DNA from: an uncultured Deferribacterales bacterium | GTDB taxonomy: Bacteria; Chrysiogenota; Deferribacteres; Deferribacterales; Mucispirillaceae | Direction of reading: 5' to 3' | Assembly: GCA_947853665.1 (NCBI GenBank) | Contig: CANTXF010000017.1 | Span: 62,001-126,000, forward strand | DNA length: 64,000 bases | In this document: piece by piece, positions 1 through 64,000 of the stretch | Numbering within the stretch: the first letter of the stretch is position 1 | How the letters are laid out: every line of letters starts with the position of its first letter | The notes under the pieces: model-generated | Database searches by the model: none | Told to the model about the DNA's origin: nothing | The model's input: the letters and a program-made list of their open reading frames with translations, nothing else | Position numbers and translations under genes: made by a program

Positions 1-65
1 GGTGTATGAGCTGCGAGCTCAGATGCCCCGATTTTGCCATAATAATAACAAGAAACGCTAAATGA
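1..65 (+). CDS. korD: 2-oxoglutarate:ferredoxin oxidoreductase delta subunit, C-terminal end (partial)
   Basis: Only the last 20 codons are inside the window, read in the frame that begins at base 3 and stops at TGA 63-65. They contain C-x2-C-x3-C-P followed by D-F-A-I, the end of a [4Fe-4S] ferredoxin-type cluster motif as found in the small ferredoxin-like subunit of 2-oxoacid:ferredoxin oxidoreductases. The alpha, beta and gamma subunit genes follow at once on the same strand, which supports the assignment. The start lies upstream of the window. It would carry electrons between the thiamine enzyme and ferredoxin. Confidence 0.75.
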   Translation, partial: CMSCELRCPDFAIIITRNAK

Positions 66-101
66 TTTTTAACGCCAAGCACAATCCTATCGGGAGGCAA
101 C

Positions 102-1235
102 GTGTCTAAGGATAAACGTTTTTTACAGGGCAACGACGCTGTGGCCCTGGGGGCTCTTTACGCCGGGTGCCGGTTTTTTGCCGGGTATCCCATAACCCCC
201 TCCACTGAAGTGGCGGAAAAGCTGGCCGCCATGCTTCCGAAAGCTGGGGGCCGTTTCATACAGATGGAAGACGAAATAGCCGCCATGGCCGCGGTTATCG
301 GAGCGTCCCTCGCGGGCAGGAAATCCCTCACCGCTACCAGCGGCCCGGGAATGTCACTTAAAATGGAAAATCTGGGCTTCGGCTGTATGGCCGAGGTGCC
401 CTGCGTTATACTGAACGTAATGAGGGGCGGCCCTTCCACCGGCACTCCCACAGGCCCTGGCCAATCCGATATTATGCAGGCCAAGTGGGGCCCCCACGGG
501 GATCATCCCTGCATAGCCCTTACTCCTTCCACTGTGGCCGAGCAGTTTACGGAAACGGTAAGGGCCTTTAACCTGTCGGAAAAATACAGAACGCCCGTAA
601 TAATCCTTACCGACGAAATCATAGGCCACATGAGGGAGGCGGTTGAAATACCGGCCGAGGGCGAGCTTGAGGTCATAGACAGGGTAAAGCCCGACTGCGC
701 TCCAGAGGATTATCTTCCTTACGACTCCTCCAAAGGGGACGTGCCGCCAATGGCAAATTTCGGCGAAGGCTACCGCTATCATGTCACGGGACTCAATCAC
801 GACGCCAGCGGGTTTCCCACGGCCAAGCCGTCTATTATAGATTCCGAGGAGCGCCGCCTCGTGCGCAAGGTGGAAGCCAACTACGACGATATAGTAAAGG
901 TCGAGGAATTTATGTGCGGCGACGCGGACAGGATTGTTTTCGCTTTCGGAAGCTCCGCCCGTTCCGCCAAAGACGCCGTTCTTGCTCTCAGGGAAAAAGG
1001 CGTTAAGGCCGGCCTGCTGAAGGCACTTACCATCTGGCCTTTTCCCGAGAGGCATATTAAAAAATACGCTGACGGCGGCGTTAAGGGCATACTTGTGCCG
1101 GAGCTTAATCTGGGCCAGGCTGTTTGCGAGACGGAAAGGGCCGCCGGGGGCAAATGTCCCGTGGAAGGCCTTTTCCGGGTGGATTCGGAAGCTATACTTC
1201 CTTCCCAGATATCGGGCACCCTTGAGAGGTTTTAA
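102..1235 (+). CDS. korA: 2-oxoglutarate:ferredoxin oxidoreductase subunit alpha
   Basis: The 377-residue product is the alpha subunit of a 2-oxoacid:ferredoxin oxidoreductase. The complex interconverts 2-oxoglutarate + CoA and succinyl-CoA + CO2 with ferredoxin as electron carrier. The N-terminal pyrimidine-binding domain shows the family's F-A-G-Y-P-I-T-P-S-T-E segment near residue 27 and T-S-G-P-G near residue 80. The C-terminal third is the transketolase-C-like domain. The start is GTG at 102, with GGGAGG at 92-97 as ribosome site. The beta subunit begins two bases after its stop, so the two are surely cotranscribed. The oxoglutarate rather than pyruvate specificity rests on the separate delta-alpha-beta-gamma gene arrangement and on overall similarity. 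Confidence 0.93.
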   Translation: MSKDKRFLQGNDAVALGALYAGCRFFAGYPITPSTEVAEKLAAMLPKAGGRFIQMEDEIAAMAAVIGASLAGRKSLTATSGPGMSLKMENLGFGCMAEVPCVILNVMRGGPSTGTPTGPGQSDIMQAKWGPHGDHPCIALTPSTVAEQFTETVRAFNLSEKYRTPVIILTDEIIGHMREAVEIPAEGELEVIDRVKPDCAPEDYLPYDSSKGDVPPMANFGEGYRYHVTGLNHDASGFPTAKPSIIDSEERRLVRKVEANYDDIVKVEEFMCGDADRIVFAFGSSARSAKDAVLALREKGVKAGLLKALTIWPFPERHIKKYADGGVKGILVPELNLGQAVCETERAAGGKCPVEGLFRVDSEAILPSQISGTLERF

Positions 1236-1237
1236 CT

Positions 1238-2056
1238 ATGGCTTACGATTACGCTAAATTTATACGTCCCGGCAGGCTGCCCCATATATGGTGCCCCGGG
1301 TGCGGCTACGGTATAATAATGAAATCCATGCTCAGGGCCATAGATTCTACCGGCTGGAGCAAGGACGAGATAGTGCTTGCTTCCGGCATAGGCTGCGCCA
1401 GCCGCCTGCCGGGATATGTGGATTTCAATACGATACACACTACCCACGGCAGGAGCCTTGGCTTCGCCACAGGGATAAAGCTGGCAAACCCCGCGCTGAA
1501 GGTTATAGCCATGGGCGGGGACGGGGACATGAGCGCCATCGGAGGAAACCACTTTATCCACGCCTGCCGCAGGAATATAGATATAACAGTTCTCGTTTTC
1601 AATAACTATATATACGGCATGACGGGGGGCCAGTATTCCCCCACAACGCCCATGGGTGCTAAAGCCACCACCGCCCCTTACGGTATGATAGAGCCTTCCT
1701 TCGACATCGCAAGGCTTGCCGTGGCGGCAGGAGCCACCTTTGTGGGCCGTACCACCTCTTACCACGCGGTGCCGATGGAAAAGCTCATTTTACAGGCCCT
1801 TAACCATAAAGGGCTTTCTGTGGTGGAGATAATGGCCGGATGCCCCACGGGCTACGGGCGCAGGAACGGCCAGAAAGCCGCTTCCGATATGCTTATATGG
1901 GAGAAGGAACACGCCGTTCCCTATGAAAAAGCCAAAAACATGACGGAAGCGGAAATGGCCGGGAAATTCGCCATAGGCGTTATATATAAGGACGAATCCA
2001 GGCCGGAATACGTGGAAAGCTACGACAGGGCCGTAGGCCTTTCAAAACGGGGATAG
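1238..2056 (+). CDS. korB: 2-oxoglutarate:ferredoxin oxidoreductase subunit beta
   Basis: The 272-residue beta subunit binds thiamine diphosphate. The TPP/Mg signature is visible as G-G-D-G-D-M-S-A-I-G-G-N-H near residue 93, followed by L-V-F-N-N-Y-I-Y-G-M-T-G-G-Q. The N-terminal W-C-P-G-C-G-Y-G holds two of the cysteines that bind a cluster in this family. It acts in the cytoplasm in complex with korA, korC and korD. It starts two bases after korA and is followed by korC after a four-base gap. In organisms with an oxidative or reductive TCA cycle this enzyme replaces the lipoate-dependent dehydrogenase. Confidence 0.93.
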   Translation: MAYDYAKFIRPGRLPHIWCPGCGYGIIMKSMLRAIDSTGWSKDEIVLASGIGCASRLPGYVDFNTIHTTHGRSLGFATGIKLANPALKVIAMGGDGDMSAIGGNHFIHACRRNIDITVLVFNNYIYGMTGGQYSPTTPMGAKATTAPYGMIEPSFDIARLAVAAGATFVGRTTSYHAVPMEKLILQALNHKGLSVVEIMAGCPTGYGRRNGQKAASDMLIWEKEHAVPYEKAKNMTEAEMAGKFAIGVIYKDESRPEYVESYDRAVGLSKRG

Positions 2057-2060
2057 AGAT

Positions 2061-2627
2061 ATGTCAAGATACGAAATAAGGCTTTCCGGCTCCGGAGGGC
2101 AGGGGATGATTACAGCGGGCATAATCCTTGCCAACGCGGCTTCCATATACGAAGGTAAAAACGCCGTTCAAAGCCAGTCCTACGGGCCGGAGGCCAGGGG
2201 CGGCGCCAGCAAGGCGGAGGTGATAATAAGCGACGAGGAGATCAACTTTCCGAAAGTTACTTCTCCCGATTTTCTCGTGGCCCTCACTCAGGAGGCCTAC
2301 GACAAATATTCGAAGGATATTAAGCCCGGCAGTACCGTGGTTGTGGACGGTGCTTTCGTTAAAAATACCGGCGGCGGGGATTTCAGACTGTATTCCATGC
2401 CGGTTACAGGCACGGTTCTGGAAAGGCTGGGTAAACAGCTTGGGGCCAATATAGCCACCATTGCCGCGGCTAACGCGATAGGCGGTTTCGTGTCCGAGGA
2501 GGCTCTTTTAAAATCCGTACTTTCCATGATACCGAAAGGCACGGAGGATTTTAACAGAAAGGCTTACGGCATAGGGCTTGAGCTTGCGGCCGAGGCTCTC
2601 GGGCGCGGTCCGGGAAAAGGGCTTTAA
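2061..2627 (+). CDS. korC: 2-oxoglutarate:ferredoxin oxidoreductase subunit gamma
   Basis: The 188-residue product has the gamma-subunit fold, with G-S-G-G-Q-G-M-I-T-A-G near residue 10 and the Y-G-P-E-A-R-G-G segment near residue 42. Both are typical of the CoA-facing gamma domain of 2-oxoacid:ferredoxin oxidoreductases. It is the fourth gene of the delta-alpha-beta-gamma cluster, four bases after korB. The length fits the family. Together the four subunits make the succinyl-CoA step next to succinate dehydrogenase, which is encoded about 3 kb downstream. Confidence 0.92.
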   Translation: MSRYEIRLSGSGGQGMITAGIILANAASIYEGKNAVQSQSYGPEARGGASKAEVIISDEEINFPKVTSPDFLVALTQEAYDKYSKDIKPGSTVVVDGAFVKNTGGGDFRLYSMPVTGTVLERLGKQLGANIATIAAANAIGGFVSEEALLKSVLSMIPKGTEDFNRKAYGIGLELAAEALGRGPGKGL

Positions 2628-2672
2628 AAAAGCCTGCCGGTAAAAAGCCGTAAAAATAATGGGGCGTGGTGT

Positions 2673-2966
2673 ATGGAAGAAAGCTCTCTTTACAAAAAAG
2701 CGTATTTTCAGTGCGCCAGAAGGGCCATGCTTGAGAATGAGCTTGTAATGCGCAGGTTCGCCGGCGACGTGGTAAGGACCGGCTACGGCCCTGAAAAACT
2801 GGAGCGTTTCAACAGGCTCCTTACCGAAATGTACGACAACGATATGTTCGACCTTATAATGGGTCAGAAAAGTCCGGAATTTTTTGAAGGCCGGTACGAC
2901 ATGGAAATCTGCCGGGATATAGCTTCTTATGCGGAGAAAATCAGGGCGGAGGGCGGTTCAGTCTAG
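2673..2966 (+). CDS. sdhE: SdhE-like succinate dehydrogenase flavinylation factor
   Basis: This 97-residue protein matches the small helical SdhE/Sdh5 family, which helps attach FAD covalently to SdhA. The pattern C-A-R-R-A-M-L-E-N-E-L at residues 12-22, a central L-x2-Y-D-N-D-M-F-D-L segment and a following K-S-P-E fit the family well in order and spacing. The family's R-G-x2-E signature reads R-A-M-L-E here, so the usual glycine is alanine. It follows korC by 45 bases on the same strand. A covalent-FAD SdhA is encoded about 3 kb away. Its last nine bases overlap the end of the convergent NlpC/P60 gene. The function is inferred from family and context. Confidence 0.72.
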   Translation: MEESSLYKKAYFQCARRAMLENELVMRRFAGDVVRTGYGPEKLERFNRLLTEMYDNDMFDLIMGQKSPEFFEGRYDMEICRDIASYAEKIRAEGGSV

Positions 2967-4076
2967 CTCCGTTATCTTTACCGTGCGTTTCCAGATACCG
3001 GAAAAACCGTCGGCAAAAAGGCGGTTTTTTACTACGGCGGCGATATTTTCAATAGTTCCGTCGTCCCGTGTAAGCCTGTTTACCGCGTGGTAAACTATAA
3101 AATCGTCTCCCTCTCTGCCGCCGTACATCAGCACATGGCCCTTAAAAAATATAAGGGTTCTGAAAGGCTTTGAGGCGGCCAGCGTTTCGTAAAACTCCTT
3201 TTCCGATTCGGGAGCTCCCAGCAGCTCCCTGCCCGCTTCCGCCTGTAAGGCCGTGTTTCTGGGCAGATCTCTGCCGAAGACCCTCCACAAATCGCGGACG
3301 TAGGCGGAGCAATCCCTGCGGCCGTTTTTGCCTCCCCAGTCGTAAGGCTGGCCCAGCAGGCTTTCCGCCAGCCGCTTCATCTCTTTTTCGGAAAAAGGCT
3401 CAGCGCCCGCTGCGAAAGAATCGCTTTTTTTAATAGAAACCCTTTCGCCGGAAGGCAGCAGAACGCGGAAGAAACCGCTTTCGTCCGCGCCGTTTTCCAC
3501 AGGCAGCCTGTCTCCCAGTCCGTAGACTGCGCCGCCTATTTCGGTGTAATCTTTCTTTACGGTAATAAAAGGCATGCGGACAGTTTTAAAAAAGCTTTCC
3601 GCGTCGTATATCTTTAAGGATTCAACGGGTATCCAGCCCCTCATTTCAGGGCACTGGACGAAATAATATTTTCCGTCCGCCGACACGTGCAGTACGGCTG
3701 CCGGTGTGGACGGGCTTATTTTAGTGTACTGGTTGGAATCGAACCGTTTATCGCCCTTGTGGAGATTGCTGCCGGTGGGCAGCATTTTCATATTGACGTT
3801 TTTTAAGGTATATCCGAAAAGAGGCTTTATCGTTTCCGGGATTTTTCCGGCGTTTCTGTTTTCGTCCGCCGCTTTCCTCATGGCTTCGGTAAAAGGGCCG
3901 TCGCCTGCCCGTGTAACGGACGGGTCCGCGCCGTCGAAAAGCACGTATTCCTTTACCGTGCGGCCGGATACTTCCGCCGGGTAATTTTGCATATCGGCCG
4001 AAAAATAATACGGAGGGAAAGCCGCCGCCGCGGACGCCGATAAAATAAAAAAGAGCGGGTATAAAAAGAATTTCAC
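2958..4076 (-). CDS. Secreted NlpC/P60 (C40) peptidoglycan hydrolase with SH3-type domains
   Basis: The 372-residue protein begins with a signal peptide (M-K-F-F-L-Y-P then a hydrophobic run ending in A-A-A-A-F). The middle part (about residues 95-215) looks like bacterial SH3-type repeats. The C-terminal part is an NlpC/P60 papain-like domain. Its likely catalytic Cys256 lies in R-D-C-S-A-Y-V, with His314 in F-K-G-H-V-L-M-Y-G and a third polar His330. Such enzymes cut gamma-D-glutamyl-diamino acid bonds in stem peptides. It would act in the periplasm. It runs convergent to the SdhE-like gene, with a nine-base overlap of stop regions, and follows the DUF2007 gene on the minus strand by two bases. 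Confidence 0.85.
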   Translation of the reverse strand: MKFFLYPLFFILSASAAAAFPPYYFSADMQNYPAEVSGRTVKEYVLFDGADPSVTRAGDGPFTEAMRKAADENRNAGKIPETIKPLFGYTLKNVNMKMLPTGSNLHKGDKRFDSNQYTKISPSTPAAVLHVSADGKYYFVQCPEMRGWIPVESLKIYDAESFFKTVRMPFITVKKDYTEIGGAVYGLGDRLPVENGADESGFFRVLLPSGERVSIKKSDSFAAGAEPFSEKEMKRLAESLLGQPYDWGGKNGRRDCSAYVRDLWRVFGRDLPRNTALQAEAGRELLGAPESEKEFYETLAASKPFRTLIFFKGHVLMYGGREGDDFIVYHAVNRLTRDDGTIENIAAVVKNRLFADGFSGIWKRTVKITELD

Positions 4077-4078
4077 CG

Positions 4079-4348
4079 CTATTTCTTTTTCTTTTTGCCT
4101 ATACTGAAAAAATCCAGCCCAGGCAGAGATGGGGCGAACCCGTTTTCCTTCTGGTTTAAAAGCTCGTCCGCTTTCTCGAACGTGGAATCCTGCACTTCAA
4201 GCTCAACCCCGTCCGAGCCTCCGCTTAAAGAGCCGAAGCCCCTTAATATGTCGCTTCCGTGGACGTTGGAGGCTATACCCTTGGACATGAGAAAGTTTGC
4301 CGCTTCTTCCGCCTGGCTTCGTAGCTTATATGTTCTTACAACTTTCAT
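4079..4348 (-). CDS. DUF2007-family small protein
   Basis: The 89-residue form starting M-K-V-V-R-T-Y is preferred. The DUF2007 family (small putative signal-transducing proteins, usually 70-100 residues) begins at that point, with a beta strand followed by A-x2-A-x3-L-x3-G-I. A longer frame reaches back to 4501, but the extra 51 residues look like translated non-coding DNA. No clear ribosome site is seen before 4348. The C-terminus ends in five lysines. The gene lies two bases upstream of the NlpC/P60 gene and is probably cotranscribed with it. No specific function is known for the family. Confidence 0.7.
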   Translation of the reverse strand: MKVVRTYKLRSQAEEAANFLMSKGIASNVHGSDILRGFGSLSGGSDGVELEVQDSTFEKADELLNQKENGFAPSLPGLDFFSIGKKKKK

Positions 4349-4691
4349 AGGGCAATAATATATACAATCGCCGGGAATAAAGCAATATTTTTCAGGCCTC
4401 GGAGGTTTTTTCGCCTTTTGAGGACGCGCTGAAATTAGCTGCTTAATTTTTAAGCAGCCTATGGGGAAATCCCTTATACGGGAAAAATCGGCGGATATCA
4501 TAAAAGTTATGCACAGGTTTGCAACAAATATGGTATAAAAAAATATGTTGACACGCAGAAGGGCCGGAAATTCGTTGTTATTTTGTAAGTATTTTATAAA
4601 TAAGGGGATAATATCAGACTTTTAAAAAATCCTGTTATTTCATAAGGTTACGGGCCTATATTTGTCAACAGGTTATCAACAGGAGGGCGCC

Positions 4692-5267
4692 GTGGAATTT
4701 AAACTTGCTGACAGCACAAAGAAATATCTTTTAAGAGAAGCCAGAAGGTCCGTTTCCGGATTTTTGGGAGTCGATCTCGGGGAGGAGGCGCAGCTTCCGC
4801 CGGAGGAGACGGGGGCGCTTCGCGGCGTTTTCGTGACCCTTCGTAAAAACGGCCGCCTGAGAGGCTGCGTAGGCGTTATGGAGGCGAAGGATCCTCTCCG
4901 TGAGGCCGTTTACCGCATGGCGCGCGCCGCCGCTTTTGAGGACGGCCGTTTCCCGCCCGTAACGGCGGGAGAACTGGCGGATATCGATATGGAAATAACC
5001 GTACTCTCCCCTATGGAGCCCGTAACGCCGGAAAACGTTGTCGCAGGCAGGGACGGCCTTTATATGGAATATACGGGCAGGCGCGGCGTTCTGCTTCCCC
5101 AGGTCCCTTCCGAGATGGGTTGGGGCAGGGAGGAATTTCTCGATAACCTCTGCGTAAAGGCGGGCGTTCCCGCCGGCACATGGCGCAATGATAATATTAC
5201 GCTGTTTCGTTTTGACGGAATAATTTTCAGTGAACGTGATTTTTTACTAACTGACAATCAGATGTAA
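4692..5267 (+). CDS. AMMECR1-domain protein
   Basis: The 191-residue product carries an AMMECR1 domain, including the signature G-R-L-R-G-C-V-G-V near residue 58 and a later L-L-P-Q-V-P-S-E segment. The domain is widespread from archaea to humans, and in bacteria is sometimes linked with MEMO and radical-SAM partners (AmmeMemoRadiSam). Neither partner is visible here. GTG at 4692 is chosen over the longer TTG frame at 4662 because AGGAGG at 4681-4686 sits five bases before it and the conserved domain begins just after. It stands alone between a divergent gene and the sdh promoter. The biochemical role is not known. Confidence 0.85.
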   Translation: MEFKLADSTKKYLLREARRSVSGFLGVDLGEEAQLPPEETGALRGVFVTLRKNGRLRGCVGVMEAKDPLREAVYRMARAAAFEDGRFPPVTAGELADIDMEITVLSPMEPVTPENVVAGRDGLYMEYTGRRGVLLPQVPSEMGWGREEFLDNLCVKAGVPAGTWRNDNITLFRFDGIIFSERDFLLTDNQM

Positions 5268-5300
5268 AGGCGTGTCCGAAAGCGTCCGTTTTGCTGTACG

Positions 5301-5327
5301 CGGGCGGAGCTGAAAAAATACCGCCCG
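5301..5327. other. Intergenic hairpin between the AMMECR1 gene and sdhC
   Basis: CGGGCGG at 5301-5307 pairs perfectly with CCGCCCG at 5321-5327 around a 13-base loop. No U-run follows, so it may slow polymerase or protect the upstream transcript rather than terminate it. Confidence 0.4.
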
Positions 5328-5341
5328 TGCCTTAAAATGTA

Positions 5342-5375
5342 TTGACAAACGGTTTTTTATCGCTCTTAATAGAGC
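5342..5375 (+). promoter_or_regulatory. Candidate sdh promoter with overlapping palindrome
   Basis: A consensus -35 TTGACA at 5342-5347 is followed after 18 bases by TTAATA at 5366-5371. A perfect inverted repeat, GCTCT-TAAT-AGAGC at 5362-5375, covers the -10 region, where a repressor could block RNA polymerase. The leader to sdhC is about 65 bases. This is read from the sequence only. Confidence 0.55.
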
Positions 5376-5440
5376 GGAAGGTTCTTAGATTTCCATACAT
5401 CAGTGCAATATGTTAATAATTTTCTGTAAGGGGTGTTTTT

Positions 5441-5794
5441 ATGCCGAGAAACGATCTTACATCCTATCCTAAAAAGATGGGATACCGCAAACACGCGGGC
5501 ATGGTCGCATGGTTGCTGCACCGTGTTACGGGCGTGATCATCGTACTTTATTTCGTTTTCCACATGCTGGGTTCTTCCGGGGTGTGCTCGTTCCTGCCCG
5601 GTCTGGTTCAGAACAGGTTCGTCATGGCGGTGCTGCTTGTCGCTTTCGTTTTCCACGCTTTGAACGGCGTGCGCATCATAATGATGGAATTCTGCAAGGC
5701 TGCCGAACGGGAGAATTTTAAAAAAGATTTTTATATCGTGGCGGGGCTTACCGTAGTTATTTCCGCCGCGGGCATGATACCGCTTTTCGGTTAG
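5441..5794 (+). CDS. sdhC: Succinate dehydrogenase cytochrome b subunit
   Basis: The 117-residue membrane protein is the SdhC anchor of succinate:quinone oxidoreductase. The conserved entry R-K-H-A-G-M-V-A-W-L-L-H-R-V-T-G is at residues 21-36, followed by three hydrophobic spans. The histidine in F-V-F-H-M-L-G of the first span is a candidate heme b ligand. It sits in the inner membrane, binding quinone and heme. It starts the sdhCDAB operon behind a TTGACA promoter, with AAGGGG nine bases before the ATG. Two small anchors plus SdhA and SdhB resemble the two-anchor quinone-reducing enzymes. Confidence 0.9.
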   Translation: MPRNDLTSYPKKMGYRKHAGMVAWLLHRVTGVIIVLYFVFHMLGSSGVCSFLPGLVQNRFVMAVLLVAFVFHALNGVRIIMMEFCKAAERENFKKDFYIVAGLTVVISAAGMIPLFG

Positions 5795-5803
5795 GGGTGA
5801 AAA

Positions 5804-6115
5804 ATGAAACGTTATAAATATAACGGCACCGGAAACACCGGAGCTTTTTCCTGGCTTATGCAGAGGATTTCCGCCGTAGTGCTCTTCGTGGCGATTTTCT
5901 ACCACTTTTTCGGCATGGTTACGGGCGCTTACGACGGCATGGTGCGTTTCGTTCTGGGCTGCATACTGGCTTTCGGCACATGGCACGCGGTAAACGGATT
6001 GAAAATGATTACCGACGATTACGTTTCGAGCCGCTGGCTGAGAGTAACGCTTCTCATTATTTACTGGGTCGTGGGAATAGTCGTCCTCGTTCAGGGACTC
6101 TCTATCCTGCCGTAA
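5804..6115 (+). CDS. sdhD: Succinate dehydrogenase membrane anchor subunit
   Basis: The 103-residue product has three hydrophobic helices and the SdhD-like pattern F-S-W-L-M-Q-R-I-S-A near residue 15 (quinone-site Arg/Ser region) and G-T-W-H-A-V-N-G-L in the second span. That histidine is a candidate heme ligand. It lies nine bases after sdhC and 21 bases before sdhA. Sequence conservation in this subunit is low, so the assignment leans on position in the operon and on topology. Confidence 0.88.
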   Translation: MKRYKYNGTGNTGAFSWLMQRISAVVLFVAIFYHFFGMVTGAYDGMVRFVLGCILAFGTWHAVNGLKMITDDYVSSRWLRVTLLIIYWVVGIVVLVQGLSILP

Positions 6116-6136
6116 AGCCATAAAGGGGTTAAGAAA

Positions 6137-7909
6137 ATGTCAATGAAAATAGAATATCACGAATACGACGTTCTTGTTGTCGGAGCAGGCGGCGCCGGCC
6201 TTAACGCGGCTCAGGTGGCGTCTCAGTATGTAAAAACGGCAGTTATTTCCGAAGTTTATCCCACAAGGAGCCATACGATTTCCGCCCAGGGCGGGATTTC
6301 CGCTTCTCTGGGTAACCTTGAGCCTGATAACTGGCACTGGCATATGTTCGATACCGTTAAGGGCAGCGACTATCTCTGCGACCAGGACGCGGCCGAATTT
6401 CTCTGCCGCAAAGCGCCTGAGATGATCATAGAGCTTGAGCATATAGGGCTTCCCTTCAACAGGACTCCGGAAGGCAAGATCGCCCAGCGTCCTTTCGGCG
6501 GGCACACGGCCGAATACGGCAAGCGCCCGGTAAAAAGGGCCTGCTACGTTGCCGACAGGACCGGGCACGCCATGCTTCAGACCCTTTTTGAAAAGGCGGT
6601 TGCTCAGGGGACTCAGTTTTACAGCGAATTTTACGCTCTTGAGCTGATACGCAACGATAACAGGGTATGCGGCGTGCTCTGTATGAATATTCAGGACGGC
6701 ACCCTGCACCTTTTCCACGCCAAGGCGATAATCTTTGCCACCGGCGGAAACTGCCGCATATACGAAACCAATTCCAACGCCCATATAAACACAGGAGACG
6801 GCCTTGCGCTGGCTCTCAGAGCGGGTTTTTCATGGGCCGATCCGGAATTTTTCCAGTTCCACCCGACTGGTATCTACGGCCACGGCAACCTGATAACGGA
6901 AGGCGTCCGCGGAGAAGGCGGCATACTTCTTAACGGCAAGGGAGAGCGTTTTATGGAAAGATACGCTCCCACGATAAAAGACCTTGCTCCCAGGGACATA
7001 ATATCCAGGGCCATGGTTAAGGAAGTGCTGGCCGGAAACGGCGTTGGCCCAGATAAGGACCACGTGCTTCTTAAAATCGACCATATAGGCAAAGAGGCCA
7101 TTATGGAAAAACTCCCCGGCATCCACGAGCTGGCCCTTGTTTTTGCCGGTGTGGACTGCACCAGGGAACCTATACCCGTTATGCCCACCGCCCACTATCA
7201 GAACGGCGGCATACCCACCAACTACCTTGCGGAAGTGATAAAGGGCTACGGGGAAGACGGGGAGGAAGTATACCCAGGATTCTACGCGGCGGGGGAATGC
7301 GCGGCCAACTCCGTTCACGGCGCGAACCGCCTCGGCACAAATTCACTGCTTGATCTCGTTGTTTTTGGCCGGACGGCCGGGGAAAGGGCGGCCAAATTCG
7401 CTAAGGAAAACGAGATAGCCGACCTGCCTGAAAACGCCGGAGAAAAAGGCGTGAAAATACTCGAAAAATTTGCCAATTCCAACGGTAAATACACTTTCGG
7501 CCCCCTTTATAAAGAGCTTACCACCCTTATGCAGAACAAGGCCGGCGTTTTCCGCACGGAAGAGCTTATGACGGAGGCGGTAAAAGAGCTGGACGATATC
7601 GAGGACAAGCTCTCCGATTTTAAAGTCGTGGATAAATCTACTGTTTACAATCTCGACCTTATCGAAGCTCTGGAGCTTAATAACATGGTAACCGTATCCA
7701 AGGTGGCGGCTAAGGCTGCCCTCCTCAGAAAGGAATCCAGAGGCGGCCATTCCAGGGAGGATTATCCTGAGCGGGACGATGTGAACTATCTCAAGCATAC
7801 GAATGCCGTTCTCTCCGGGGACGGAAAATCCATTGAGATAACTTACAGGCCCGTAAGGCTCAAGCCGCTGACGGTGGAAACGTTCCCGCCCAAGCCAAGG
7901 GTTTATTAA
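6137..7909 (+). CDS. sdhA: Succinate dehydrogenase flavoprotein subunit
   Basis: The 590-residue catalytic flavoprotein oxidises succinate to fumarate. The N-terminal dinucleotide fold shows V-V-G-A-G-G-A-G-L-N. The histidine in R-S-H-T-I-S-A-Q-G-G (about residue 47) is the covalent FAD attachment site of the family. The capping and active-site segments include Q-F-H-P-T-G, T-E-G-V-R-G-E-G-G and H-G-A-N-R-L-G-T-N-S-L-L-D. The C-terminal R-G-G-H-S-R-E-D-Y-P is also typical. The length equals the usual Sdh type. It acts at the inner face of the membrane with SdhB. The SdhE-like gene upstream probably supports flavinylation. Confidence 0.97.
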   Translation: MSMKIEYHEYDVLVVGAGGAGLNAAQVASQYVKTAVISEVYPTRSHTISAQGGISASLGNLEPDNWHWHMFDTVKGSDYLCDQDAAEFLCRKAPEMIIELEHIGLPFNRTPEGKIAQRPFGGHTAEYGKRPVKRACYVADRTGHAMLQTLFEKAVAQGTQFYSEFYALELIRNDNRVCGVLCMNIQDGTLHLFHAKAIIFATGGNCRIYETNSNAHINTGDGLALALRAGFSWADPEFFQFHPTGIYGHGNLITEGVRGEGGILLNGKGERFMERYAPTIKDLAPRDIISRAMVKEVLAGNGVGPDKDHVLLKIDHIGKEAIMEKLPGIHELALVFAGVDCTREPIPVMPTAHYQNGGIPTNYLAEVIKGYGEDGEEVYPGFYAAGECAANSVHGANRLGTNSLLDLVVFGRTAGERAAKFAKENEIADLPENAGEKGVKILEKFANSNGKYTFGPLYKELTTLMQNKAGVFRTEELMTEAVKELDDIEDKLSDFKVVDKSTVYNLDLIEALELNNMVTVSKVAAKAALLRKESRGGHSREDYPERDDVNYLKHTNAVLSGDGKSIEITYRPVRLKPLTVETFPPKPRVY

Positions 7910-7927
7910 GATTAAAGGAAGGCTGAT

Positions 7928-8638
7928 ATGAGCAAATTCGTAACTATTGAGATACTCAGGTACGACCCTGACAAAGATAAAGAGGCTTACTACCAGAGTT
8001 ACAAGGTAGAGATACGCCGCCCCGGCATGCTTATGCTGGCGGCCCTGAACCAGATAAAATGGGAGCAGGACCCGACCCTGTCTTTCCGCCGTTCCTGCCG
8101 CGAGGGCGTATGCGGTTCCGACGGCATGAACATAAACGGCGTCAATATGCTTGCCTGCATGACTAAAGTCGAGGATCTGGGCACGGACCATATCGTTATC
8201 CAGCCTCTGCCGGGTATGCCGGTTATGAGGGACCTTGTTGTTGACATAACGGACTTCATAAATAAATTTATTACAGTTAAGCCTTATATTATACGCCATT
8301 CGCCTATGCCGGACAAAGAACTTTACCAGTCTCCCGAGGACAGGAAGCTCTTGGACGGGCTTTATGAGTGTATCCTCTGCGGGTGCTGTTCCTCTTCCTG
8401 CCCCAGCTATTGGTACGATAAGGAGTATCTGGGGCCCAACGCTTTCCTGAGAGCCTGGCGTTATCTTATAGACAGCCGGGACGAAGGGGCGGACGAGCGC
8501 CTGCCCATACTTAACGACAAGCACGGGGTCTGGAGATGCCACACTATATACAACTGCGTGGAAGCCTGCCCTAAAGAGCTTAACCCCACGAAGGCCATAG
8601 TAGGCATAAGAAAAATGCTTATGGACAGGAAATTTTAA
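7928..8638 (+). CDS. sdhB: Succinate dehydrogenase iron-sulfur subunit
   Basis: The 236-residue product carries all three iron-sulfur sites. The [2Fe-2S] ligands lie in C-R-E-G-V-C-G-S-D with a later L-A-C; the third ligand position is Asp, as in E. coli SdhB. The [4Fe-4S] motif is C-I-L-C-G-C-C-S-S-S-C-P, and the [3Fe-4S] motif C-H-T-I-Y-N-C-V-E-A-C-P. It wires electrons from SdhA FAD to quinone. It is the last gene of sdhCDAB, 18 bases after sdhA, and a strong hairpin terminator follows 30 bases later. Confidence 0.97.
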   Translation: MSKFVTIEILRYDPDKDKEAYYQSYKVEIRRPGMLMLAALNQIKWEQDPTLSFRRSCREGVCGSDGMNINGVNMLACMTKVEDLGTDHIVIQPLPGMPVMRDLVVDITDFINKFITVKPYIIRHSPMPDKELYQSPEDRKLLDGLYECILCGCCSSSCPSYWYDKEYLGPNAFLRAWRYLIDSRDEGADERLPILNDKHGVWRCHTIYNCVEACPKELNPTKAIVGIRKMLMDRKF

Positions 8639-8668
8639 AGAAAGCGGCAATTTTTTATTTCGTTTCGC

Positions 8669-8706
8669 CGGCCGGCACGGTAAAAGCGTGCCGGCCGCTT
8701 TTATTT
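8669..8706 (+). terminator. Rho-independent terminator of the sdh operon
   Basis: A perfect 11-bp GC-rich stem (8669-8679 with 8687-8697) around a seven-base loop is followed by CTTTTATTTT. It sits 30 bases after the sdhB stop. Confidence 0.88.
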
Positions 8707-8828
8707 TCTCCTTTCCGGCCTTACGGGGCCGTATCTTATGATATGCGCCGCTCTTTACCCGCCTTGACTAAAGCCGCGTTATGATGTAGAACCGTTAGAC
8801 TTCCTTTAAAATATCGTTGTGGAAAACT

Positions 8829-10439
8829 ATGAAAAATATCCTCTCCGGCATTAAAAAGGCCGATAATCCTCTTATATACGTGGCTTTTGTCCTGGCAGTA
8901 ACGGTAACTTACAGCTGCCTCTATAATCTCCAGCTTTTCAGAAACCAGTACCCGCCGGAATATTTTATGGTGCTGGTCCTTATTTCCTTCGCAAGGGACG
9001 CGGTCATATGGTATATCGCAGGTCTGAACAGGTGGGTGTTTCTTGTCTTTGCTCCCGTAATGTTCGCTTTCGGGGCGGGGCTTGATTATTTTGTGCGTAC
9101 GCTGAAGCTGACTATTGGCATAGGCGCTTTCGAGCTTCTTTTTCAGACCAACGTAAAGGAAGCGGCGGGGGTGATAAACCCTGCTCTTATAGGGCATATA
9201 ATACTGGGTATCGTTATATCCGCCGTTTTTATCGCCGTAAGGTTTTATATAGGCGGTGTCCGCGGCATGCGGATGAAGGCGGTTCTGCTTGCGATATTTA
9301 TCCTGCCGGTGGTTTTGGGCAGGATGCCGGAGGACGGGCTCAAGGAAGTTAAATACGGCAAGGGCGGCACCACGGAAAGGGGTCTCCACGTAATGCCTGA
9401 AAAGATACTGGAAAATTTTTACCATTACGGGCTGAACCAGTACAGGCTTAAAAAACTGTTCGACGCGAGAAAGGCCGCCCCGGCGCCGGAGGCGGCTTAC
9501 GGAGGCGGGGACGAAACGGTGGTTTTTATCCTGACGGACGCCCTCAGGCCGGACCATATGCAGATAAACGGATACGGCAGGGAAACGACTCCCAATATGG
9601 TGTCGGAGGGCTTTATCTCCTTTGCGGATATGTACGCCTGCGAAACTTCCACAACACGTTCCGTGCCATGCCTTATGACGAGGGCCTCCAGGAAGGAGCC
9701 GATGACGGCCTATTTATCGGAGCCGTCCATTCTTTCCATGTTTAAAGCCGCCGGCTTCGACACCGCCTGGATATCGTCTCAGGGCGCTATATCCACTGCC
9801 GATACCGGGCCGTCCGTAGTGGCTTCCGACGCGGATTACACTTTTTTTAACGACGGCGTTAACAAAATAAGCGAGCATATTTACGATTCTGACCTTCTGC
9901 CGGAGCTTGATAAGTTCCTTTCACGCCCTAATCCTAAAAAAGCCGTTGTCCTCCACCTTAACGGCAGCCATTGGGATTATCACACTAGATATTCGCCGGA
10001 GCAGAAAAAATGGTCCCCTGAGTGTACCGGCTGGGTTTACGACTGTACCCTTGAAGAAGTCGTAAACGCATACGACAATACGGTTGCCGCCACCGACGAA
10101 TTTACGGCCGCAGTGGTGGAAAGGCTTAAAGATAAAAACGCTTTGATATTTTTCTCCTCCGACCACGGTCAGTTTCTCGGAGAACACGGCCGCAGGATAC
10201 ATTCCCACGAGCTGCTTGAATTTAAGGAGGTAAGCGTGGTTCCCTTCGCCGTGTGGCTTTCCGGCAGCATGAAGAAAAACCCCGTTTTTGCCGCCCTTGA
10301 AAAAAATAAAGATAAAATCACCAGCCACGACAGTATATTCCATTCCATAACGGATTGCTCCGGGCTTTCTTCCCCGTTAATAGATAAGGATTTGAGCGTA
10401 TGCTCCGAAAGCCTTGTCAGCCTGCCGGAGGAGTATTAG
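8829..10439 (+). CDS. Membrane phosphoethanolamine transferase / sulfatase-superfamily protein
   Basis: The product (536 residues from ATG 8829; a TTG at 8817 is the alternative) has an N-terminal membrane half with about four to five hydrophobic spans, and a periplasmic alkaline-phosphatase-fold half. C-E-T-S-T-T-R-S-V-P-C (about 271-281) matches the EptA/MCR segment, in which the second threonine (about T275) carries the phosphoethanolamine. S-S-D-H-G-Q-F-L-G-E-H-G is the family's metal site. The first metal segment reads T-D-A-L-R-P-D-H with Asp where EptA/MCR enzymes have Glu, closer to sulfatases. A surface glycan or lipid A modification with phosphoethanolamine is likely. Phosphatidylethanolamine would come from the Psd/PssA pathway in this window. 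Confidence 0.75.
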   Translation: MKNILSGIKKADNPLIYVAFVLAVTVTYSCLYNLQLFRNQYPPEYFMVLVLISFARDAVIWYIAGLNRWVFLVFAPVMFAFGAGLDYFVRTLKLTIGIGAFELLFQTNVKEAAGVINPALIGHIILGIVISAVFIAVRFYIGGVRGMRMKAVLLAIFILPVVLGRMPEDGLKEVKYGKGGTTERGLHVMPEKILENFYHYGLNQYRLKKLFDARKAAPAPEAAYGGGDETVVFILTDALRPDHMQINGYGRETTPNMVSEGFISFADMYACETSTTRSVPCLMTRASRKEPMTAYLSEPSILSMFKAAGFDTAWISSQGAISTADTGPSVVASDADYTFFNDGVNKISEHIYDSDLLPELDKFLSRPNPKKAVVLHLNGSHWDYHTRYSPEQKKWSPECTGWVYDCTLEEVVNAYDNTVAATDEFTAAVVERLKDKNALIFFSSDHGQFLGEHGRRIHSHELLEFKEVSVVPFAVWLSGSMKKNPVFAALEKNKDKITSHDSIFHSITDCSGLSSPLIDKDLSVCSESLVSLPEEY

Positions 10440-10614
10440 AAAGACAGGCCGGATTTCACTTTCGCGCGGGCTCTTGCTGCCATCGTATAACGGCGGGTTT
10501 CGGGTTATGCGCCCGGGCGGAACTGGGTGTTTGTTGAGTTTTTTCAGATAAGGCGTATCAGGAAAGCTGCGTTTGTTTAAAAACGGGCTTTTCGCTTTGC
10601 AAAAGGTCAGGGGG
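10440..10614. other. Convergent intergenic region
   Basis: The 175 bases between two convergent genes hold no open frame with a credible start and no clear terminator with a U-run on either strand. Confidence 0.5.
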
Positions 10615-11340
10615 CTATCCCTTTATTCTGTATCCTATGCCCGATACCGTCTGTATAATGGACGGGTTTTTAGGGTTCTGCTCAATTTTCTGCCGCAGGT
10701 TCTGTATATGCACGTCTAAACTGCGGCTCCAGCGGTAAAGCGTGTTTTTGCCCCAGAGATCCTCCGTTATCCTGTCCCTTGCGAGGGTCTGCCCCGGATG
10801 CCTGCTGAAATAAACGAGAAGCTCGAACTCCTTTGGCGTAAGGTTCAAGGGGGCGCCGTTCATGGTAACGGAGCGGCGGGTCAGGTCTATTACCAGCCCG
10901 GCGAAGGTTATTTCCGGCGAATCGGAGGCGGAAGCGGCCGCTTCGTCCTTATTTTTTTCCACGCGGCGCAGTATAGCCCTTATACGCGCTATAAGCTCCA
11001 TATTTTCAAAGGGCTTGGATATATAATCGTCCGCCCCGTATTCCAGGCATATTACTTTATCCGAAACGCTGTCGTTAGCGGAGAGCATTATTATAGGCAC
11101 GTCGCTTTCCTGCCTTATAAGCTTGCATATCTGCTGGCCGCTTATATCCGGCAGGCCAATATCGAGAACGATAAGATCCGCCACTCCCTCCCGGAAGGAT
11201 TTTAAACCCTCAAGGCCCGTGCCTGCGGATATTACGTTATATTTTTCCAGCGTAAGGAACATCTTGAGCAGCTCGCAGATCTCCCTGTCGTCGTCAACTA
11301 TCAGTATGGTCTTATCGGCCTGCTGCAAATCCGCCTGCAT
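10615..11340 (-). CDS. OmpR-family response regulator
   Basis: The 241-residue product has a receiver domain (about 10-125) and an OmpR/PhoB winged-helix DNA-binding domain (about 145-240). Key receiver residues are the acidic D-D-D at 16-18, the phospho-acceptor Asp60 in V-L-D-I-G-L-P-D, and Lys109 in Y-I-S-K-P-F. The C-terminal part shows L-T-P-K-E-F-E-L-L and S-G-I-G-Y-R-I-K-G. It overlaps the end of the LarA-like gene by 29 bases and is the last gene of the tat-moaA operon. No histidine kinase is encoded next to it. Its targets are unknown. Confidence 0.9.
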   Translation of the reverse strand: MQADLQQADKTILIVDDDREICELLKMFLTLEKYNVISAGTGLEGLKSFREGVADLIVLDIGLPDISGQQICKLIRQESDVPIIMLSANDSVSDKVICLEYGADDYISKPFENMELIARIRAILRRVEKNKDEAAASASDSPEITFAGLVIDLTRRSVTMNGAPLNLTPKEFELLVYFSRHPGQTLARDRITEDLWGKNTLYRWSRSLDVHIQNLRQKIEQNPKNPSIIQTVSGIGYRIKG

Positions 11341-12382
11341 CCCAAACCTCTCCCGTATCCGCGCAGTCTTTAAGAAAAATCTCCGCTTCCTCCGCTTTCA
11401 GCGGGTTCAGCCCCGCCTGCCGCAGGCTTTGCTCCTCCAGAGCGGAAGAAACGGCTATATGATAACGGCCGCACAGATTTTTAAGTATCATAGCCTGAAA
11501 TATGTCCGAACAAAAGTTTTCCGAAAGCACGGCGAAAATATCTTCCCTTTTCGGCAGCAGGAAAGCGTTTTTAAACTGCTCCGAGCCGAAGGAAGCCAGT
11601 GCTCCGCCGTCTATGAACATTCTGCCGCCTTCCTCAAGGGAAAAGGAGGCCTGCTCGATGATCTCCGCCGAATCCTGCAGGCTGCCGCTTCCCAGCCGCA
11701 GCGTAAGGCCGGTTAAAGGCTTTTCCCGCCTGAGCGGATACATATCGGAGAATTTTTCCGCCGCTGATATATGGGACAGAAAAATATCCCCGCAGCAAAC
11801 GTCTCTGATCTTTCCGCCAGGCCCCGGGATAAGGTTTATCCCGAAAAAACGGACGTTTTGCCTCATTATCATAAGGGCGTCGAGAGCTTCCGCGTTCAGC
11901 GGGTTGTTTTTCATATTTCCGGGAGCGCACATGGCGTTTTTATAATGTTTTTTTTCGTCCAGAGCGTGTTTAAGCAGGGCGAGCTTTGATTTTTCCGCCG
12001 CCAGGCCGGGGAAAACAAGGGTTTTTCCGCCGGTAAAGCCGAAAAGCCCGTTATATTTTACGAAAGATACGGCGATTACCGTGTCGTGCTCCAGAAAGAT
12101 TTTGTCCATAAGGATAGGCGTCCGGCCCTTTGTAACGCCGAAATAGTCGAACCCGGCCTCTTCCCGGCTGTCGTTCTCGATTATTATTTTATGGGGCTTG
12201 TCTTTTGCCTCCGTCTCAAGGGCGGAAACAATGGAATAGGGAACATCCTTCGAGATGATGAAAAGCACGCGCTCCCCTTCCTCCAAGGCTTGCGAAAATC
12301 CCGGAGAAAGCTGGGCGTTTTCATTCAGGCTTTTGATTAAGTCAGCCGCCGATTTTGGACATTGTGCGCTTAAATTTTTCAT
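11312..12382 (-). CDS. Divergent LarA-like (DUF2088) protein, probably without the nickel-pincer site
   Basis: The 356-residue product from ATG 12382 (GGAG seven bases upstream) resembles the N-terminal domain of LarA, the nickel-pincer lactate racemase family. The pattern K-G-R-T-P-I-L-M-D-K...F-V-K-Y-N-G-L-F-G-F-T-G-G-K-T-L-V-F-P-G aligns without gaps to the family's G-T-P...P-H-x-F-A-G-F-S-G-G-R-K-x-x-x-P-G. At the metal-site His the protein has Asn, and at the Lys that holds the pincer cofactor it has Thr. It is also about 60 residues shorter than LarA near the N-terminus. A frame reaching to 12412 would overlap moaA further. It overlaps moaA by 41 bases and the regulator by 29. The function is unknown; racemase activity is unlikely. 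Confidence 0.6.
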   Translation of the reverse strand: MKNLSAQCPKSAADLIKSLNENAQLSPGFSQALEEGERVLFIISKDVPYSIVSALETEAKDKPHKIIIENDSREEAGFDYFGVTKGRTPILMDKIFLEHDTVIAVSFVKYNGLFGFTGGKTLVFPGLAAEKSKLALLKHALDEKKHYKNAMCAPGNMKNNPLNAEALDALMIMRQNVRFFGINLIPGPGGKIRDVCCGDIFLSHISAAEKFSDMYPLRREKPLTGLTLRLGSGSLQDSAEIIEQASFSLEEGGRMFIDGGALASFGSEQFKNAFLLPKREDIFAVLSENFCSDIFQAMILKNLCGRYHIAVSSALEEQSLRQAGLNPLKAEEAEIFLKDCADTGEVWDAGGFAAGR

Positions 12383-13328
12383 TTTTTTCTCCGGCGGATA
12401 CGTCGTGCTCACGGCCTTTAGTGACGACCGCCTCGAGTATAAGCTCCTTAAGGGCGGCGGAATCCTTGGCCCTGATGGCTTCGTTCAGGTTTATTTCCCT
12501 GTCGGAAAGGAGGCACGGGCGGATTTTGCCGTCGGAAGTAAGGCGCAGCTTGTCGCAGTCCCCGCAGAAGTGCCTGGATATGGGGGTTATTATACCCACC
12601 GTTCCGCCGTTATTCAGCCGGTAATTCCGGGCGGGCCCGGTGTTTTCGTCTTTTTTAAGGGGTTCCGGCATGAAAGGGGCGATACGCTCCAGAATTTCGC
12701 TTCCCGTAACTATGCTGTCCTTATTCCATTCCGCCGAATTGCCGATAGGCATAAATTCTATGAAGCGCACTATTATGCCTTCGTCGGCGGCAAAGCGGCA
12801 GAAATCGCCTATTTCGTCGTCGTTGAAGCCCCGTATTATCACGGCGTTTACCTTTATGGGGGAAAACCCTGTTCTGACCGCTGCTCTTATCCCCTCCATA
12901 GTGTCGCGGAACCTTTTTACGCCGGTTATATAATCGCCGCGTTCTTCTTTGAGGGAATCCAAGCTTATATTAAGCCTGCGCACTCCTGCCTCGTATATTT
13001 CCACGGCGAATTTCGGAAGCAGGGCCCCGTTCGTCGTAAGCATTACTTCGTTTATGCCGGGTATTTTCGTGAGCCTGCCCAGAAAGCCGCATATATCCTT
13101 CCGCACAAGGGGCTCTCCGCCGGTTACCCTTATGCGGTTTACGCCAAGCTCCGCAAACGCCTCCGCCGCAAAGAGTATATCCTCGTAGCGCAGTATGTTT
13201 TCGCACTCTATATGGGTAAACGTATTTGAGGGCATGCAGTACCGGCAGCGGAAATTGCACCTGTCCGTTACGGATATGCGCAGGTATTTAAGCTGCCTGC
13301 CGAAGCTGTCCGAAATAACGTTACTCAT
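12342..13328 (-). CDS. moaA: GTP 3',8-cyclase (molybdenum cofactor synthesis)
   Basis: The 328-residue radical-SAM enzyme starts molybdopterin synthesis from GTP. The N-terminal cluster motif C-N-F-R-C-R-Y-C-M-P is near residue 21. The C-terminal second cluster is visible as C-G-D-C-D-K followed 12 residues later by R-P-C-L. The protein ends in the double glycine (I-G-G) needed in this family. It overlaps tatC by eight bases and the LarA-like gene by 41. The grouping with Tat genes makes sense because molybdoenzymes are common Tat substrates. The other moa/moe genes are not in the window. Confidence 0.96.
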   Translation of the reverse strand: MSNVISDSFGRQLKYLRISVTDRCNFRCRYCMPSNTFTHIECENILRYEDILFAAEAFAELGVNRIRVTGGEPLVRKDICGFLGRLTKIPGINEVMLTTNGALLPKFAVEIYEAGVRRLNISLDSLKEERGDYITGVKRFRDTMEGIRAAVRTGFSPIKVNAVIIRGFNDDEIGDFCRFAADEGIIVRFIEFMPIGNSAEWNKDSIVTGSEILERIAPFMPEPLKKDENTGPARNYRLNNGGTVGIITPISRHFCGDCDKLRLTSDGKIRPCLLSDREINLNEAIRAKDSAALKELILEAVVTKGREHDVSAGEKNEKFKRTMSKIGG

Positions 13329-14112
13329 AAATATCCACTTCCGAAGTCTGCTCCGGTTTTTTACCGAACACTTTGGCTATATATATGCTTATTTCGTAAA
13401 GCACAAGCAGGGGCGCCGCCATAAGGCACTGGGATATAACGTCCGGTGGGGTAAGCACGGCCGCTATTATGAATATTAGCACTATGGCGTACCTGCGGTA
13501 TTTTTTAAGCATGGTTTCAGTAACTATGCCTATCTTTACCAGAAAAAATATTATTACCGGCAGCTCGAAAACAATACCGAAAGCCATTATAAGCTGGGTA
13601 ACGAAGGAAAGATACCAGCTTACGGAAAGGTTTGCCACCATGTTCCAGTCCGGTCCGGCGTATTTGAGGAAAAACTGAAAGCCTAATGGAAACACTATAA
13701 AATACGCGAAGGACGCTCCCGCGAAAAACAGGACCGACGCCGATATGACGAAGCCGAATATATATTTGCGTTCATGGGCGTAAAGGCCCGGCGCGACAAA
13801 TTTCCACGCCTGATAAAGCAAAAAGGGCATGGAGAGGAACACCGCCGCCAGAAAAGAGAGCTTAAGCTCCGTAAGGAAGCCTTCCGTCAGCTTGAGGAAG
13901 GTCATGGTGGAGTTTTCCGGCATGAATTTAAGCACGGGAACCATAAGAAGGTTCATAAGGTGCTTGCCCTGGGTATAAACCAGTATGAAAACCACGAGCA
14001 GAAAAAAGAATATGTAGACTATCCTCTTTCTCAGCTCCTCAAGGTGCTGAGTCAGCGGATATACAGTTTCGATGGTCTGTTTTTCCCTAGCGGTTTTCTC
14101 TTTATCAGGCAC
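13321..14112 (-). CDS. tatC: Twin-arginine translocase subunit
   Basis: The 263-residue inner-membrane protein is TatC, the receptor for twin-arginine signal peptides. The N-terminal H-L-E-E-L-R-K-R-I (about residue 23) and the loop F-V-A-P-G-L-Y-A-H-E-R-K-Y are signature segments. Six hydrophobic spans can be traced. It overlaps both neighbours: the tatA/B-type gene by eight bases and moaA by eight bases. It works with TatA/B to export folded, cofactor-loaded proteins. Confidence 0.95.
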   Translation of the reverse strand: MPDKEKTAREKQTIETVYPLTQHLEELRKRIVYIFFFLLVVFILVYTQGKHLMNLLMVPVLKFMPENSTMTFLKLTEGFLTELKLSFLAAVFLSMPFLLYQAWKFVAPGLYAHERKYIFGFVISASVLFFAGASFAYFIVFPLGFQFFLKYAGPDWNMVANLSVSWYLSFVTQLIMAFGIVFELPVIIFFLVKIGIVTETMLKKYRRYAIVLIFIIAAVLTPPDVISQCLMAAPLLVLYEISIYIAKVFGKKPEQTSEVDIYE

Positions 14113-14452
14113 GTTTTTCTCCGTCGGGGCCGGAAGCGGTTTTCACGTCGTCCGCAGCGCCGGCGTCCTTATCGTTTTTTTCCGCCGCCGGAGGAAGTTT
14201 CTGCTCCCACTGGCTTTTATATGTTTCCGCCAGGTCCTGTTTCAGTTCTTCGTGCCTCCCGGCGGTGCCCGAGGGCTTTGCCGTGTCGTTAAGGTCCACG
14301 TTTACGGTTTGCTTAAGGTCGTTGAAGGTTCTGCGGAATTCGCCGTATCCCTTGCCCAGGGATTTGGCGATGTCGGGCAGCTTTTTAGGCCCTATGACCA
14401 CGAGGGCTATTACCGCGATGAGGATTATCTCTGTCATGCTGAGTCCGAACAT
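14105..14452 (-). CDS. TatA/TatB-family translocase subunit
   Basis: The 115-residue product has the classic layout of this family. A short N-terminal transmembrane helix begins M-F-G-L-S-M-T-E-I-I-L-I. The hinge G-P-K-K-L-P follows at 21-26, then an amphipathic helix (D-I-A-K-S-L-G-K-G-Y-G-E-F-R-R) and a long charged, Pro/Ala-rich tail. The M-F-G start and length lean towards TatB, but TatA and TatB are hard to tell apart from sequence. It is the first gene of the minus-strand operon tatA/B-tatC-moaA-LarA-like-regulator. Confidence 0.88.
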   Translation of the reverse strand: MFGLSMTEIILIAVIALVVIGPKKLPDIAKSLGKGYGEFRRTFNDLKQTVNVDLNDTAKPSGTAGRHEELKQDLAETYKSQWEQKLPPAAEKNDKDAGAADDVKTASGPDGEKRA

Positions 14453-14611
14453 CGTTTGCCTCTTTTATCAAATATAAAGAAAGATAATTGTGCACCAATT
14501 GCGTATAAAAAGCAAGGGACTTTAAAATAAGACCGGCCGTCTTGCTGAAAGTTTGGCCCGGTTTTTAGAAAACCTTTGCGCCTGAAGCGGTTTAATGGTA
14601 TTAGGCTGTTT

Positions 14612-15286
14612 ATGGCATCGGACGGAAAATCACACTACCACGGCCACAGGGTCAGGCTTAAGGAAAAATTCGCGAAAGGGCCCTCTCTCGTTGCCGATTA
14701 CGAGCTTCTGGAGCTTCTTCTGGGCTACGTGATTCCGAGAAAGGACGTAAAGCCCGTGGCAAAGGATATTCTCGCTAAAGCCGGTTCTCTTACGGATATG
14801 CTTTCCTGCGACCTTTCCGGCGTGGAAGGCGCGGGCCCTCAGACGGAGCTTTTTCTTACCGCCGTAAGGGAGCTTTGCGACAGGTGCGCCAAGGGCCGCG
14901 TAAAAGCCGCGGGGAAACTTATAAACCCGGCTTCCGTTTACGATTTTCTGAAATTCAGCGTCGCTCTTGGCAATAAGGAATCCTTCGCCGTTATCTACCT
15001 TAACGGGAAAAACGGCCTTATTTCCCATGAGATAATGAGCAGAGGCACGGTAAACGCCGCCCCGGTTTTTCCCAGAGAGGTGGCTGAGGCGGCGGTCAGA
15101 GCCGGGGCCGTAAGCGTGATAATCGCCCATAACCACCCGTCCGGCGATACGTCCCCCTCTAAGGAGGATATTGAAATCACCAAAAGGATAAAAGACGCTC
15201 TCGCCGCCCTCGAAATAACCCTTGCAGACCACGTTATTCTTACGAAAAATTCATACCTGAGCTTTTACGAGATGAAGCTGCTCTGA
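14612..15286 (+). CDS. radC: RadC-like JAB-domain protein
   Basis: The product (224 residues from ATG 14612; a TTG frame starts at 14576) has an N-terminal helix-hairpin-helix-like part and a C-terminal MPN/JAB metalloprotease-fold domain. The JAMM-type motif H-N-H-P-S-G-D-x2-P-S-x2-D is plain, with an upstream Glu in S-H-E-I-M-S-R-G-T. RadC proteins are common, but their cellular role is not settled; the old link to recombination repair has been doubted. It stands alone, divergent from the tat operon. Confidence 0.9.
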   Translation: MASDGKSHYHGHRVRLKEKFAKGPSLVADYELLELLLGYVIPRKDVKPVAKDILAKAGSLTDMLSCDLSGVEGAGPQTELFLTAVRELCDRCAKGRVKAAGKLINPASVYDFLKFSVALGNKESFAVIYLNGKNGLISHEIMSRGTVNAAPVFPREVAEAAVRAGAVSVIIAHNHPSGDTSPSKEDIEITKRIKDALAALEITLADHVILTKNSYLSFYEMKLL

Positions 15287-15606
15287 CACAGCTTTTTCAG
15301 GCTGTCATGCTCAAATTTTAACCTAAATATATATAATTTTATATAAATAGATTTTAATATAAAATATTAAAATCTTGACGAAATTGCGAAGGGGGGGGGT
15401 AAGCTTTTTAATATTTCTGCGGAATTATGATTTTACGCGTTGCTTCGCATGGTTCTCAAAAGCGGGAAAGGTTGTTTTTGCCGCCCGCCGCGGATGTTCG
15501 TGTAGCTGCGTTCAGTTCCGTGGGGAGAATGGAGAACGGATAAAATTAAAATCCAGTTTTATCTGCGTTCTGCCTGAACAATATTTTTTTATTTTGAGGA
15601 GGACTT
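15287..15606. other. AT-rich spacer with a nine-G tract
   Basis: This 320-base gap separates radC from the transporter gene. Bases around 15310-15375 are very AT-rich. A run of nine G lies at 15391-15399, 12 bases after a TTGACG at 15374-15379. No credible gene is seen: an open frame over part of it is the shadow of the transporter. The G run could vary in length by slippage. GAGGAGG lies about four bases before the transporter ATG. Confidence 0.55.
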
Positions 15607-16890
15607 ATGAGCGTGCAATTAATTATCTCCCAATGTTTGATGGTGCTGACGCTGGTTATTATGATTACCGGCCGGTTCCCGATTTATATTACTGCCATTA
15701 CCGGAGCTGCCGTTTCGGCTGTTGCCGCCGGATTTCCTTTTGCCGGTGGAGATTCTGTTACCATTGTCAAAATGATTAATTCCGGTCTTAATCCGGTTAT
15801 TGCCGATATGACGGGAATTCTGCTGTTCATCGGAATTATGCGTGCTACCGGTTTTCTTGATGTAATCGTTCGCGATATCGTTCTTTATGGCAATAAACTG
15901 GGTGGAGGTCCGGGCATCTGTACCGCCGGTGGTATAGCCGCCGGTCTGATAGGGTCGCTGACCGGGTTTACCCAGCCTGTCATTACCGCCGTAATTACCG
16001 GCCCCGCAGCGATTCGTTTGGGAGTGGACCCCAATAAAGCAGCCGGCATCCAAGGCCATGCGGGGCATATAGGCAATCTTGCCGGGTTTACCCATCCCAC
16101 GCAGGTCGCTATTTTGGCGACGGCTGGTATAGGCTACGGTCTTTTCAATGTTTTGGGGCTTTTGGCCGCTCTGTCAGTATTCTTTATGTCCTGTCTGCGG
16201 GTAGTGCTGGATATGCATAAGAGAGGAGTGACTATTTCCTATGAAGACCGTTTGGCAGTTATTGCGGAAATTAAAAACAAAGATTACGCCACTACTTCTT
16301 TTAAGGCATTTCTGCCTTTTATCGTGCTTATTGCCGGCTTTACAGCGGGATTACCCATATTTTTGGTAGGTCTGGCTTCGGCTATTTTTGTGATGGTTTT
16401 ATCTGGCAGAGATATGAAGCTGGCGGAGAAGAATATGATGGAAGGAGTAGGCCTAATCGCCACGCCTTTGGTGGCCACTATCGGTTTTCTTTTTATGAGT
16501 ACCGTTATTAAGGAGATTGGGCTGGCGGATACGATATCCGGCTTTGCTTCCCCGCTGCTTTCCGTTTCTCCGGTTGCCGTTATGTTTCTGGTTGCTTTCC
16601 TTACCGGCTTCATGACCCAGTCTTATGGGGCTTCCGCCGCGGTTGTGATTCCGTTTTTGCAGGTAGTGCTCCAAACCGGCGCCAATCCGTTCGCTTCCGC
16701 TTTTGCGGCGGCTTCGGCAGCCGCTCTCTCTCAGTATTTCCTGACAGGCGGTCCGGTAGCTGCGCTTTCCACGGTTATTCCCGTAGTGCCCGGTTCCGAT
16801 TTGAAATCGGCTAACCGGTTTCAGAGGCCGTCTATCCTTTTCGGCTGTCTGGTATCCTTTTGTATCTCGCTTATATTGGCTGTTTTTTGA
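15607..16890 (+). CDS. Ion-transporter-superfamily permease, C4-dicarboxylate/GntP-like
   Basis: The 427-residue, strongly hydrophobic protein has about 11-12 transmembrane spans and glycine-rich re-entrant segments (G-S-L-T-G-F-T-Q-P-V and F-M-T-Q-S-Y-G-A-S-A-A). This layout is typical of the ion transporter superfamily that includes DcuC, GntP and citrate carriers. Together with the asparaginase gene 44 bases downstream, uptake or exchange of asparagine, aspartate or a C4-dicarboxylate is the likely job; the exact substrate cannot be read. Codon use (ATT, GGT, CGT, TTG) differs from neighbouring genes, which favour ATA and AGG. Acquisition by transfer is plausible. Confidence 0.7.
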   Translation: MSVQLIISQCLMVLTLVIMITGRFPIYITAITGAAVSAVAAGFPFAGGDSVTIVKMINSGLNPVIADMTGILLFIGIMRATGFLDVIVRDIVLYGNKLGGGPGICTAGGIAAGLIGSLTGFTQPVITAVITGPAAIRLGVDPNKAAGIQGHAGHIGNLAGFTHPTQVAILATAGIGYGLFNVLGLLAALSVFFMSCLRVVLDMHKRGVTISYEDRLAVIAEIKNKDYATTSFKAFLPFIVLIAGFTAGLPIFLVGLASAIFVMVLSGRDMKLAEKNMMEGVGLIATPLVATIGFLFMSTVIKEIGLADTISGFASPLLSVSPVAVMFLVAFLTGFMTQSYGASAAVVIPFLQVVLQTGANPFASAFAAASAAALSQYFLTGGPVAALSTVIPVVPGSDLKSANRFQRPSILFGCLVSFCISLILAVF

Positions 16891-16934
16891 CTTTACTGTA
16901 TGCGTTGCCGGGAATTTAAAAATAATAGGAGCTT

Positions 16935-17933
16935 TTGATGACAAACAAAAAGAAAGTGGTTGTTTTTACCACCGGCGGTACTATTGCCATGAAATTTGAC
17001 TCTGAAGTAAATGGATTAACACCCGCGGTCAGCGGCGACGACCTCACATCGGCTGTGCCTGGACTTTCGGAGCTTGCCCGTATCGATGTACGGGAATTCT
17101 GCAATATCGCCAGCCCCGGGATGACTCCGCAGAAAATGTTCGATCTTTCCCGGAAAGTTGAAGCCGCTCTCCGGGAGGAGGACGTGGCCGGAGCAGTAAT
17201 TACTCACGGTACTGACACTCTGGAAGAAACCGCTTATATGCTTGATATTCTTCATCGCGAAGAAAAGCCCGTAGTACTCACGGCCGCCATGCGGGGAGCC
17301 GGTGATACCAGCGCCGACGGTCCGGCCAATATCTATTGCGCCGTGAAAACCGCAGCGAGTCCGGAAGCCTTGAACAAAGGCGTGTTGGTTCTTTTGAATG
17401 AAACCATCCATGCGGCCGGTCAGGTCCGCAAAACGCATTCGGGTAATACCGCTACTTTTGCTTCGCCGTGGTGGGGACCTGTGGGTTATTGCGACGTTGA
17501 CAGGGTCGTTTTCCGCAGAGCTCCGCTTGACAGGAGAACTTTCGCTCCGAGTGAGCTCACTGCCCGTGTGGATATTATTTCAGCCCAGACGGGTATCGGC
17601 AGAGAGTATATTGATTTTGCCGTCTCCATGGGCTGCTCCGGTATAGTAATCGAAGGTTTCGGCCGGGGAAATCTGCCCTCTGGCATGATTGGCGGAATAG
17701 CTGACGCCGCCGCGAAGGGTGTTGCTGTGGTTATTGTCACGCGCACGCCCGGAGGCAGGCCTTATCAGGTTTACGCCTATCCGGGTTCAGTAACTGACAG
17801 TATGTCTTATGGAGCGGTCAGGGGCGGAGAATTTTCCGCTGCGAAAACCCGGCTGAAATTAATGGTAATGCTTTCGGAAAATCCTGATTTGGCCCGTGAT
17901 AAAACTGCTCTGCAATCTTTGCTGGATATCTGA
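16935..17933 (+). CDS. L-asparaginase
   Basis: The 332-residue product is an asparaginase hydrolysing asparagine to aspartate and ammonia. Both active-site threonine segments are present: T-T-G-G-T-I-A-M near residue 10 and the T-H-G-T-D-T-L-E-E-T-A motif near residue 90, with D-S-M-S-Y-G late in the chain. No signal peptide is visible, so it should be cytoplasmic. It follows the permease on the same strand, and a terminator follows its stop. Coupled to fumarate production through aspartate ammonia-lyase, such a pair could feed fumarate respiration; the lyase is not in the window. Codon use matches the permease, not the neighbours. Confidence 0.92.
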   Translation: MMTNKKKVVVFTTGGTIAMKFDSEVNGLTPAVSGDDLTSAVPGLSELARIDVREFCNIASPGMTPQKMFDLSRKVEAALREEDVAGAVITHGTDTLEETAYMLDILHREEKPVVLTAAMRGAGDTSADGPANIYCAVKTAASPEALNKGVLVLLNETIHAAGQVRKTHSGNTATFASPWWGPVGYCDVDRVVFRRAPLDRRTFAPSELTARVDIISAQTGIGREYIDFAVSMGCSGIVIEGFGRGNLPSGMIGGIADAAAKGVAVVIVTRTPGGRPYQVYAYPGSVTDSMSYGAVRGGEFSAAKTRLKLMVMLSENPDLARDKTALQSLLDI

Positions 17934-17953
17934 TTTATAAAATAATGAAAGTG

Positions 17954-17992
17954 ACGGCGGAACCGGACTTACACAGGTTCTGCCGTTTTTTT
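17954..17992 (+). terminator. Rho-independent terminator after the asparaginase gene
   Basis: An 11-bp stem with one G-U pair (17954-17964 with 17976-17986) and an 11-base loop runs directly into seven T. It lies about 20 bases after the asparaginase stop. Confidence 0.85.
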
Positions 17993-18459
17993 GTTAACTG
18001 CTGGATAAGGGCAGTTTAAAAGTATATGAAAACTTTTTCAAATTTCGCGGCCGCCGTTTTCTTGCCGATATAAATATTTTTTGGCCTGCGCTTTAGGCGC
18101 GGCAGCATTCTTTTTTTAACGTATGTCATGATAATCTTTTTATATCTCCGCGAGATTTTCAATTCGTATATTTTACGTATAATCTTTCAAGCGGAGGCTT
18201 GTCTTTACCGGCAAAAACGCGGTACGCTCAATTCTGCCTGATCGTTTTCCGGGTTCGGAACTTGGTACCATATTCGTTGCCTGGCGTTTCCTTGGTATGG
18301 TGTGGGGGTATTTTAAACGGCGCCTTTCCGGACGTTTCCTGTGAGATTCCGATAGATGCCGCGTTATCAAGCGGCGGTGTAAAAATTAATATCATTGAAA
18401 AAGATATATTTTAGTTGTATAAAACAAGATTATTCAATAATAATTCGGGAAGGCAAAGC
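17993..18459. other. Long intergenic region before ilvD, possible gene remnant
   Basis: About 470 bases lie between the terminator and ilvD. The first half is AT-rich with no frame of note. An open frame at about 18199-18414 ends in a protein-like stretch (A-L-S-S-G-G-V-K-I-N-I-I-E-K-D) but lacks a ribosome site and a recognisable family. It may be a decayed gene end. No riboswitch or T-box fold could be recognised by eye. Confidence 0.35.
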
Positions 18460-20115
18460 ATGAGAAGCGATATTATAAAACGAGGCTGCCAGCGGGCTCC
18501 CAACAGGGCCCTGATATACGGCACAGGTGTTTCGAAAAAGCAGATGGACGCGCCTTTCATAGGCGTGTGCTCCAGCTTTACGGACCTTATTCCCGGACAC
18601 TCCGGCATGAGGGTGCTGGAGCGTTTTGTGGAAAAGGGCGTTCACACGGGCGGCGGCCAGGCTTTTATTTTCAGCGTGCCGGGAGTGTGCGACGGCATAT
18701 CCATGGGGCACGGCGGCATGCGCTACAGCCTGCCCAGCCGGGACGCCATAGCCGATATGATAGAGTGCGTAGTCAACGCCCACGCCCTTGACGGCGTGGT
18801 TTTTATAACCAACTGCGATAAGATTACTCCCGGAATGCTTATGGCCGCTGCGCGGATAAACGTGCCCTCCATATTCGTTACGGCGGGGCCTATGATATCC
18901 GGCAACTGGCGCATGAAGCGCAGGGATTTTATTACGGATTCCTTCGAGGCCGCGGCTAAATTCTCCGCAGGCGAAATAGACCTGTGCGAAATGGAAAATC
19001 TCGAAATGACGGCCTGCCCGGCCGAAGGCTCCTGCCAGGGCCTTTTTACCGCCAACACCATGGCGTGCCTGACGGAGGTTATGGGTATGTCCATGCCGGG
19101 CTGCGGCACGGCTATCGCCGGCCATGCGAAAAAGCGCCGCATAGCTTTCGATTCCGGAGTCCGTGTGGTGGACTTGGTGCGCGAAAACATAACGCCCCTT
19201 TCCATTATGAACGAAAAGGCTTTCAGAAACGCCATAAAGGCTGATCTGGCTCTCGGCGGCTCCACCAATACCACTCTGCACCTTCCGGCAATAGCCTATG
19301 AAGCTGGCGTCAGGCTGAATCTTGCTTCCTTCGACGAGCTTTCGAGAGAAACGCCGCATATTACCAGCCTGCGCCCCGGCGGAACCTATTTTATGGAGGA
19401 TCTGGAATTTGCAGGCGGGATTCCCGCCGTTATGCATTCCCTTAAAGACCTTCTTGAGGACAATCCTACTGTAAGCGGCATGACGGTAAAGGAGATATGC
19501 GCCGCCGCCGAAATATACGACGGGGATATAATCCGCCCCGTCGGCAACCCGTATCACAGGGAAGGCGGCATAGCCGTATTAAAGGGCAATATCGCTCCCA
19601 GAGGGTGCGTCATAAAGCAGTCCGCCGTTATACCGGAAATGCTTAAATTTACCGGCGAAGCTCTTTGCTTCGATTCGGAGGAAGACGCCATGAAAGCCAT
19701 TATGGGCGGCTCCGTAAAGAACGGCCATATTGTTGTTATACGCTATGAAGGGCCTAAGGGTGGCCCCGGCATGAGAGAAATGCTTGCTCCCACAGCGGCG
19801 ATCTCCGGCCTTGGCCTTTCTAAAGTGGCCCTTATTACGGACGGCAGATTTTCCGGCGGCACGAGGGGGCCATGCGTGGGCCATATATCGCCCGAAGCAG
19901 CGGAAGGCGGCATGATAGCCCTTGTTAAAGACGGCGATAAAATAAGCATAGACGTGCCGGAAAGGAAGATAGAGCTTCACGTTTCCGACGGAGAGCTTGA
20001 GGAAAGGAGAAAGGCATGGTCGGCGCCAGCGCCCAAAAGCCTTAAAGGATATCTGGCCAAATACGCAAAATCGGTTTCCAGCGCGGACGAAGGGGCCATA
20101 TTCAAAAGAGATTGA
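18460..20115 (+). CDS. ilvD: Dihydroxy-acid dehydratase
   Basis: The 551-residue enzyme dehydrates dihydroxy-isovalerate and dihydroxy-methylvalerate in valine and isoleucine synthesis. The iron-sulfur cysteines are in [15 protein letters not shown] and [12 protein letters not shown]. The C-terminal G-R-F-S-G-G-T-R-G segment is also typical. ATG 18460 is chosen over a TTG at 18415 because the family starts there and GGGAAGG precedes it. It heads ilvD-ilvB-ilvN-(repeat)-ilvC, all on the plus strand. Confidence 0.96.
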
Positions 20116-20151
20116 GCCTTCTCTTACGGAAATCAGGAGATTTTATAATAT

Positions 20152-21861
20152 ATGAAAGCAAGCGGCGAAATGTTATCCGGCGGCGAGATCTTAATAGAAT
20201 GTATGAAAAAGGCCGGAGCGGATCTTATGTTCAGCTATCCGGGAGGCTCGCTTACCGGTTTTTACGACACCCTTTTTGATTCCGACCTGCGCCACATCCT
20301 TCCCCGCCACGAGCAGGGGGGCGCCCACGCCGCCGACGGATACGCCAGGGCTACGGGCAAGGTGGGCGTATGTATGGCCACTTCCGGCCCGGGAGCCACA
20401 AATTTGGTTACGGGTATAGGCACGGCTTATATGGATTCCGTGCCTATGGTGATAGTAACGGGGCAGGTGGTTACGAACCTTATAGGCGGGGACGCCTTTC
20501 AGGAAGCAGATATCGTGGGAATTACGCGCCCCATAGTCAAGCACAGCTACCTTGTTACGGACGTTAAGGATTTGGCCCGCACCATGACGGAAGCCTTCCA
20601 TATAGCTAAAACCGGCAGACCTGGCCCGGTGCTTGTTGATATACCAAAGGACGTTTTTGCCGCCAGGACAAAATACGACGGCGGGGGCGAGGTCAGCCTG
20701 CTGGGGTATCAGCCTAACGTGGAAGGGCACCCGATGCAGGTAAAGAAGCTCCTTAAAGCTCTGGAAGGCGCGAAAAGGCCGGTCATATATATAGGCGGCG
20801 GCCTTGTGGCCAGCGACGGGGCTACGGAGGAGCTTATAAAGTTTGCCGAAAGCGCCAATGTACCTGTTGTATCGTCCTTTATGGGGCAGGGCGGCTATCC
20901 TGCCGACAGGCCCAACTGGGTCGGCTGGCTTGGTATGCACGGAAATTACGCTTCCAATATGGCAGTGATGGAGGCGGATTTTATCGTAGCCATAGGCACC
21001 CGGTTTACGGACCGTTCCACCGGCCGCCTGGACAGGTTCGCCGCCAAGGCGAAACTTGCCCATATAGACATAGACCCTGCTTCCATAAGCAAAAACGTGC
21101 GCATAGATATTCCCGTTGTGGGGGATGCTAAAAACGTCCTTGCCATGATAAATAAATATATGCCCGATTTCAAATGGGATAAAAACTCCGCTGACAGGGA
21201 GGGCTGGTTTAAGCAGGTAATGGCCTGGAACAAAGACAAGCCTTTCAGCTACGTCTATTCGGATAAGGTGATAAAGCCCCAGTATGTGGTGGAGAGCATA
21301 TACGACGTTACGGGAGGCGAAGCCGTCATCGCTACGGACGTGGGCCAGAACCAGATGTGGGCGGCTCAGTTTTACAAATACAAATATCCCCGCCAGCTTA
21401 TTTCCTCCGGGGGCATGGGCACTATGGGCTACGGGCTTCCCGCCGCTATGGGGGCCAAAATAGGCCGGCCCGACAAGGAGGTCTTCTGCATTACGGGAGA
21501 CGGCGGCGTGCTTATGAATATTCAGGAGCTATGCACCTGCGTCCAGTACCGGGTAGGGGTCAAGGTGGCCATACTGAACAACAGGTTTTTAGGCATGGTG
21601 CGCCAATGGCAGCAGCTTATGTTCAATAAGCGCTATACGGATACGTGCCTTGAGTGCCAGCCGGATTTCGTTAAGCTGGCCGAATCCTTCGGGTGCGTCG
21701 GTTTAAGGGCTTCAAAGCCTTCCGAGGTAAAGGACGTTCTCACAGAGTCTATGAAAATAACCGACAGGCCCGTCGTTATGGATTTTGTCTGCGCCAGAGA
21801 GGAAAACGTTTACCCGATGGTTCCTCCCGGCGCCGGAAACGACGAAATGATAATAAGATAG
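20152..21861 (+). CDS. ilvB: Acetolactate synthase large subunit
   Basis: The 569-residue thiamine-diphosphate enzyme condenses two pyruvates, or pyruvate with 2-oxobutyrate. The N-terminal F-S-Y-P-G-G-S and the catalytic-Glu loop R-H-E-Q-G-G-A-H-A-A-D-G-Y-A-R are present. The FAD-binding middle domain and the TPP/Mg motif T-G-D-G-G-V-L-M-N-I-Q-E-L near residue 450 follow. It lies 36 bases after ilvD and 10 bases before ilvN, the regulatory subunit. Length and motifs are those of a biosynthetic, not catabolic, enzyme. Confidence 0.96.
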   Translation: MKASGEMLSGGEILIECMKKAGADLMFSYPGGSLTGFYDTLFDSDLRHILPRHEQGGAHAADGYARATGKVGVCMATSGPGATNLVTGIGTAYMDSVPMVIVTGQVVTNLIGGDAFQEADIVGITRPIVKHSYLVTDVKDLARTMTEAFHIAKTGRPGPVLVDIPKDVFAARTKYDGGGEVSLLGYQPNVEGHPMQVKKLLKALEGAKRPVIYIGGGLVASDGATEELIKFAESANVPVVSSFMGQGGYPADRPNWVGWLGMHGNYASNMAVMEADFIVAIGTRFTDRSTGRLDRFAAKAKLAHIDIDPASISKNVRIDIPVVGDAKNVLAMINKYMPDFKWDKNSADREGWFKQVMAWNKDKPFSYVYSDKVIKPQYVVESIYDVTGGEAVIATDVGQNQMWAAQFYKYKYPRQLISSGGMGTMGYGLPAAMGAKIGRPDKEVFCITGDGGVLMNIQELCTCVQYRVGVKVAILNNRFLGMVRQWQQLMFNKRYTDTCLECQPDFVKLAESFGCVGLRASKPSEVKDVLTESMKITDRPVVMDFVCAREENVYPMVPPGAGNDEMIIR

Positions 21862-21871
21862 GGAGGACGCG

Positions 21872-22393
21872 GTGAGGCATATAATATCCATACTTGTGGA
21901 AGATAAATTCGGCGTCCTCGCCCGTGTGGCGGGCCTTTTTTCCGGCCGGGGCTATAACATCGAAAGCCTTACGGTAAACGTTACGGAGCGGCCGGAGGTC
22001 TCTATGATGACTATCGTCACCCGTGGTGACGAGCACGTTATAGAGCAGATAATAAAGCAGCTCAGAAAGCTGGTGAACGTGCTTAAAGTACGGGATCTTA
22101 CCTCTTTTAACCATATAGAGAGAGAGCTTGTGCTTATCAAGGTGTTCGTAAGCCAGAAAAACAGGGGAGACCTTTATAACATCGTGGGAACTTTCCGCGC
22201 CAAAGTTGTGGACCTGACGCCGGAATCCATGGTTATAGAGATAACCGGCTCCCAGGATAAGCTGGAGGCTTTCGTGGAGCTTGTAAGGCCCTACGGCATA
22301 ATAGAGCTTGTAAGGACGGGCCGCCTCGCCATAGGCAGGGGCGCCAGGGCCACTTCCGATATGGATAAGCCCAAAGGCCCGGCGAATTTATAA
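21872..22393 (+). CDS. ilvN: Acetolactate synthase small (regulatory) subunit
   Basis: The 173-residue product starts at GTG 21872 with GGGAGG just upstream. It has an N-terminal ACT domain (I-I-S-I-L-V-E-D-K-F-G-V-L-A-R-V, then G-R-G-Y-N-I-E-S-L) that binds valine for feedback control, and a C-terminal domain with R-P-Y-G-I-I-E-L-V-R-T-G. It activates IlvB and gives it valine sensitivity. The gene ends 11 bases before the first copy of the dispersed repeat. Confidence 0.95.
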   Translation: MRHIISILVEDKFGVLARVAGLFSGRGYNIESLTVNVTERPEVSMMTIVTRGDEHVIEQIIKQLRKLVNVLKVRDLTSFNHIERELVLIKVFVSQKNRGDLYNIVGTFRAKVVDLTPESMVIEITGSQDKLEAFVELVRPYGIIELVRTGRLAIGRGARATSDMDKPKGPANL

Positions 22394-22404
22394 AAAACGT
22401 CGGT

Positions 22405-22616
22405 TATCCCCTGATGCAGATAGTTATGGCAAATAGTTATAATCATGCTCCTTGACCGTCAAAAATAATAAGGCCTGCGCGGCAAAGCAAACTTAAGGGC
22501 AGGCCCTTTTAGACAGTGTCTTGACAAACGTTTAGGCCTTATTATCCATTGCCGTTAGCAAGCCGCCGTATTATAAATATTTTTCATAACTTTACATGAA
22601 TATATGTAAGGGGATA
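22405..22616. repeat. Dispersed TIR element, copy A (MITE-like), before ilvC
   Basis: This 212-bp element has perfect 8-bp ends (TATCCCCT at 22405-22412 and AGGGGATA at 22609-22616). Imperfect inverted similarity extends about 40 bp inwards, with AGTTATG then AAATA-TTATAAT on both sides. The 23 bp at 22558-22580 (GCAAGCCGCCGTATTATAAA plus TAT) recur unchanged in copies B and C. A central GGCCTGC/GCAGGCC hairpin is followed by CTTTT. No protein is encoded. TA at both outer ends would fit a TA target duplication, as made by IS630/mariner-type transposases. It separates ilvN from ilvC and must contribute to the ilvC leader. Confidence 0.8.
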
Positions 22617-22617
22617 G

Positions 22618-23706
<1,089 letters not shown>

Positions 23707-23735
23707 GATATTTTAAAGAGGATTTCCTCATGTAT

Positions 23736-23758
23736 GCGGCCGGGAACGGCCCGGCCGC
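23736..23758. other. GC-rich hairpin between ilvC and psd
   Basis: A perfect 9-bp stem (GCGGCCGGG with CCCGGCCGC) with a five-base loop lies 30 bases after the ilvC stop. It could end or trim the ilvC transcript, although no U-run follows directly. It falls inside the N-terminal extension of the longer psd frame, which argues against that start. Confidence 0.45.
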
Positions 23759-23882
23759 GTTCCTGCTGCGGAATATTTTATTTACAACGGCTTTTTCGTT
23801 GCGTAAGATACTTGTGCGGGATACCGCTTTCAGTTACTATGACCGGCGGCTTCAGGGCGGCCCGGCAAGCGAGGTTTTTAAA

Positions 23883-24527
23883 GTGATAGCAAAGGAAGGA
23901 TTTCCGTTTATACTAGGCGCGGCGGCCGTGCTGCTTATACTGGTCGTTCTGCCGGGTTTCATACTGGTGGTTCTGGCGGCTTTAGTGCTCGTTCTTTTTA
24001 TATGGTTTTTCAGAGACCCGGAAAGAAATATTCCGTCCGACCCCCACGCGGCTGTGTCGGCCGCCGACGGCAGAGTGGTGGAAGTGTGCGAAACGGAGCT
24101 TAACGGTGTAAAATATAAAAAAGTGGGCGTTTTCATGAATATCTTTTCCGTCCATGTAAACCGCGCGCCCTTTACCGGAACGGTAAAATCCGTAGAGCAT
24201 ATAAACGGCAAGTTCGTAAACGCGGCTAAAAAGGAAGCCTCTATTATAAACGAAAGAAACATCGTCACTTTCGATACGGAGGCCGGGCCTCTCGTAGTGG
24301 TGCAGGTGGCGGGCCTCGTGGCAAGACGCACCGTGTGCAGCGCGGAAGCGGGGGATCTGCTTTCCACCGGAGAAAGGTTCGGCATGATAAAATTTTCTTC
24401 CAGGGTGGACCACTATTTTCCCATGAGCTTTGAGATAAAAGCGAAAGAGGACGACAGGGTAAGAGCCGGGGAAACCGTAATCGCCGTGTACGGAAAAGAC
24501 GGGGAAAAAGGAGAAGATTTAGTTTGA
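23883..24527 (+). CDS. psd: Phosphatidylserine decarboxylase, short (archaeal/PSD-B) type
   Basis: The enzyme makes phosphatidylethanolamine from phosphatidylserine. GTG 23883 gives 214 residues, the usual length of the short type, begins I-A-K-E-G-F-P-F as the family does, and has GAGG eight bases upstream. An ATG at 23730 is the alternative. A hydrophobic anchor comes first, then F-F-R-D-P-E-R and the F-M-N-I-F-S-V-H-V-N-R-A-P segment. The self-cleavage and pyruvoyl site reads M-I-K-F-S-S-R-V-D, where related proteins have F-G-S-R, so a Ser replaces the Gly before the pyruvoyl Ser. pssA follows 55 bases later. Confidence 0.9.
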   Translation: MIAKEGFPFILGAAAVLLILVVLPGFILVVLAALVLVLFIWFFRDPERNIPSDPHAAVSAADGRVVEVCETELNGVKYKKVGVFMNIFSVHVNRAPFTGTVKSVEHINGKFVNAAKKEASIINERNIVTFDTEAGPLVVVQVAGLVARRTVCSAEAGDLLSTGERFGMIKFSSRVDHYFPMSFEIKAKEDDRVRAGETVIAVYGKDGEKGEDLV

Positions 24528-24582
24528 AAATAGCCGCTCTATAATGTAGATTGGCTTAAAAACGTATCTTTAAGGAAACAAG

Positions 24583-25380
24583 ATGAGTTTATTTTCCAAC
24601 AGGCGCGGCCGTCTTGGGGCGGCTTTCAGGAATAAAAACCTGATCCTCCCCAACACTATAACCATATTGGGCCTGCTGTGCGGCCTTTACGCAATAATCC
24701 TTTCCTTTAACGGAAGGTTTGTGCTGGCGGCTTACGCTCTGATTCTGGCCGCGCTTTTCGACGGGCTCGACGGCAAAGTCGCGCGTCTTGTAAAAGGCAC
24801 CAGCGAGTTCGGCGTGCAGCTTGATTCCCTGTGCGATCTTGTGTCCTTCGGCGTGGCTCCCGCCATATTGGTATATTCCTGGGTGCTTGCTCCTTTCGGG
24901 CGCGTCGGTCTTATGGCCGTTTTCCTTTTCGTAGCCTGCGGGGCTTTAAGGCTCGCCCGTTTCAACGTGCAGGCGGGCAAGGTGAGCAACGTTTACTTTG
25001 TTGGGCTTCCAATACCTGCCGCGGCCGCCTTTATTGCCTCCGGCGTTCTTTTCGTAAACGCGCTGGGCCTTAATTTGGACAGGACCCTGCTTTCCGTATT
25101 TTTTGTGGTGAGCATTTATGTGCTGGCGTTTTTAATGGTAAGCACGGTGCCGTTTTACAGCTTCAAAAAAATAAATTATATTAAGGAAAAACCTTTTAAT
25201 TCCCTCGTGATACTTGTCCTTTTGATTTTTGTCATAGGTATGTATTTCGAGATTCTGTTTTTTCTGCTGGTTTTCGGGTATATAGCGGCGGGGCTGCTGC
25301 TGTTCCTATTAAGGCTGAAAAGACGAAAGCCTCAGGCGGAGGCCGGTAAGACAGAAAAAGACGAGGCCGCTGAAAAGTGA
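24583..25380 (+). CDS. pssA: CDP-diacylglycerol-serine O-phosphatidyltransferase
   Basis: The 265-residue integral membrane enzyme makes phosphatidylserine from CDP-diacylglycerol and serine. The CDP-alcohol phosphatidyltransferase signature D-G-x2-A-R-x8-G-x3-D-x3-D is complete (D-G-K-V-A-R through D-S-L-C-D, about residues 64-86). About six to eight hydrophobic spans follow, then a charged, Lys/Glu-rich tail. It forms the phosphatidylethanolamine pathway with psd just upstream. A strong terminator sits 23 bases after the stop. Confidence 0.95.
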   Translation: MSLFSNRRGRLGAAFRNKNLILPNTITILGLLCGLYAIILSFNGRFVLAAYALILAALFDGLDGKVARLVKGTSEFGVQLDSLCDLVSFGVAPAILVYSWVLAPFGRVGLMAVFLFVACGALRLARFNVQAGKVSNVYFVGLPIPAAAAFIASGVLFVNALGLNLDRTLLSVFFVVSIYVLAFLMVSTVPFYSFKKINYIKEKPFNSLVILVLLIFVIGMYFEILFFLLVFGYIAAGLLLFLLRLKRRKPQAEAGKTEKDEAAEK

Positions 25381-25403
25381 CCGTCTTTTAAATAGCTTAA
25401 GAC

Positions 25404-25428
25404 CCCGCCGCTTTACGGCGGGTTTTTT
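25404..25428 (+). terminator. Rho-independent terminator after pssA
   Basis: CCCGCCG (25404-25410) pairs perfectly with CGGCGGG (25416-25422) around a five-base loop and is followed by six T. Confidence 0.92.
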
Positions 25429-25492
25429 GTGGAAAGGCCCCGGGCCGGACGGAGATACCGGCGGGGAGCGGAAAATATATTAAGGAGAAAGC

Positions 25493-27022
25493 ATGAGAAA
25501 GTTGGTATTTTTTGACACGACGCTCAGGGACGGCGAACAGGCTCCCGGTTTCAGCATGAAAACTGAAGAGAAAATACGGCTTGCTCTGCAGTTGGAAAAA
25601 TTAGGCGTGGACGTTATAGAAGCCGGGTTTCCCATATCCTCTCCCGGCGATTTCGAAGCCGTGCAGAAAGTGTCGGAGGTTATAACCGAATCCAGCGTGT
25701 GCGGGCTCAGCAGAGCGGCCAGGAAAGATATAGAAGCCGCATGGGAGGCGCTTAAGGGCGCCAGAAAGCCAAGGATACATACATTTCTCGCCACAAGCGA
25801 CATACATATGAAATATAAGCTGCAGAAATCCAGGGAGGAAGTCCTCTCGATGGCGGTGGACGCCGTTAAGCTGGCGGTGAACCTCTGCCCGGACGTGGAA
25901 TTTTCCGCGGAGGACGCCACAAGGAGCGACCCGGAATTTCTCTATAAGGTAATAGAGGAGGTTATAAAGGCCGGAGCCTCCACTGTGAACCTGCCCGATA
26001 CGGTGGGCTACGCCACGCCGGAAGATATGTATTCTTTTATTTCCGGAGTTATGAACAACGTGCCCAATATAGATAAGGCCGTAATAAGCACCCACAACCA
26101 TAACGATCTGGGCCTCGGAGTCGCCAATGCCCTTGCGGCTATAAGGGCCGGGGCAAGCCAGATAGAATGTACGATAAACGGCATAGGAGAAAGAGCTGGC
26201 AACGCCGCTCTCGAAGAAATAGTAATGGCCGTGAACGTGAGAAAGGACAGGTTCCCCGATGTGGAATGTTCCATAAACACGAAGGAGCTTTACAGAACCA
26301 GCCGTATGCTTACGAATATAACCGGGGTGGAAGTTCAGCCCAATAAAGCCGTCGTCGGTAAAAACGCTTTTGCCCACGAAGCGGGCATACATCAGGACGG
26401 TGTGCTTAAAGAGCGCACCACTTACGAGATAATGACTGCGGAAAGCGTGGGCTTTCCGTCCAACGCCCTTGTGCTGGGCAAACATTCCGGCCGCAACGCT
26501 TTTACCACAAGGCTTAAAGAGCTGGGGTACTCCCTTTCGCCGGAAGGGCTGGAAAAAGCCTTTGCAGAATTTAAAGACCTGGCCGACAAAAAGAAAGAAA
26601 TTTACGACGAAGATCTTGAAGCAATAGTCCTCGGCAGGGCGGCGGAGCATAAAAAATATTACGAGCTTGAGTACGTGGGCTTTTCAAGCGGCACCGGCTC
26701 CGTTCCCACGGTAACGATGAAACTGCGCAGGCAGGACGGCAGCGTGATTACGGACGCGTCCATAGGAGACGGCCCTGTACACGCCGCTTTCAGAACCGTG
26801 GAAAGGATATGCGGAGCGGAAGGCCGGCTCAAAAGCTACCGGATAAACGCCGTTACGCCCGGCAAGGACGCCCAGGGAGAAGTTACCCTTACGGCGGAGT
26901 TTGACGGGGCGGGCTTTAACGTTGGCGGCAAAGGTTATTCCACCGACGTGCTTGTAGCCTCTGTGGAAGCCTATCTGGACGCCCTTAACGGCTATCTTGC
27001 CAAAAAGGAAAATTTAAAATAG
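25493..27022 (+). CDS. leuA: 2-isopropylmalate synthase
   Basis: The 509-residue enzyme condenses 2-oxoisovalerate with acetyl-CoA, the first committed step to leucine. The N-terminal DRE-TIM barrel begins F-D-T-T-L-R-D-G-E-Q-A-P-G. The metal histidines are in S-T-H-N-H-N-D-L-G-L, and G-I-G-E-R-A-G-N-A follows. Residues from about 390 form the LeuA dimer/allosteric domain that binds leucine. AAGGAG lies six bases before the ATG. It stands alone between two terminators. Confidence 0.96.
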   Translation: MRKLVFFDTTLRDGEQAPGFSMKTEEKIRLALQLEKLGVDVIEAGFPISSPGDFEAVQKVSEVITESSVCGLSRAARKDIEAAWEALKGARKPRIHTFLATSDIHMKYKLQKSREEVLSMAVDAVKLAVNLCPDVEFSAEDATRSDPEFLYKVIEEVIKAGASTVNLPDTVGYATPEDMYSFISGVMNNVPNIDKAVISTHNHNDLGLGVANALAAIRAGASQIECTINGIGERAGNAALEEIVMAVNVRKDRFPDVECSINTKELYRTSRMLTNITGVEVQPNKAVVGKNAFAHEAGIHQDGVLKERTTYEIMTAESVGFPSNALVLGKHSGRNAFTTRLKELGYSLSPEGLEKAFAEFKDLADKKKEIYDEDLEAIVLGRAAEHKKYYELEYVGFSSGTGSVPTVTMKLRRQDGSVITDASIGDGPVHAAFRTVERICGAEGRLKSYRINAVTPGKDAQGEVTLTAEFDGAGFNVGGKGYSTDVLVASVEAYLDALNGYLAKKENLK

Positions 27023-27032
27023 CTTTACGGTT

Positions 27033-27068
27033 CCGGCGGCAGAAATAGCCCGCCGGGCCTATTTTCTT
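27033..27068 (+). terminator. Probable terminator after leuA
   Basis: CCGGCGG (27033-27039) pairs with CCGCCGG (27050-27056) over a ten-base loop, followed by a T-rich but interrupted tail (TATTTTCTTT). It is 11 bases after the leuA stop. Confidence 0.65.
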
Positions 27069-27075
27069 TATATAA

Positions 27076-27300
27076 ATTTGCGGCTATACTCTTCTATATA
27101 ACATCGTGGGAAACCACCCTTTTCTGGACGGCAATAAAAGGGCGGGAGCCGTTTCATGCGCCGTCTTCCTTATGATAAACGGCCGCAGCCTTGATATTCC
27201 CGATGAGATTTTTATAAATCTGGTTATGGGCATAGCTTCCGGCAGGCTTAAAAAAGACGAAGCGGCGCTGACGCTGGCAAAGTATATATCCGCGCTTTAA
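27076..27300 (+). pseudogene. Truncated Doc/Fic-family toxin fragment
   Basis: The open frame (from 27076; first possible start GTG 27106) encodes the C-terminal half of a Doc-type Fic domain. It shows the active motif N-H-P-F-L-D-G-N-K-R-A-G, then a helix with V-F-L-M-I-N-G and I-A-S-G-R-L-K-K-D-E. Doc proteins phosphorylate EF-Tu and normally have about 60 more residues before this motif, plus an antitoxin Phd gene upstream. Both are missing, and the frame begins right after the leuA terminator. It is probably a relic. A decayed copy of the dispersed repeat begins 36 bases after its stop. Confidence 0.75.
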
Positions 27301-27335
27301 GCCGTGGCTTTTCTTCCGGCGGCTGTTTTCTGGTT

Positions 27336-27485
27336 AAATAGTTATAATAGCGGTTCTGCGGTGAGGCAGACCCATACCCCCAAAAAACACTGCCTTTGTG
27401 AGAAAGCTTTTAGGCGCTATTTCCTGCTGCCTTATTGTCAGTTGCTCTGTTATAAATGTTTTTCGTGACCTTACGCTGATATTTA
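27336..27485. repeat. Decayed copy D of the dispersed TIR element
   Basis: AAATAGTTATAAT at 27336-27348 is identical to the left inner part of copy A. The stretch CCTTATT...TTGC...TATAAAT-TTTTTC...ACCTTAC at about 27430-27474 follows the right half of copy A with gaps. The 8-bp outer ends are not recognisable. It is best read as an old, partly deleted copy. Confidence 0.5.
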
Positions 27486-27750
27486 CAGTGGCATATCCGC
27501 ATCCGGGATTATCTTAAATTTATCCTTAAAAATAGCGCTCTTTAGATAAAACGGCCGCGATTTTACGCCGTATACTTTCTGTATTAGGTCTTGCCGGCAG
27601 ATAAGGCGAATCATATTCTGTTATTGTCGCGATAATATGGCTTAATATCCGTCATCATACGCCTGCTTTTCGTTTTATTCTTATATTTCCTTTATTTTAT
27701 CAATTTAACTTGACAATTTTCGGGAGGGGTAAGATGTTTTTGAAAATTTC
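27486..27750. other. AT-rich non-coding region before the Mrr-like gene
   Basis: No gene is supported in these 265 bases. A TTGACA lies at 27709-27714 without a well-spaced -10. GGGAGGGG at 27722-27729 is a very strong ribosome site that best serves an ATG at 27734, which opens an 10-codon frame overlapping the start of the next gene. Confidence 0.45.
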
Positions 27751-28797
27751 ATGGAGGAAGGCTTAACGAATATATGGCTCCACAGAATTTCGCACGAAGG
27801 GGAAATATCGCGTCCGCTGCTTGATAACGGGTTTCTGTCAATCGGCTGGTCCGATTTAAGCTCGCGCGAATTTTTAAATGAAATTCGCGTCGGCGGCGAC
27901 TACGGCTGGAAACGTATGGAGGAAAAATTTAAAGAGGTTTATGAACATATATCGACAAACAGATATTCTTTTTGGCGGTTTACCGTAGATATGAAGCGGG
28001 GGGATTGGATAATAGTTCCCGGCCCGGGCAATTTCGGCATATACGAGGCGCTGGGAGAAGCCGTTCCCGTTTCGGAAATACCTCTGCCCGCCGGTTTTAA
28101 GGCTCGGAATGGCAGTCCGACGGCCATAAGGGACGGTCTGCTTCAGGCCGACTGTTACGACCACCCCTATGATTTGGGTTACGCGATTCCGGTAAAGGAA
28201 ATAGCCGCAAATATATCGAGATGGGACTATGCCGACGCTGATTTGACGAAGATTATGAAAGTGCGGCAAACGAATCTTGATATAACCGATTTGAAGAAAA
28301 GCGTGGAGAAAGCTTTAAAAGCTTTTAAAGAAGGAAAACCGCTTAATCTTTATTCCGAGCTTTTGGAAGAAGTCCGGCCGGTAATTCTCAATAAAATCCT
28401 TGAAATACATCACGCCGATAAGCTGGAGGAGCTTGTAAGGGAGTATTTTCAGAATCTGGGAGCGTCGTCCGTTATACTTTCGAAAAATGAAGCCGGCAAA
28501 AAGGGCGACGCCGATATAGCGGCTACGTTCGAGCGATTAAAGCTGATAATTTATGTTCAGGTAAAGAGCCACACGGGCGTTACGGACAGCTGGGCGCTTG
28601 AGCAGATAAAGGAGTACGGCGAATACCGCTCGGCGTTGGACGGAGACTACGACAGCGTATTGTGGGTCATAAGCACCTGCGATAAATTTTCCGGGGAGGC
28701 CGTGGCTTTGGCGTCCGAATACGGCGTGCGCCTGATAGACGGGCAAGGCTTTGCTAAAATGCTTTTTGACGCCGGATTTGCCGGGTTTGATATATGA
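27751..28797 (+). CDS. Mrr-like restriction endonuclease
   Basis: The 348-residue product ends in a PD-(D/E)xK-type domain of the Mrr_cat kind. A helix L-E-E-L-V-R-E-Y-F-Q-N-L-G-A begins near 224, followed by G-D-A-D-I (Asp253/255) and the catalytic Y-V-Q-V-K (Gln270, Lys272). The N-terminal half (1-200) with F-W-R-F, R-G-D-W-I-I-V-P and G-I-Y-E-A resembles a small beta-barrel base-recognition domain, but the family is not certain. Mrr-like enzymes often cut modified DNA, which suggests phage or foreign-DNA defence. No methyltransferase or specificity gene is nearby. Lower GC than the core genes and the relic-rich surroundings point to acquisition. Confidence 0.7.
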   Translation: MEEGLTNIWLHRISHEGEISRPLLDNGFLSIGWSDLSSREFLNEIRVGGDYGWKRMEEKFKEVYEHISTNRYSFWRFTVDMKRGDWIIVPGPGNFGIYEALGEAVPVSEIPLPAGFKARNGSPTAIRDGLLQADCYDHPYDLGYAIPVKEIAANISRWDYADADLTKIMKVRQTNLDITDLKKSVEKALKAFKEGKPLNLYSELLEEVRPVILNKILEIHHADKLEELVREYFQNLGASSVILSKNEAGKKGDADIAATFERLKLIIYVQVKSHTGVTDSWALEQIKEYGEYRSALDGDYDSVLWVISTCDKFSGEAVALASEYGVRLIDGQGFAKMLFDAGFAGFDI

Positions 28798-28840
28798 GTT
28801 TTGCGGAAGAAGAAATTTATAAAGAGAGGGAGTGAGTGTT

Positions 28841-30658
28841 ATGTTTAAAAAATATATTTTAACTTTATCGGTTTTATCCGCATTGTTTATTGCGGGCTGT
28901 TCGGGTGGAGGCGGTTCCGATGGCGGCATTTCCGGCAATCCCGGTGCGGCGGCGGGCAAGGTATATTATCCCGGTCTTTTGGAGGCTCGTGTATGCGTGG
29001 ATGATAATAACAATAACTATGCCGATGACGGTGAAAAATGCGCGGATGTTTCGCCGGACGGCGGGTTTGATTTGGGAGATTACGATAAAAATAAGCCTCT
29101 TGTTGCCGTTATTATGGAAGAGGACAATAACGCGCCAAAAAATATAAGCAGTAAATCTGGCGTCTTAGATATAAAGAATATCCTTACCCCTCCTGCGGGG
29201 ATGCTCAATATTTCCGTTTTTACCACTTATATTAAATCGGCGATGGACGGCGACCCGTCTTTAGATGATGCAAGCGCAGAAAAGCGAATAAAATCCGCCT
29301 TAAATCTTAATGAAGATACTAAATTAAGCGAAATACCGGCTGATAATGCTCTGCTTATAGAGCTGTCGCAGAAATCTGCGGAAATATTCGGACGCATAAA
29401 GGAAATGTCTGAAATAAAGCCGGATATTATGCCGGGAGTAATGGCTGTAATATCAAATTTGACTCTTAATAGCGCTAACAGGGATAAGCCTGCCGGGGAA
29501 CTTGTAACTGCTGATACTGTAAAAGAGATAGCCGGGATTTCCGAAAACATAAAATTAGCCCAATCGGCGGAGGTTATGACGGCCCTGGATTTTCTTAATA
29601 AAGGGGAGGCCGTTTATGGAGTATGGGTTGATAGTGTGATTTCTGATGACAACATATCTAGCCCTTCTTCAGAGATGAAGTATATAAGTCTGCAAAAAAG
29701 AGGCGATAAACTTTTCGGCAACGCCTTATTTAACTTTCCCTATGCAAATCACGAAGGTTTTATCCAGTATTACAATAACATTAGTGTGGCAGAGACATAT
29801 CTGCAAGACGAATACGGGCATGTTGGACAACAATATTCGCCATTTGCTAACTTTAATTATCGTTTCAATAACGAAACGCAGGAAGCTGTTTTTTACGAAA
29901 GCGATAAGGACGGCAATGCCTTGTATGATGTTAGGGAACTTATACCGTTTTTGCATTTGCGTAATATAAGCGTTGTCGATCTTCCCGACGGCAGGGAAAT
30001 TACGACGGCTACAATGATAGAGGAACAATCTTTTTCCAGAGCCTTGCCTGTTACCATGCAATTTCCAGCCGGAAGTAAAAAATTTATATTTCATTTTGAG
30101 GCGGATAAATACCCTTTTGAAAAATTTACAGCCTTTGACGAGCTTGGCCGCAATCCTTGGCCCAACGAAGTAGTAATTGCTGAAGGCGATGGACTTTATG
30201 ACTTGTACTATTATGGAGGCAATAATCCCAAAACAAAATTTAAACATGAAAACGGCAATCAGCTAATTTTGATAGATACGGGTACCTATGATTTTTTTAC
30301 ATTATATAATATAATTTCCCGTGAGACTGCCGTGTACGATGCCTCGTGTATAGGTTTCCCTTTGCCTATGGGATTTCCGGACGGTGAACTCATAGTTAAA
30401 GAGGAATGCCGCTTGCCGGATAAGCCGAAAGTCATTGTGTCCGAAGTTGAATCCCGTACTCATCCCCAGGGGGTTCAATATTGGAGAGTGCAGCATAAAT
30501 GGTATGACGGAGAATTTGAGGAGGATATATTTTTTAAAGACGAGGAAAACATGGTAATGAATTTATATTTCAGTATTCCCGAGTATTCTTTTAATTATGT
30601 GTTTTTTAACCGGACGGCCATAGAAGCTCTGGAACTTCCTGTTTCGGCTAATCCCTAA
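28841..30658 (+). CDS. Large orphan lipoprotein
   Basis: The 605-residue product (ATG 28841; GTG 28832 possible) has a lipoprotein signal ending F-I-A-G-C, so Cys20 would be lipidated. A Gly/Ser linker follows. Residues about 45-75 include V-D-D-N-N-N-N-Y-A-D-D-G-E-K-C, which looks like an acidic, possibly calcium-binding loop. Two later cysteines (C-I-G-F and E-E-C-R) could pair. No known domain is recognised in the Tyr/Asn-rich remainder. It probably faces the periplasm or the cell surface. Its base composition is more AT-rich than the core genes, and it follows the Mrr-like gene by 43 bases with its own terminator. Confidence 0.72.
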   Translation: MFKKYILTLSVLSALFIAGCSGGGGSDGGISGNPGAAAGKVYYPGLLEARVCVDDNNNNYADDGEKCADVSPDGGFDLGDYDKNKPLVAVIMEEDNNAPKNISSKSGVLDIKNILTPPAGMLNISVFTTYIKSAMDGDPSLDDASAEKRIKSALNLNEDTKLSEIPADNALLIELSQKSAEIFGRIKEMSEIKPDIMPGVMAVISNLTLNSANRDKPAGELVTADTVKEIAGISENIKLAQSAEVMTALDFLNKGEAVYGVWVDSVISDDNISSPSSEMKYISLQKRGDKLFGNALFNFPYANHEGFIQYYNNISVAETYLQDEYGHVGQQYSPFANFNYRFNNETQEAVFYESDKDGNALYDVRELIPFLHLRNISVVDLPDGREITTATMIEEQSFSRALPVTMQFPAGSKKFIFHFEADKYPFEKFTAFDELGRNPWPNEVVIAEGDGLYDLYYYGGNNPKTKFKHENGNQLILIDTGTYDFFTLYNIISRETAVYDASCIGFPLPMGFPDGELIVKEECRLPDKPKVIVSEVESRTHPQGVQYWRVQHKWYDGEFEEDIFFKDEENMVMNLYFSIPEYSFNYVFFNRTAIEALELPVSANP

Positions 30659-30690
30659 GGTTTTGCCTTAAATGGCGTAATAAATCCATA

Positions 30691-30720
30691 AAGCCCTCTT
30701 ATTAAGAGGGCTTTTATTTT
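30691..30720 (+). terminator. Rho-independent terminator after the lipoprotein gene
   Basis: A perfect 10-bp stem (30691-30700 with 30704-30713) around a three-base loop is followed by TTATTTT. Confidence 0.92.
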
Positions 30721-30733
30721 AAAAAAATATCAT

Positions 30734-30796
30734 TTGCTTTATTGCCGCGTAATGCTGTAAAATCTCAGACGCATATACCGCTTAACCGGGCGGTAT
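30734..30796 (+). promoter_or_regulatory. Candidate recA promoter and inverted repeat
   Basis: TTGCTT at 30734-30739 and TAAAAT at 30758-30763 are 18 bases apart. Just downstream, ATACCGC (30775-30781) and GCGGTAT (30790-30796) form a perfect 7-bp inverted repeat that could be an operator or a small hairpin. It is not a known LexA box of the E. coli or Bacillus type. Confidence 0.4.
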
Positions 30797-30853
30797 CCCG
30801 CGGCTTTTCGGGGCGGCGGGCCGTATAAAATCTACCGAGGTATTTGAATATCT

Positions 30854-31882
30854 ATGGACAGCGAAAAGAGAAAAGCCCTCGAGCTTGCCATGAGCAAAAT
30901 CGAGAAGGACTTTGGCAAAGGGTCGCTTATGCGCCTGGGGGACAGGCCCGACGAAAAGATACCCGTAATACCCACGGGCGCTCTTAATCTGGATCTTGCC
31001 CTTGGCATAGGCGGAATACCCAGGGGCCGTATAACGGAGGTTTACGGCGCGGAATCCAGCGGTAAAACAACCCTTGCCCTTCATATAATAGCCGAAGCCC
31101 AGAAAGCGGGGGGCACCGCGGCGTTTATAGACGCGGAGCACGCTCTTGACCCTATATACGCATCCGCGATCGGGGTGGACACGGATAACCTTCTGGTTTC
31201 GCAGCCGGATAACGGCGAGGCGGCTCTTGAGATAACCGAAACCCTCGTCCGCAGCGGCGCGGTCGATATAGTGGTTATAGACTCGGTGGCGGCCCTTACC
31301 CCCAAAGCGGAAATAGAGGGCGATATGGGCGATTCCCACATGGGGCTTCAGGCAAGGCTTATGAGCCAGGCTTTGAGGAAGCTGGCCGGTATCGTCAATA
31401 AATCGAAAACCTGCCTTCTCTTTATAAACCAGACAAGGATGAAGATAGGCGTAATGTTCGGCAACCCGGAAACGACCACCGGCGGCAACGCTCTGAAATT
31501 TTATGCTTCCGTTCGTATGGAGGTTCGCCGCGGCAATTCCGTTAAGGAAAAGGACGAAATAGTAGCAAATCACGCCACGGTGAAGGTCGTTAAAAACAAA
31601 ATGTCACCTCCTTTTCGCTCCGCGGAGTTCGACATCGTTTTCGGCAAGGGCATATCCAACGAAAGCATACTCATATCCATGGGCGTTGACGCGGGGATAA
31701 TACAGAAGTCCGGGGCGTGGTTCTCCATGGGGGATACGAAACTGGGCCAGGGCGAATCCAACGCCAGGATATTTTTTGAAAACAATAAGGAAATCGCAAG
31801 ATCGGTGGAGGGAGAGCTCCGTAAAAAGTATAATATAGAGCTTACGCCTTCGGCCGCGGAAAACGGGGATAAAGACCTTTAG
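30854..31882 (+). CDS. recA: Recombinase A
   Basis: The 342-residue RecA drives strand exchange and, where present, LexA cleavage. The P-loop reads G-A-E-S-S-G-K-T-T near residue 60, and V-V-I-D-S-V-A-A-L is the Walker B strand. L1 and L2 loop regions ([13 protein letters not shown] and [12 protein letters not shown]) are intact. The length is typical. recX follows after two bases, so inhibitor and recombinase are cotranscribed. The only ribosome-site candidate, GAGG, is rather far (about 13 bases) from the ATG. Confidence 0.98.
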
Positions 31883-31884
31883 GC

Positions 31885-32340
31885 ATGGCCGGGAAAGACG
31901 CTCTCTCCTATGCCCTTAAACTTTTGGGAATAAGGGATTATTTTACCGAGGAGCTGCGTTTTAAGACGGCGCGCAAATTCGGCGAGGACGAGGCAGATAA
32001 AGCCGTGGAAGCCCTCAGGGGCTACGGGTATCTGGACGACGAAAGGGCGGCGGCGAATTATATACGCTTAAAACTCCTTTCCGGCTACGGGCCTTATTAT
32101 ATAAGCGGAAAGCTTTATGAAAGGGGATGCTCCGTTTCCGCAGGCGATATAATCAAAAAAGCCGGCGAAGAGGGCATAGATTTAGAGGAAAAGATAAAAA
32201 GCCTTGCGGGGAGATATATGGCGGGAGAAAATCCCGACCCTTATAAAGCGTGGTTAAAATGTATGGCGTTTCTGCGCGGCAGGGGGTATCCCGGCTGGCT
32301 TTGCGATAAAACTGTTAAAAAAGGGGATTTTGAAAGATGA
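31885..32340 (+). CDS. recX: Regulatory protein RecX
   Basis: The 151-residue helical protein matches RecX, which binds RecA filaments and limits them. The pattern [19 protein letters not shown] at the start and the [16 protein letters not shown] repeat are characteristic. It starts two bases after recA. Its last four bases overlap the rplI start (ATGA). Confidence 0.9.
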
Positions 32341-32786
32341 AGGTTATTTTTCTCAAAGACGTTCACAACGTTGCCGTGGAAGGCGACATTAAAGAGGTAA
32401 AAACTGGCTACGCCCAGAATTTCCTTTTTAAAAAAGGGCTTGCGGTAGAGGCTACCGAAAGCAACATGAAGGCTCTCGAAAGGAAGCTTGCTCTTATTAA
32501 GGAAAAGGAGAAAACCCGTATAAAGGACGCTTCCGACCTGGCGGAAAAGCTTAAATCCGTTAAAGTCGCTTTCAGCCGCAAAGCCGGGGAAACGGGCCGT
32601 CTTTACGGGGCCGTTACCGGGCAGGAAATCGCCGACGCCATAAAAGAGCAGGGCGTGGAAATCGACAAGAAGCTTCTCGACCTGAAAGAGCCTATAAAGG
32701 AAGTGGGCGTTCACAATATAAAAGTAAATATTTTTAAAGATATAAAAGGGCAGGTTACCGTTACGGTAAGCGCGGATGCAGAATAG
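32337..32786 (+). CDS. rplI: 50S ribosomal protein L9
   Basis: The 149-residue protein has the L9 N-terminal domain (M-K-V-I-F-L-K-D-V then [13 protein letters not shown]), the long connecting helix (about 40-75) and the C-terminal rRNA-binding domain. It sits between recX and dnaB with overlaps on both sides (4 and 11 bases). An rplI-dnaB order is common in bacteria. Confidence 0.97.
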
Positions 32787-34194
32787 CAGGGATTCTCTCC
32801 CAGGTTCCGGCGGCCGTAAGATACCGCCTCATAATCTTGAGGCGGAGCAGGCCGTCCTGGCCTCGGCCATAATAGACTCCAACGTTATAGACGAGCTTTT
32901 GGGCACCCTTGACGCGGAAGATTTTTACCAGCCCGCCCACAGGCATATTTACGAGGCTCTGGCCGGTCTCCATAAAGCCGGCAAGCCTCTCGATCTTGTT
33001 ACGCTTATTACGAGACTTACGGATGAAGGCACTTTGGAGCAGGCAGGCGGCTTCGGGTACGTTTCGGAGCTGGTTCAGATTATACCCAACTCCGCCAACG
33101 TGGAAGCCTACAGCAGGATAATACACGAGAAGGCTCTTTTAAGGAAAATGGTTTCCGCCGGCGCCTCTATAAGCGAGCTTGGATATAACACCGTGGAACA
33201 GGTGGAAGACCTTATAAACAGCGCCCAGGCCATAGCCTACGATTTAGGGGCCGATAAGCTGCGTTCTGATGCGGAGCATATAAAGGCGGTTCTCGGAAGC
33301 GCGTACGAAAAGCTGGAAAAGCTATACGAATCCGCAGACGGCAATAACGGCATATCCGGCGTGCCTTCCTGCTTCCCCGATCTTGATAAGATTACGAACG
33401 GCTTTCAGCGTTCTGACCTTATTATCGTCGCCGGACGCCCCGGCATGGGTAAAACCTCTTTCGGCCTTAATATCCTTTATAACGCCGCCGCCGCCGGATA
33501 CGCGTGCGTGTTTTTTTCCCTCGAGATGTCGTCGGAGCAGCTTGTCAACAGGGTAATATCCTGCGAAAACAAGATCGGCTTGGATAAGCTCCGCACCGGC
33601 AACCTTAACAACGAGGAGTGGCAGAAGCTGGGGGAGTTTTCCTCCAAGCTGGAAAAATTCGACATATATCTGGACGACACCCCGCAGATAACCATAAACC
33701 AGATACGCTCCAAATGCCGCAAGCTCAAAGCCAGGCTTAAAGGCCGCCTGGATATGATATTCGTGGATTATCTCCAGATAATGGGCTTTAACAAAAGCAT
33801 TACCGTGCGCGAGCAGCAGATATCGGAGATTTCGCGCTCTCTTAAAGCCCTTGCCAAGGAGCTTGACGTGCCCGTAATGGCTTTTGCTCAGGTAAACAGA
33901 AGCGTTGAGGCGCGTACCGACAACAGGCCAATGCTTTCCGACCTCAGGGAATCCGGCGCTATCGAGCAGGACGCGGATATAATAATGTTCCTTTACAGGG
34001 ATTCTCAGTATAAAAAGGATTCCCCTTATCACAACGTTGCGGAGGTTATCATAGCCAAGCACCGCAACGGCCGCACGGGCACCGTTTATCTCGGTTTCGA
34101 CCCAAGCTACACCTATTTCGATACAAGGGCTTTGGACCCGGCCTATCTGCCGAAGCCGGAGTCCAGGTCTTCAAAACGCAGAAACGAGGATTAG
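32776..34194 (+). CDS. dnaB: Replicative DNA helicase
   Basis: The 472-residue helicase has the DnaB N-terminal helical domain ([12 protein letters not shown] from residue 16) and the RecA-like ATPase domain. The P-loop [10 protein letters not shown] lies near 218, and V-D-Y-L-Q-I-M with [11 protein letters not shown] follow. No intein interrupts it. It overlaps rplI by 11 bases. It unwinds the fork as a hexamer with primase. Confidence 0.97.
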
Positions 34195-34343
34195 GCCGCT
34201 CTTCCCCGCGTAAATTTGCGCTCTCTTCTGTAAATCCGTATAGACCGCAGGATATAATTGTGCCATAGTACGTTTGTGTGGACAGAAGCAAACTTTAGCA
34301 TATTGTTTGCCGCGTTCCGCTTTCGGGCAGCAAGGGGTGGGTA

Positions 34344-36059
34344 GTGGGATACTCGGATAGTATTTTCGGCCAGTTTTTTTCAAATCCGGCCGCGCTGTTC
34401 TTCGCTTCCGTTTTATTTACTCTGGCAAGCTTCAGGCTTGCAAGAAGGCTGCTGAAAAATTTTTCCGCAGGGCCGGTTCCCGTTCTGGCCGCCGCCTTTT
34501 TTAACGGAACCGTGGCCGTAATCGCGGAGCTTATGGCGGATATGCCCCTGCCTTACGTTATGATGCTTCTTGTGCCGGTGGTTACCGCAACCGAGCTTCG
34601 CTTCGTATCTAAAGATACTTCCTGGGCCTATTTTTTTATGCTTTCGGCCCTGCTTATAAATTTTTCCGCCGTTCACGACCTTGTGGTTGCGGCGGTTGGT
34701 CTTGTCAGCCTGGACGATCCCTGGTATCCCGGCTCCTTCGATTACCGTGTGTCCGTGTTTACGCTGTCCCTTCTCGCTTCGTCTGCGGTTTTGTGCGCCA
34801 TGGACGTTTTTATGCCGGTAAAAGAGCTTTATCCCTTTGTCCATTCTCCGGAAAAAAGCATGATGCTTTTTTTGTATATGCTTTTCAGCGGAGCTGTGCT
34901 TATAGCCGCATCCGCCGCCACATGGCCCGTTGTAACGGACGGGCACATACCGGGAGAAATTAGAATCCCTGTTTATGCCGACCTCATTCTTAAAGATATT
35001 CTTATTTTAACATGCAGCTATATGATATTGCTTCTGCAATTTTATTTCGAGCGCATTTCCCGCCAGAAGGATATTCTGGGCGGAGAGCTGCACAGGGAAA
35101 AAGCTTTCAGGGCCGGTATGCGCGGCAAAGCTCTTGCAAGCTGCATATTTAACATGACGCGGGGGCACCTGGACGAAGGCCACGAATATTTTGAAAAAGA
35201 TGTAAGCGACGGCTTCAAAGAAGATTTCGGCAGGACTTTTCAGCGCATCATAGCAGGCTGCGTCCACCCGGAGGACAGGAAGATGCTGAGCAGAAAGCGT
35301 ATCGTGAGCGTTGTGTCTAACGCCCTGCTTAAAGGCGAAAGCAAGCGCATCATACGTTTTCGCATGTCAGGCGAGTCTATGAAGGGCGTATGGAAAATGC
35401 CTGCCGATACGTTTTTCCGGCCGGGAGAGGCGGAATGGATATGGTTTGAAGCCCATGTGGTGTTCGTGCGGGACGCGGCGTCAAATAATATAATCCTTTA
35501 TATGGATATAGAGGACGTGGACGAGGAAGTTTCAAGGGAAAAGAAACTCCTTACCGCGGCCCGGCTGGACGCGGTTACCGGGCTTTATAACAGGGCCACG
35601 CTGGAGGAGACCGTGTGCGGTTATCTTTCCGGAGAGGGCGCTTGCGGGGCCATGTTTATGATAGATATGGATAATTTTAAAACCGTAAACGATTCTCTGG
35701 GCCATCAGGCAGGAGACAGGCTTCTTATGGAAACTGCCTCCGTAATAAAATCCGTTTTCCGCACTGGGGATATAATAGGCAGAATGGGCGGGGATGAATT
35801 CTGCGTGTTCGCCGCCGGGCTTTTCTCTGAGGAGTTGATTGCGGAGCGTGCGGAAAGCCTGATTAAATCCGCCGTCCGCAGGCACAGGGCTAAAGGAAAG
35901 ACGTTTTATACCACTTTAAGCGTAGGCATAGCCGTATGCCCCGGCGACGGGGAGGATTACGAAACTTTATACAAAAATTCTGATTCGGCCCTTTACGCTG
36001 CCAAATCCTCCGGCAAAAATACTTTCCGTTTTTATTCCCCGCCGGGTAAAAACCGCTGA
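34344..36059 (+). CDS. Membrane-bound diguanylate cyclase
   Basis: The 571-residue product starts at GTG 34344 (AAGGGG upstream). Residues 1-235 hold about seven hydrophobic spans, a middle part of about 250-400 has PAS-like features (V-H-P-E-D-R-K near 311), and the C-terminus is a GGDEF domain. The active site is intact (G-R-M-G-G-D-E-F). R-T-G-D lies five residues before G-G-D-E-F, which is the c-di-GMP inhibitory I-site. It should make c-di-GMP from GTP with product inhibition. The membrane part may sense a signal, unknown here. It is convergent with the ExeA-like gene, ten bases away. Confidence 0.88.
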   Translation: MGYSDSIFGQFFSNPAALFFASVLFTLASFRLARRLLKNFSAGPVPVLAAAFFNGTVAVIAELMADMPLPYVMMLLVPVVTATELRFVSKDTSWAYFFMLSALLINFSAVHDLVVAAVGLVSLDDPWYPGSFDYRVSVFTLSLLASSAVLCAMDVFMPVKELYPFVHSPEKSMMLFLYMLFSGAVLIAASAATWPVVTDGHIPGEIRIPVYADLILKDILILTCSYMILLLQFYFERISRQKDILGGELHREKAFRAGMRGKALASCIFNMTRGHLDEGHEYFEKDVSDGFKEDFGRTFQRIIAGCVHPEDRKMLSRKRIVSVVSNALLKGESKRIIRFRMSGESMKGVWKMPADTFFRPGEAEWIWFEAHVVFVRDAASNNIILYMDIEDVDEEVSREKKLLTAARLDAVTGLYNRATLEETVCGYLSGEGACGAMFMIDMDNFKTVNDSLGHQAGDRLLMETASVIKSVFRTGDIIGRMGGDEFCVFAAGLFSEELIAERAESLIKSAVRRHRAKGKTFYTTLSVGIAVCPGDGEDYETLYKNSDSALYAAKSSGKNTFRFYSPPGKNR

Positions 36060-36069
36060 AAAAGGCCGG

Positions 36070-37554
36070 TTATCTGCGTATCACGGAGACGTGCTGCTTA
36101 TATACCCACCCGCTTCTGTCGGAGCCGAGGTTTATCTTTACCCAGTAGGGGTTGTCTGCAAGCACGGTAAATTCCTGCCCCCTCGTTACGGACGATATTT
36201 TAGGCGATTCTATCGTCGGAAGTTCTCTTACGTTAAGGGATGTCGCCTTTATGGCGATTATAGCCCCGGGAAGCAGGGCTCCGTCCGTTTCTTCCATTTC
36301 GGGGGTTCTTTCTTCCGGGAAGGCCTGCGGCGCGTTTTCTCCGGGAGCTTCCAATATGCCGGGGATAATGGCGGGCGCCTCCCTTTCCTCCGGTTCCGTT
36401 ATTTCCGGCGCAGGGGGTATATCTTCGCCGCCCGTTTCCGTCAAGGCGGTCATTTCATCCGGCTCCTCCGGGTTTTCGGCAGTGGCCGTCTGTGTTTCTG
36501 AAACCGTTTCCGCAGGGGCGAAAGGCTCGTATACGGGCGTTTCGGCAGCTCTGCCGGGTTCTGCGGTTTCCACCGGAGCGGGCCTTTCCGCCTGGGCCGT
36601 AATGGCTGCCACAGGCGGCATTTCTTTTTTGCCGTCTATGGAGGAAAAGAGTATAAACCCTCCTGCCGCGCATAAAGCCAGCGCCGCCGCTATGCCTCCC
36701 GTTTTCAGATATTTCATGGAGCGTTTGCGGCGTATGGTGCTCATTATTGTGTTTACGCTGGCGATAGCGCTTGTAAGGTGATCTTCCGTAATAGTGTAGG
36801 AGTTATCCAGAAAGGCCGCTATCATTGCCCGCTCCATAAGGGTGTTTACGAGGCGCGGGTTGCCCTTGGTTATCCTTGCGATTTTTCTTACAACTCCGCC
36901 GTGAACCCTTACGGAGCTTCTTCCTGCTTTTACCAGATGGGAATTTATATAATTTTTTATTTCGCTTTCGTCTATGTTTGAAAGGTAGGAATAAAGGGTT
37001 ATCCTCTGCTTGAGCTGCCGCAGCTCGTCGGAGTCGAGCTTGGCGGAAAGCTCCGGCTGGCCAGCAAGGACTATTTTTAACAGCTTCTCTTTCTCCGTTT
37101 CCAGATTGGAGAGTATGCGCAGCTCCTCCAGGGTTTCGGACGGCAGGTTCTGGGCCTCGTCTATTATTATTACGGCTTTTTTACCCTGTTCCTTTATACC
37201 TATGAGAAAATCCCTGAACTTTGAAAACAGCGCGTTTTTAGACATATCCGGGTCGGACTTCACGTTGAAATCCTCCAGTATGGCCATAAAAAGCTCCGCC
37301 GGAGTAAGGCTGGGAAAAAGGATATACGCTACCACCGTGTTTTCAGGCAGCTCGCTTATAAATTTGCGCAGGGTTATAGTCTTGCCGGTGCCGGGCTCGC
37401 CAACTATTACGGCGAAAGGCTCGTCCGATTCCAACATGTAGGTCAGTGTGTCAAGGGCTTCCTGATGCATTTTCGTAGGGTAGTAAAAATCAATATCCGG
37501 CGTTCTTTTAAATGGGTCTTCCCGGAACCCGAAAAATTCTGAAAAAGTTTTCAT
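36070..37554 (-). CDS. ExeA-like AAA ATPase with membrane span and SH3-type tail
   Basis: The 494-residue product (ATG 37554 with AAGGA four bases upstream; ATG 37572 possible) opens with F-S-E-F-F-G-F-R-E-D-P-F, the start of the ExeA/GspA ATPase group. The P-loop G-E-P-G-T-G-K-T and Walker B V-I-I-I-D-E-A-Q-N-L follow. A transmembrane helix lies near 285-305, then a Pro/Glu/Thr-rich spacer of about 130 residues, and a C-terminal SH3b domain (L-N-V-R-E-L-P to W-V-Y-K). ExeA-type proteins energise placement of secretin or pilus parts through the wall, often with a peptidoglycan-binding tail. No secretin gene is in the window, so the partner is unknown. Confidence 0.8.
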   Translation of the reverse strand: MKTFSEFFGFREDPFKRTPDIDFYYPTKMHQEALDTLTYMLESDEPFAVIVGEPGTGKTITLRKFISELPENTVVAYILFPSLTPAELFMAILEDFNVKSDPDMSKNALFSKFRDFLIGIKEQGKKAVIIIDEAQNLPSETLEELRILSNLETEKEKLLKIVLAGQPELSAKLDSDELRQLKQRITLYSYLSNIDESEIKNYINSHLVKAGRSSVRVHGGVVRKIARITKGNPRLVNTLMERAMIAAFLDNSYTITEDHLTSAIASVNTIMSTIRRKRSMKYLKTGGIAAALALCAAGGFILFSSIDGKKEMPPVAAITAQAERPAPVETAEPGRAAETPVYEPFAPAETVSETQTATAENPEEPDEMTALTETGGEDIPPAPEITEPEEREAPAIIPGILEAPGENAPQAFPEERTPEMEETDGALLPGAIIAIKATSLNVRELPTIESPKISSVTRGQEFTVLADNPYWVKINLGSDRSGWVYKQHVSVIRR

Positions 37555-37641
37555 CTCGTCCTTCGGCTGCATATTTCAACGCCGTATTTTAATTCATATT
37601 TAAAGCCGTGTCGAGAAAAAAACTTTTAAAACCGTCCTCTT

Positions 37642-39183
37642 TCAGACCTGCCTGGGCGAGTAGCTCTGAAAGCTTATGTCTTCCGTTTCCCTGTCGAAGT
37701 AAAATTCCACCTTTGTCATATCCGTTTTAAGCACGATCTGGGAATTGAAAATTTTTATTTTTATCCCGGCCCGGGCGTTATTTTCGATTATTATCCTGGG
37801 GTCCGGGTGGCAGGATTTCTTTTTGGTCTCCTCGAGTTTAGCTTCAAGAAGCGACTGTTTTCTTTTAAGCATACTGGCAGTTTCAAGCAGCTTGCGCACT
37901 TTCGGGTTCTTTACCACAGCCGGGTTTTTAAGGTCCGTCTGGGAAAGGACGCTCATGATTTTTTTAAGCGTTTCCCCCAACTGCTCAAGCTCCGCTTTTA
38001 TATTATAGGCTCTTTCCTCCATTTCCTGAGAAGTACCCGCCTCGATAAGCATATCGTTAGTGCCTTTGGAGCCAGCGTTATGCAGGTGTACCACGGAAAA
38101 GGCTCTTAAGGAGCCTCCGTTGACTATGGCGTCCTTGGAGGAGGTAAAAATCCTGTTGGCGGATAAAGCGGAGTTGAAGCAGTATTTTTTTATTTCTATG
38201 GAGCCTCTGGCGCTTATGCGTGAGTTTTCCGAATATCCGGTTACCACGTCTACGCCCGCTTTTACATATCCTTTGTTTCCCAGGCCCTTTATGCCGACCT
38301 TTATGTTGATTGAATTGCGGGCCGTAAGAACCGCGTCCTCGTCTATGCCTTCTATGATTATATCGTCCGCGTTTACGCTGAAGCCTGTGAGAACGTCTTT
38401 AGAGACGTACACGGTGCCTTCGAAATTAATGTTGCCGGTTCTGTAATCCACGTTGCCGTCTACGGAGAGCAGAGGCAGCACGGAAATCATCGTGCCGGTA
38501 AAAACAACGTGGCCGCTGCATTTGGCCCGGTATTCGGTTTTGTCCTCGTTTACCGTAACCCCGTCCATAGCTTCGATAATATTTTCCTTGCCCGGCATGG
38601 GGAATATTTCCGCCCCCGTAACGTCGAAACCCTTTGAGCCTTCCGTAGGCGGCGTTCGCTTTATAAGCAGGTCGCCTTTATTTACCATTATGAAATTTGT
38701 AAAATTTTTATAATCGACGCTGCCGTTATTAAGTAACTTGGGTTTCTGGCTGGGTTTTTCAAAAAGTATTCGTATTACGGCGTCTTTGCCGTCCACAACC
38801 GGCAGTGATTCCACGGCGGGGATTTTTTCGGCTATCATGCCCTGCCTGTAATACCCGGCAAACTCGGCGATAACGTCTTTTTTGATATATAGCGGCTCAA
38901 AATGCCAGCGTTCTTTAAGAATTTCTATTATATCTTCGTCGGAAAGGGTTTTTGTGCTGTTTATGCCGGGATATATCGATATTTCCGCTTTCGCTCTGTC
39001 AGGAGACACGGAAGCCCTTATAATAGGGTCGAAACGGCGCAGGGTTCTTACGTCCAGCACGTATTCGCCCTTATTGTCGTCGTTTTGTACCACGTTGTAT
39101 TCTTCCGGCAGAAGGGTGTATACGTTTTTCGCGACCATATCCAGTCTGGCGCGGCTCGTATCGCCGTAAGCGGTTAAAATCAT
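37642..39183 (-). CDS. DUF342/FapA-family protein
   Basis: The 513-residue product has the DUF342 layout. A variable N-terminal part is followed by a right-handed beta-helix-like region rich in short repeats (V-D-Y-R-T-G-N-I-N-F-E-G-T-V, then A-R-N-S-I-N-I-K-V). A coiled coil of about 390-465 with E-Q-L-G-E-T-L-K-K and a small beta-rich end complete it. The family includes FapA, reported to affect polymer and flagellar traits in vibrios and clostridia, but its biochemical role is not settled. It reads on the minus strand just upstream of the ExeA-like gene (69 bases apart), which may mean joint expression. Confidence 0.8.
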   Translation of the reverse strand: MILTAYGDTSRARLDMVAKNVYTLLPEEYNVVQNDDNKGEYVLDVRTLRRFDPIIRASVSPDRAKAEISIYPGINSTKTLSDEDIIEILKERWHFEPLYIKKDVIAEFAGYYRQGMIAEKIPAVESLPVVDGKDAVIRILFEKPSQKPKLLNNGSVDYKNFTNFIMVNKGDLLIKRTPPTEGSKGFDVTGAEIFPMPGKENIIEAMDGVTVNEDKTEYRAKCSGHVVFTGTMISVLPLLSVDGNVDYRTGNINFEGTVYVSKDVLTGFSVNADDIIIEGIDEDAVLTARNSINIKVGIKGLGNKGYVKAGVDVVTGYSENSRISARGSIEIKKYCFNSALSANRIFTSSKDAIVNGGSLRAFSVVHLHNAGSKGTNDMLIEAGTSQEMEERAYNIKAELEQLGETLKKIMSVLSQTDLKNPAVVKNPKVRKLLETASMLKRKQSLLEAKLEETKKKSCHPDPRIIIENNARAGIKIKIFNSQIVLKTDMTKVEFYFDRETEDISFQSYSPRQV

Positions 39184-39285
39184 TAGACCCGCCTTGTAAT
39201 CGTTAACTTTTAAACAGTTTTTTAAACCCGAAGCATATTATTTTGATGATATACGACAAGATTGATTAACACAACAGATATTTCG

Positions 39286-39318
39286 GGGGGAGGAGGGCCT
39301 TAAGCCGCATCCTCCCCC
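39286..39318. other. Strong hairpin downstream of thiL
   Basis: GGGGGAGGA (39286-39294) pairs perfectly with TCCTCCCCC (39310-39318) over a 15-base loop. No U-run follows on either strand, so this is not a standard terminator. It lies between the end of the thiL operon and the DUF342 gene, beside the LysR-like relic. Confidence 0.5.
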
Positions 39319-39336
39319 AATATCAGAGAGGAGGTT

Positions 39337-39363
39337 ATGCAATTAAGACACCTGCGGTATTAA
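39337..39363 (+). pseudogene. Possible LysR-type regulator start, truncated after eight codons
   Basis: GAGGAGG is followed six bases later by ATG and the codons for M-Q-L-R-H-L-R-Y, then TAA. That is the near-universal start of LysR-type regulators, in which the next residue is usually F. Past the stop the frame reads I-V-L-E-F-I, still LysR-like, before a second stop. It looks like the tail-less relic of a lost regulator gene. The match is short, so chance cannot be excluded. Confidence 0.35.
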
Positions 39364-39380
39364 ATAGTTCTTGAGTTTAT

Positions 39381-40298
39381 TCAAGAAAAATGTTCGTAGC
39401 CTCTGGATGATATTTCCGTAAGGTTTTCGCCCGTTTTCAGGAAGCAGCCCGCTCCGGCGGAAACGGCGCCTATTTTAATAGGTTTTCTTCCCAGAGTTTT
39501 TTCAAAATCTCTTTCGATACGGGCGGCTGCGTTTTTTTCTGCCGTGAAAACCAGCGCGAATTCTTCTCCCGATGAAACGGCGTATGACGCCGCCTCTTTT
39601 TTCAGGAATGTCAGCTCCGGAAAGTTGAGGCGCTCCGCGTCTATGGTTATTTTAACTCCGCTCATGCGGGCTATATGGCCCGCGTCGGCGCCAAGCCCGT
39701 CGCTTACGTCAGCCGCTGCCGTTACCCCCTTTATGGAGCCCAGGAAAACGCCGGCTTCCTTTTCCGCCGTTTTTGCGTAATGGTCCAGCGAGCCCGCGGG
39801 ATGTTCCCTTATACCCAGCTCCTTTTCAAGCGAGACTTTTGCCAGGCCTACCGGCCTTGAAAGATACAGGACGTCGCCAGGCTTTGCGCCGCTTCTTAAA
39901 AGCAGGTTTTTTCCGCGTATGCCTATTATCGTCATGGACAGGAAAAGCCCGCCTGCGCTGGCGGAGGTGTCTCCGCCGATTATTTTTATCCCGTAAAACT
40001 TCGCCGCCTTTTCTGCGGCTTCCGCCAGAGCTTCCATATTTGTTTTGCCGTCCGCTCCCACGCCCAGAAGTGCGGATACGGGGCTTCCGCCCATGGCCGC
40101 TATATCGCTTACGTTGGAAGTAAAGAGTTTTTTGACGATTAAATCTATGGGGGCGGATTTCAGGAAATGTACGTTTTCCGCCATTATATCCTTAGCTATC
40201 AGATACTTGCCGCCGAAAAGAGCCGCGTCGTCGCCTATGCCTTCGGGATAGGGGCCTGAAATCCGCGCCATGCGGGCTATAAAATCAAATTCTTTCAT
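39381..40298 (-). CDS. thiL: Thiamine-monophosphate kinase
   Basis: The 305-residue product has the ThiL/PurM-like fold. It shows G-I-G-D-D-A-A-L near residue 21, G-G-D-T-S-A-S near 98 and V-S-D-G-L-G-A-D near 199, which bind Mg-ATP. It makes thiamine diphosphate, the cofactor used by KorB and IlvB in this window. It overlaps thiE by 14 bases and is the last gene of the minus-strand operon. Confidence 0.92.
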   Translation of the reverse strand: MKEFDFIARMARISGPYPEGIGDDAALFGGKYLIAKDIMAENVHFLKSAPIDLIVKKLFTSNVSDIAAMGGSPVSALLGVGADGKTNMEALAEAAEKAAKFYGIKIIGGDTSASAGGLFLSMTIIGIRGKNLLLRSGAKPGDVLYLSRPVGLAKVSLEKELGIREHPAGSLDHYAKTAEKEAGVFLGSIKGVTAAADVSDGLGADAGHIARMSGVKITIDAERLNFPELTFLKKEAASYAVSSGEEFALVFTAEKNAAARIERDFEKTLGRKPIKIGAVSAGAGCFLKTGENLTEISSRGYEHFS

Positions 40299-40926
40299 GG
40301 GAGGCTTTAATCAGCGCTTTTACCGCTTCGTAAGGCTCCGGCGAAGCGCATACGTAAGACGATACCGCAGGGCCCGCCACGCCGGTTTTCATTACTTCCG
40401 CCGCATTTTCAGCGGTTATCCCCCCTATGGCCACGGCAGGGACGGAAAGAAGCCCCGCTATGCGCCCGGCCCCTGAAAGGCCGATAACGGGGCGAAGGTC
40501 CTTTTTGGTGGATGTGGGAAATACGGGGCCTATCCCTGCGTAATCTCCCAGAAGGGAGGCTTTTTCCGCGTCCGCTCCGTTATTGCAGGATAGCCCTATA
40601 ATAAGCCCCGGAAAGGCTTTTCTTACAAGCTCCGGGGGCAGGTCTTTTACTCCCAGGTGCACGCCGTCGGCTCCGCAGCATTCGGCCACGTCCGCTCTGT
40701 CGTTTATTATGAAAAGGGGCTTTTCGCCTTTTAAGCCTTCCAGGTATTTTTTTATCGTAACGGCCCTTGCCGCCGTTTCCGCGCCGGAGGCGTATTTATC
40801 TCTGAGCTGCACCGCCGTGGCTCCGGCTTCCGTTATCTGGGCCATGAACTCCCCGAGGGGGACTTTCAGCATGGACGTTTCAAGAACTATGTAAAGCCTG
40901 AGCCTTTCCGGCGTGATTTTTGTCAT
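40285..40926 (-). CDS. thiE: Thiamine-phosphate synthase
   Basis: The 213-residue TIM-barrel enzyme joins the pyrimidine and thiazole halves of thiamine. A-V-Q-L-R-D-K near residue 38, F-I-I-N-D-R-A-D-V near 72 and G-A-D-G-V-H-L-G-V-K-D-L mark the family. F-P-T-S-T-K-K is the diphosphate loop. It shares an ATGA overlap with the Csd4-like gene and overlaps thiL by 14 bases. The thiazole and pyrimidine branches are not in the window. Confidence 0.94.
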   Translation of the reverse strand: MTKITPERLRLYIVLETSMLKVPLGEFMAQITEAGATAVQLRDKYASGAETAARAVTIKKYLEGLKGEKPLFIINDRADVAECCGADGVHLGVKDLPPELVRKAFPGLIIGLSCNNGADAEKASLLGDYAGIGPVFPTSTKKDLRPVIGLSGAGRIAGLLSVPAVAIGGITAENAAEVMKTGVAGPAVSSYVCASPEPYEAVKALIKASHERI

Positions 40927-42368
40927 CTTTCCGTTTCGAGGTAAATCACGGCGGCGGGGTTTTCGTCGTCCCCCGCTACTACGGGGTAAACGGAGCCTTT
41001 TTGGTCCACGGAATATTTTATCATCATTTTGCTGTCGGGCAGGGTTATTTTATACCCCCTGTCGTCGCCGGTGTTCCTTATGGCATCAGGCACCCAGCCT
41101 TTAAGGTTGAGAGGCTCTCCCGCGTCGTAAACCGTATCGCTGAAAAGCTTTATCAGCTCTACGGATGAGCCTTTCGGCACCGGTATTCTTTCCCCGTTTA
41201 CGGCCGCTCTGTATTTGCCGTCTATTTTCATAAGAACCATCCAGACAGTGCCTTTTTTGGCGGGCTGGGACACTTTTACGTTTATTTCGGACATTTTCTG
41301 GTTGTCCTTGCGGAAAACTATCTTTGTGTCTCCGTCTATACGCATGGGTTTTCCCAGGTCGTTAAGGGTGCCGTAGCCCAGTATGTCGCAGGTAACGCCC
41401 CTTGTGTAGTTCGATTCCACATAGGATACTTCCACTTCGTCTCCCGCCTTTATATAGATGGTATCTCCCGATTTGAACCGGCGGGATTCGCCGTTGACCC
41501 GTATTACGGCCGTTTCCATTTCCGGCTTTATTATCATTACCCGGGGCTGCTCCGGTACTATGTCCATCATCCTCATAAACTCGTTTACCGCGTAGTTGTG
41601 GTATCTTACGTTCTGCTCTATGGATTTTACGTTTTTGGAGCCTTCTATGCCGAAAGCCGGGATACATTCGTTCGTAAGCGCGTACCACGTGGCGGTTTTG
41701 CGCATATCTTTAAATCTGGACTTTTCGCTTCCCGTCTCCGTGTTGAAAAGATGCAGGCGCATATTTTTGTCCTCGATTTTGGCGTTTACGTTTTCGAGGG
41801 CTTCTTCCGCCATTTCACGCAGCATTATGGTTTTGTTGTCGCAGGAATACTGGGCTTCGTCTATTATTATGGACTGGCCGAACCTGTTGGGATTGCGTGA
41901 TTTATCCACGTATTTCGGATTATGGAAACCCCAGCCGTCGTGAAGGTTCAAAAGTATGTCCGCCTCTCCCATAAGCTCTTTCAGCTTGTTTACCACTTCT
42001 CCCTGAATTTCCCCGTGGTTTTCGTCGGAAAAAAGCCTGTTCATATCGCCGTCTGGAGCCCTGTTGAAAAGAATGACGGATTTCATGTTGGCTCTCGGCA
42101 CCACTATAAGGTTGCCTTTTTCAAGAGCCAGGTCCGAGTACAGGTCGGCGGAAAGGAAGCCGCCCGGCTCGTCTCCCTGTATACCGCCTATTATAAGCAT
42201 GGTGCTGCCGTCTATGCGGCCGTTTATCCTGAATATATGCAGCTCGAAATTAGTGCCTTCAAAATATACTTCGTGGCTGTGGGACGGCCTGTCCGCCGCG
42301 AAAACCGCCTGCGCACACATAAAAACCGCGGTTATAGCCGTTATTATAGCTCTCAATTTGCCTTCCAT
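40923..42368 (-). CDS. Csd4/Pgp1-like (M99) peptidoglycan D,L-carboxypeptidase
   Basis: The 481-residue product has a signal peptide (cleavage near A-V-F-A-A) and a zinc carboxypeptidase domain. Its metal motif is G-G-I-Q-G-D-E-P-G-G (Gln64, Glu67) with His143 in L-N-L-H-D-G-W-G-F-H. A glutamine ligand in place of His is the mark of the M99 family, known from Helicobacter Csd4 and Campylobacter Pgp1, which trim tripeptides to dipeptides and are needed for helical shape. The C-terminal 240 residues are beta-rich. It overlaps the Csd6-like gene by 16 bases and thiE by four. A succinylglutamate-desuccinylase-like role is a less likely alternative. Confidence 0.78.
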   Translation of the reverse strand: MEGKLRAIITAITAVFMCAQAVFAADRPSHSHEVYFEGTNFELHIFRINGRIDGSTMLIIGGIQGDEPGGFLSADLYSDLALEKGNLIVVPRANMKSVILFNRAPDGDMNRLFSDENHGEIQGEVVNKLKELMGEADILLNLHDGWGFHNPKYVDKSRNPNRFGQSIIIDEAQYSCDNKTIMLREMAEEALENVNAKIEDKNMRLHLFNTETGSEKSRFKDMRKTATWYALTNECIPAFGIEGSKNVKSIEQNVRYHNYAVNEFMRMMDIVPEQPRVMIIKPEMETAVIRVNGESRRFKSGDTIYIKAGDEVEVSYVESNYTRGVTCDILGYGTLNDLGKPMRIDGDTKIVFRKDNQKMSEINVKVSQPAKKGTVWMVLMKIDGKYRAAVNGERIPVPKGSSVELIKLFSDTVYDAGEPLNLKGWVPDAIRNTGDDRGYKITLPDSKMMIKYSVDQKGSVYPVVAGDDENPAAVIYLETER

Positions 42369-43636
42369 GTTTCGGATATTATTTTAAAGCTTCCGGGGCA
42401 TCCTTCGAAAACGAGGGTCTTCGTCCCCAGGTCGGATACCGCCCCGCCGGAATATTTTTGGGTAAAGACGGCTTTATACGTGTTGCCCGCCGTTTCCCAC
42501 CTTATTCCGGAAATTTCCAGATTTATCTCCCCGGCTTTTTCAAATACGGCTTTCTTATAATCGCGCCATTCTTTTACGCCCATTCTGCCGTTTCTGAAAT
42601 TTTCGGAATAATATTCGATATATTTTTCCGCGTCGCCTCCGCGCCACGCTTCGGCCCAGCCGTTTACAAAGCTTTCGACCCTTTCCTTTATGATTGACGA
42701 AGGGGAAAGTGGAGATACCTCTTCGGCTATGAGCTTAAGGCCGCCTCCGTCGTTTGCGAAATAATACCGCTTATTGCCGTATGACGTGATATTCGGGGCG
42801 CAGTAAAACTGGTTCGTGTCCACCACCAGATTGCCGCCGTTCTGGATAAATATTTTCGTGTCGTCCGTTTCTATCGTTTTATCTTTATAAAGGCCCATCA
42901 GATACTTTTTGGATGACAGATAGGACGCGGCGTTTTTGCCCTGCCCCCTGTACGACGGGTGAACGTAGTTTTTAAAGGCTTCGTAGTCGCTGTCCTTCCA
43001 GGAATTTATAAAACCGTCGAAAAGGGCGAAAAGCTCCTCCCGTTTGGATTTATATTCTTCTTCCGTAAGCATGTACGCTTTATCAGTTATTATTACCGGG
43101 TCTTTTATTTCCGTTTTTTCTTTCAGGGCCGTCAGGTCCTCGTTATGGAGGGCGACGCAGCCCTGCGTCGTGCTTTTGCCATTTACAGGGTCCCTGCCGT
43201 GTATCCAGATGCCGTGGCCCGTTTTTTTCCTGATTTTATCCACCGGGTTGGGATAATTAAGCGGAAAAGAGCCTGCTCCGTATATTTTCGCGTAATCGCC
43301 GTACATTTTCAGCAGCTTTTCGCCGGAGCGCCACGTCGTTATATAGTATACGCCTTCAGGAGTTTTCCCGTCGCCGCTTACCATTTTGTCCCCTTCGTTG
43401 ACGCCGTATATTATGGGGTATTTTCCGCTTACTGAAAACCCGTCGCCCAGAGCTTCGATTTCATACAGCTGCCTGCTGTCCTTATCCACAAGTATCACGT
43501 CGGTTTTTACCGCGTTTCTTGCCATTACGTTGGCTATCACCGTTCGGGATGCGGCCGTCTCCGAATCGCCAGCAAAGGCGAAACCGGCCTGCGCCGCGGC
43601 CGTTAAAAACGCGAGCAGCTTAAAATATTTTTTCAT
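42353..43636 (-). CDS. Csd6/Pgp2-like YkuD-domain L,D-peptidase
   Basis: The 427-residue product has a signal peptide (A-G-F-A-F-A-G) and a YkuD domain. The active pattern is H-G-I-W-I-H-G-R with, 13 residues later, T-Q-G-C-V-A-L (Cys160). The Ala after G-C-V, where transpeptidases mostly have Arg, is as in the Csd6/DpaA branch. Residues from about 205 and again from about 325 look like two NTF2-like domains, the tail type seen in Csd6 and Pgp2. Those enzymes cut tetrapeptides to tripeptides, supplying the substrate of Csd4/Pgp1, encoded next. It follows the methyltransferase gene by 18 bases. Confidence 0.8.
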   Translation of the reverse strand: MKKYFKLLAFLTAAAQAGFAFAGDSETAASRTVIANVMARNAVKTDVILVDKDSRQLYEIEALGDGFSVSGKYPIIYGVNEGDKMVSGDGKTPEGVYYITTWRSGEKLLKMYGDYAKIYGAGSFPLNYPNPVDKIRKKTGHGIWIHGRDPVNGKSTTQGCVALHNEDLTALKEKTEIKDPVIITDKAYMLTEEEYKSKREELFALFDGFINSWKDSDYEAFKNYVHPSYRGQGKNAASYLSSKKYLMGLYKDKTIETDDTKIFIQNGGNLVVDTNQFYCAPNITSYGNKRYYFANDGGGLKLIAEEVSPLSPSSIIKERVESFVNGWAEAWRGGDAEKYIEYYSENFRNGRMGVKEWRDYKKAVFEKAGEINLEISGIRWETAGNTYKAVFTQKYSGGAVSDLGTKTLVFEGCPGSFKIISETWKAN

Positions 43637-43654
43637 ATATCCTCTGATTACCCT

Positions 43655-45016
43655 TTACCATTCTATATTTTTACCGTACAGAAAATATCTGTCCAGCTTG
43701 TTTTTAAGAACGCCCTGCGCTGGCTTTACGGGGCCCAGGGCAAGCCCTTCGCAGAAAAGGGCCTTTCCTTTATATTCCGCCGTAAGCGGCAAGTCAAATC
43801 CTTTCAGATAGGCCTCCGCCTCTTTCCGGGAAACTTCCGTCCTTATATTTTCCGCCGCGTATCCGCCAAACTCCCACAGGCCCTGAGCCGTAGGTTCCGC
43901 GTTTTTTCCGGCTATTCTGTATATATTAAGGCCGCGCCTTTTAAAACATATTCCGGGAAACGCTCCGGGCATGGTTTCCGCATAGCCCCTGTTTTCCGCT
44001 TCCGTAACGTTTATATTGCCGGGGATTTTAGTGAAATGCTCCTTAAAGAAACTCTTTTGCCTTTCCGTGAGAGCGCGTTCGGCCGGTTCTCTTCGGGGCG
44101 GCTCTCCCTTTTTCCTGATTACCGCGGTAAAAAATCCGTCGGCGGAAGATGGAGAAGGCATTATGCGGGCCACTTTGCCGTCTATTTCGGAAATCCCGGA
44201 AAGGCCCGTGCCGGAAAATCCGGCGGCTTCGGCAAGTTCCGCTTCTTTCTGGGTGTCCAGCAGATATTTTACCGCCAGCTCGTTTTCTTCAAGGCTCATG
44301 GTGCAGGTGGAATATACGAGGGTTCCGCCGGGAGCAAGGCAGGAAAATGCCGAGGCCATAAGCTGCTTCTGGAGGGCCGCCATGCGCTCCACCAGTTCGC
44401 GGCCCCACTGGGCCTGCACCGTTTTATCGCGGAATATTTTATTTTCGTTGCTGCATGGGGCGTCCAGCAGAACACCGTCGAAAACGTCTTTAAAGCAGCC
44501 GCCGAGAAGCCTGCCGTCCATAGACACGGTTTTTACGTCGTAGCAGCCGTATTTTTCAAGGTTAAAATGGAGTGATTTAAGCCTGGAGGAGGAAAGCTCG
44601 TTGGCCACTATGGCCCCTCTGCGGCCGGTATAGTCCGAAAGGGCGCAGGTCTTGCCGCCGGGAGCTGCGGAAACGTCCAGCATCAGGGGATTTTCCGGCA
44701 TTGCGGAGGCCAGTATCTGGGCGGGCACCACGGACGACGGGTTCATAATATATGCCCCGCCCGTCTGAAAGGACAGGGACGAGGTAATGTTTTCCCCGCC
44801 TTCCTTTACCGAGTAGACTCCTCTGTAACCCTCCAGCGGCGAAAGGGACGCGCTTTGCGAAAGCTCTTTAACGTAGCGGGCCCCCCTTGTTTCCGCTATG
44901 CGGACGTGGCGGCCCCTGGGGGAGGAAAGGGCGTTTTCAAAGGCGTCGTACCCGTCTCCCAGTAGCGGAGCGTAAACCGCTCTGAATCTTTCTTTCCAGT
45001 CGGTGTTTTCCTTCAT
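43655..45016 (-). CDS. RsmF/NOP2-type RNA (cytosine-5) methyltransferase
   Basis: The 453-residue product has the RsmB/NOP2/Sun methyltransferase core. The SAM loop is S-A-A-P-G-G-K-T near residue 115. The two active cysteines are in L-L-D-A-P-C-S-N-E and Y-S-T-C-T-M-S-L-E-E-N-E. After the core comes a C-terminal domain of about 130 residues, as in RsmF, probably PUA-like for RNA binding. A-P-C-S-N-E-N departs from the common A-P-C-S-G-E-G. 16S rRNA m5C1407 modification is the likely role. It is the first gene of the minus-strand operon leading to csd6/csd4-like, thiE and thiL. Confidence 0.88.
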   Translation of the reverse strand: MKENTDWKERFRAVYAPLLGDGYDAFENALSSPRGRHVRIAETRGARYVKELSQSASLSPLEGYRGVYSVKEGGENITSSLSFQTGGAYIMNPSSVVPAQILASAMPENPLMLDVSAAPGGKTCALSDYTGRRGAIVANELSSSRLKSLHFNLEKYGCYDVKTVSMDGRLLGGCFKDVFDGVLLDAPCSNENKIFRDKTVQAQWGRELVERMAALQKQLMASAFSCLAPGGTLVYSTCTMSLEENELAVKYLLDTQKEAELAEAAGFSGTGLSGISEIDGKVARIMPSPSSADGFFTAVIRKKGEPPRREPAERALTERQKSFFKEHFTKIPGNINVTEAENRGYAETMPGAFPGICFKRRGLNIYRIAGKNAEPTAQGLWEFGGYAAENIRTEVSRKEAEAYLKGFDLPLTAEYKGKALFCEGLALGPVKPAQGVLKNKLDRYFLYGKNIEW

Positions 45017-45117
45017 AAGCCATTTAAAATATTCAATAAACGTAAGGATTGCAATAATAAAAAAACCTGCCGCCCGGCCTTTGCCGGAAAACGCCGTTTT
45101 TAATAAGGCAAACCATG

Positions 45118-45146
45118 TTGCAGTATCCTTTTTATTATTGTATCAT
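45118..45146 (+). promoter_or_regulatory. Promoter of the trkA operon
   Basis: TTGCAG (45118-45123) and TATCAT (45141-45146) are exactly 17 bases apart. Transcription would begin near 45153, only about five bases before the trkA ATG, and no ribosome site is seen between, so the message may be nearly leaderless. Confidence 0.55.
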
Positions 45147-45157
45147 TTCAGCCTGAT

Positions 45158-46501
45158 ATGAAGATCATAATCGTAGGAGCCGGGGAGGTTGGCACCCATA
45201 TCGCCTCCCAGCTCATAGAAGAACAGAAAGACGTGGTCATAATCGAGAAGGACCAGGAAATAGCCAGAAGGGCCAACGATATGCTCGACTGCCTCGTGAT
45301 CACGGGCGAAGGCACCAATGTGGACTGCCTTGTGGAAGCCGGTATAGAAAAGGCGGATATATTCGTGGCCGCCACCAGTATCGACGAGATAAATATGATT
45401 TCCTGCCTTGTGGCCGCCAGCGAATTTAAAATCCCGGTAAAGATAGCCCGCGTCCGCAACGTGGAGTACAGCAGGACGGGTATTTTCGATAAATCCTTTA
45501 TCGGCATAGATTATATAGTCAACCCGGAAATAGAGGCGTCCTACGATATAGCCCAGACGGTGGAGCTGGGAGCGTCCAGCTCGATATTTTCCTTTGAGGG
45601 GACAGACGCCCAGCTCAGGGATTTCCTTGTGGAGGAGACTTCCGTATTCGCGGGAAAATTCATAAAGGACATACGCGGGCTTTTTGCCGACAGGTTTATA
45701 ATCGCCGGCGTCCAGCGGGACGGGGATATAACCATACCATCCGGAGATTTCAAAATATCCGAGGGGGATCATATATATCTTGTGGCCCTCGGCCGCTCGT
45801 TCAATAAAATAATGGTAAAAGCCGGGCGCAAGGCGGCTAAGCTGAAGCGCATAATAATAGCGGGCGGGGGCATGATAGGCAAGCACGTTACCGGTATGCT
45901 GGTTGATAAGGGCAGAGACGTGCGCCTTATAGAAAAAGATTACGACAGATGCAAGGAAATAGCCACCATGTATCCTGAAGTGATAGTCATAAACGGCGAT
46001 ATTTCCGACGAGGACGTGTTCGAGGAAGAGAATCTCGCTTCGGCCGACGCGGTTATAACCACCACCCAGAACGAGGAGCTTAATATTCTTGCCGGGGTTT
46101 ACGCCAAATCCCGCGGCGTTAAAAGGGCCGTGGCCCTTATTGATAAAACGAATTACGCCACCCTGGCCACGTCTCTCGGCATAGATTCCTGCGTGAGCCC
46201 AAAATTAAGCTCCGTGGACGCGATTCTTAAATTTATACGCCGCGGCAATATAAAAAACGTATACACTATTTTCGAAGGCCGGGCGGAAGCCATAGAGTTT
46301 ATAGTGAACCACCACTCAGCCATAGCGGGCCGGGCGGTGATGGACCTGAAACTTCCGTCAGGCTGCCTTATCGTGGCCGTTCAGCGGCGCAGAAAAACCA
46401 TTATCCCCGACGGCGGTTTCGTCATAGAAGGGGGCGACAGCGTTATCGCTTTCGTTACCCACGATTCCATACCCAAGCTTGAAGACATACTGGCGCTCTG
46501 A
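45158..46501 (+). CDS. trkA: Trk potassium transporter, peripheral NAD-binding subunit
   Basis: The 447-residue protein has two RCK modules. Each has a nucleotide-binding Rossmann motif (V-G-A-G-E-V-G-T-H near 6 and A-G-G-G-M-I-G-K-H near 236) followed by a TrkA_C domain. It binds at the inner face of TrkH and gates potassium flow. Its stop and the trkH start share ATGA-type overlap (one base). The promoter at 45118 leaves almost no leader. Confidence 0.95.
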   Translation: MKIIIVGAGEVGTHIASQLIEEQKDVVIIEKDQEIARRANDMLDCLVITGEGTNVDCLVEAGIEKADIFVAATSIDEINMISCLVAASEFKIPVKIARVRNVEYSRTGIFDKSFIGIDYIVNPEIEASYDIAQTVELGASSSIFSFEGTDAQLRDFLVEETSVFAGKFIKDIRGLFADRFIIAGVQRDGDITIPSGDFKISEGDHIYLVALGRSFNKIMVKAGRKAAKLKRIIIAGGGMIGKHVTGMLVDKGRDVRLIEKDYDRCKEIATMYPEVIVINGDISDEDVFEEENLASADAVITTTQNEELNILAGVYAKSRGVKRAVALIDKTNYATLATSLGIDSCVSPKLSSVDAILKFIRRGNIKNVYTIFEGRAEAIEFIVNHHSAIAGRAVMDLKLPSGCLIVAVQRRRKTIIPDGGFVIEGGDSVIAFVTHDSIPKLEDILAL

Positions 46502-47958
46502 TGAAGCAGTTTAAGCTCATATTGAGGCCGGTTGCCGTTATACTCGCCATGCAGGCGGTTTTTATGGCCCTGTGCGGCATAGCCGCCGTGGTTATGGGCG
46601 AGTGGACCAGCGCGTGGGCCTTTTTTAAGACGATCGCGGTTATTGCCGCGGTAGACGCGGTTATACTTTTCGTCTCCCGTTCCGCCAGAAGGGCGGACCT
46701 TTCCATCCGCTCCGGCTTTCTTCTCGTGTCCTTCGTATGGATATGCGTTTCCCTCCTGGGCACGCTGCCCTATATGCTTTCTTCCAGCATACCGTATTTT
46801 GCCGACGCTCTGTTCGAATCCGTGTCGGGCTTTACCACCACCGGAGCTTCCGTTCTTACAGACGTGGAAGCGCTGCCCCAGTCCATGCTTTTATGGCGCG
46901 GCTTTACCCACTGGATAGGCGGCGGAGGTATAATAGTGCTTTCCGTCGCCATACTGCCTCTTTTGGGCATAGGCGGTATGCACCTTATGAAAGCCGAGAC
47001 GACTGGCCTTAAGGTGGACAAGCTGGCTCCCCGCATAGCTGAAACCGCAAAATATCTGTGGTTTTTATACATGGGGCTTACGGCCGTGCTGACTGCTCTC
47101 TTGCTTTTCGGCGGCATGGGCTTTATAGACGCCCTATGCCACGCCTTTTCCGCCATTTCCACAGGCGGCCTTTCTTCCAGAAACGCCAGCGTGGCCTATT
47201 TTAACTCCGCCTATATAGATTGGGTCCTTACCGCGTTCATGCTTATAGGGGCGATGAATTTCATACTCCTTATAAGGGTGTTCAGAGGCGGCTTCGGCTA
47301 TCTTAAGATAGACTCCGAGTTTAAGGCGTTTATCCTGATATTCGCGGCGGCTACGGCTGTCGTTTCCGTTTCCACCTACTGCGACGCAAGATACGACACC
47401 TGGGCGGATGCCATACGCTACGGCGCTTTTCAGGTCGCTTCCGTTTTCAGCACCACAGGCTTTGCCACGGACGATTACGAAGTATGGCCGGTCGTCGCCC
47501 AGACGGTCATATTTCTGCTTTTTTTCGTAGGCGGCTGCTCCGGCTCCACTGCGGGGGGGATTAAAGTCGTCCGCCATGTGGTAATGTTCAAGCAGCTTGG
47601 CAGGGAGCTTAAATATCTGCTTCATCCGAGGGCCGTTTTCGTGTTCCGCATTAACGGAGAGCCGGCGCGCAGCGGCCTTGTAAACGCTGTTGCCGCGTTT
47701 TTCTTTATTTATATAATGTCGGTGCTCACTCTGACTCTTGCCCTTTCCGCCGCCGGTATAGATGCCTTTACTTCCTTTACCGCCGTATTGGGCACCATAG
47801 GAACCGTAGGCCCCGGCTTCGGGGAGGTCGGCCCCACTAAAAACTACGGCCATTTTTCCGATTACGCCAAATATGTTCTCAGCTTCGCCATGCTGCTGGG
47901 CCGTCTTGAAATATACACGCTTCTCGTGCTTTTTACTCCCTGGTTCTGGAAACGCTGA
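46501..47958 (+). CDS. trkH: Trk potassium transporter, membrane subunit
   Basis: The 485-residue membrane protein is TrkH. The four pore loops of the superfamily can be traced: F-T-T-T-G-A-S near 115, F-S-A-I-S-T-G-G-L near 220, F-S-T-T-G-F near 320 and I-G-T-V-G-P-G-F-G-E near 440. G-G-C-S-G-S-T-A-G-G-I-K follows the third loop, as in TrkH/KtrB. The C-terminus R-L-E-I-Y-T-L-L-V-L-F is typical. It is translationally coupled to trkA before it and hypF after it. Confidence 0.95.
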   Translation: MKQFKLILRPVAVILAMQAVFMALCGIAAVVMGEWTSAWAFFKTIAVIAAVDAVILFVSRSARRADLSIRSGFLLVSFVWICVSLLGTLPYMLSSSIPYFADALFESVSGFTTTGASVLTDVEALPQSMLLWRGFTHWIGGGGIIVLSVAILPLLGIGGMHLMKAETTGLKVDKLAPRIAETAKYLWFLYMGLTAVLTALLLFGGMGFIDALCHAFSAISTGGLSSRNASVAYFNSAYIDWVLTAFMLIGAMNFILLIRVFRGGFGYLKIDSEFKAFILIFAAATAVVSVSTYCDARYDTWADAIRYGAFQVASVFSTTGFATDDYEVWPVVAQTVIFLLFFVGGCSGSTAGGIKVVRHVVMFKQLGRELKYLLHPRAVFVFRINGEPARSGLVNAVAAFFFIYIMSVLTLTLALSAAGIDAFTSFTAVLGTIGTVGPGFGEVGPTKNYGHFSDYAKYVLSFAMLLGRLEIYTLLVLFTPWFWKR

Positions 47959-50216
47959 TGAAAGGCGAGCGCATACTCGTTCAGGGCATAGTGCAGGGGG
48001 TGGGGTTCCGTCCTTTCGTGAAAAGGCTTGCCGATTCCATGGGGGTTTCCGGGTATGTGGTCAATACGCCTTCCGGGGTGGAAATATCGGTAGCCGCTTC
48101 CGGCGAAACCGCGGATGGCTTTGCTGAAAGGCTTTTAAAGGAAGCGCCGCCCCTTTCCCATATAGTTTCCATTAAAAGAGAAACGGCGGAAACAGAGGAC
48201 GGCGGCTCTTTCCTTATAAAGCCCTCCTCCGGCGGGGCGGGCGTAACTATGGTGCCGCCCGATACGGCAGTCTGCCCCGAGTGCAGAAAAGAGATAGAAA
48301 CTCCCGGAGAAAGGCGGCGGGGCTACGCCTTTACCAACTGCACCGACTGCGGCCCCCGGTATTCCATAATGGAAAGGCTTCCTTACGACAGGCCCAATAC
48401 TGTTATGAAATCCTTTAAAATGTGCTCTGACTGTGAAAGGGAATATAACAACCAGTCGGACAGGCGCTTTCACGCTCAGCCCATAGCTTGCCCCGCCTGC
48501 GGCCCGGAGATTTACCTTAATTATAAAGGCGAAATAATAACCGAGCCGGAGAAGGCCCTTAAAATGGCGGCGGGGGAAATAAACTCCGGGGGTATAATCG
48601 CCCTTAAAGGGCTGGGGGGCTATCACCTTATATGCGACGCCCGCAATTCCTTCGCGGTCGAAAAGCTCAGGGAGCTTAAAAACCGTAAGGAAAAGCCTCT
48701 TGCCGTAATGTGCCGGGATATCGGTTCCCTCAAAAAATACACTGACCCGGGAGAAAGATATCTGCGGCTTATTGATTCGCCGGAAGCGCCCATAGTGATA
48801 ATGCCATGGAAAGACCATCCCCTTTCTCCGCTGATAAACCCCCTTTCCGACAAAATAGGCGTTATGACAGCCTATACGCCTCTTCATATCCTTTTATTTG
48901 ACTATCTGAATACGGATTTTATAGTGGCTACGAGCGGCAACCTGCGGGACGAGCCTATAGCTAAAGAGCAGGATGAAGCCGAAAGAAACCTGGGCCGTTT
49001 TACGGATGTTTTCCTACACCATTCGAGGCCCATAAAAACCCGCCTGGACGACAGCGTAATGGCGGCCACGGCCGGGGGGTACACTATACTGCGCCGTTCC
49101 AGAGGGTTCGCTCCCTTTCCCGTTATTATAAATTCGGACGTGAAGGCGCAGGTGTTCGCAGCCGGAGCCAATCTGAAAAGCGGCATGGCCTTTTATAAGG
49201 ACGGCTTCGCTTTTTTAAGCCAGTATATAGGCGACCTTGACACGGCGGAAGCTATGGAGCTTTACGGCGAAGTCTATTCCGGTATGAAGGGGCTTTTCGG
49301 AGCCGAGCCGGAAATAGCGGTTTCAGATATTCATCCCGGCTACCGTTCGGCGGATTTTGCCGGTAAGCTGGGGATTTCTCATGTGAAGGTGCAGCATCAC
49401 GCGGCCCATTTCGCCTCGTGTCTGGCCGAAAACTCCTTTTACGGAGACGCCGTGGGGGTCGTGATGGATGGGTTCGGCCTCGGCAGCGACGGAGAAGCCT
49501 GGGGCGGCGAATTTTTCGTCAAAAAATGTTCTTCCGTCTCAAGACGGGCCGCTCTTAGGAAATTCGTCCAGCCCGGTATGGACGCCGCCGCCAGGCATCC
49601 CGGCAGAATGTTAGTTTCATACCTGCAGGGAAGCGGGCTTTTGGAAAGATGCCGCCCTATGCTTAAGCTGCGCCTTGGCATGGAAAAAGGCGAGGTGGAC
49701 CTTGTGGCCTCCGTTTGCGAAAAAATGATAAATTCTATCCTTACAACTTCTGCGGGCCGCCTTTTTGAAGCTGCGGGCAGCCTTCTTGCCGGGAAAAAGA
49801 CCAACGAATACGAAGGGGCCCTGGCCGTAGCCCTTGAAAGCATGGCCGATAAGGGGGAGAGGGGCGCTTATCCTTTCGGAAGCGCATTGGAGCTGGACCC
49901 TGCCGGGGCTTTCGTGGAGATGGTTTCCGACTTGGAAAGAGGCGTGCCGGAGGGCATAGTGTCTGCCAGATTCCATAACGGTTTTGCCGCGCGGGCGGCG
50001 GAAATCGCCATGCGCCTTGCCTCCGAAAACGGTACGGATACTGTGGCCCTGTCCGGCGGCGTGTTCCAGAATATAAGGCTGCTGGATAGTGTGGTTGACA
50101 TTTTGGAAAGTTCCGGGGTAAAGACCCTCACTCATAAAAAAGTTCCGGCCAATGACGGAGGTATAGCTTTGGGGCAGCTGTATTTTTTTCTGCAAGGCCT
50201 TGCCCTTTCCGAATGA
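47958..50216 (+). CDS. hypF: Carbamoyltransferase HypF (NiFe hydrogenase maturation)
   Basis: The 752-residue product has all HypF modules. The N-terminal acylphosphatase domain has G-I-V-Q-G-V-G-F-R-P-F. Two zinc fingers of the C-P-E-C...C-T-D-C-G-P and C-S-D-C...C-P-A-C-G-P kind follow, then a YrdC-like domain (about 195-380) and a Kae1-like C-terminal domain. The metal motif reads V-Q-H-H-A-A-H, keeping the first and last His of the usual H-H-H-A-H. It makes the thiocarbamate on HypE that becomes the cyanide ligands of NiFe hydrogenase. No other hyp or hydrogenase gene is here. It starts on the last base of the trkH stop. Confidence 0.95.
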   Translation: MKGERILVQGIVQGVGFRPFVKRLADSMGVSGYVVNTPSGVEISVAASGETADGFAERLLKEAPPLSHIVSIKRETAETEDGGSFLIKPSSGGAGVTMVPPDTAVCPECRKEIETPGERRRGYAFTNCTDCGPRYSIMERLPYDRPNTVMKSFKMCSDCEREYNNQSDRRFHAQPIACPACGPEIYLNYKGEIITEPEKALKMAAGEINSGGIIALKGLGGYHLICDARNSFAVEKLRELKNRKEKPLAVMCRDIGSLKKYTDPGERYLRLIDSPEAPIVIMPWKDHPLSPLINPLSDKIGVMTAYTPLHILLFDYLNTDFIVATSGNLRDEPIAKEQDEAERNLGRFTDVFLHHSRPIKTRLDDSVMAATAGGYTILRRSRGFAPFPVIINSDVKAQVFAAGANLKSGMAFYKDGFAFLSQYIGDLDTAEAMELYGEVYSGMKGLFGAEPEIAVSDIHPGYRSADFAGKLGISHVKVQHHAAHFASCLAENSFYGDAVGVVMDGFGLGSDGEAWGGEFFVKKCSSVSRRAALRKFVQPGMDAAARHPGRMLVSYLQGSGLLERCRPMLKLRLGMEKGEVDLVASVCEKMINSILTTSAGRLFEAAGSLLAGKKTNEYEGALAVALESMADKGERGAYPFGSALELDPAGAFVEMVSDLERGVPEGIVSARFHNGFAARAAEIAMRLASENGTDTVALSGGVFQNIRLLDSVVDILESSGVKTLTHKKVPANDGGIALGQLYFFLQGLALSE

Positions 50217-50242
50217 AAAACGCTGTAATGCGTTTTCTTCTT
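50217..50242 (+). terminator. Weak hairpin after hypF
   Basis: AAAACGC (50217-50223) pairs with GCGTTTT (50230-50236) over a six-base loop right at the hypF stop, followed by CTTCTT. This may be a partial terminator. Confidence 0.45.
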
Positions 50243-50298
50243 AACATTTTCATAAAATCGGACGATAATAATATAAAACGGTTTCAAGGAGAGGGCAT

Positions 50299-51150
50299 AT
50301 GACCTGGGCGACGTTGTTTCTATTCCTTTTTGTGGTCTTTCTCGTATGCCTTTATTTTCTTCCATATAAAAAGCTTAAAGGAAAAATCTTTAAAAAACTT
50401 TTTCCGGATACTTCCTCCGTAAAGGCTGTTTCTTATACGAGGGGCGATTTTTCAGTATCCTTTGAAAGGGACGCTCAAAGATGGAGGATGGTTTCCCCGG
50501 CCGTCTGGCAGGCCGATACCGTAAAAATGCGCAGGCTTATGCTCAGGCTGTCGGAGCTGGATGTGGACGAAAGACTTTCTGGAAAAAATCCGGACGACCC
50601 CCTTTATTTGATAGGGCGCAACGGCACTCTTGAGCTGGACTCCGGAACTTCCAGAACCGCTCTTTCTTTCGGCAGCTACGATGAGTCGGGCGACCATGTG
50701 TACGTCGTTAAATCCGGAGACGGGGATATTCTCTCCGTAAACGCGTCTATACTGTCCGCTCTGCCGTCGGACGCGGACGATTTTAAAAGGCGTCTTCTTT
50801 TTGAAGAGGCATATTCCAATATAAGATACGTGGAAGCCGTGATGGACGGCAAAAGTTATCTTATGACGAAAACTGACGCCGGCTGGGTAATGAACGGCAA
50901 AAACATTTTCGATGAAAAAGCAAGGCCCTTTGTGGAGGGGCTTCTGGAAATAGAGGGGGATCGTTTTATCGGGGCCGGAACGAAACTGCCTCCCAAGCAT
51001 GCGGGGCTTATCACGATGAAAGCGGTGGATAAGGCCGTTTCCCGATATTTCTTTACCGTGCCTGAATTTGAGGACGAATACCTCGTGCCCATGGAGGGCG
51101 AAATACTCCTTGTGCCTAAAGCGGCCGTAAAAGCCTATTTCGCCTCCTGA
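50299..51150 (+). CDS. DUF4340-type protein with N-terminal membrane anchor
   Basis: The 283-residue protein has one N-terminal hydrophobic helix (about 4-22) and then the beta-rich repeats of DUF4340 (W-R-M-V-S-P...A-D-T-V-K-M-R-R-L-M-L-R-L and Y-L-I-G-R-N-G-T-L-E-L). In other bacteria such proteins often sit beside ABC transporters with a GldG-like part; none is present here. It follows hypF by 82 bases with AAGGAG before the ATG. It would face the periplasm. Its function is unknown. Confidence 0.72.
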   Translation: MTWATLFLFLFVVFLVCLYFLPYKKLKGKIFKKLFPDTSSVKAVSYTRGDFSVSFERDAQRWRMVSPAVWQADTVKMRRLMLRLSELDVDERLSGKNPDDPLYLIGRNGTLELDSGTSRTALSFGSYDESGDHVYVVKSGDGDILSVNASILSALPSDADDFKRRLLFEEAYSNIRYVEAVMDGKSYLMTKTDAGWVMNGKNIFDEKARPFVEGLLEIEGDRFIGAGTKLPPKHAGLITMKAVDKAVSRYFFTVPEFEDEYLVPMEGEILLVPKAAVKAYFAS

Positions 51151-51255
51151 TAAGAAGCTTCTTTAATTTTACCGCGCGCCTTACGGCGTTTTCAAATATA
51201 TAGCCGCTCCGGGATTTCGGGGCCCATGGCGGGAGGTGCTGTAATATTTGGCTGA
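51151..51255. other. Gap between the DUF4340 gene and repeat copy B
   Basis: About 105 bases with no gene. A GGGGCCC-containing palindromic patch lies near 51217, without a U-run. Confidence 0.4.
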
Positions 51256-51465
51256 TATCCCCTTGGCCCAGATAGTTACGGAAAATAATTATAATAATGC
51301 TAATCTGTCGTCAAAAACATTCATAATAAGACCTGTACGGCAAAGAAAACTTAAACGTTTGCCCCTTTAAATAACGCCTTGCCAAGCGCTCATGTCCGGG
51401 TATCCATTGATGTGAGCAAGCCGCCGTATTATAAATATTTTCATTAATCTGTGTAAAGGAACAGG
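51256..51465. repeat. Dispersed TIR element, copy B
   Basis: TATCCCCT at 51256-51263 matches the left end of copy A, followed by GATAGTTACGGAAAATAATTA, here read from 51270. The 23-bp core shared by all clear copies is at 51416-51438. The right end (around 51457-51465, AAGGAACA) has drifted from AGGGGATA. The length is close to copy A. It lies between a plus-strand gene end and a minus-strand gene end, so it serves no obvious promoter. Confidence 0.72.
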
Positions 51466-51555
51466 TGTGTAATTTTTCGTCCCGCCGCGTCTCCGGGCGG
51501 TTTTCTTGCCGGGAGTTCGCGGCGGAAAGCGGTTTATTTTTCAGAAGATCTGCTG
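51466..51555. other. Short non-coding gap
   Basis: Ninety bases downstream of copy B and of the BOF gene (minus strand). Nothing recognisable. Confidence 0.4.
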
Positions 51556-51945
51556 TTATTTTATTTTCTGTATGTATCTTACCCTTATATGGTCCGCATC
51601 GTCCGGACGGGGGCCTTTCCCTTTGGGGCCGGGAGCGAACGCCGACGGCGGCACCGCTTTTTCCCCTGTTATTTTGACCCTGTCCTTATCGGACACGTCC
51701 ATATCGCCGAAAACGTGGGGAGGTATGTCTATTTCGATTGTTCCGCTTGCGTCCTTAAACATATACCTGTTGCCGCGGATACGCATGGTTATATTGCCCT
51801 CAAGAACGCAGGTGGCTCCTTCCGGTGCCTGCATAGCGGCGGCGGCCGTGTTTGCCCCGTTATAGGTGTCCGAGGTGGGCCCGGTGTAGGCGGCGTAAGC
51901 CTGGAAAGCGAATAGAACGAATAAAATAGTTAAAATACGCGTCAT
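51556..51945 (-). CDS. BOF-fold (YgiW/YdeI-type) periplasmic protein
   Basis: The 129-residue product has a signal peptide ending A-Y-A-A-Y and then the small OB-like fold of the YgiW/YdeI family: C-V-L-E-G-N-I-T near 47, then Y-M-F-K-D-A-S-G-T-I-E-I-D-I-P and D-R-V-K-I-T-G-E. Members in enterobacteria are linked to stress tolerance in the envelope, but no activity is known. AAGGAGG lies seven bases before the ATG. It follows the MFS gene on the minus strand by 56 bases. Confidence 0.82.
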   Translation of the reverse strand: MTRILTILFVLFAFQAYAAYTGPTSDTYNGANTAAAAMQAPEGATCVLEGNITMRIRGNRYMFKDASGTIEIDIPPHVFGDMDVSDKDRVKITGEKAVPPSAFAPGPKGKGPRPDDADHIRVRYIQKIK

Positions 51946-52001
51946 AGGTTTTCCTCCTTAAAGTAACGTATATGTCAATTTAAAAAAAGTTTATTATATT
52001 G

Positions 52002-53282
52002 TCAAGATTGCCGTCGTTCCGGGTCGTGACTGCCGAAAGGAGAAACCGCATCCGATAGATGCGGGGATAGCTTAGCCGCGGCCAGAAAAAGGGCCAGGCC
52101 CACAAGGGGAGCGAGGGCGAGCATGAAAAACGCCTGACCGTAGCCGAAACGGCCGGCGAACAGGCCGCCGTATCCGTTGCTTAATGCCGCGCCCAGCCCC
52201 TGAACGGCCAATATGAAGCCAAGACCCGCGTTAACGTGCCCCGTGCCTTTAAGCAGCCTTGCCGCAAGACCGGGCGTAGCGACCCCTATGAAACCGGCGC
52301 ACACGCCGTCCATTATCTGCACGGGGATTATGCTCCAGGGGCTGTCGTACAGATAGGCTGTGATCCCCCTTACCGGTAGGACGGCCAGAGCCGCTGTAAA
52401 AAGAATCCCGTATCCTTTGTCGGAAACTATTTTTACGCTTATAAGGGACGTTCCTATCATGGTCGTCTGGGCTATAAATATGGTGGCGGCGGTGTAAAGA
52501 GCCGGGTTTACGTCGAAACGGGCTGCAGCTGACTGCCCCAGCAGCGGCAGCATAGCCGCGTTTCCCAGGTGGAAGAAGAACAGGGTAAAGGCTACCGACA
52601 GCAATGCCTTGTTCGAAAAGAGAGATTTAAAGGACGGGGTTTCTTTTTTGTTTCCGGCGGAGAGTCCTCTGGCTTCTTTATTATCTATATCGGCAGGGTC
52701 AATAAAAGCGAGGGACAGGGAGGCTACCGCGCCCATGAAGAACGTTACGGCAAGCACTCCCGCCATTCCGTAATAATATCCGGCTATCATGGAAATAAGG
52801 GCGGACGAGCAGTTGCCGAAATGGTTCCAGGCTTCGTTTTTCCCAAGTCTGGCGGGCATTCCCTTCTGACCGGCAAGCCCAAGGGTAACGGCCGTAAGCG
52901 CCGGGGCGACGGCGGCGGCAAAGATTCCCTGCATTATTTTCGACGTGAAAACAAAAAGCTCGCCGTTATTTATGAACGGAAGGGCCGACGCCGCTACTAT
53001 GCCGGCTGTGGAAAGCAGCAGCAGAAGCCGTTTCTTTTCCGTCTTATCGGCGATAGCTCCGGCAAAGCCGACGAATATCAGCCCGGCCGCGTCTCCCGCC
53101 GTCATGGCGTATCCTATTTTTTCCGGCGTCCATCCCTGGGACTGCAAAAAAACGCCGAGGAAAGGGCCCAGCCCGTCGCGAACGTCCGCCAGGGAAAAAC
53201 ATAAAAGGGAGAGGAACATAAAGGAGCGGCTTTTATCCGCTTCCTGTTTGCGCAGTGTTTTTTCCGGCGTGCAGGCGGCCAT
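52002..53282 (-). CDS. Major facilitator superfamily transporter
   Basis: The 426-residue membrane protein has about 12 hydrophobic spans in two halves with a charged central loop near 205-225. The A-G-A-I-A-D-K-T-E-K-K-R loop between spans two and three is the MFS signature. Early residues S-L-A-D-V-R-D-G-L-G-P-F-L-G are shared with a branch of sugar/drug:proton carriers. The substrate cannot be read. AAGGAG sits eight bases before the ATG. It lies upstream of the BOF gene on the same strand. Confidence 0.85.
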   Translation of the reverse strand: MAACTPEKTLRKQEADKSRSFMFLSLLCFSLADVRDGLGPFLGVFLQSQGWTPEKIGYAMTAGDAAGLIFVGFAGAIADKTEKKRLLLLLSTAGIVAASALPFINNGELFVFTSKIMQGIFAAAVAPALTAVTLGLAGQKGMPARLGKNEAWNHFGNCSSALISMIAGYYYGMAGVLAVTFFMGAVASLSLAFIDPADIDNKEARGLSAGNKKETPSFKSLFSNKALLSVAFTLFFFHLGNAAMLPLLGQSAAARFDVNPALYTAATIFIAQTTMIGTSLISVKIVSDKGYGILFTAALAVLPVRGITAYLYDSPWSIIPVQIMDGVCAGFIGVATPGLAARLLKGTGHVNAGLGFILAVQGLGAALSNGYGGLFAGRFGYGQAFFMLALAPLVGLALFLAAAKLSPHLSDAVSPFGSHDPERRQS

Positions 53283-53529
53283 CCCGTATTCTCCTTAACG
53301 TTTTACGCCGTTATCCGCTTTGCCGGTACGGCCCGTAAGACGTTAAAACGTATATTTTATTCTCCGGGGATGAAAAAACCTTTAAATTACCGGAGATAAT
53401 ATATATAATATCTTTCTTAAAAAAGCCGCGGCCGGTATTTTCCGGCTTATTACGCAGAAAGGACGGTCCGGCGTCCCGCGTCGGCCGGTATTTCAATATG
53501 TGCGGATATTAACATCAGGGAGGATAAGA

Positions 53530-54525
53530 GTGCAAGAAAAAGTGGCCGTCATAGGCGGCGGAAGCTTCGGCACGGCTCTTGGGGCTCTTGCCGCGTCCAA
53601 CGGCATGGAAGTGGAGATATTTGCCCGCGAAGGGGAAGTTATCGACGCAGTCAATAAATCTCATATAAATTCCGTTTTTCTGCCGGAAGTAACCTTGCCG
53701 GAAAACGTATCGGCAAGACATATGGACGAGCTGGCCTCGTCCGGCCACGATAATTTTATATGGACTATCCCTTCCCAGTTTACGAGAAACTGCGCGAAGC
53801 AGTTTGCGGAGGCAATCTCCGGCAAGTGTATACTTATCGCTTCCAAAGGTATCGAGATAGCCACGGGCAAGCTGCTTTTAAACGTTATGACGGAGGAGGT
53901 CACGGCGAAATACTCCGTCCTTTCCGGCCCGTCTTTCGCTAAGGAGCTGGCTATGAAGAAGCCTACCACGGTAAGCGTGGCTTCTTATTCTCTCAAGCTT
54001 GCTTCCTGGTGGCAGGCGGCCCTTTCCACGGAGTTTTTCCGCGTTTACACGTCGGACGATATGATAGGCCTTGAAGTTGGCGGAGCCGTAAAAAACGTTA
54101 TAGCCATAGCCACCGGTATAAGCGACGGCATGGGGCTTGACAATAACGCCAGAGCGGGCATTATAACCAGGGGCCTTGCCGAGATCACGAGGTTCGGCCT
54201 TGCCTACGGAGCCAAAAGGGAAACTTTCGTCGGCCTTTCCGGGCTGGGGGATCTGGTGCTTACCTGCACGGGAGAGCTTTCTAGAAACCACCGGGTAGGC
54301 GGGGAGCTTGCTAAAGGCAAGGATATAGACGATATAATATCCAATATGAAAATGGTCGCCGAAGGGGTGCCCACAGCCAAGGCGGTTTATCTTGCCGCCA
54401 GCGAAAGGGGCGTTGAGATGCCTATATGCACTGAGGTTTATAAAATAATATACGAGCGCAAATCTCCCGCCGATTCCGTAAGGGACCTTATGCTGAGGCC
54501 CCTTAAGGTGGAAACGCCTTACTGA
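53530..54525 (+). CDS. gpsA: Glycerol-3-phosphate dehydrogenase [NAD(P)+]
   Basis: The 331-residue enzyme makes sn-glycerol 3-phosphate for phospholipids. The NAD(P) fold is G-G-G-S-F-G-T-A-L-G at the start. The catalytic lysine region has V-G-G-A-V-K-N-V-I-A-I-A-T-G, with G-L-S-G-L-G-D-L-V-L-T-C later. GTG 53530 is chosen over the frame from 53500: AGGGAGG lies upstream, and the Rossmann strand begins four residues in. It complements plsX in supplying phosphatidate precursors. Confidence 0.95.
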   Translation: MQEKVAVIGGGSFGTALGALAASNGMEVEIFAREGEVIDAVNKSHINSVFLPEVTLPENVSARHMDELASSGHDNFIWTIPSQFTRNCAKQFAEAISGKCILIASKGIEIATGKLLLNVMTEEVTAKYSVLSGPSFAKELAMKKPTTVSVASYSLKLASWWQAALSTEFFRVYTSDDMIGLEVGGAVKNVIAIATGISDGMGLDNNARAGIITRGLAEITRFGLAYGAKRETFVGLSGLGDLVLTCTGELSRNHRVGGELAKGKDIDDIISNMKMVAEGVPTAKAVYLAASERGVEMPICTEVYKIIYERKSPADSVRDLMLRPLKVETPY

Positions 54526-54785
54526 TCATTTCAGGCAGGGGCGGCTGTTCCTGCATGACGCCTGCGGGGGCTTTACGTGGGAGGAAAGCGCCTTTTATTT
54601 AAAAGGTTTTTCGGTGGCTTCAGGGTATCGGCTTACGGAGAACGTTTTAATTGCAGGTATTCTTAACATGCGGATTGAAATTTTAGGCGGGCAGCTTGGG
54701 CTTTAGCAAGCGGTAGAAAAAAACATTTTGTTTAAGAGGCTTTGCGGGGATTTAAGGGCAAAGGCCCCGCAATGAAATACGCGGC
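54526..54785. other. Intergenic region after gpsA, possible gene remnant and hairpin
   Basis: These 260 bases carry an open frame without a start codon (from inside the gpsA end to TAG near 54705) whose translation includes G-G-F-T-W-E-E-S-A-F-Y-L-K-G-F. It may be a decayed gene. A perfect 8-bp hairpin lies at 54742-54749/54765-54772 (TTGCGGGG with CCCCGCAA) without a U-run. Confidence 0.35.
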
Positions 54786-54958
54786 TATACCTTTGCATGG
54801 ATTAACGTAAAGTTATGGAAAATATTTATAATACGGCGGCTTGCTTCAGGGCGATGAATAATAAGGCTGAAAGCGTTCGGCAAGGCGCTGTCTAAAAGGG
54901 CAAGGCCTCCGGAATCTGCATTATAATTATTTTCCGTAACTGTCTGTGTCAGGGGATA
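54786..54958. repeat. Dispersed TIR element, copy C (inverted relative to A), before ilvE
   Basis: This 173-bp copy is reversed: its AGGGGATA end (54951-54958) faces ilvE, and the other end reads TATACCTT (54786-54793). The 23-bp core is at 54822-54844 on the opposite strand. Both ends keep AGTTA(C/T)GGAAAATA-TTATAAT in inverted orientation, the clearest long TIR in the set. Compared with A it lacks about 40 bp of the middle. It ends 38 bases before the ilvE ATG. Confidence 0.8.
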
Positions 54959-54996
54959 GCAGCCATAAAAATATATTATTGGAAGGAGATCATACG

Positions 54997-55920
54997 ATGT
55001 CGGAAGCACAGGACGCGAAAATATGGATGAACGGCAGACTTGTTGACAGAGGGGACGCTAAAGTGTCCGTTCTTACACACACTCTTCATTACGGCGTAGG
55101 CGTGTTCGAAGGGATACGCTGCTATAAAACTGCGGAAGGCTCCGCGGTGTTCAGGCTGGAAGACCATATAGAGAGGCTTCTGGATTCCGCGCGCATATTC
55201 CTTATGGACCCGGGTTACGGCCTGAAGGAGCTTTCCGAAGCCGTCTGCGATACTATAAAGGCCAACGGTTTAAGCGAGTGCTATATCCGGCCCATAATAT
55301 ATCTTGGCGACGGAGGGCTGGGCATTTACGTGGACGATAAGTACCCGGTGGAAACTGCCGTCGCCGTATGGAACTGGGGCGCCTATCTCGGGGAAGAAGG
55401 CATGAAGAAGGGCATTAAGATACGCACGTCTTCTTTTAACCGCTACAACGTGAACACCACGGCCACCCGTTCGAAGACCTGCGGCAATTACGTTACTTCC
55501 GTTCTGGCAAAGAGGGAGGCCGTTATGTCCGGCTGCGATGAGGCTCTTTTTCTCGATACGGACGGCTACGTTGCCGAGGGCAGCGGGGAAAACGTGTTTA
55601 TAGTGAAGCGCGGCAGGCTGATAACCACCCCTATGACAGCCATACTCAGGGGAATTACAAGAGATTCCATAATGACACTGGCCGGGGATATGGGTCTTGA
55701 GGTTCTGGAGCAGCGTTTTACCAAGGACGATTTTTATCTTGCCGACGAAGCCTTTTTTACCGGCACGGCGGCGGAGGTAACTCCTATACGGGAGCTCGAC
55801 GGGAGAAAAATAGGCGCCGGCAGCCGCGGGCCGGTTACGGAAAAGCTGCAGAAAGCGTTTTTTGACATAGTAAACGGAAAAAACCAGAAATACGCCCATT
55901 GGCTTTATCCGGTCAGATAA
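54997..55920 (+). CDS. ilvE: Branched-chain amino acid aminotransferase
   Basis: The 307-residue fold-type IV PLP enzyme transfers the amino group for Leu, Ile and Val. The start has the W-M-N-G and H-T-L-H-Y-G-V-G-V-F-E-G-I-R-C-Y segment. The Lys in T-R-S-K-T-C-G-N-Y is the Schiff-base residue, and F-T-G-T-A-A-E-V-T-P-I-R-E-L-D-G-R near the end is typical of the IlvE branch. ATG 54997 with AAGGAG eight bases upstream is chosen over a frame that would run into repeat copy C. polA starts two bases after the stop. Confidence 0.95.
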   Translation: MSEAQDAKIWMNGRLVDRGDAKVSVLTHTLHYGVGVFEGIRCYKTAEGSAVFRLEDHIERLLDSARIFLMDPGYGLKELSEAVCDTIKANGLSECYIRPIIYLGDGGLGIYVDDKYPVETAVAVWNWGAYLGEEGMKKGIKIRTSSFNRYNVNTTATRSKTCGNYVTSVLAKREAVMSGCDEALFLDTDGYVAEGSGENVFIVKRGRLITTPMTAILRGITRDSIMTLAGDMGLEVLEQRFTKDDFYLADEAFFTGTAAEVTPIRELDGRKIGAGSRGPVTEKLQKAFFDIVNGKNQKYAHWLYPVR

Positions 55921-55921
55921 A

Positions 55922-58384
55922 TTGATTGAGCTGTCTGAACTGAACCCGGAAGCAAAGCTGGACGGAGTAACCGTAATAATAGACGGCAACTCCGTAGCGT
56001 ACAGAGCCTTTTTCAAGGCTCCGCCGCTTATGGCGGACGATATGCCCACGGGCGTGATACACGTTTTTCTGTCCGTCCTGGATAAGCTCTCGAGAACCAA
56101 GGGCATCGTTAAGGTGATAGCCGTTTTCGACGCCAGAGGCAAAAATAAGCGCCATGAGCTTATGGACGAATATAAGGCTACGAGAGAGGCCATGCCGGAG
56201 GATCTTTCCGTGCAGATAGAGGCCCTTAAAGGCATAATACCCTTTACGGGCACGCCTCTTTACTGCGAGGAAGGCTACGAGGCGGACGACGTCATATACA
56301 CCCTTACCAGAAAGATAGAGGGGGATATATGGCTTGTGACTAAGGATAAGGATCTGCACCAGCTTGTAGACGGCCGGGTAAAAATATACGATTACCAGAC
56401 CGGAGACATAGCGGGCAGAGAGGAAGTTTTCCTAAGGTTCGGCGTTTATCCGGAAGGCGTGTGCGATATGCTTTCCCTTGCAGGAGACTCCTCCGACAAT
56501 ATTCCGGGCGTCGCCGGTGTCGGCCCTAAAACGGCCGTTTCCCTCCTTGAAAAATATAAGGACCTGGACGGTGTTTACGCCCATGTGGAAGAAGTTAAAG
56601 GCAAAATGAGGGATAAGCTCTTGGCCGGCAGGGAATCCGCCTATCTGAGCCGCAGGCTTGTGGAGCTTATATATATACCCGATCTCGAGGAGGCTCCCTC
56701 CCGCAGGGACGAGGCGGCGTTAAGGAAGATATACGAAAAATACAGGCTTAAATATCATCTTATACGCCTGGGCGGTGTGGCGGACCCGGCTGGCACGGCG
56801 GGCGTTTCGGATATCTTCCCGGACGGTGAGAGCGAAGCTTCCCCTTACGAGGAAGGGCCGGTGGAGCGTACGGAGCTTGTGGCTTTCGCCGGAGGCGGAG
56901 CGTATGCGGCGGGCGGCGGCCGTTACGAGGAGTATTCCGGCTTTCCCGTCGAAGGCGTATGCTACGATGTGAAATCCCTCATAAAAGCTGGGGCGGATAT
57001 TCGCGGAAGACCCTACGACCTTATGCTCGCAAGCTGGCTGGACGACCCGGATTCGGGGGGCCTGAAACAGACCAAAACCGAAAGCCTCGGTTCCTTTCTC
57101 GGCAGGGCCGCGGCAAAGCGTGAGGGCATAGAGGCCCGCCTTAAAGAGCTTGGCCTCGAATCTCTCTATTACGATATGGAGCTGCCTGTGGCCCGCATAC
57201 TTGCGGAGACGGAAAAAAGAGGCATCGGTATCGATTCCTCCGCGGTCAGGGACGTGGCTTCAAGGCTTAAAACCGACGTCGTGATGATCCTTGCCAAAAT
57301 ATCCAACAGGGCAGACGCCGATATAAACGTCAATTCCCCTAAGCAGCTTGCGTCCTACCTTTACGACACTCTGGGGCTTAAACCGCCGAAAAAGAACAAA
57401 AGGGGCTATTCCACCGACGAGGAAACTCTGCTGGACCTCAGGGACAGCTACCCCGACAAAGCCGATATAATAGACGACATACTCAAATACCGCGAGCTGA
57501 ACAAGCTCCTTTCCACCTATACTGTAAATATGCTCGAATACTGCGGGGCGGACGGGCGCATACATACGGAGTTTAAGCAGACGGGCACGGCCACGGGCCG
57601 CCTTTCCTCCACCAACCCCAACCTCCAGAACATACCCCAACGGGGGCCTTTCGCCAAAGCTTTAAGAGCGGCTTTCGTGGCCAGGGAAGGATATTCCTTC
57701 GTTTCTTTCGATTACTCCCAGATAGAGCTCAGGATTCTGGCCCACATGTCCGGAGACCCTACCCTCATATCGTCCTTTATGAACGACATAGATATACACA
57801 CCATTACCGCCAGGAGCATATTCCATCTGGCGGAGGGGGAGGAGGTTACCTCCGACCTGCGCCGCATCGCAAAAGCCGTTAATTTCGGTATTCTTTACGG
57901 CCTTTCGGCCTTCGGGCTTGCGCGGGATACCCGCGTTCCTGCTTCCGAGGCCAGGGTGTTTATAGAAAGGTATTTTTCCCTGTATAAGGACGTGCGCGGC
58001 TTTATAGACGGCATTATAGAAAAAACCAGGCGCGACGGCTTCTGCGAGACGATTTTAGGCAGAAAGCGCTTTATAGCAGACATCGCGAGCCGCAACGCCA
58101 ATATACGCCAGCGGGCCGAGAGAATGGCGGTAAACGCTCCCGTACAGGGCAGCGCGGCGGATATTATAAAGCTTGCCATGATAGAATGTGATAAATATAT
58201 TAAAGAAAGCGGCGCGGACGCGGGGCTTATATTACAGATACACGACGAGCTGGTTTTCGAGGTGGCAGACGGAGCCGTCGCGGATTTCAGGCACCGGATT
58301 ACGGAAATAATGGAATCCGTTTTCGAAATGAAGGTTCCCCTCGTCGTAAACAGCGCCGCGGGAAAAAACTGGGGCGAGCTTTGA
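55922..58384 (+). CDS. polA: DNA polymerase I, apparently without active proofreading
   Basis: The 820-residue polymerase starts at TTG 55922, the only usable start before the conserved I-I-D-G-N-S-V-A-Y-R-A-F. Residues 1-280 are the 5'-3' exonuclease (G-D-S-S-D-N-I-P-G-V-A-G-V-G-P-K-T). The middle (about 300-400) is a shortened 3'-5' exonuclease remnant with no D-x-E motif. The polymerase domain has motif A (F-D-Y-S-Q-I-E-L-R), O helix (R-R-I-A-K-A-V-N-F-G-I-L-Y-G) and motif C (Q-I-H-D-E-L-V-F-E). It processes Okazaki fragments and fills repair gaps. It is over 100 residues shorter than E. coli Pol I. Confidence 0.95.
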   Translation: MIELSELNPEAKLDGVTVIIDGNSVAYRAFFKAPPLMADDMPTGVIHVFLSVLDKLSRTKGIVKVIAVFDARGKNKRHELMDEYKATREAMPEDLSVQIEALKGIIPFTGTPLYCEEGYEADDVIYTLTRKIEGDIWLVTKDKDLHQLVDGRVKIYDYQTGDIAGREEVFLRFGVYPEGVCDMLSLAGDSSDNIPGVAGVGPKTAVSLLEKYKDLDGVYAHVEEVKGKMRDKLLAGRESAYLSRRLVELIYIPDLEEAPSRRDEAALRKIYEKYRLKYHLIRLGGVADPAGTAGVSDIFPDGESEASPYEEGPVERTELVAFAGGGAYAAGGGRYEEYSGFPVEGVCYDVKSLIKAGADIRGRPYDLMLASWLDDPDSGGLKQTKTESLGSFLGRAAAKREGIEARLKELGLESLYYDMELPVARILAETEKRGIGIDSSAVRDVASRLKTDVVMILAKISNRADADINVNSPKQLASYLYDTLGLKPPKKNKRGYSTDEETLLDLRDSYPDKADIIDDILKYRELNKLLSTYTVNMLEYCGADGRIHTEFKQTGTATGRLSSTNPNLQNIPQRGPFAKALRAAFVAREGYSFVSFDYSQIELRILAHMSGDPTLISSFMNDIDIHTITARSIFHLAEGEEVTSDLRRIAKAVNFGILYGLSAFGLARDTRVPASEARVFIERYFSLYKDVRGFIDGIIEKTRRDGFCETILGRKRFIADIASRNANIRQRAERMAVNAPVQGSAADIIKLAMIECDKYIKESGADAGLILQIHDELVFEVADGAVADFRHRITEIMESVFEMKVPLVVNSAAGKNWGEL

Positions 58385-58385
58385 T

Positions 58386-59477
58386 ATGTCCAATCTGAAT
58401 AATATTCTTAAGGAAAACTACGAATTAAAGGCGGAGCTTGAGGAGCTTGTGCGCACCGTAAAGGAAAACGAGGCCAAGCACCAGGGCTTTAAAACCGTAC
58501 AGTATTCGTGCCTTTTAAGCGAATCCCTGGTGGAATTCTCCGCTAAGCCTCTTAAATATCTGGAGGATATTTTCAACCTGGACAAGGCCCTGCTTTTCAT
58601 ACGGGAAGGCTGCTACGCCGTGGCCAGCGGCTGCGTGAAAGCGGGAGAGCGGGTTTTTGTCAAAAGCGGCGAAGCTTTCGATTATACTTTTCTGGAGAAG
58701 CGCCTTTATTTCGGCAGCAACAGCCTTATGCTGCATCAGAGCTTCCGGTTTCCGGATGCGGGGGATGATTATTCCTTCGTTCTTGCCCCCGTTACGGACA
58801 GGGGCGGCATAACGGCCGCCATCGGCCTTTACAGCTCCGATAAGGAGCGCTTCGGCAAGGACAGGAATTTCGACTTTATAACGGAGCTTGCCCTTATGAT
58901 GTCGATAGCCCTGCGCAAGCTCAACGATTCGTATATGCTTGAAATGCAGGCCCAGACCGATTACCTTACGGGCCTTCCCAATAAATCCATGATGGAAATA
59001 TCTGCGGAAAGATGGCTTGAAAGATACAGGGATTATAAAAAACCTTTCGCCTTCGTACTGCTCGACCTTGACAACTTCAAGCAGATAAACGACGCGAGCG
59101 GCCACCTTATAGGGGACGACGTGCTGAGGCGCGCGGCAAGAGCCGTAAGAAACGCCATAGGCGGGGGCGATTTGCTGGGCCGTTTCGGCGGGGACGAATT
59201 TTATATGTTCGTGGAAACCGACGATATGGAGCGCCTCGCCGTAATGGAAAACAACATACTTAAAGCCATAGGCTCCATTTCCGACAATATGGGTATAGCC
59301 GTAAAGCTCGGCATAAGCGGCGGCGGCATACGCATACCGGAGGATCTGGAACGGGCGGAAACATTTATGGAACTGGTAAAGCTGGCCGACGAGCGCCTTT
59401 ACGCTGTCAAAAAAGCCGGCGGAGACGGTTTCCGCGGAGTAACGGATGATTATAGACAAAAACGACCCCAAGCTTGA
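58386..59477 (+). CDS. GGDEF protein with DUF484/GAF-like sensor part
   Basis: The 363-residue cytoplasmic protein begins with a short coiled coil (residues 3-35), then a GAF/DUF484-like region (about 36-185), and a GGDEF domain (about 190-350). The active loop is G-R-F-G-G-D-E-F. The position of the R-x2-D inhibitory site reads G-G-G-D, so product inhibition is likely lost. It should make c-di-GMP. It starts one base after polA and overlaps hisD by 32 bases. Confidence 0.85.
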   Translation: MSNLNNILKENYELKAELEELVRTVKENEAKHQGFKTVQYSCLLSESLVEFSAKPLKYLEDIFNLDKALLFIREGCYAVASGCVKAGERVFVKSGEAFDYTFLEKRLYFGSNSLMLHQSFRFPDAGDDYSFVLAPVTDRGGITAAIGLYSSDKERFGKDRNFDFITELALMMSIALRKLNDSYMLEMQAQTDYLTGLPNKSMMEISAERWLERYRDYKKPFAFVLLDLDNFKQINDASGHLIGDDVLRRAARAVRNAIGGGDLLGRFGGDEFYMFVETDDMERLAVMENNILKAIGSISDNMGIAVKLGISGGGIRIPEDLERAETFMELVKLADERLYAVKKAGGDGFRGVTDDYRQKRPQA

Positions 59478-60717
59478 GCTGATAAAAAAACGCGGCGAGA
59501 TCCTCGAAGGCGGTTATCTGGAAACCGCCGCAGAAATAGTCTCCCGCGTGCGCCGCGAGGGGGACGCGGCCCTTTTCGAGCTTACCGCCCGGTTCGACGG
59601 CTTCCGCGCGGACGCGTCAAACGTTCGCGTTACGGAAAAGGAGTTCGACGAAGCGTTAGCCGCCGTGCCGCGGGAGCTTACCGAAGCCATGGAAAAAGCC
59701 AGGGAAAACATACTTGCTTTCCATGAAAAGCAGCTTGAAAAGACCTGGCTGTCAGAAGGGCCCGGCGGTGTCATACTGGGGCAGAAAATAACGCCGATAG
59801 AAAAGGCGGGCGTATATGTGCCGGGGGGCAAGGCCGCGTATTTTTCCAGCGTGATGATGAACGTTCTGCCAGCCGTGGCGGCCGGCGTTCCCGATATAAC
59901 CATGTGTACCCCCGCTTCGGGCGGCGGCGTTAATCCCGCCCTGCTGGCGGCAGCAAAAATCTGCGGGGTAACGAGGGCGTTTAAAATAGGCGGCGCCCAG
60001 GCGGTGGCGGCTATGGCCTACGGTACTGAAAGCGTGCCGAAGGTTGATAAGATAACCGGCCCGGGAAATATTTACGTTGCCATGGCGAAAAAGCTGGTTT
60101 TTGGAAGCGTGGATATAGATATGATAGCCGGGCCCAGCGAGATTTTAGTTATTGCGGACGGCTCCGCGGACCCCGCCTGCGTGGCCGCCGATATGCTTGC
60201 CCAGTGCGAGCACGACGAGCTTGCTTCCGCCGTGTGCCTTACGCCGGATAAGAATCTGGCGGAAAAAATCGAGGCGGAGGTGAAAAAACAGCTTGCCGTT
60301 CTGCCCAAAAAGGCGATAGCGGAAGTATCGGCGGATAAATTCTCCGCCATAGTCGTCGTTAGCGATCTTGAGGAAGCCTGCTCTATCGCAAACGATATAG
60401 CCCCGGAGCATCTTGAGCTTTACGTGGCTTCACCGATGGAATACATGATGAAGATAAAAAACGCCGGGGCCGTGTTTCTGGGGGGCAGTTCGCCGGAAGC
60501 CGTAGGCGATTATTTCGCCGGGCCCAACCATGTGCTTCCCACCGGCGGCACCGCCAGGTTTTTCTCTCCCCTGGGGGCTTACGATTTTATAAAAAGGTCC
60601 AGCATAATATACTATTCGCCGGAGGGGCTGCGCAGAGACGCCGGATATGTGAGGACAATGGCTTCGGCGGAAAACCTCGCAGGTCACGCGGAATCGGTAA
60701 ACGTGCGGATAAAATAA
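59446..60717 (+). CDS. hisD: Histidinol dehydrogenase
   Basis: The 423-residue zinc enzyme oxidises histidinol to histidine in two NAD steps. The zinc residues are in A-Q-C-E-H-D-E-L (Gln, His), G-D-Y-F-A-G-P-N-H (Asp) and the late A-G-H-A-E-S-V (His). The catalytic pair is in A-P-E-H-L-E. The start overlaps the GGDEF gene by 32 bases. No other his gene is in the window, so the pathway is dispersed. Confidence 0.96.
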   Translation: MIIDKNDPKLELIKKRGEILEGGYLETAAEIVSRVRREGDAALFELTARFDGFRADASNVRVTEKEFDEALAAVPRELTEAMEKARENILAFHEKQLEKTWLSEGPGGVILGQKITPIEKAGVYVPGGKAAYFSSVMMNVLPAVAAGVPDITMCTPASGGGVNPALLAAAKICGVTRAFKIGGAQAVAAMAYGTESVPKVDKITGPGNIYVAMAKKLVFGSVDIDMIAGPSEILVIADGSADPACVAADMLAQCEHDELASAVCLTPDKNLAEKIEAEVKKQLAVLPKKAIAEVSADKFSAIVVVSDLEEACSIANDIAPEHLELYVASPMEYMMKIKNAGAVFLGGSSPEAVGDYFAGPNHVLPTGGTARFFSPLGAYDFIKRSSIIYYSPEGLRRDAGYVRTMASAENLAGHAESVNVRIK

Positions 60718-60756
60718 TGGACACGGGCGATTTTTCGGGATAAGCTCTGAAATGTA

Positions 60757-60785
60757 TTGACTTAATCGGGAACATTCATTATATT
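60757..60785 (+). promoter_or_regulatory. Promoter of the yceD-rpmF-plsX operon
   Basis: TTGACT (60757-60762) and TATATT (60780-60785) are 17 bases apart. Transcription would start near 60792, about eight bases before the ATG at 60800, leaving little or no room for a ribosome site. Confidence 0.65.
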
Positions 60786-60799
60786 TCAAGGCTTGAATT

Positions 60800-61312
60800 A
60801 TGAAAATATTCTACGAGCAGATAAAAGAAGAAGGCCTGGCTCTTGAAACGTCCTTTTCTTTCGCGGAGGGAGGGGACAGATTCGACCGGGTTTACTTCAA
60901 AGGCCGTATAGACAAAGCGGGGGAAGTTTATGCCCTTTCGGGCGTTATGGAGGCGGAGTTCTCCTGCCCCTGCGACAGATGCCTGGAACCTGTCCGCATG
61001 GATTTCAGCGAGCGGGTGGAGCAGGCAGTTTCTCCCATAGGTTCTTACCCCGAACCGGACGGCGAGGGGGAAGAGGGGTTGACCGACGAGGAAGCCGGTA
61101 TGTACGTCACTCCGGCGGACCATTTCGACCTGGACGAATTTTTAAGAGAGGAGGCCCTTCTCCTTATCCCGGCAAAACGCCTGTGCCGGGAGGACTGCAA
61201 AGGCATTTGCGAAGGATGCGGGGCCATGCTTAATAAAGAAAGCTGCCGCTGCGGCGGAAGGACCGATTTCAGGTGGTCGGCCCTTAAAAAGCTCAAAGAT
61301 AATCAGGAGTAA
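60800..61312 (+). CDS. yceD: YceD/DUF177 protein (23S rRNA accumulation)
   Basis: The 170-residue product belongs to the YceD/DUF177 family, which in many bacteria precedes rpmF and is reported to help 23S rRNA accumulation. It has the C-P-C-D-R-C-L motif near residue 56 and a second cysteine set (C-R-E-D-C-K-G-I-C-E-G-C-G) near 133, both suited to zinc. An acidic patch lies in the middle. rpmF follows after three bases. Confidence 0.88.
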   Translation: MKIFYEQIKEEGLALETSFSFAEGGDRFDRVYFKGRIDKAGEVYALSGVMEAEFSCPCDRCLEPVRMDFSERVEQAVSPIGSYPEPDGEGEEGLTDEEAGMYVTPADHFDLDEFLREEALLLIPAKRLCREDCKGICEGCGAMLNKESCRCGGRTDFRWSALKKLKDNQE

Positions 61313-61315
61313 GAA

Positions 61316-61498
61316 ATGCCTAATCCGAAACACAAGACTACCAAAAGCAAAGTGGGGATGAGAAGGTCCCATCATCATACTTCTCCTCTTCAGGCCGTCA
61401 AGTGCGACAAATGCGGCGAGCTCAAGCAGGCTCACACCGTATGCCCCGCCTGCGGCTCCTATAAAGGCGAGCAGGTCGTCGCTAAGAAAGAAGTATAG
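61316..61498 (+). CDS. rpmF: 50S ribosomal protein L32
   Basis: The 60-residue protein begins M-P-N-P-K-H-K-T-T-K-S-K as L32 does and has the zinc ribbon C-D-K-C-G followed 10 residues later by C-P-A-C-G, so this is the cysteine-containing, zinc-binding form. It lies between yceD and plsX, the usual order. Confidence 0.96.
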   Translation: MPNPKHKTTKSKVGMRRSHHHTSPLQAVKCDKCGELKQAHTVCPACGSYKGEQVVAKKEV

Positions 61499-61511
61499 CC
61501 CCGGTTAGCTT

Positions 61512-62549
61512 ATGATCGTATCAGTCGACGCCATGGGCGGTGATTTCGCCCCGGAACAGGTTGTAAAGGGCGCGTTGAAGGCCGTTGAGGATTATCCCGA
61601 TACGGAGGTCGTCCTTGTGGGCGACAGAAGCAGGATACAGGAAGAGCTTGCAAAGTGTTCGCCTGGCAGCCATCCCCGGATAAGCGTATTTCACGCCGAG
61701 CAGGTGGTCGAAATGGACGACCACCCGTCCGAAATCGTGAGGGGCAAGCGCAAGTCTTCCATGCACGAGGGGCTTAAGCTCGTAAAAGAGGGTAAGGCGG
61801 ACGCTTTTTTCAGCGCGGGAAATTCCGGGGCCGTAATGGCCGTCGCCATGGTTACCCTTGGGCTTCTCGAAGGCGTTTCCCGCCCGGCCATAGGCACTAT
61901 ACTGCCATGCGCCTCCCCCCGCGGCTATTTTTTTATGCTGGACGTGGGGGCAAACGTTGACTGCAAGCCGGAGCATCTGCTCACTTTCGCCATAATGGGC
62001 TCCGCTTACGCGCGGAAAGTCCTCAAAATAGCCGACCCTACCGTGGGCCTTCTCAATAACGGGGAGGAGGAAGGCAAGGGCGACATCCTTACTAAAGCCG
62101 TATACCCCATACTTAAAGACTGCGATCCGGTGCATTTCGTAGGCAACGTGGAAGGCAAGGCCCTTTTCAAGGGCGAGGCGGACGTGGTGGTGTGCGACGG
62201 TTTCGTAGGCAATATCGCCCTTAAAGTAAGCGAATCTGTTTCTAATTTTCTTTTTAAAACCCTTAAAGCGGAGCTTATGAGTTCGTTCAGGTCAAAACTG
62301 GGTGCTTTAATATCCAAAGGGGCCTTTATGAACGTAAGACGGCGGGGAGACAGCTCCCAGTACGGCGGCGCTCCTCTTCTCGGCGTTAAGGGCGTGTGCG
62401 TCATAGGCCACGGCTCGTCCGACTATGTGGCGGTGGCAAACGGAATAAGGGTTGCGAGAGAAGCGGTCATCAACAGAATGAACGAAGCCATTACAGACGA
62501 CGTTAAAAACGCTTTAACCAACATTATCAACTCTAAATATTTTCTTTAG
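61512..62549 (+). CDS. plsX: Phosphate acyltransferase PlsX
   Basis: The 345-residue enzyme makes acyl-phosphate from acyl-ACP, for acylation of glycerol 3-phosphate by PlsY. Typical segments are V-D-A-M-G-G-D-F-A-P-E near the start, S-A-G-N-S-G-A-V-M-A near 100, N-G-E-E-E-G-K-G near 176 and the late G-H-G-S-S-D. It is peripheral to the membrane. It lies 13 bases after rpmF. The next gene is fabD rather than the more common fabH. Confidence 0.96.
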   Translation: MIVSVDAMGGDFAPEQVVKGALKAVEDYPDTEVVLVGDRSRIQEELAKCSPGSHPRISVFHAEQVVEMDDHPSEIVRGKRKSSMHEGLKLVKEGKADAFFSAGNSGAVMAVAMVTLGLLEGVSRPAIGTILPCASPRGYFFMLDVGANVDCKPEHLLTFAIMGSAYARKVLKIADPTVGLLNNGEEEGKGDILTKAVYPILKDCDPVHFVGNVEGKALFKGEADVVVCDGFVGNIALKVSESVSNFLFKTLKAELMSSFRSKLGALISKGAFMNVRRRGDSSQYGGAPLLGVKGVCVIGHGSSDYVAVANGIRVAREAVINRMNEAITDDVKNALTNIINSKYFL

Positions 62550-62647
62550 GCTGTTTTACTTTTATTTTTATTTTATTGTTGTTTTAAAGGTTTTAATGTT
62601 TTAAAGGCTTCGCCGCTTTACCCGCATATACATAACGGAGGATAAAG
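62550..62647. other. T-rich spacer between plsX and fabD
   Basis: The first 50 bases are T-rich (runs of T broken by A and G) but no stable stem precedes them. GGAGG lies before the fabD ATG. Confidence 0.4.
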
Positions 62648-63562
62648 ATGGCAGCAGCAGTGGTTTTTCCCGGCCAGGGCTCTCAGTTTGTGGGCATGGG
62701 CAGGGATTTTTACGACAAATTCGACAGGGCGAGGGCTTTTTTTGACAGAGCCGACGCCTGTCTCGGTTACTCTCTTTCAAAAATAATGTTCGAAGGCCCG
62801 GAGGAAGAGCTCCGCCTTACTCAGAACACTCAGCCTGCGCTTCTCACCATGAGCGCCGCGGTGTGGGATACTATTTCCGATAAAGTCTCCCCGGCTTTTT
62901 TCGCCGGCCATTCTCTGGGGGAATATTCCGCCGTATACGCGGCGGGAGGGCTTTCCTTTGAGGACGCGGTAAAAGCCGTTCACAACAGAGGAAAATTCAT
63001 GCAGAGCGCGGTTCCCGTAGGCGTAGGCGCTATGGCCGCGGTTCTTGGCATGGCGGACGCGGACGTTGTGAAAGCCTGCGAGGAATTTTCCTCGGAAGGC
63101 GCAGTGGTGGAGCCCGCCAATTTTAACTGCGCGGGCCAGATTGTCGTGGCGGGTCACGCGTCCGTTTTTCCGGAGTTTTCGGAGCTTCTGAAATCCAGAG
63201 GGGCAAAAAGGGTCGTTATGCTTCCCGTGTCGGCTCCTTTCCATTGTTCCCTTATGCGCCCTGCCAAGGAGAAAATGGCCGAATATCTGGAAAACGCGGC
63301 TTTTTCCGACCTTAAAACCCCTGTATTCAACAATATAGACGCGGAGAAGGAAACTTCCGCAGCCGAAGTGAAGGACGCCCTTATCCGTCAGGTGGCTGGA
63401 GCCGTCAGGTGGACCGACGCGGTTAAAAACATGATAGCCGCCGGAGTGGACACCTTTATCGAGGCAGGCCCCGGCTCCGTCCTTACCGGCCTTATCAAAA
63501 AAATCGACAGGAACGTTGCCTGCATAAATATTTCAAGTGTTGACGACTTGAGCAAACTGTAA
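62648..63562 (+). CDS. fabD: Malonyl-CoA:ACP transacylase
   Basis: The 304-residue enzyme loads malonyl groups onto acyl carrier protein. F-P-G-Q-G-S-Q-F-V-G-M-G begins the protein. The active serine is in F-A-G-H-S-L-G-E-Y-S-A (about Ser88), and the active histidine is in P-V-S-A-P-F-H-C-S. The length is typical. It precedes fabG by 19 bases in a fatty-acid synthesis cluster. Confidence 0.96.
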   Translation: MAAAVVFPGQGSQFVGMGRDFYDKFDRARAFFDRADACLGYSLSKIMFEGPEEELRLTQNTQPALLTMSAAVWDTISDKVSPAFFAGHSLGEYSAVYAAGGLSFEDAVKAVHNRGKFMQSAVPVGVGAMAAVLGMADADVVKACEEFSSEGAVVEPANFNCAGQIVVAGHASVFPEFSELLKSRGAKRVVMLPVSAPFHCSLMRPAKEKMAEYLENAAFSDLKTPVFNNIDAEKETSAAEVKDALIRQVAGAVRWTDAVKNMIAAGVDTFIEAGPGSVLTGLIKKIDRNVACINISSVDDLSKL

Positions 63563-63581
63563 TATTTAAGGAAAGAATATC

Positions 63582-64000
63582 ATGCTTAAAGATAAAATAG
63601 CGATAGTGACGGGCGCCTCAAGAGGCATAGGAAAGGCCATCGCCATAGAGCTGGCCGGAGCTGGCGCGCGCGTAGCCGTAAATTATTCCAGAAGCGGCGC
63701 GGAAGCGGAGGAAGTCGTTTCCCTCATAGAAAAGGGGGGAGGAACGGCTTTTGCCGTTAAAGCCGCCGTCAATTCGGCGGACGAGGCTGCCGCCATGTTC
63801 GCCGCCGTGGAAGAAAGGTTCGGCTCCAGCGCCGATATACTTGTAAATAACGCCGGCATAACTAAAGACAACCTTATAATACGCATGAAGGACGAGGAGT
63901 GGGACTCCGTTATTGACGTAAACCTTAAAGGCGTTTTTCTCTGCACCAGGCTTGCGGCCAAGGGCATGATGAAAAAGCGCTACGGCAAAATAATAAATAT
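63582..64000 (+). CDS. fabG: 3-oxoacyl-ACP reductase, N-terminal part (cut by window end)
   Basis: The first 139 codons from ATG 63582 are present (AAGGAAAG upstream). They encode the short-chain dehydrogenase fold with [10 protein letters not shown] at the NADP site and [12 protein letters not shown] near residue 87, which is typical of FabG. The Ser-Tyr-Lys active site lies beyond the window. It follows fabD and reduces the 3-oxoacyl-ACP intermediate of fatty-acid elongation. Confidence 0.93.

Follow-up and report, generated by a model that had tools for sequence, protein, structure and literature searches.

A lineage-restricted MITE family with an 8-bp target duplication in a Deferribacterales genome

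The repeats found in the window (the whole stretch of 64,000 nucleotides analysed here) are very probably copies of one non-autonomous MITE family that was moved in trans, spread in one lineage and has since decayed. It is a new, lineage-restricted orphan family of an already known kind. Its insertion produced an 8-bp AT-rich target duplication within a symmetric TA-W8-TA site, and not a duplication of TA, as the bare sequence suggests.

Copies and anatomy of the family

The 22-mer GCCGCCGTATTATAAATATTTT occurs exactly in copies A, B and C, in the last of these inverted, and at up to three mismatches has three matches in the window against 0.01 expected; the inner end motif has six, again against 0.01. 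This bears out the original prediction of several non-coding inverted-repeat copies in the window, and repeats A–D are, beyond chance, members of one family, complete or in part. While the copies stood, their predicted limits did not: the real ends lie 5–6 bp further out (GGCGGCTATCCCC... on the left, CGCAGCTATACCC... on the right), about 6 bp outside TATCCCCT, and the TA near both termini is internal to the element (GGCGGC-TAT... / ...ATA-GCTGCG).

Copy A (positions 22399–22622, plus strand; nhmmer 170 bits) is near full length, 224 bp, and lies between ilvN and ilvC. Its left flank TAAAAAAC (22391–22398), a probable target duplication, and its right flank AAAAAACT (22623–22630) are identical at 5/8 positions in strict register and at 7/8 if the right end is set one base inward (GAAAAAAC, 22622–22629), the duplication being ambiguous because of an A run. 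The neighbouring ilvC gene (22690–23706) has 83–84% identity to one sister genus; among the matches listed for named genomes, all distant homologues, the top one is a Geobacter MAG at 70%. Copy B (51250–51469, plus strand, 220 bp; 126 bits) lies downstream of a DUF4340 gene, with flanks TAATATTT / TAATTTTT identical at 7/8 positions. Copy C (54780–54964, minus strand, 185 bp) lacks about 45 bp inside one arm through an internal deletion, is matched by nhmmer as two collinear pieces (102.7 and 37.9 bits), and stands between gpsA and an ilvE-like aminotransferase class IV gene starting at about 54998; its flanks ATGAAATA / ATAAAAAT agree at 5/8 positions.

Copy D (about 27318–27501, plus strand) is a decayed relic, in line with its earlier description as a decayed relative. 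Its nhmmer match (16 bits, E 7e-4 over 27344–27496), taken by itself, is weak; both ends, read from the sequence, are present in degraded form (GGCGGCTG... and ...GGCATATCCGCA). About 240 bp off this copy, a lone right-end-like stretch, GCGGCTATACTCTTCTATATAAC (27081–27103), is possibly a further relic. Copy D also adjoins a gene (27751–28797) that encodes a restriction endonuclease domain of the Mrr type (PF04471).

The host genome is a draft of 2.43 Mb in 68 contigs. A BLAST search with copy A found at least 42 places at E ≤ 0.001 (the best 40 of 127 candidates were scored), and a genome-wide search with a 24-base end pattern at up to three mismatches yielded 106 matches against 0 for the reversed-pattern control, so that the family has about 100 members in this genome. 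A profile built from 14 paired copies and applied to 309 kb of stretches around the end-pattern matches recovered 111 non-redundant copies and fragments. Both ends and both flanks are present in 49 of them, the full-length copies, which measure 197–236 bp, mostly about 230.

The family consensus is 232 bp long. Its left end reads GGCGGCTATCCCCTAACGCAGATAGTTATGGCAAATAATTATAATA. Read inwards, its right end is of the type CGCAGCTATACCCTTACGCAGATTAATGTAAAGTTATGGGAAATATTTATAATA and, compared with the left end, carries about 8 inserted bases. On the opposite strand, too, the profile aligns with its own copies over nearly their whole length, and the element as a whole is therefore one imperfect palindrome. 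In some copies, e.g., at C34:76768 and C27:9357, the alignment reads as right-type inner arms at both sides, which suggests possible exchange between arms. The element is non-coding: it is too short for a transposase, and frame and length differ among copies. Taking the usual marks of a MITE, we find a length within 50–500 bp and no transposase gene, terminal inverted repeats alignable in opposite orientation, a target duplication of fixed length, and many copies at variable places, two of which are empty at the orthologous position in relatives. The MITE-like nature originally proposed thus agrees with a short, gene-less element with inverted ends in about 100 copies.

Target duplication and past mobility

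For the 49 full copies, left and right flanks were compared over many registers, and pairs in which the right flanks had been shuffled from copy to copy served as the control. With the corrected ends and an 8-bp register, flank identity is 0.72 vs. 0.42 in the shuffled set (z 12), and the per-position excess of identity forms a sharp step that starts at −8 and stops at −1. The duplication length was set at 8 because of this position-wise step; some overlapping windows reach slightly higher z. The two flanks are identical at 8/8 positions in 11 copies, at 7/8 or more in 22, and at 6/8 or more in 31, with chance levels between copies of 0.2% (8/8) and 7.4% (6/8 or more). The perfect duplications include AAATTAAA, TAGTATTA, AATAATTT and TTTAAAAA. 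Occupied sites are AT-rich and tend to a symmetric TA-W8-TA form.

These data overturn the TA target duplication and the IS630/mariner-type enzyme that had been suggested for the family. MITEs of the IS630/Tc1-mariner group with TA as the target would account for the TAT/ATA close to both ends and for the AT-rich surroundings. However, the inverted ends run about 6 bp past this TA, the flanks duplicate 8 bp and not 2, and the DDE_3 domain (PF13358) has no match in the genome. Refuted by the 8-bp register, this reading retains next to no probability, and the mechanism is corrected to an 8-bp-duplicating transposase.

The placement of copies was compared with that in other genera of the same family at two loci, ilvN–ilvC and gpsA–ilvE. 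The ilvN–ilvC gap is 296 bp long here vs. 39–91 bp, element-free, in the 13 same-family genomes with an ortholog; the gpsA–aminotransferase gap is 472 bp vs. 15–37 bp in one genus or 120–127 bp in the other (12 same-family genomes), and copy C explains 185 bp of the excess. Mobility had been proposed earlier on the understanding that conserved placement at the same genes would speak against it, and the opposite was found: at both loci the copies are absent from the same genes in relatives, and the sites are empty. The end model R1 has at least 42 matches in the host genome and none in 146 other genomes, 14 of them of the same family, under stricter filters by which weak matches may drop; the family was thus seen in one genome among the 147 searched. 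When 39 relatives were searched with a pattern, a single isolated match turned up, with two mismatches. Past mobility is strongly supported, because the tested gene neighbourhoods are tight and element-free in relatives, and the ends are absent from the 146 genomes.

A relative of the element was sought in phage, plasmid and viral collections, and none was found. A 23-bp match in an Acetoanaerobium record was dismissed, its E of 0.7 being at chance level.

The copies are concentrated between genes: 77 out of 80 well-scoring copies are intergenic, vs. about 79% coding sequence, with genes predicted by a simple longest-ORF rule and a copy taken as intergenic if mostly outside genes. Pairwise identity of copies has a median of 0.71 and a maximum of 0.88, and therefore no recent activity is visible; to judge from this divergence, the copies are old.

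In the scheme that we propose for the MITE family, a DDE-type transposase acting in trans would bind the inverted ends of the gene-less copies and make staggered cuts 8 bp apart in the target, at AT-rich and roughly palindromic TA-W8-TA sites that are mostly intergenic. We infer a cut-and-paste process of this chemistry, and a burst within one lineage, in which the MITE family would have spread in the host-genome lineage once this had diverged from the other genera of the same bacterial family; the copies would later have decayed through point mutation and deletion.

Candidate transposases and the fold of the element

As originally stated, there is no parent element in the window, and none was found in the host draft genome by the end pattern with pairing of ends. 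The transposase families searched in the genome (PF12762, PF01609, PF13358 and PF00872) include none with MITE ends, and a comparison of the ends of IS256 and IS1595 copies across the order likewise gave no element with them. The parent element was presumably lost or is unassembled. Contigs C1, C4, C5, C10, C15, C22, C23, C36, C55, C59, C60 and C62 start or end within a MITE copy, and the repeats account for some breaks in the draft assembly; since contigs break inside copies, near-identical copies, or a multi-copy parent, may be missing from it.

Two types of transposase can be considered as the driver of this MITE family. Target duplications of 8–9 bp are typical of IS256, and the 8-bp duplication of the MITEs falls within this range. 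The genome has one IS256-type transposase gene that appears intact, a 394-aa ORF on contig C16 (C16:253918–254964, locus L241). The ends of this element are GGAGCCTGTCCCTAATTTTGTGTAA... and GAGCCTGTTTTGAATTTTGTGTAA, also given as GGAGCCTGTCCC...TTTTGTGTAA, with a TSD-like 8-bp flank pair CAAAAATG/GAAAAAGG (6/8). By eye, its left end GGAGCCTGTCCCTAA is loosely like the MITE end GGCGGCTATCCCCTAA over the outer 16 bases. Yet a TTGTGTAA-type motif, which the MITE does not have, is present in the C16 ends as well as in most clear ends found for IS256 copies in the order, and the C16 locus gives no match to the MITE profile. Mobilization by an IS256-type (Mutator-like) transposase is thus a possibility that we regard as rather doubtful.

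Duplications of 8 bp, often AT-rich, are also typical of the IS1595, ISL3, IS66 and IS4/ISAs1-like families, several of which have ends starting with GG, as would suit the MITEs. On the other hand, the host genome has no IS1595 (PF12762), DDE_Tnp_1 (PF01609) or DDE_3 (PF13358) domain, and in the bacterial family the only clear IS1595 copy whose ends could be read, that of a relative (locus L274), has ends GGCTCTTGACTAGTATC that are unrelated to those of the MITE and have GG alone in common with them. We name an IS1595-type or other 8-bp-duplicating transposase as the driver tentatively, as a plausible guess. A still undescribed type of transposase, for which the target would be the symmetric TA-W8-TA site and the ends GGCGGCTATCCCC / CGCAGCTATACCC, and which would have generated about 100 fully palindromic copies in one lineage before being lost from it, is an unlikely driver.

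The fold of the element could also point to a maintained structured RNA or a cis-regulatory repeat (terminator, attenuator or promoter module) and not to a transposon relic. A well-preserved copy folds as a whole-element hairpin (z −7.4) and copy A as a single long hairpin (z −3.5); promoter-like pairs are commoner across the family than in a mononucleotide shuffle, the sole control, which makes them a lead at most. If the stem were selected, arms should pair better within a copy than across copies. However, arm pairing is 0.818 within and 0.820 between copies (37 copies; permutation p 0.81), so that no compensatory stem changes are apparent, which argues against a maintained RNA. RNAalifold gives 13 pairs only, of which two show a double change; the window contains no Rfam match, and the orthologous gaps of relatives manage without the element. 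Elements lie alike in tandem, convergent and divergent gaps (34, 13 and 11, respectively, of the copies with two flanking genes). With no preferred gene arrangement, and promoter-like matches in copy A barely above shuffles, a terminator or promoter module was rejected, and we consider the whole RNA or regulatory explanation very improbable.

In the best-conserved block of the element (22553–22581 in copy A, and equivalents in other copies), an outward-facing TATAAA/TATAAT is preceded, 17 bp upstream, by a TTGCCG-type hexamer; the block could serve as a promoter directed outwards or as the site where a transposase binds. The copies between same-strand neighbours (ilvN–ilvC, gpsA–ilvE) are natural cases in which a long hairpin may affect read-through.

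Relation to described elements

The family adds to this bacterial lineage a high-copy MITE with a well-defined symmetric 8-bp target; no searched relative carries the family. Within the host genome, it resembles the C16 IS256 insertion sequence in the AT-rich flanks of about 8 bp and, loosely, in the outer end; in contrast to the MITE, that element has a transposase and, at its inner end, the motif TTTTGTGTAA. The Correia elements of Neisseria and similar TA-target MITEs are likewise short palindromic intergenic repeats of high copy number, but they duplicate TA, whereas the duplication here is 8 bp.

The features of the element match the published description of prokaryotic MITEs, which are under 500 bp, with inverted ends, direct repeats fading with age, AT-rich intergenic sites and stable hairpins (PMC10969869). 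QMITE1 and QMITE2 of Coxiella burnetii, a different host, are similar by description only: the same review gives them 45–78 copies, a large decayed fraction, and many copies less than 75% identical (PMC10969869). By anatomy, the nearest case described there is Chunjie of Geobacter uraniireducens, 235 bp long with 38 copies plus 57 partial ones, the likeness being one of described anatomy (PMC10969869). Unlike Chunjie, the family studied here is old, with no recent insertion seen. Both share inverted ends, direct repeats, tens of mostly intergenic copies, size variants and many partial copies, and one Chunjie copy lies inside an operon, as copy A does here (PMC10969869).

Follow-up and report, generated by a model that had tools for sequence, protein, structure and literature searches.

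Linked Csd4-like and Csd6-like peptidoglycan carboxypeptidase candidates in the phylum Deferribacterota

The locus described here raises the question of whether two overlapping genes of an uncultured bacterium encode a pair of wall-trimming enzymes of the kind that sets helical cell shape in Helicobacter and Campylobacter, and how far such a pair is kept among the relatives of that bacterium. The genes lie in a window of 64,000 nucleotides (contig CANTXF010000017.1) from a genome that belongs to the Deferribacterota. A sequence-only reading of this window had equated them with Helicobacter csd4 and csd6 (Campylobacter pgp1 and pgp2) and had seen in them an extension of the shape module beyond the Campylobacterota. 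The features of the locus are collected in Table 1.

Table 1. Features of the csd6-like/csd4-like locus, in window coordinates
Feature	Position	Strand	Details
ThiL thiamine-phosphate kinase	39381..40298	-	TIGR01379 211.1 bits, cut-off 184.15
ThiE thiamine-phosphate synthase, downstream neighbour	40285..40926	-	TIGR00693 147.3 bits, cut-off 145.1; 4-base overlap
csd4/pgp1-like M99 D,L-carboxypeptidase (putative)	40923..42368	-	481 aa; PF17033, PDB Csd4 match, fold
C-terminal beta domains, ~residues 280-480	40929..41531	-	Counterpart of Csd4 beta-barrel and Ig-like domains
M99 catalytic domain, ~residues 29-270	41559..42284	-	Q64, E67, H143 and E242 inside
E242, catalytic-Glu candidate	41643-41645	-	Lines up with the part of Csd4 containing its Glu
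Codons of Q64; E67; H143	42177-42179; 42168-42170; 41940-41942	-	QxxExnH metal motif
Overlap of csd6-like 3' end and csd4-like start	42353..42368	-	16 bases
csd6/pgp2/bd1075-like L,D-carboxypeptidase candidate	42353..43636	-	427 aa; PF03734 and PF24125; PDB 7o21, 4xzz, 6xj6
Second, extra NTF2-like domain, ~residues 313-426	42359..42700	-	PF24125 best stretch 321-422; NTF2 folds 312-427, Z ~16
First NTF2-like domain, ~residues 192-309, common to Csd6/Pgp2/Bd1075	42710..43063	-	AlphaFold model; 7o21 match spans 31-310
YkuD catalytic domain, residues 46-183	43088..43501	-	Cys160 codon 43157-43159; His146
RsmB/F-type rRNA cytosine-C5 methyltransferase, upstream neighbour	43655..45016	-	PF01189 144.8 bits; 18-base gap

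The five genes from the methyltransferase to ThiL are all read from the minus strand at spacings of +18, -16, -4 and -14 bases, in agreement with the overlap and with the rRNA methylation and thiamine neighbours that the sequence-only reading had pointed out. The methyltransferase itself scores under the NCBIfam equivalog cut-offs. A scan for promoters and terminators did little better than chance (8 found where 5.6 were expected, and 16 where 10.8 were), and it is therefore not used here to place operon boundaries. Inspection of the sequence revealed a hydrophobic, signal-peptide-like stretch at the N-terminal start of both proteins of the pair. A chance pair of open reading frames is ruled out because the linkage recurs in loci picked by M99 alone; even the -16 spacing is found again in 10 of 39 tightly linked loci from named genomes.

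The downstream protein of the pair matches Pfam Peptidase_M99 (PF17033) at 122.4 bits, against a cut-off of 27, and solved Csd4 chains in the PDB at 8.8e-28. AlphaFold models were made from the window proteins and named relatives, with a mean pLDDT of 91.1 for the M99 protein and 93.2 for the Csd6-like protein. Structure-based alignment places residues 42-480 of the M99 model on residues 19-438 of Csd4 (4wcn), an end-to-end match with Z 32 over 363 residues at 26% identity; the rmsd is 12, and the domains are therefore shifted relative to each other. The domain order is catalytic, then beta-barrel and Ig-like, and both the QxxExnH motif and a candidate catalytic Glu are in place. Across 117 M99 rows, which include repeats of some genomes, E67, R103, R111 and H143 are kept in all 116 rows that can be read and E242 in 115 of them; at position 64, 113 rows have Gln, three have His and one is unreadable. 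A succinylglutamate desuccinylase/aspartoacylase-type deacylase could be read into the Pfam AstE_AspA_cat match, which at 28.1 bits lies slightly above its cut-off of 25, and into the best deacylase fold match (3cdx, Z 21 over 202 residues), but deacylases cover the catalytic domain only, whereas Csd4 is matched over all domains and M99 scores far higher. On score, fold coverage and domains this identity is ruled out, with next to no probability left to it; a deacylase lacking the M99 fold, which the sequence-only reading had named as the finding that would count against it, is not what the alignment gave. The M99-type protein with a Gln metal ligand is borne out instead, and its carboxypeptidase activity is expected by analogy. 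With Csd4 and Pgp1 it shares the three-domain fold, the Q-x-x-E...H metal site, two Arg residues, the catalytic Glu and, presumably, a functional link to a Csd6/Pgp2 partner. It differs from Csd4 in sequence (21-26% identity) and in that its gene overlaps the partner gene; in the H. pylori genome csd4 and csd6 lie apart.

The upstream protein carries a YkuD domain (PF03734, 64.5 bits) followed by the NTF2-like Cds6_C (PF24125, 88 bits in two stretches), and it matches Bd1075 (4.7e-35), Csd6 (1.1e-23) and Pgp2 (5e-16) in the PDB. Residues 31-310 of its model superimpose on Bd1075 (7o21) with Z 30.6 and an rmsd of 1.9 over 263 residues; the model reaches Z 26.5 with Csd6 and 26.0 with Pgp2, so that its proposed standing as the Csd6/Pgp2 counterpart holds. 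In the 35 relatives of alignment A4, H146, G147 and C160 are unchanged throughout, YkuD and Cds6_C occur together in every one, and no row leaves the extra NTF2 region empty. Family membership, fold and catalytic residues of both proteins are direct observations. Bd1075, the closest solved relative, likewise joins YkuD to NTF2 but has a single NTF2 domain (PMC8938487), whereas the window protein has a second one behind it. Csd6 and Pgp2 also combine a YkuD L,D-carboxypeptidase domain with an NTF2 domain; Csd6 differs in having a dimerisation domain at its N-terminus and a single NTF2 domain (PMC4599014), and no dimerisation domain of that type was seen in the window protein. The tandem NTF2 arrangement is a less expected feature, absent from the sequence-only reading.

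A YkuD fold would also suit a true L,D-transpeptidase, acting in 3-3 cross-linking or lipoprotein attachment, or a DpaA-like amidase; the NCBIfam LdtF/DpaA/YafK model gives a weak match of 25.5 bits, and DpaA (8ikr) is among the Foldseek matches. That score, however, is far under the cut-off of 365, and DpaA, at 1e-7, trails Bd1075, Csd6 and Pgp2 (E 1e-18 to 1e-24), whose matches extend across the NTF2 domain. PMC4599014, moreover, presents the YkuD-NTF2 arrangement as one that only Csd6 and its homologues have. The match scores disfavour both a transpeptidase and an amidase, and we consider either very unlikely.

By analogy with the characterised relatives, the window pair probably encodes periplasmic peptidoglycan carboxypeptidases that trim stem peptides in series, from tetra- to tri- to dipeptides, and thereby set curvature. 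The Csd6-like YkuD/NTF2 enzyme, anchored on the wall by its NTF2 domains, would cut the terminal D-Ala off tetrapeptide stems to leave tripeptides, from which the Csd4-like M99 enzyme, with its Gln-Glu-His metal site, would then cut off meso-DAP to leave dipeptides; unequal trimming along the cylinder would bend the cell. Substrates, order of action and shape effect would thus be those carried over from the relatives. In the sections of the literature used here, Pgp2 of C. jejuni is described as producing the tripeptides that are the substrate of Pgp1, which converts them to dipeptides (PMC3961634, PMC5335918). Cells are straightened by loss of Csd4 or Pgp1 (PMC3310797, PMC3310789) and, in the species studied, by loss of Pgp2 or Bd1075 (PMC3961634, PMC8938487). 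Bd1075 bends Bdellovibrio and cannot take up its position on the convex side without its NTF2 domain (PMC8938487). Apart from the Csd6-like protein, no YkuD enzyme was found in the window genome, and a mutant should therefore give a muropeptide profile that is easy to interpret.

The pair was sought in a phylum set of 50 genomes, the window genome and 49 others. M99 scores above cut-off in 43 of them and Cds6_C in 43, the same seven genomes having neither. The two genes are linked in 40 of the 43 genomes carrying both, a count made up of 27 of 30 fetched M99 loci, in which the Csd6-like gene lies immediately upstream, and 13 judged close by coordinates; the three fetched loci without this arrangement are those of Chrysiogenia (f10). 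Tight linkage and shared presence or absence are accordingly observed across the phylum. In five of the seven genomes without the pair (G034, G045, G031, G048 and G049) rsmF was likewise not found, and where these genomes are incomplete the absence may equally well reflect an assembly gap or a loss; loss is claimed only for the remaining two, G015 and G017.

When named genomes were scanned with the M99 alignment, 80 loci were obtained, several of them from genomes also in the phylum set. The Csd6-like gene abuts M99 in 39 (spacing -160 to +66, counted from the furthest upstream start codon) and lies 562-1251 bases upstream in 31, and is therefore directly upstream or one gene off in 70 of the 80. 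It went undetected in five despite at least 2.5 kb of upstream DNA, and a further five have too little upstream DNA. Linked pairs occur in Nitrospirota, Gammaproteobacteria (Balneatrix, Pokkaliibacter, Chromatiaceae), Neomarinimicrobiota/Fidelibacterota and deltaproteobacterial lineages. Over 84 rows, one of which (L001) repeats the window, the trees of the two proteins agree, with a distance correlation of 0.80, reached in none of 2000 permutations, and with 38 supported splits in common, of 51 and 50. Such agreement can come from shared ancestry alone, and therefore shows joint inheritance rather than interaction. The extension beyond the Campylobacterota stands insofar as the host is one of the Deferribacterota, but it is not new in kind, because PMC3961634 had in 2014 reported pgp1 and pgp2 as adjacent in a deltaproteobacterium and Persephonella. 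The pairs described there (Nitratiruptor, Nautilia, Desulfococcus, Persephonella) are immediate neighbours, as here, and none of the four is from the Deferribacterota. No report of the pair in this phylum was found in the open-licence literature, and 'csd' is absent from the portions of PMC12887300, PMC5285517 and PMC9636832 that were available. The two-enzyme shape module itself is known; the window pair adds a member from a phylum for which the literature found does not mention it, together with the tandem-NTF2 variant and a natural loss.

It was less expected that many deltaproteobacterial relatives have a further, unnamed gene between the pair, for a membrane coiled-coil protein. The gap holds an open reading frame of one family in all 31 larger-gap loci. 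Its product has a short N-terminal part and a single hydrophobic segment, then a coiled-coil-like stretch and, last, a C-terminal domain that is conserved. A profile built from 14 members matches all 17 others at 2.4e-24 or better; two of those 17 loci had been labelled 'elsewhere' by rule, their csd6 frame being cut by a contig end. The third gene is also upstream of M99 in five of the ten loci in which csd6 went undetected; in one of the 39 abutting loci (L102) the Csd6-like protein carries the C-terminal domain of the third protein as a fusion. Six members gave no Pfam match above cut-off and 14 no NCBIfam match better than 0.003; against the PDB, the profile's best match is 0.00083, with almost all matches in the membrane and coiled-coil part. 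In the Deferribacterota, a search with A2 returned weak N-terminal matches only (17 of 50 genomes, E 1.8e-6 or worse). The match in the window genome lies inside a 326-codon frame that also has an M23 peptidase match, and is taken for the anchor part of an M23 enzyme, not for the third gene.

Within the phylum, the absence claimed as a loss concerns Flexistipes. Both genes of the pair, and any YkuD protein, are missing from F. sinusarabici (G015) and from the closely related G017; in the two genomes an HD-domain gene directly follows rsmF. In a congener (G016; L048, UBA1873) rsmF and the HD-domain gene are separated by genes for a GGDEF response regulator, the Csd6-like and Csd4-like proteins, an MCP and a PAS-GGDEF protein, so that three regulator genes are missing from the Flexistipes block besides the pair. 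Loss is the simpler reading, because the rsmF-csd6-csd4 order is also present in Mucispirillum and Denitrovibrio relatives. Published shapes, where looked up, agree with the presence or absence of the pair. It is present in the vibrioid Denitrovibrio (G018), the vibrio-shaped Calditerrivibrio (G006:C2) and the spiral Desulfurispirillum (G003), while F. sinusarabici is described as having non-motile rods that range from straight to acutely bent (PMC3236037) and the phylum as curved rods or spiral-shaped (PMC12887300); no shape statement for Deferribacter was found in the available portion of PMC6896113. This correlation between genes and shape may arise from shared ancestry alone, and serial trimming as the source of shape has two further points against it in Flexistipes, which is not simply straight and lacks the three regulator genes too.

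The Chrysiogenia also speak against it, since the pair is not linked there and His takes the place of the Gln ligand. The three rows with His at position 64 are the three Chrysiogenia, on a long branch; QxxExnH is called strictly conserved among Csd4 homologues (PMC4220969). The top match of the Desulfurispirillum protein is PDB 4wcm, an engineered Gln46His Csd4. A natural His ligand in a Csd4 is a less expected feature of this group. In the same genome a bactofilin gene (409179-409466) adjoins an M23 gene (409592-409876).

The enzymes might instead trim stem peptides for wall maintenance, cross-link control or recycling, with curvature coming from bactofilin, M23 endopeptidases or the like. 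Bactofilin and M23 peptidases were present in every one of 12 genomes checked, among them Flexistipes and others that lack the pair, and Pgp2-type proteins are reported also from non-curved bacteria (PMC3961634). The bactofilin and M23 genes, however, do not track the pair, which is absent from the one less regularly curved species whose description was consulted, and the straightening on loss of Csd4, Pgp1, Pgp2 or Bd1075 tells against a maintenance role alone. No bactofilin-Csd1 cluster was found near the pair, the bactofilin and three M23 genes of the window genome being on other contigs. We therefore regard the maintenance explanation as improbable and continue to favour serial trimming that sets curvature. 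A broader proposal is offered more tentatively, at somewhat short of even confidence: that a co-translated cassette of Csd6 (with two NTF2 domains) and Csd4 may be an old and widely distributed shape module of at least five phyla, with lineage-specific anchors such as the deltaproteobacterial third coiled-coil protein, whose C-terminal domain is once fused to Csd6, and with Flexistipes as a natural knock-out.

For a phylum whose vibrioid and spiral members live freely or in the gut, the pair is thus a concrete candidate for the determination of shape, and it comes with a comparison of presence and absence among congeners. The loss in Flexistipes is an informative natural comparison, by which the shape role becomes testable outside known pathogens, and the third gene of deltaproteobacterial relatives and the His-ligand Csd4 of Chrysiogenia offer new handles on a trimming pathway studied mainly in two pathogens.

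In the three Chrysiogenia loci L002, L003 and L004 (genomes G003, G002 and G001, respectively), the M99 gene is unlinked from the csd6-like gene, and in its product the Gln that serves as metal ligand is replaced by His. Csd4 of Helicobacter pylori lies nearer to the M99 protein of L002, the only one of the three compared, than to that of the window (157-161 versus about 100 bits). The Chrysiogenia Csd6-like proteins (L031-L033) have an N-terminal extension that on reading resembles TPR repeats, and one match only to Cds6_C.

At the site syntenic with L154, the locus of a congener that keeps the pair, Flexistipes and a close relative (L152, L153) are missing both genes; those for a GGDEF response regulator, an MCP and a PAS-GGDEF protein are likewise missing. 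The M99 gene of L054, a contig labelled Methylomirabilis, branches within the Deferribacterota clade, and no csd6-like gene was detected near it. This combination of label and Deferribacterota-type M99 could reflect either transfer or mis-binning. Downstream of the pair in the window, and on its strand, lie genes for an XrtA-type AAA ATPase and a FapA-like protein, in an order found again in Mucispirillum loci L051, L056 and L061.

Features of the window and of the fetched loci
Feature	Location	Remark
XrtA-type AAA ATPase with SH3 domain	window 36070-37572	same strand
FapA-like protein	window 37642-39183	same strand
M99 gene, Methylomirabilis-labelled contig	L054:9956-11398	
Csd6-like fusion protein	L102:2991-4529	
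Third gene, first part	L072, L074, L077-L079, L083, L087, L088, L090-L098	csd6-like/M99 interval
Third gene, remainder	L100, L103, L105, L108-L111, L113, L115-L120	csd6-like/M99 interval

In 31 of the 80 named loci found by the M99 scan, the interval from the csd6-like gene to the csd4-like gene encodes a member of an unnamed protein family. Its members, about 250-310 aa long, consist of a transmembrane segment, a coiled coil and a conserved C-terminal domain. In L102, this C-terminal domain is fused to a Csd6-like protein whose own part gives a single NTF2 match. The family is a candidate anchor for the csd6-like/csd4-like trimming pair.
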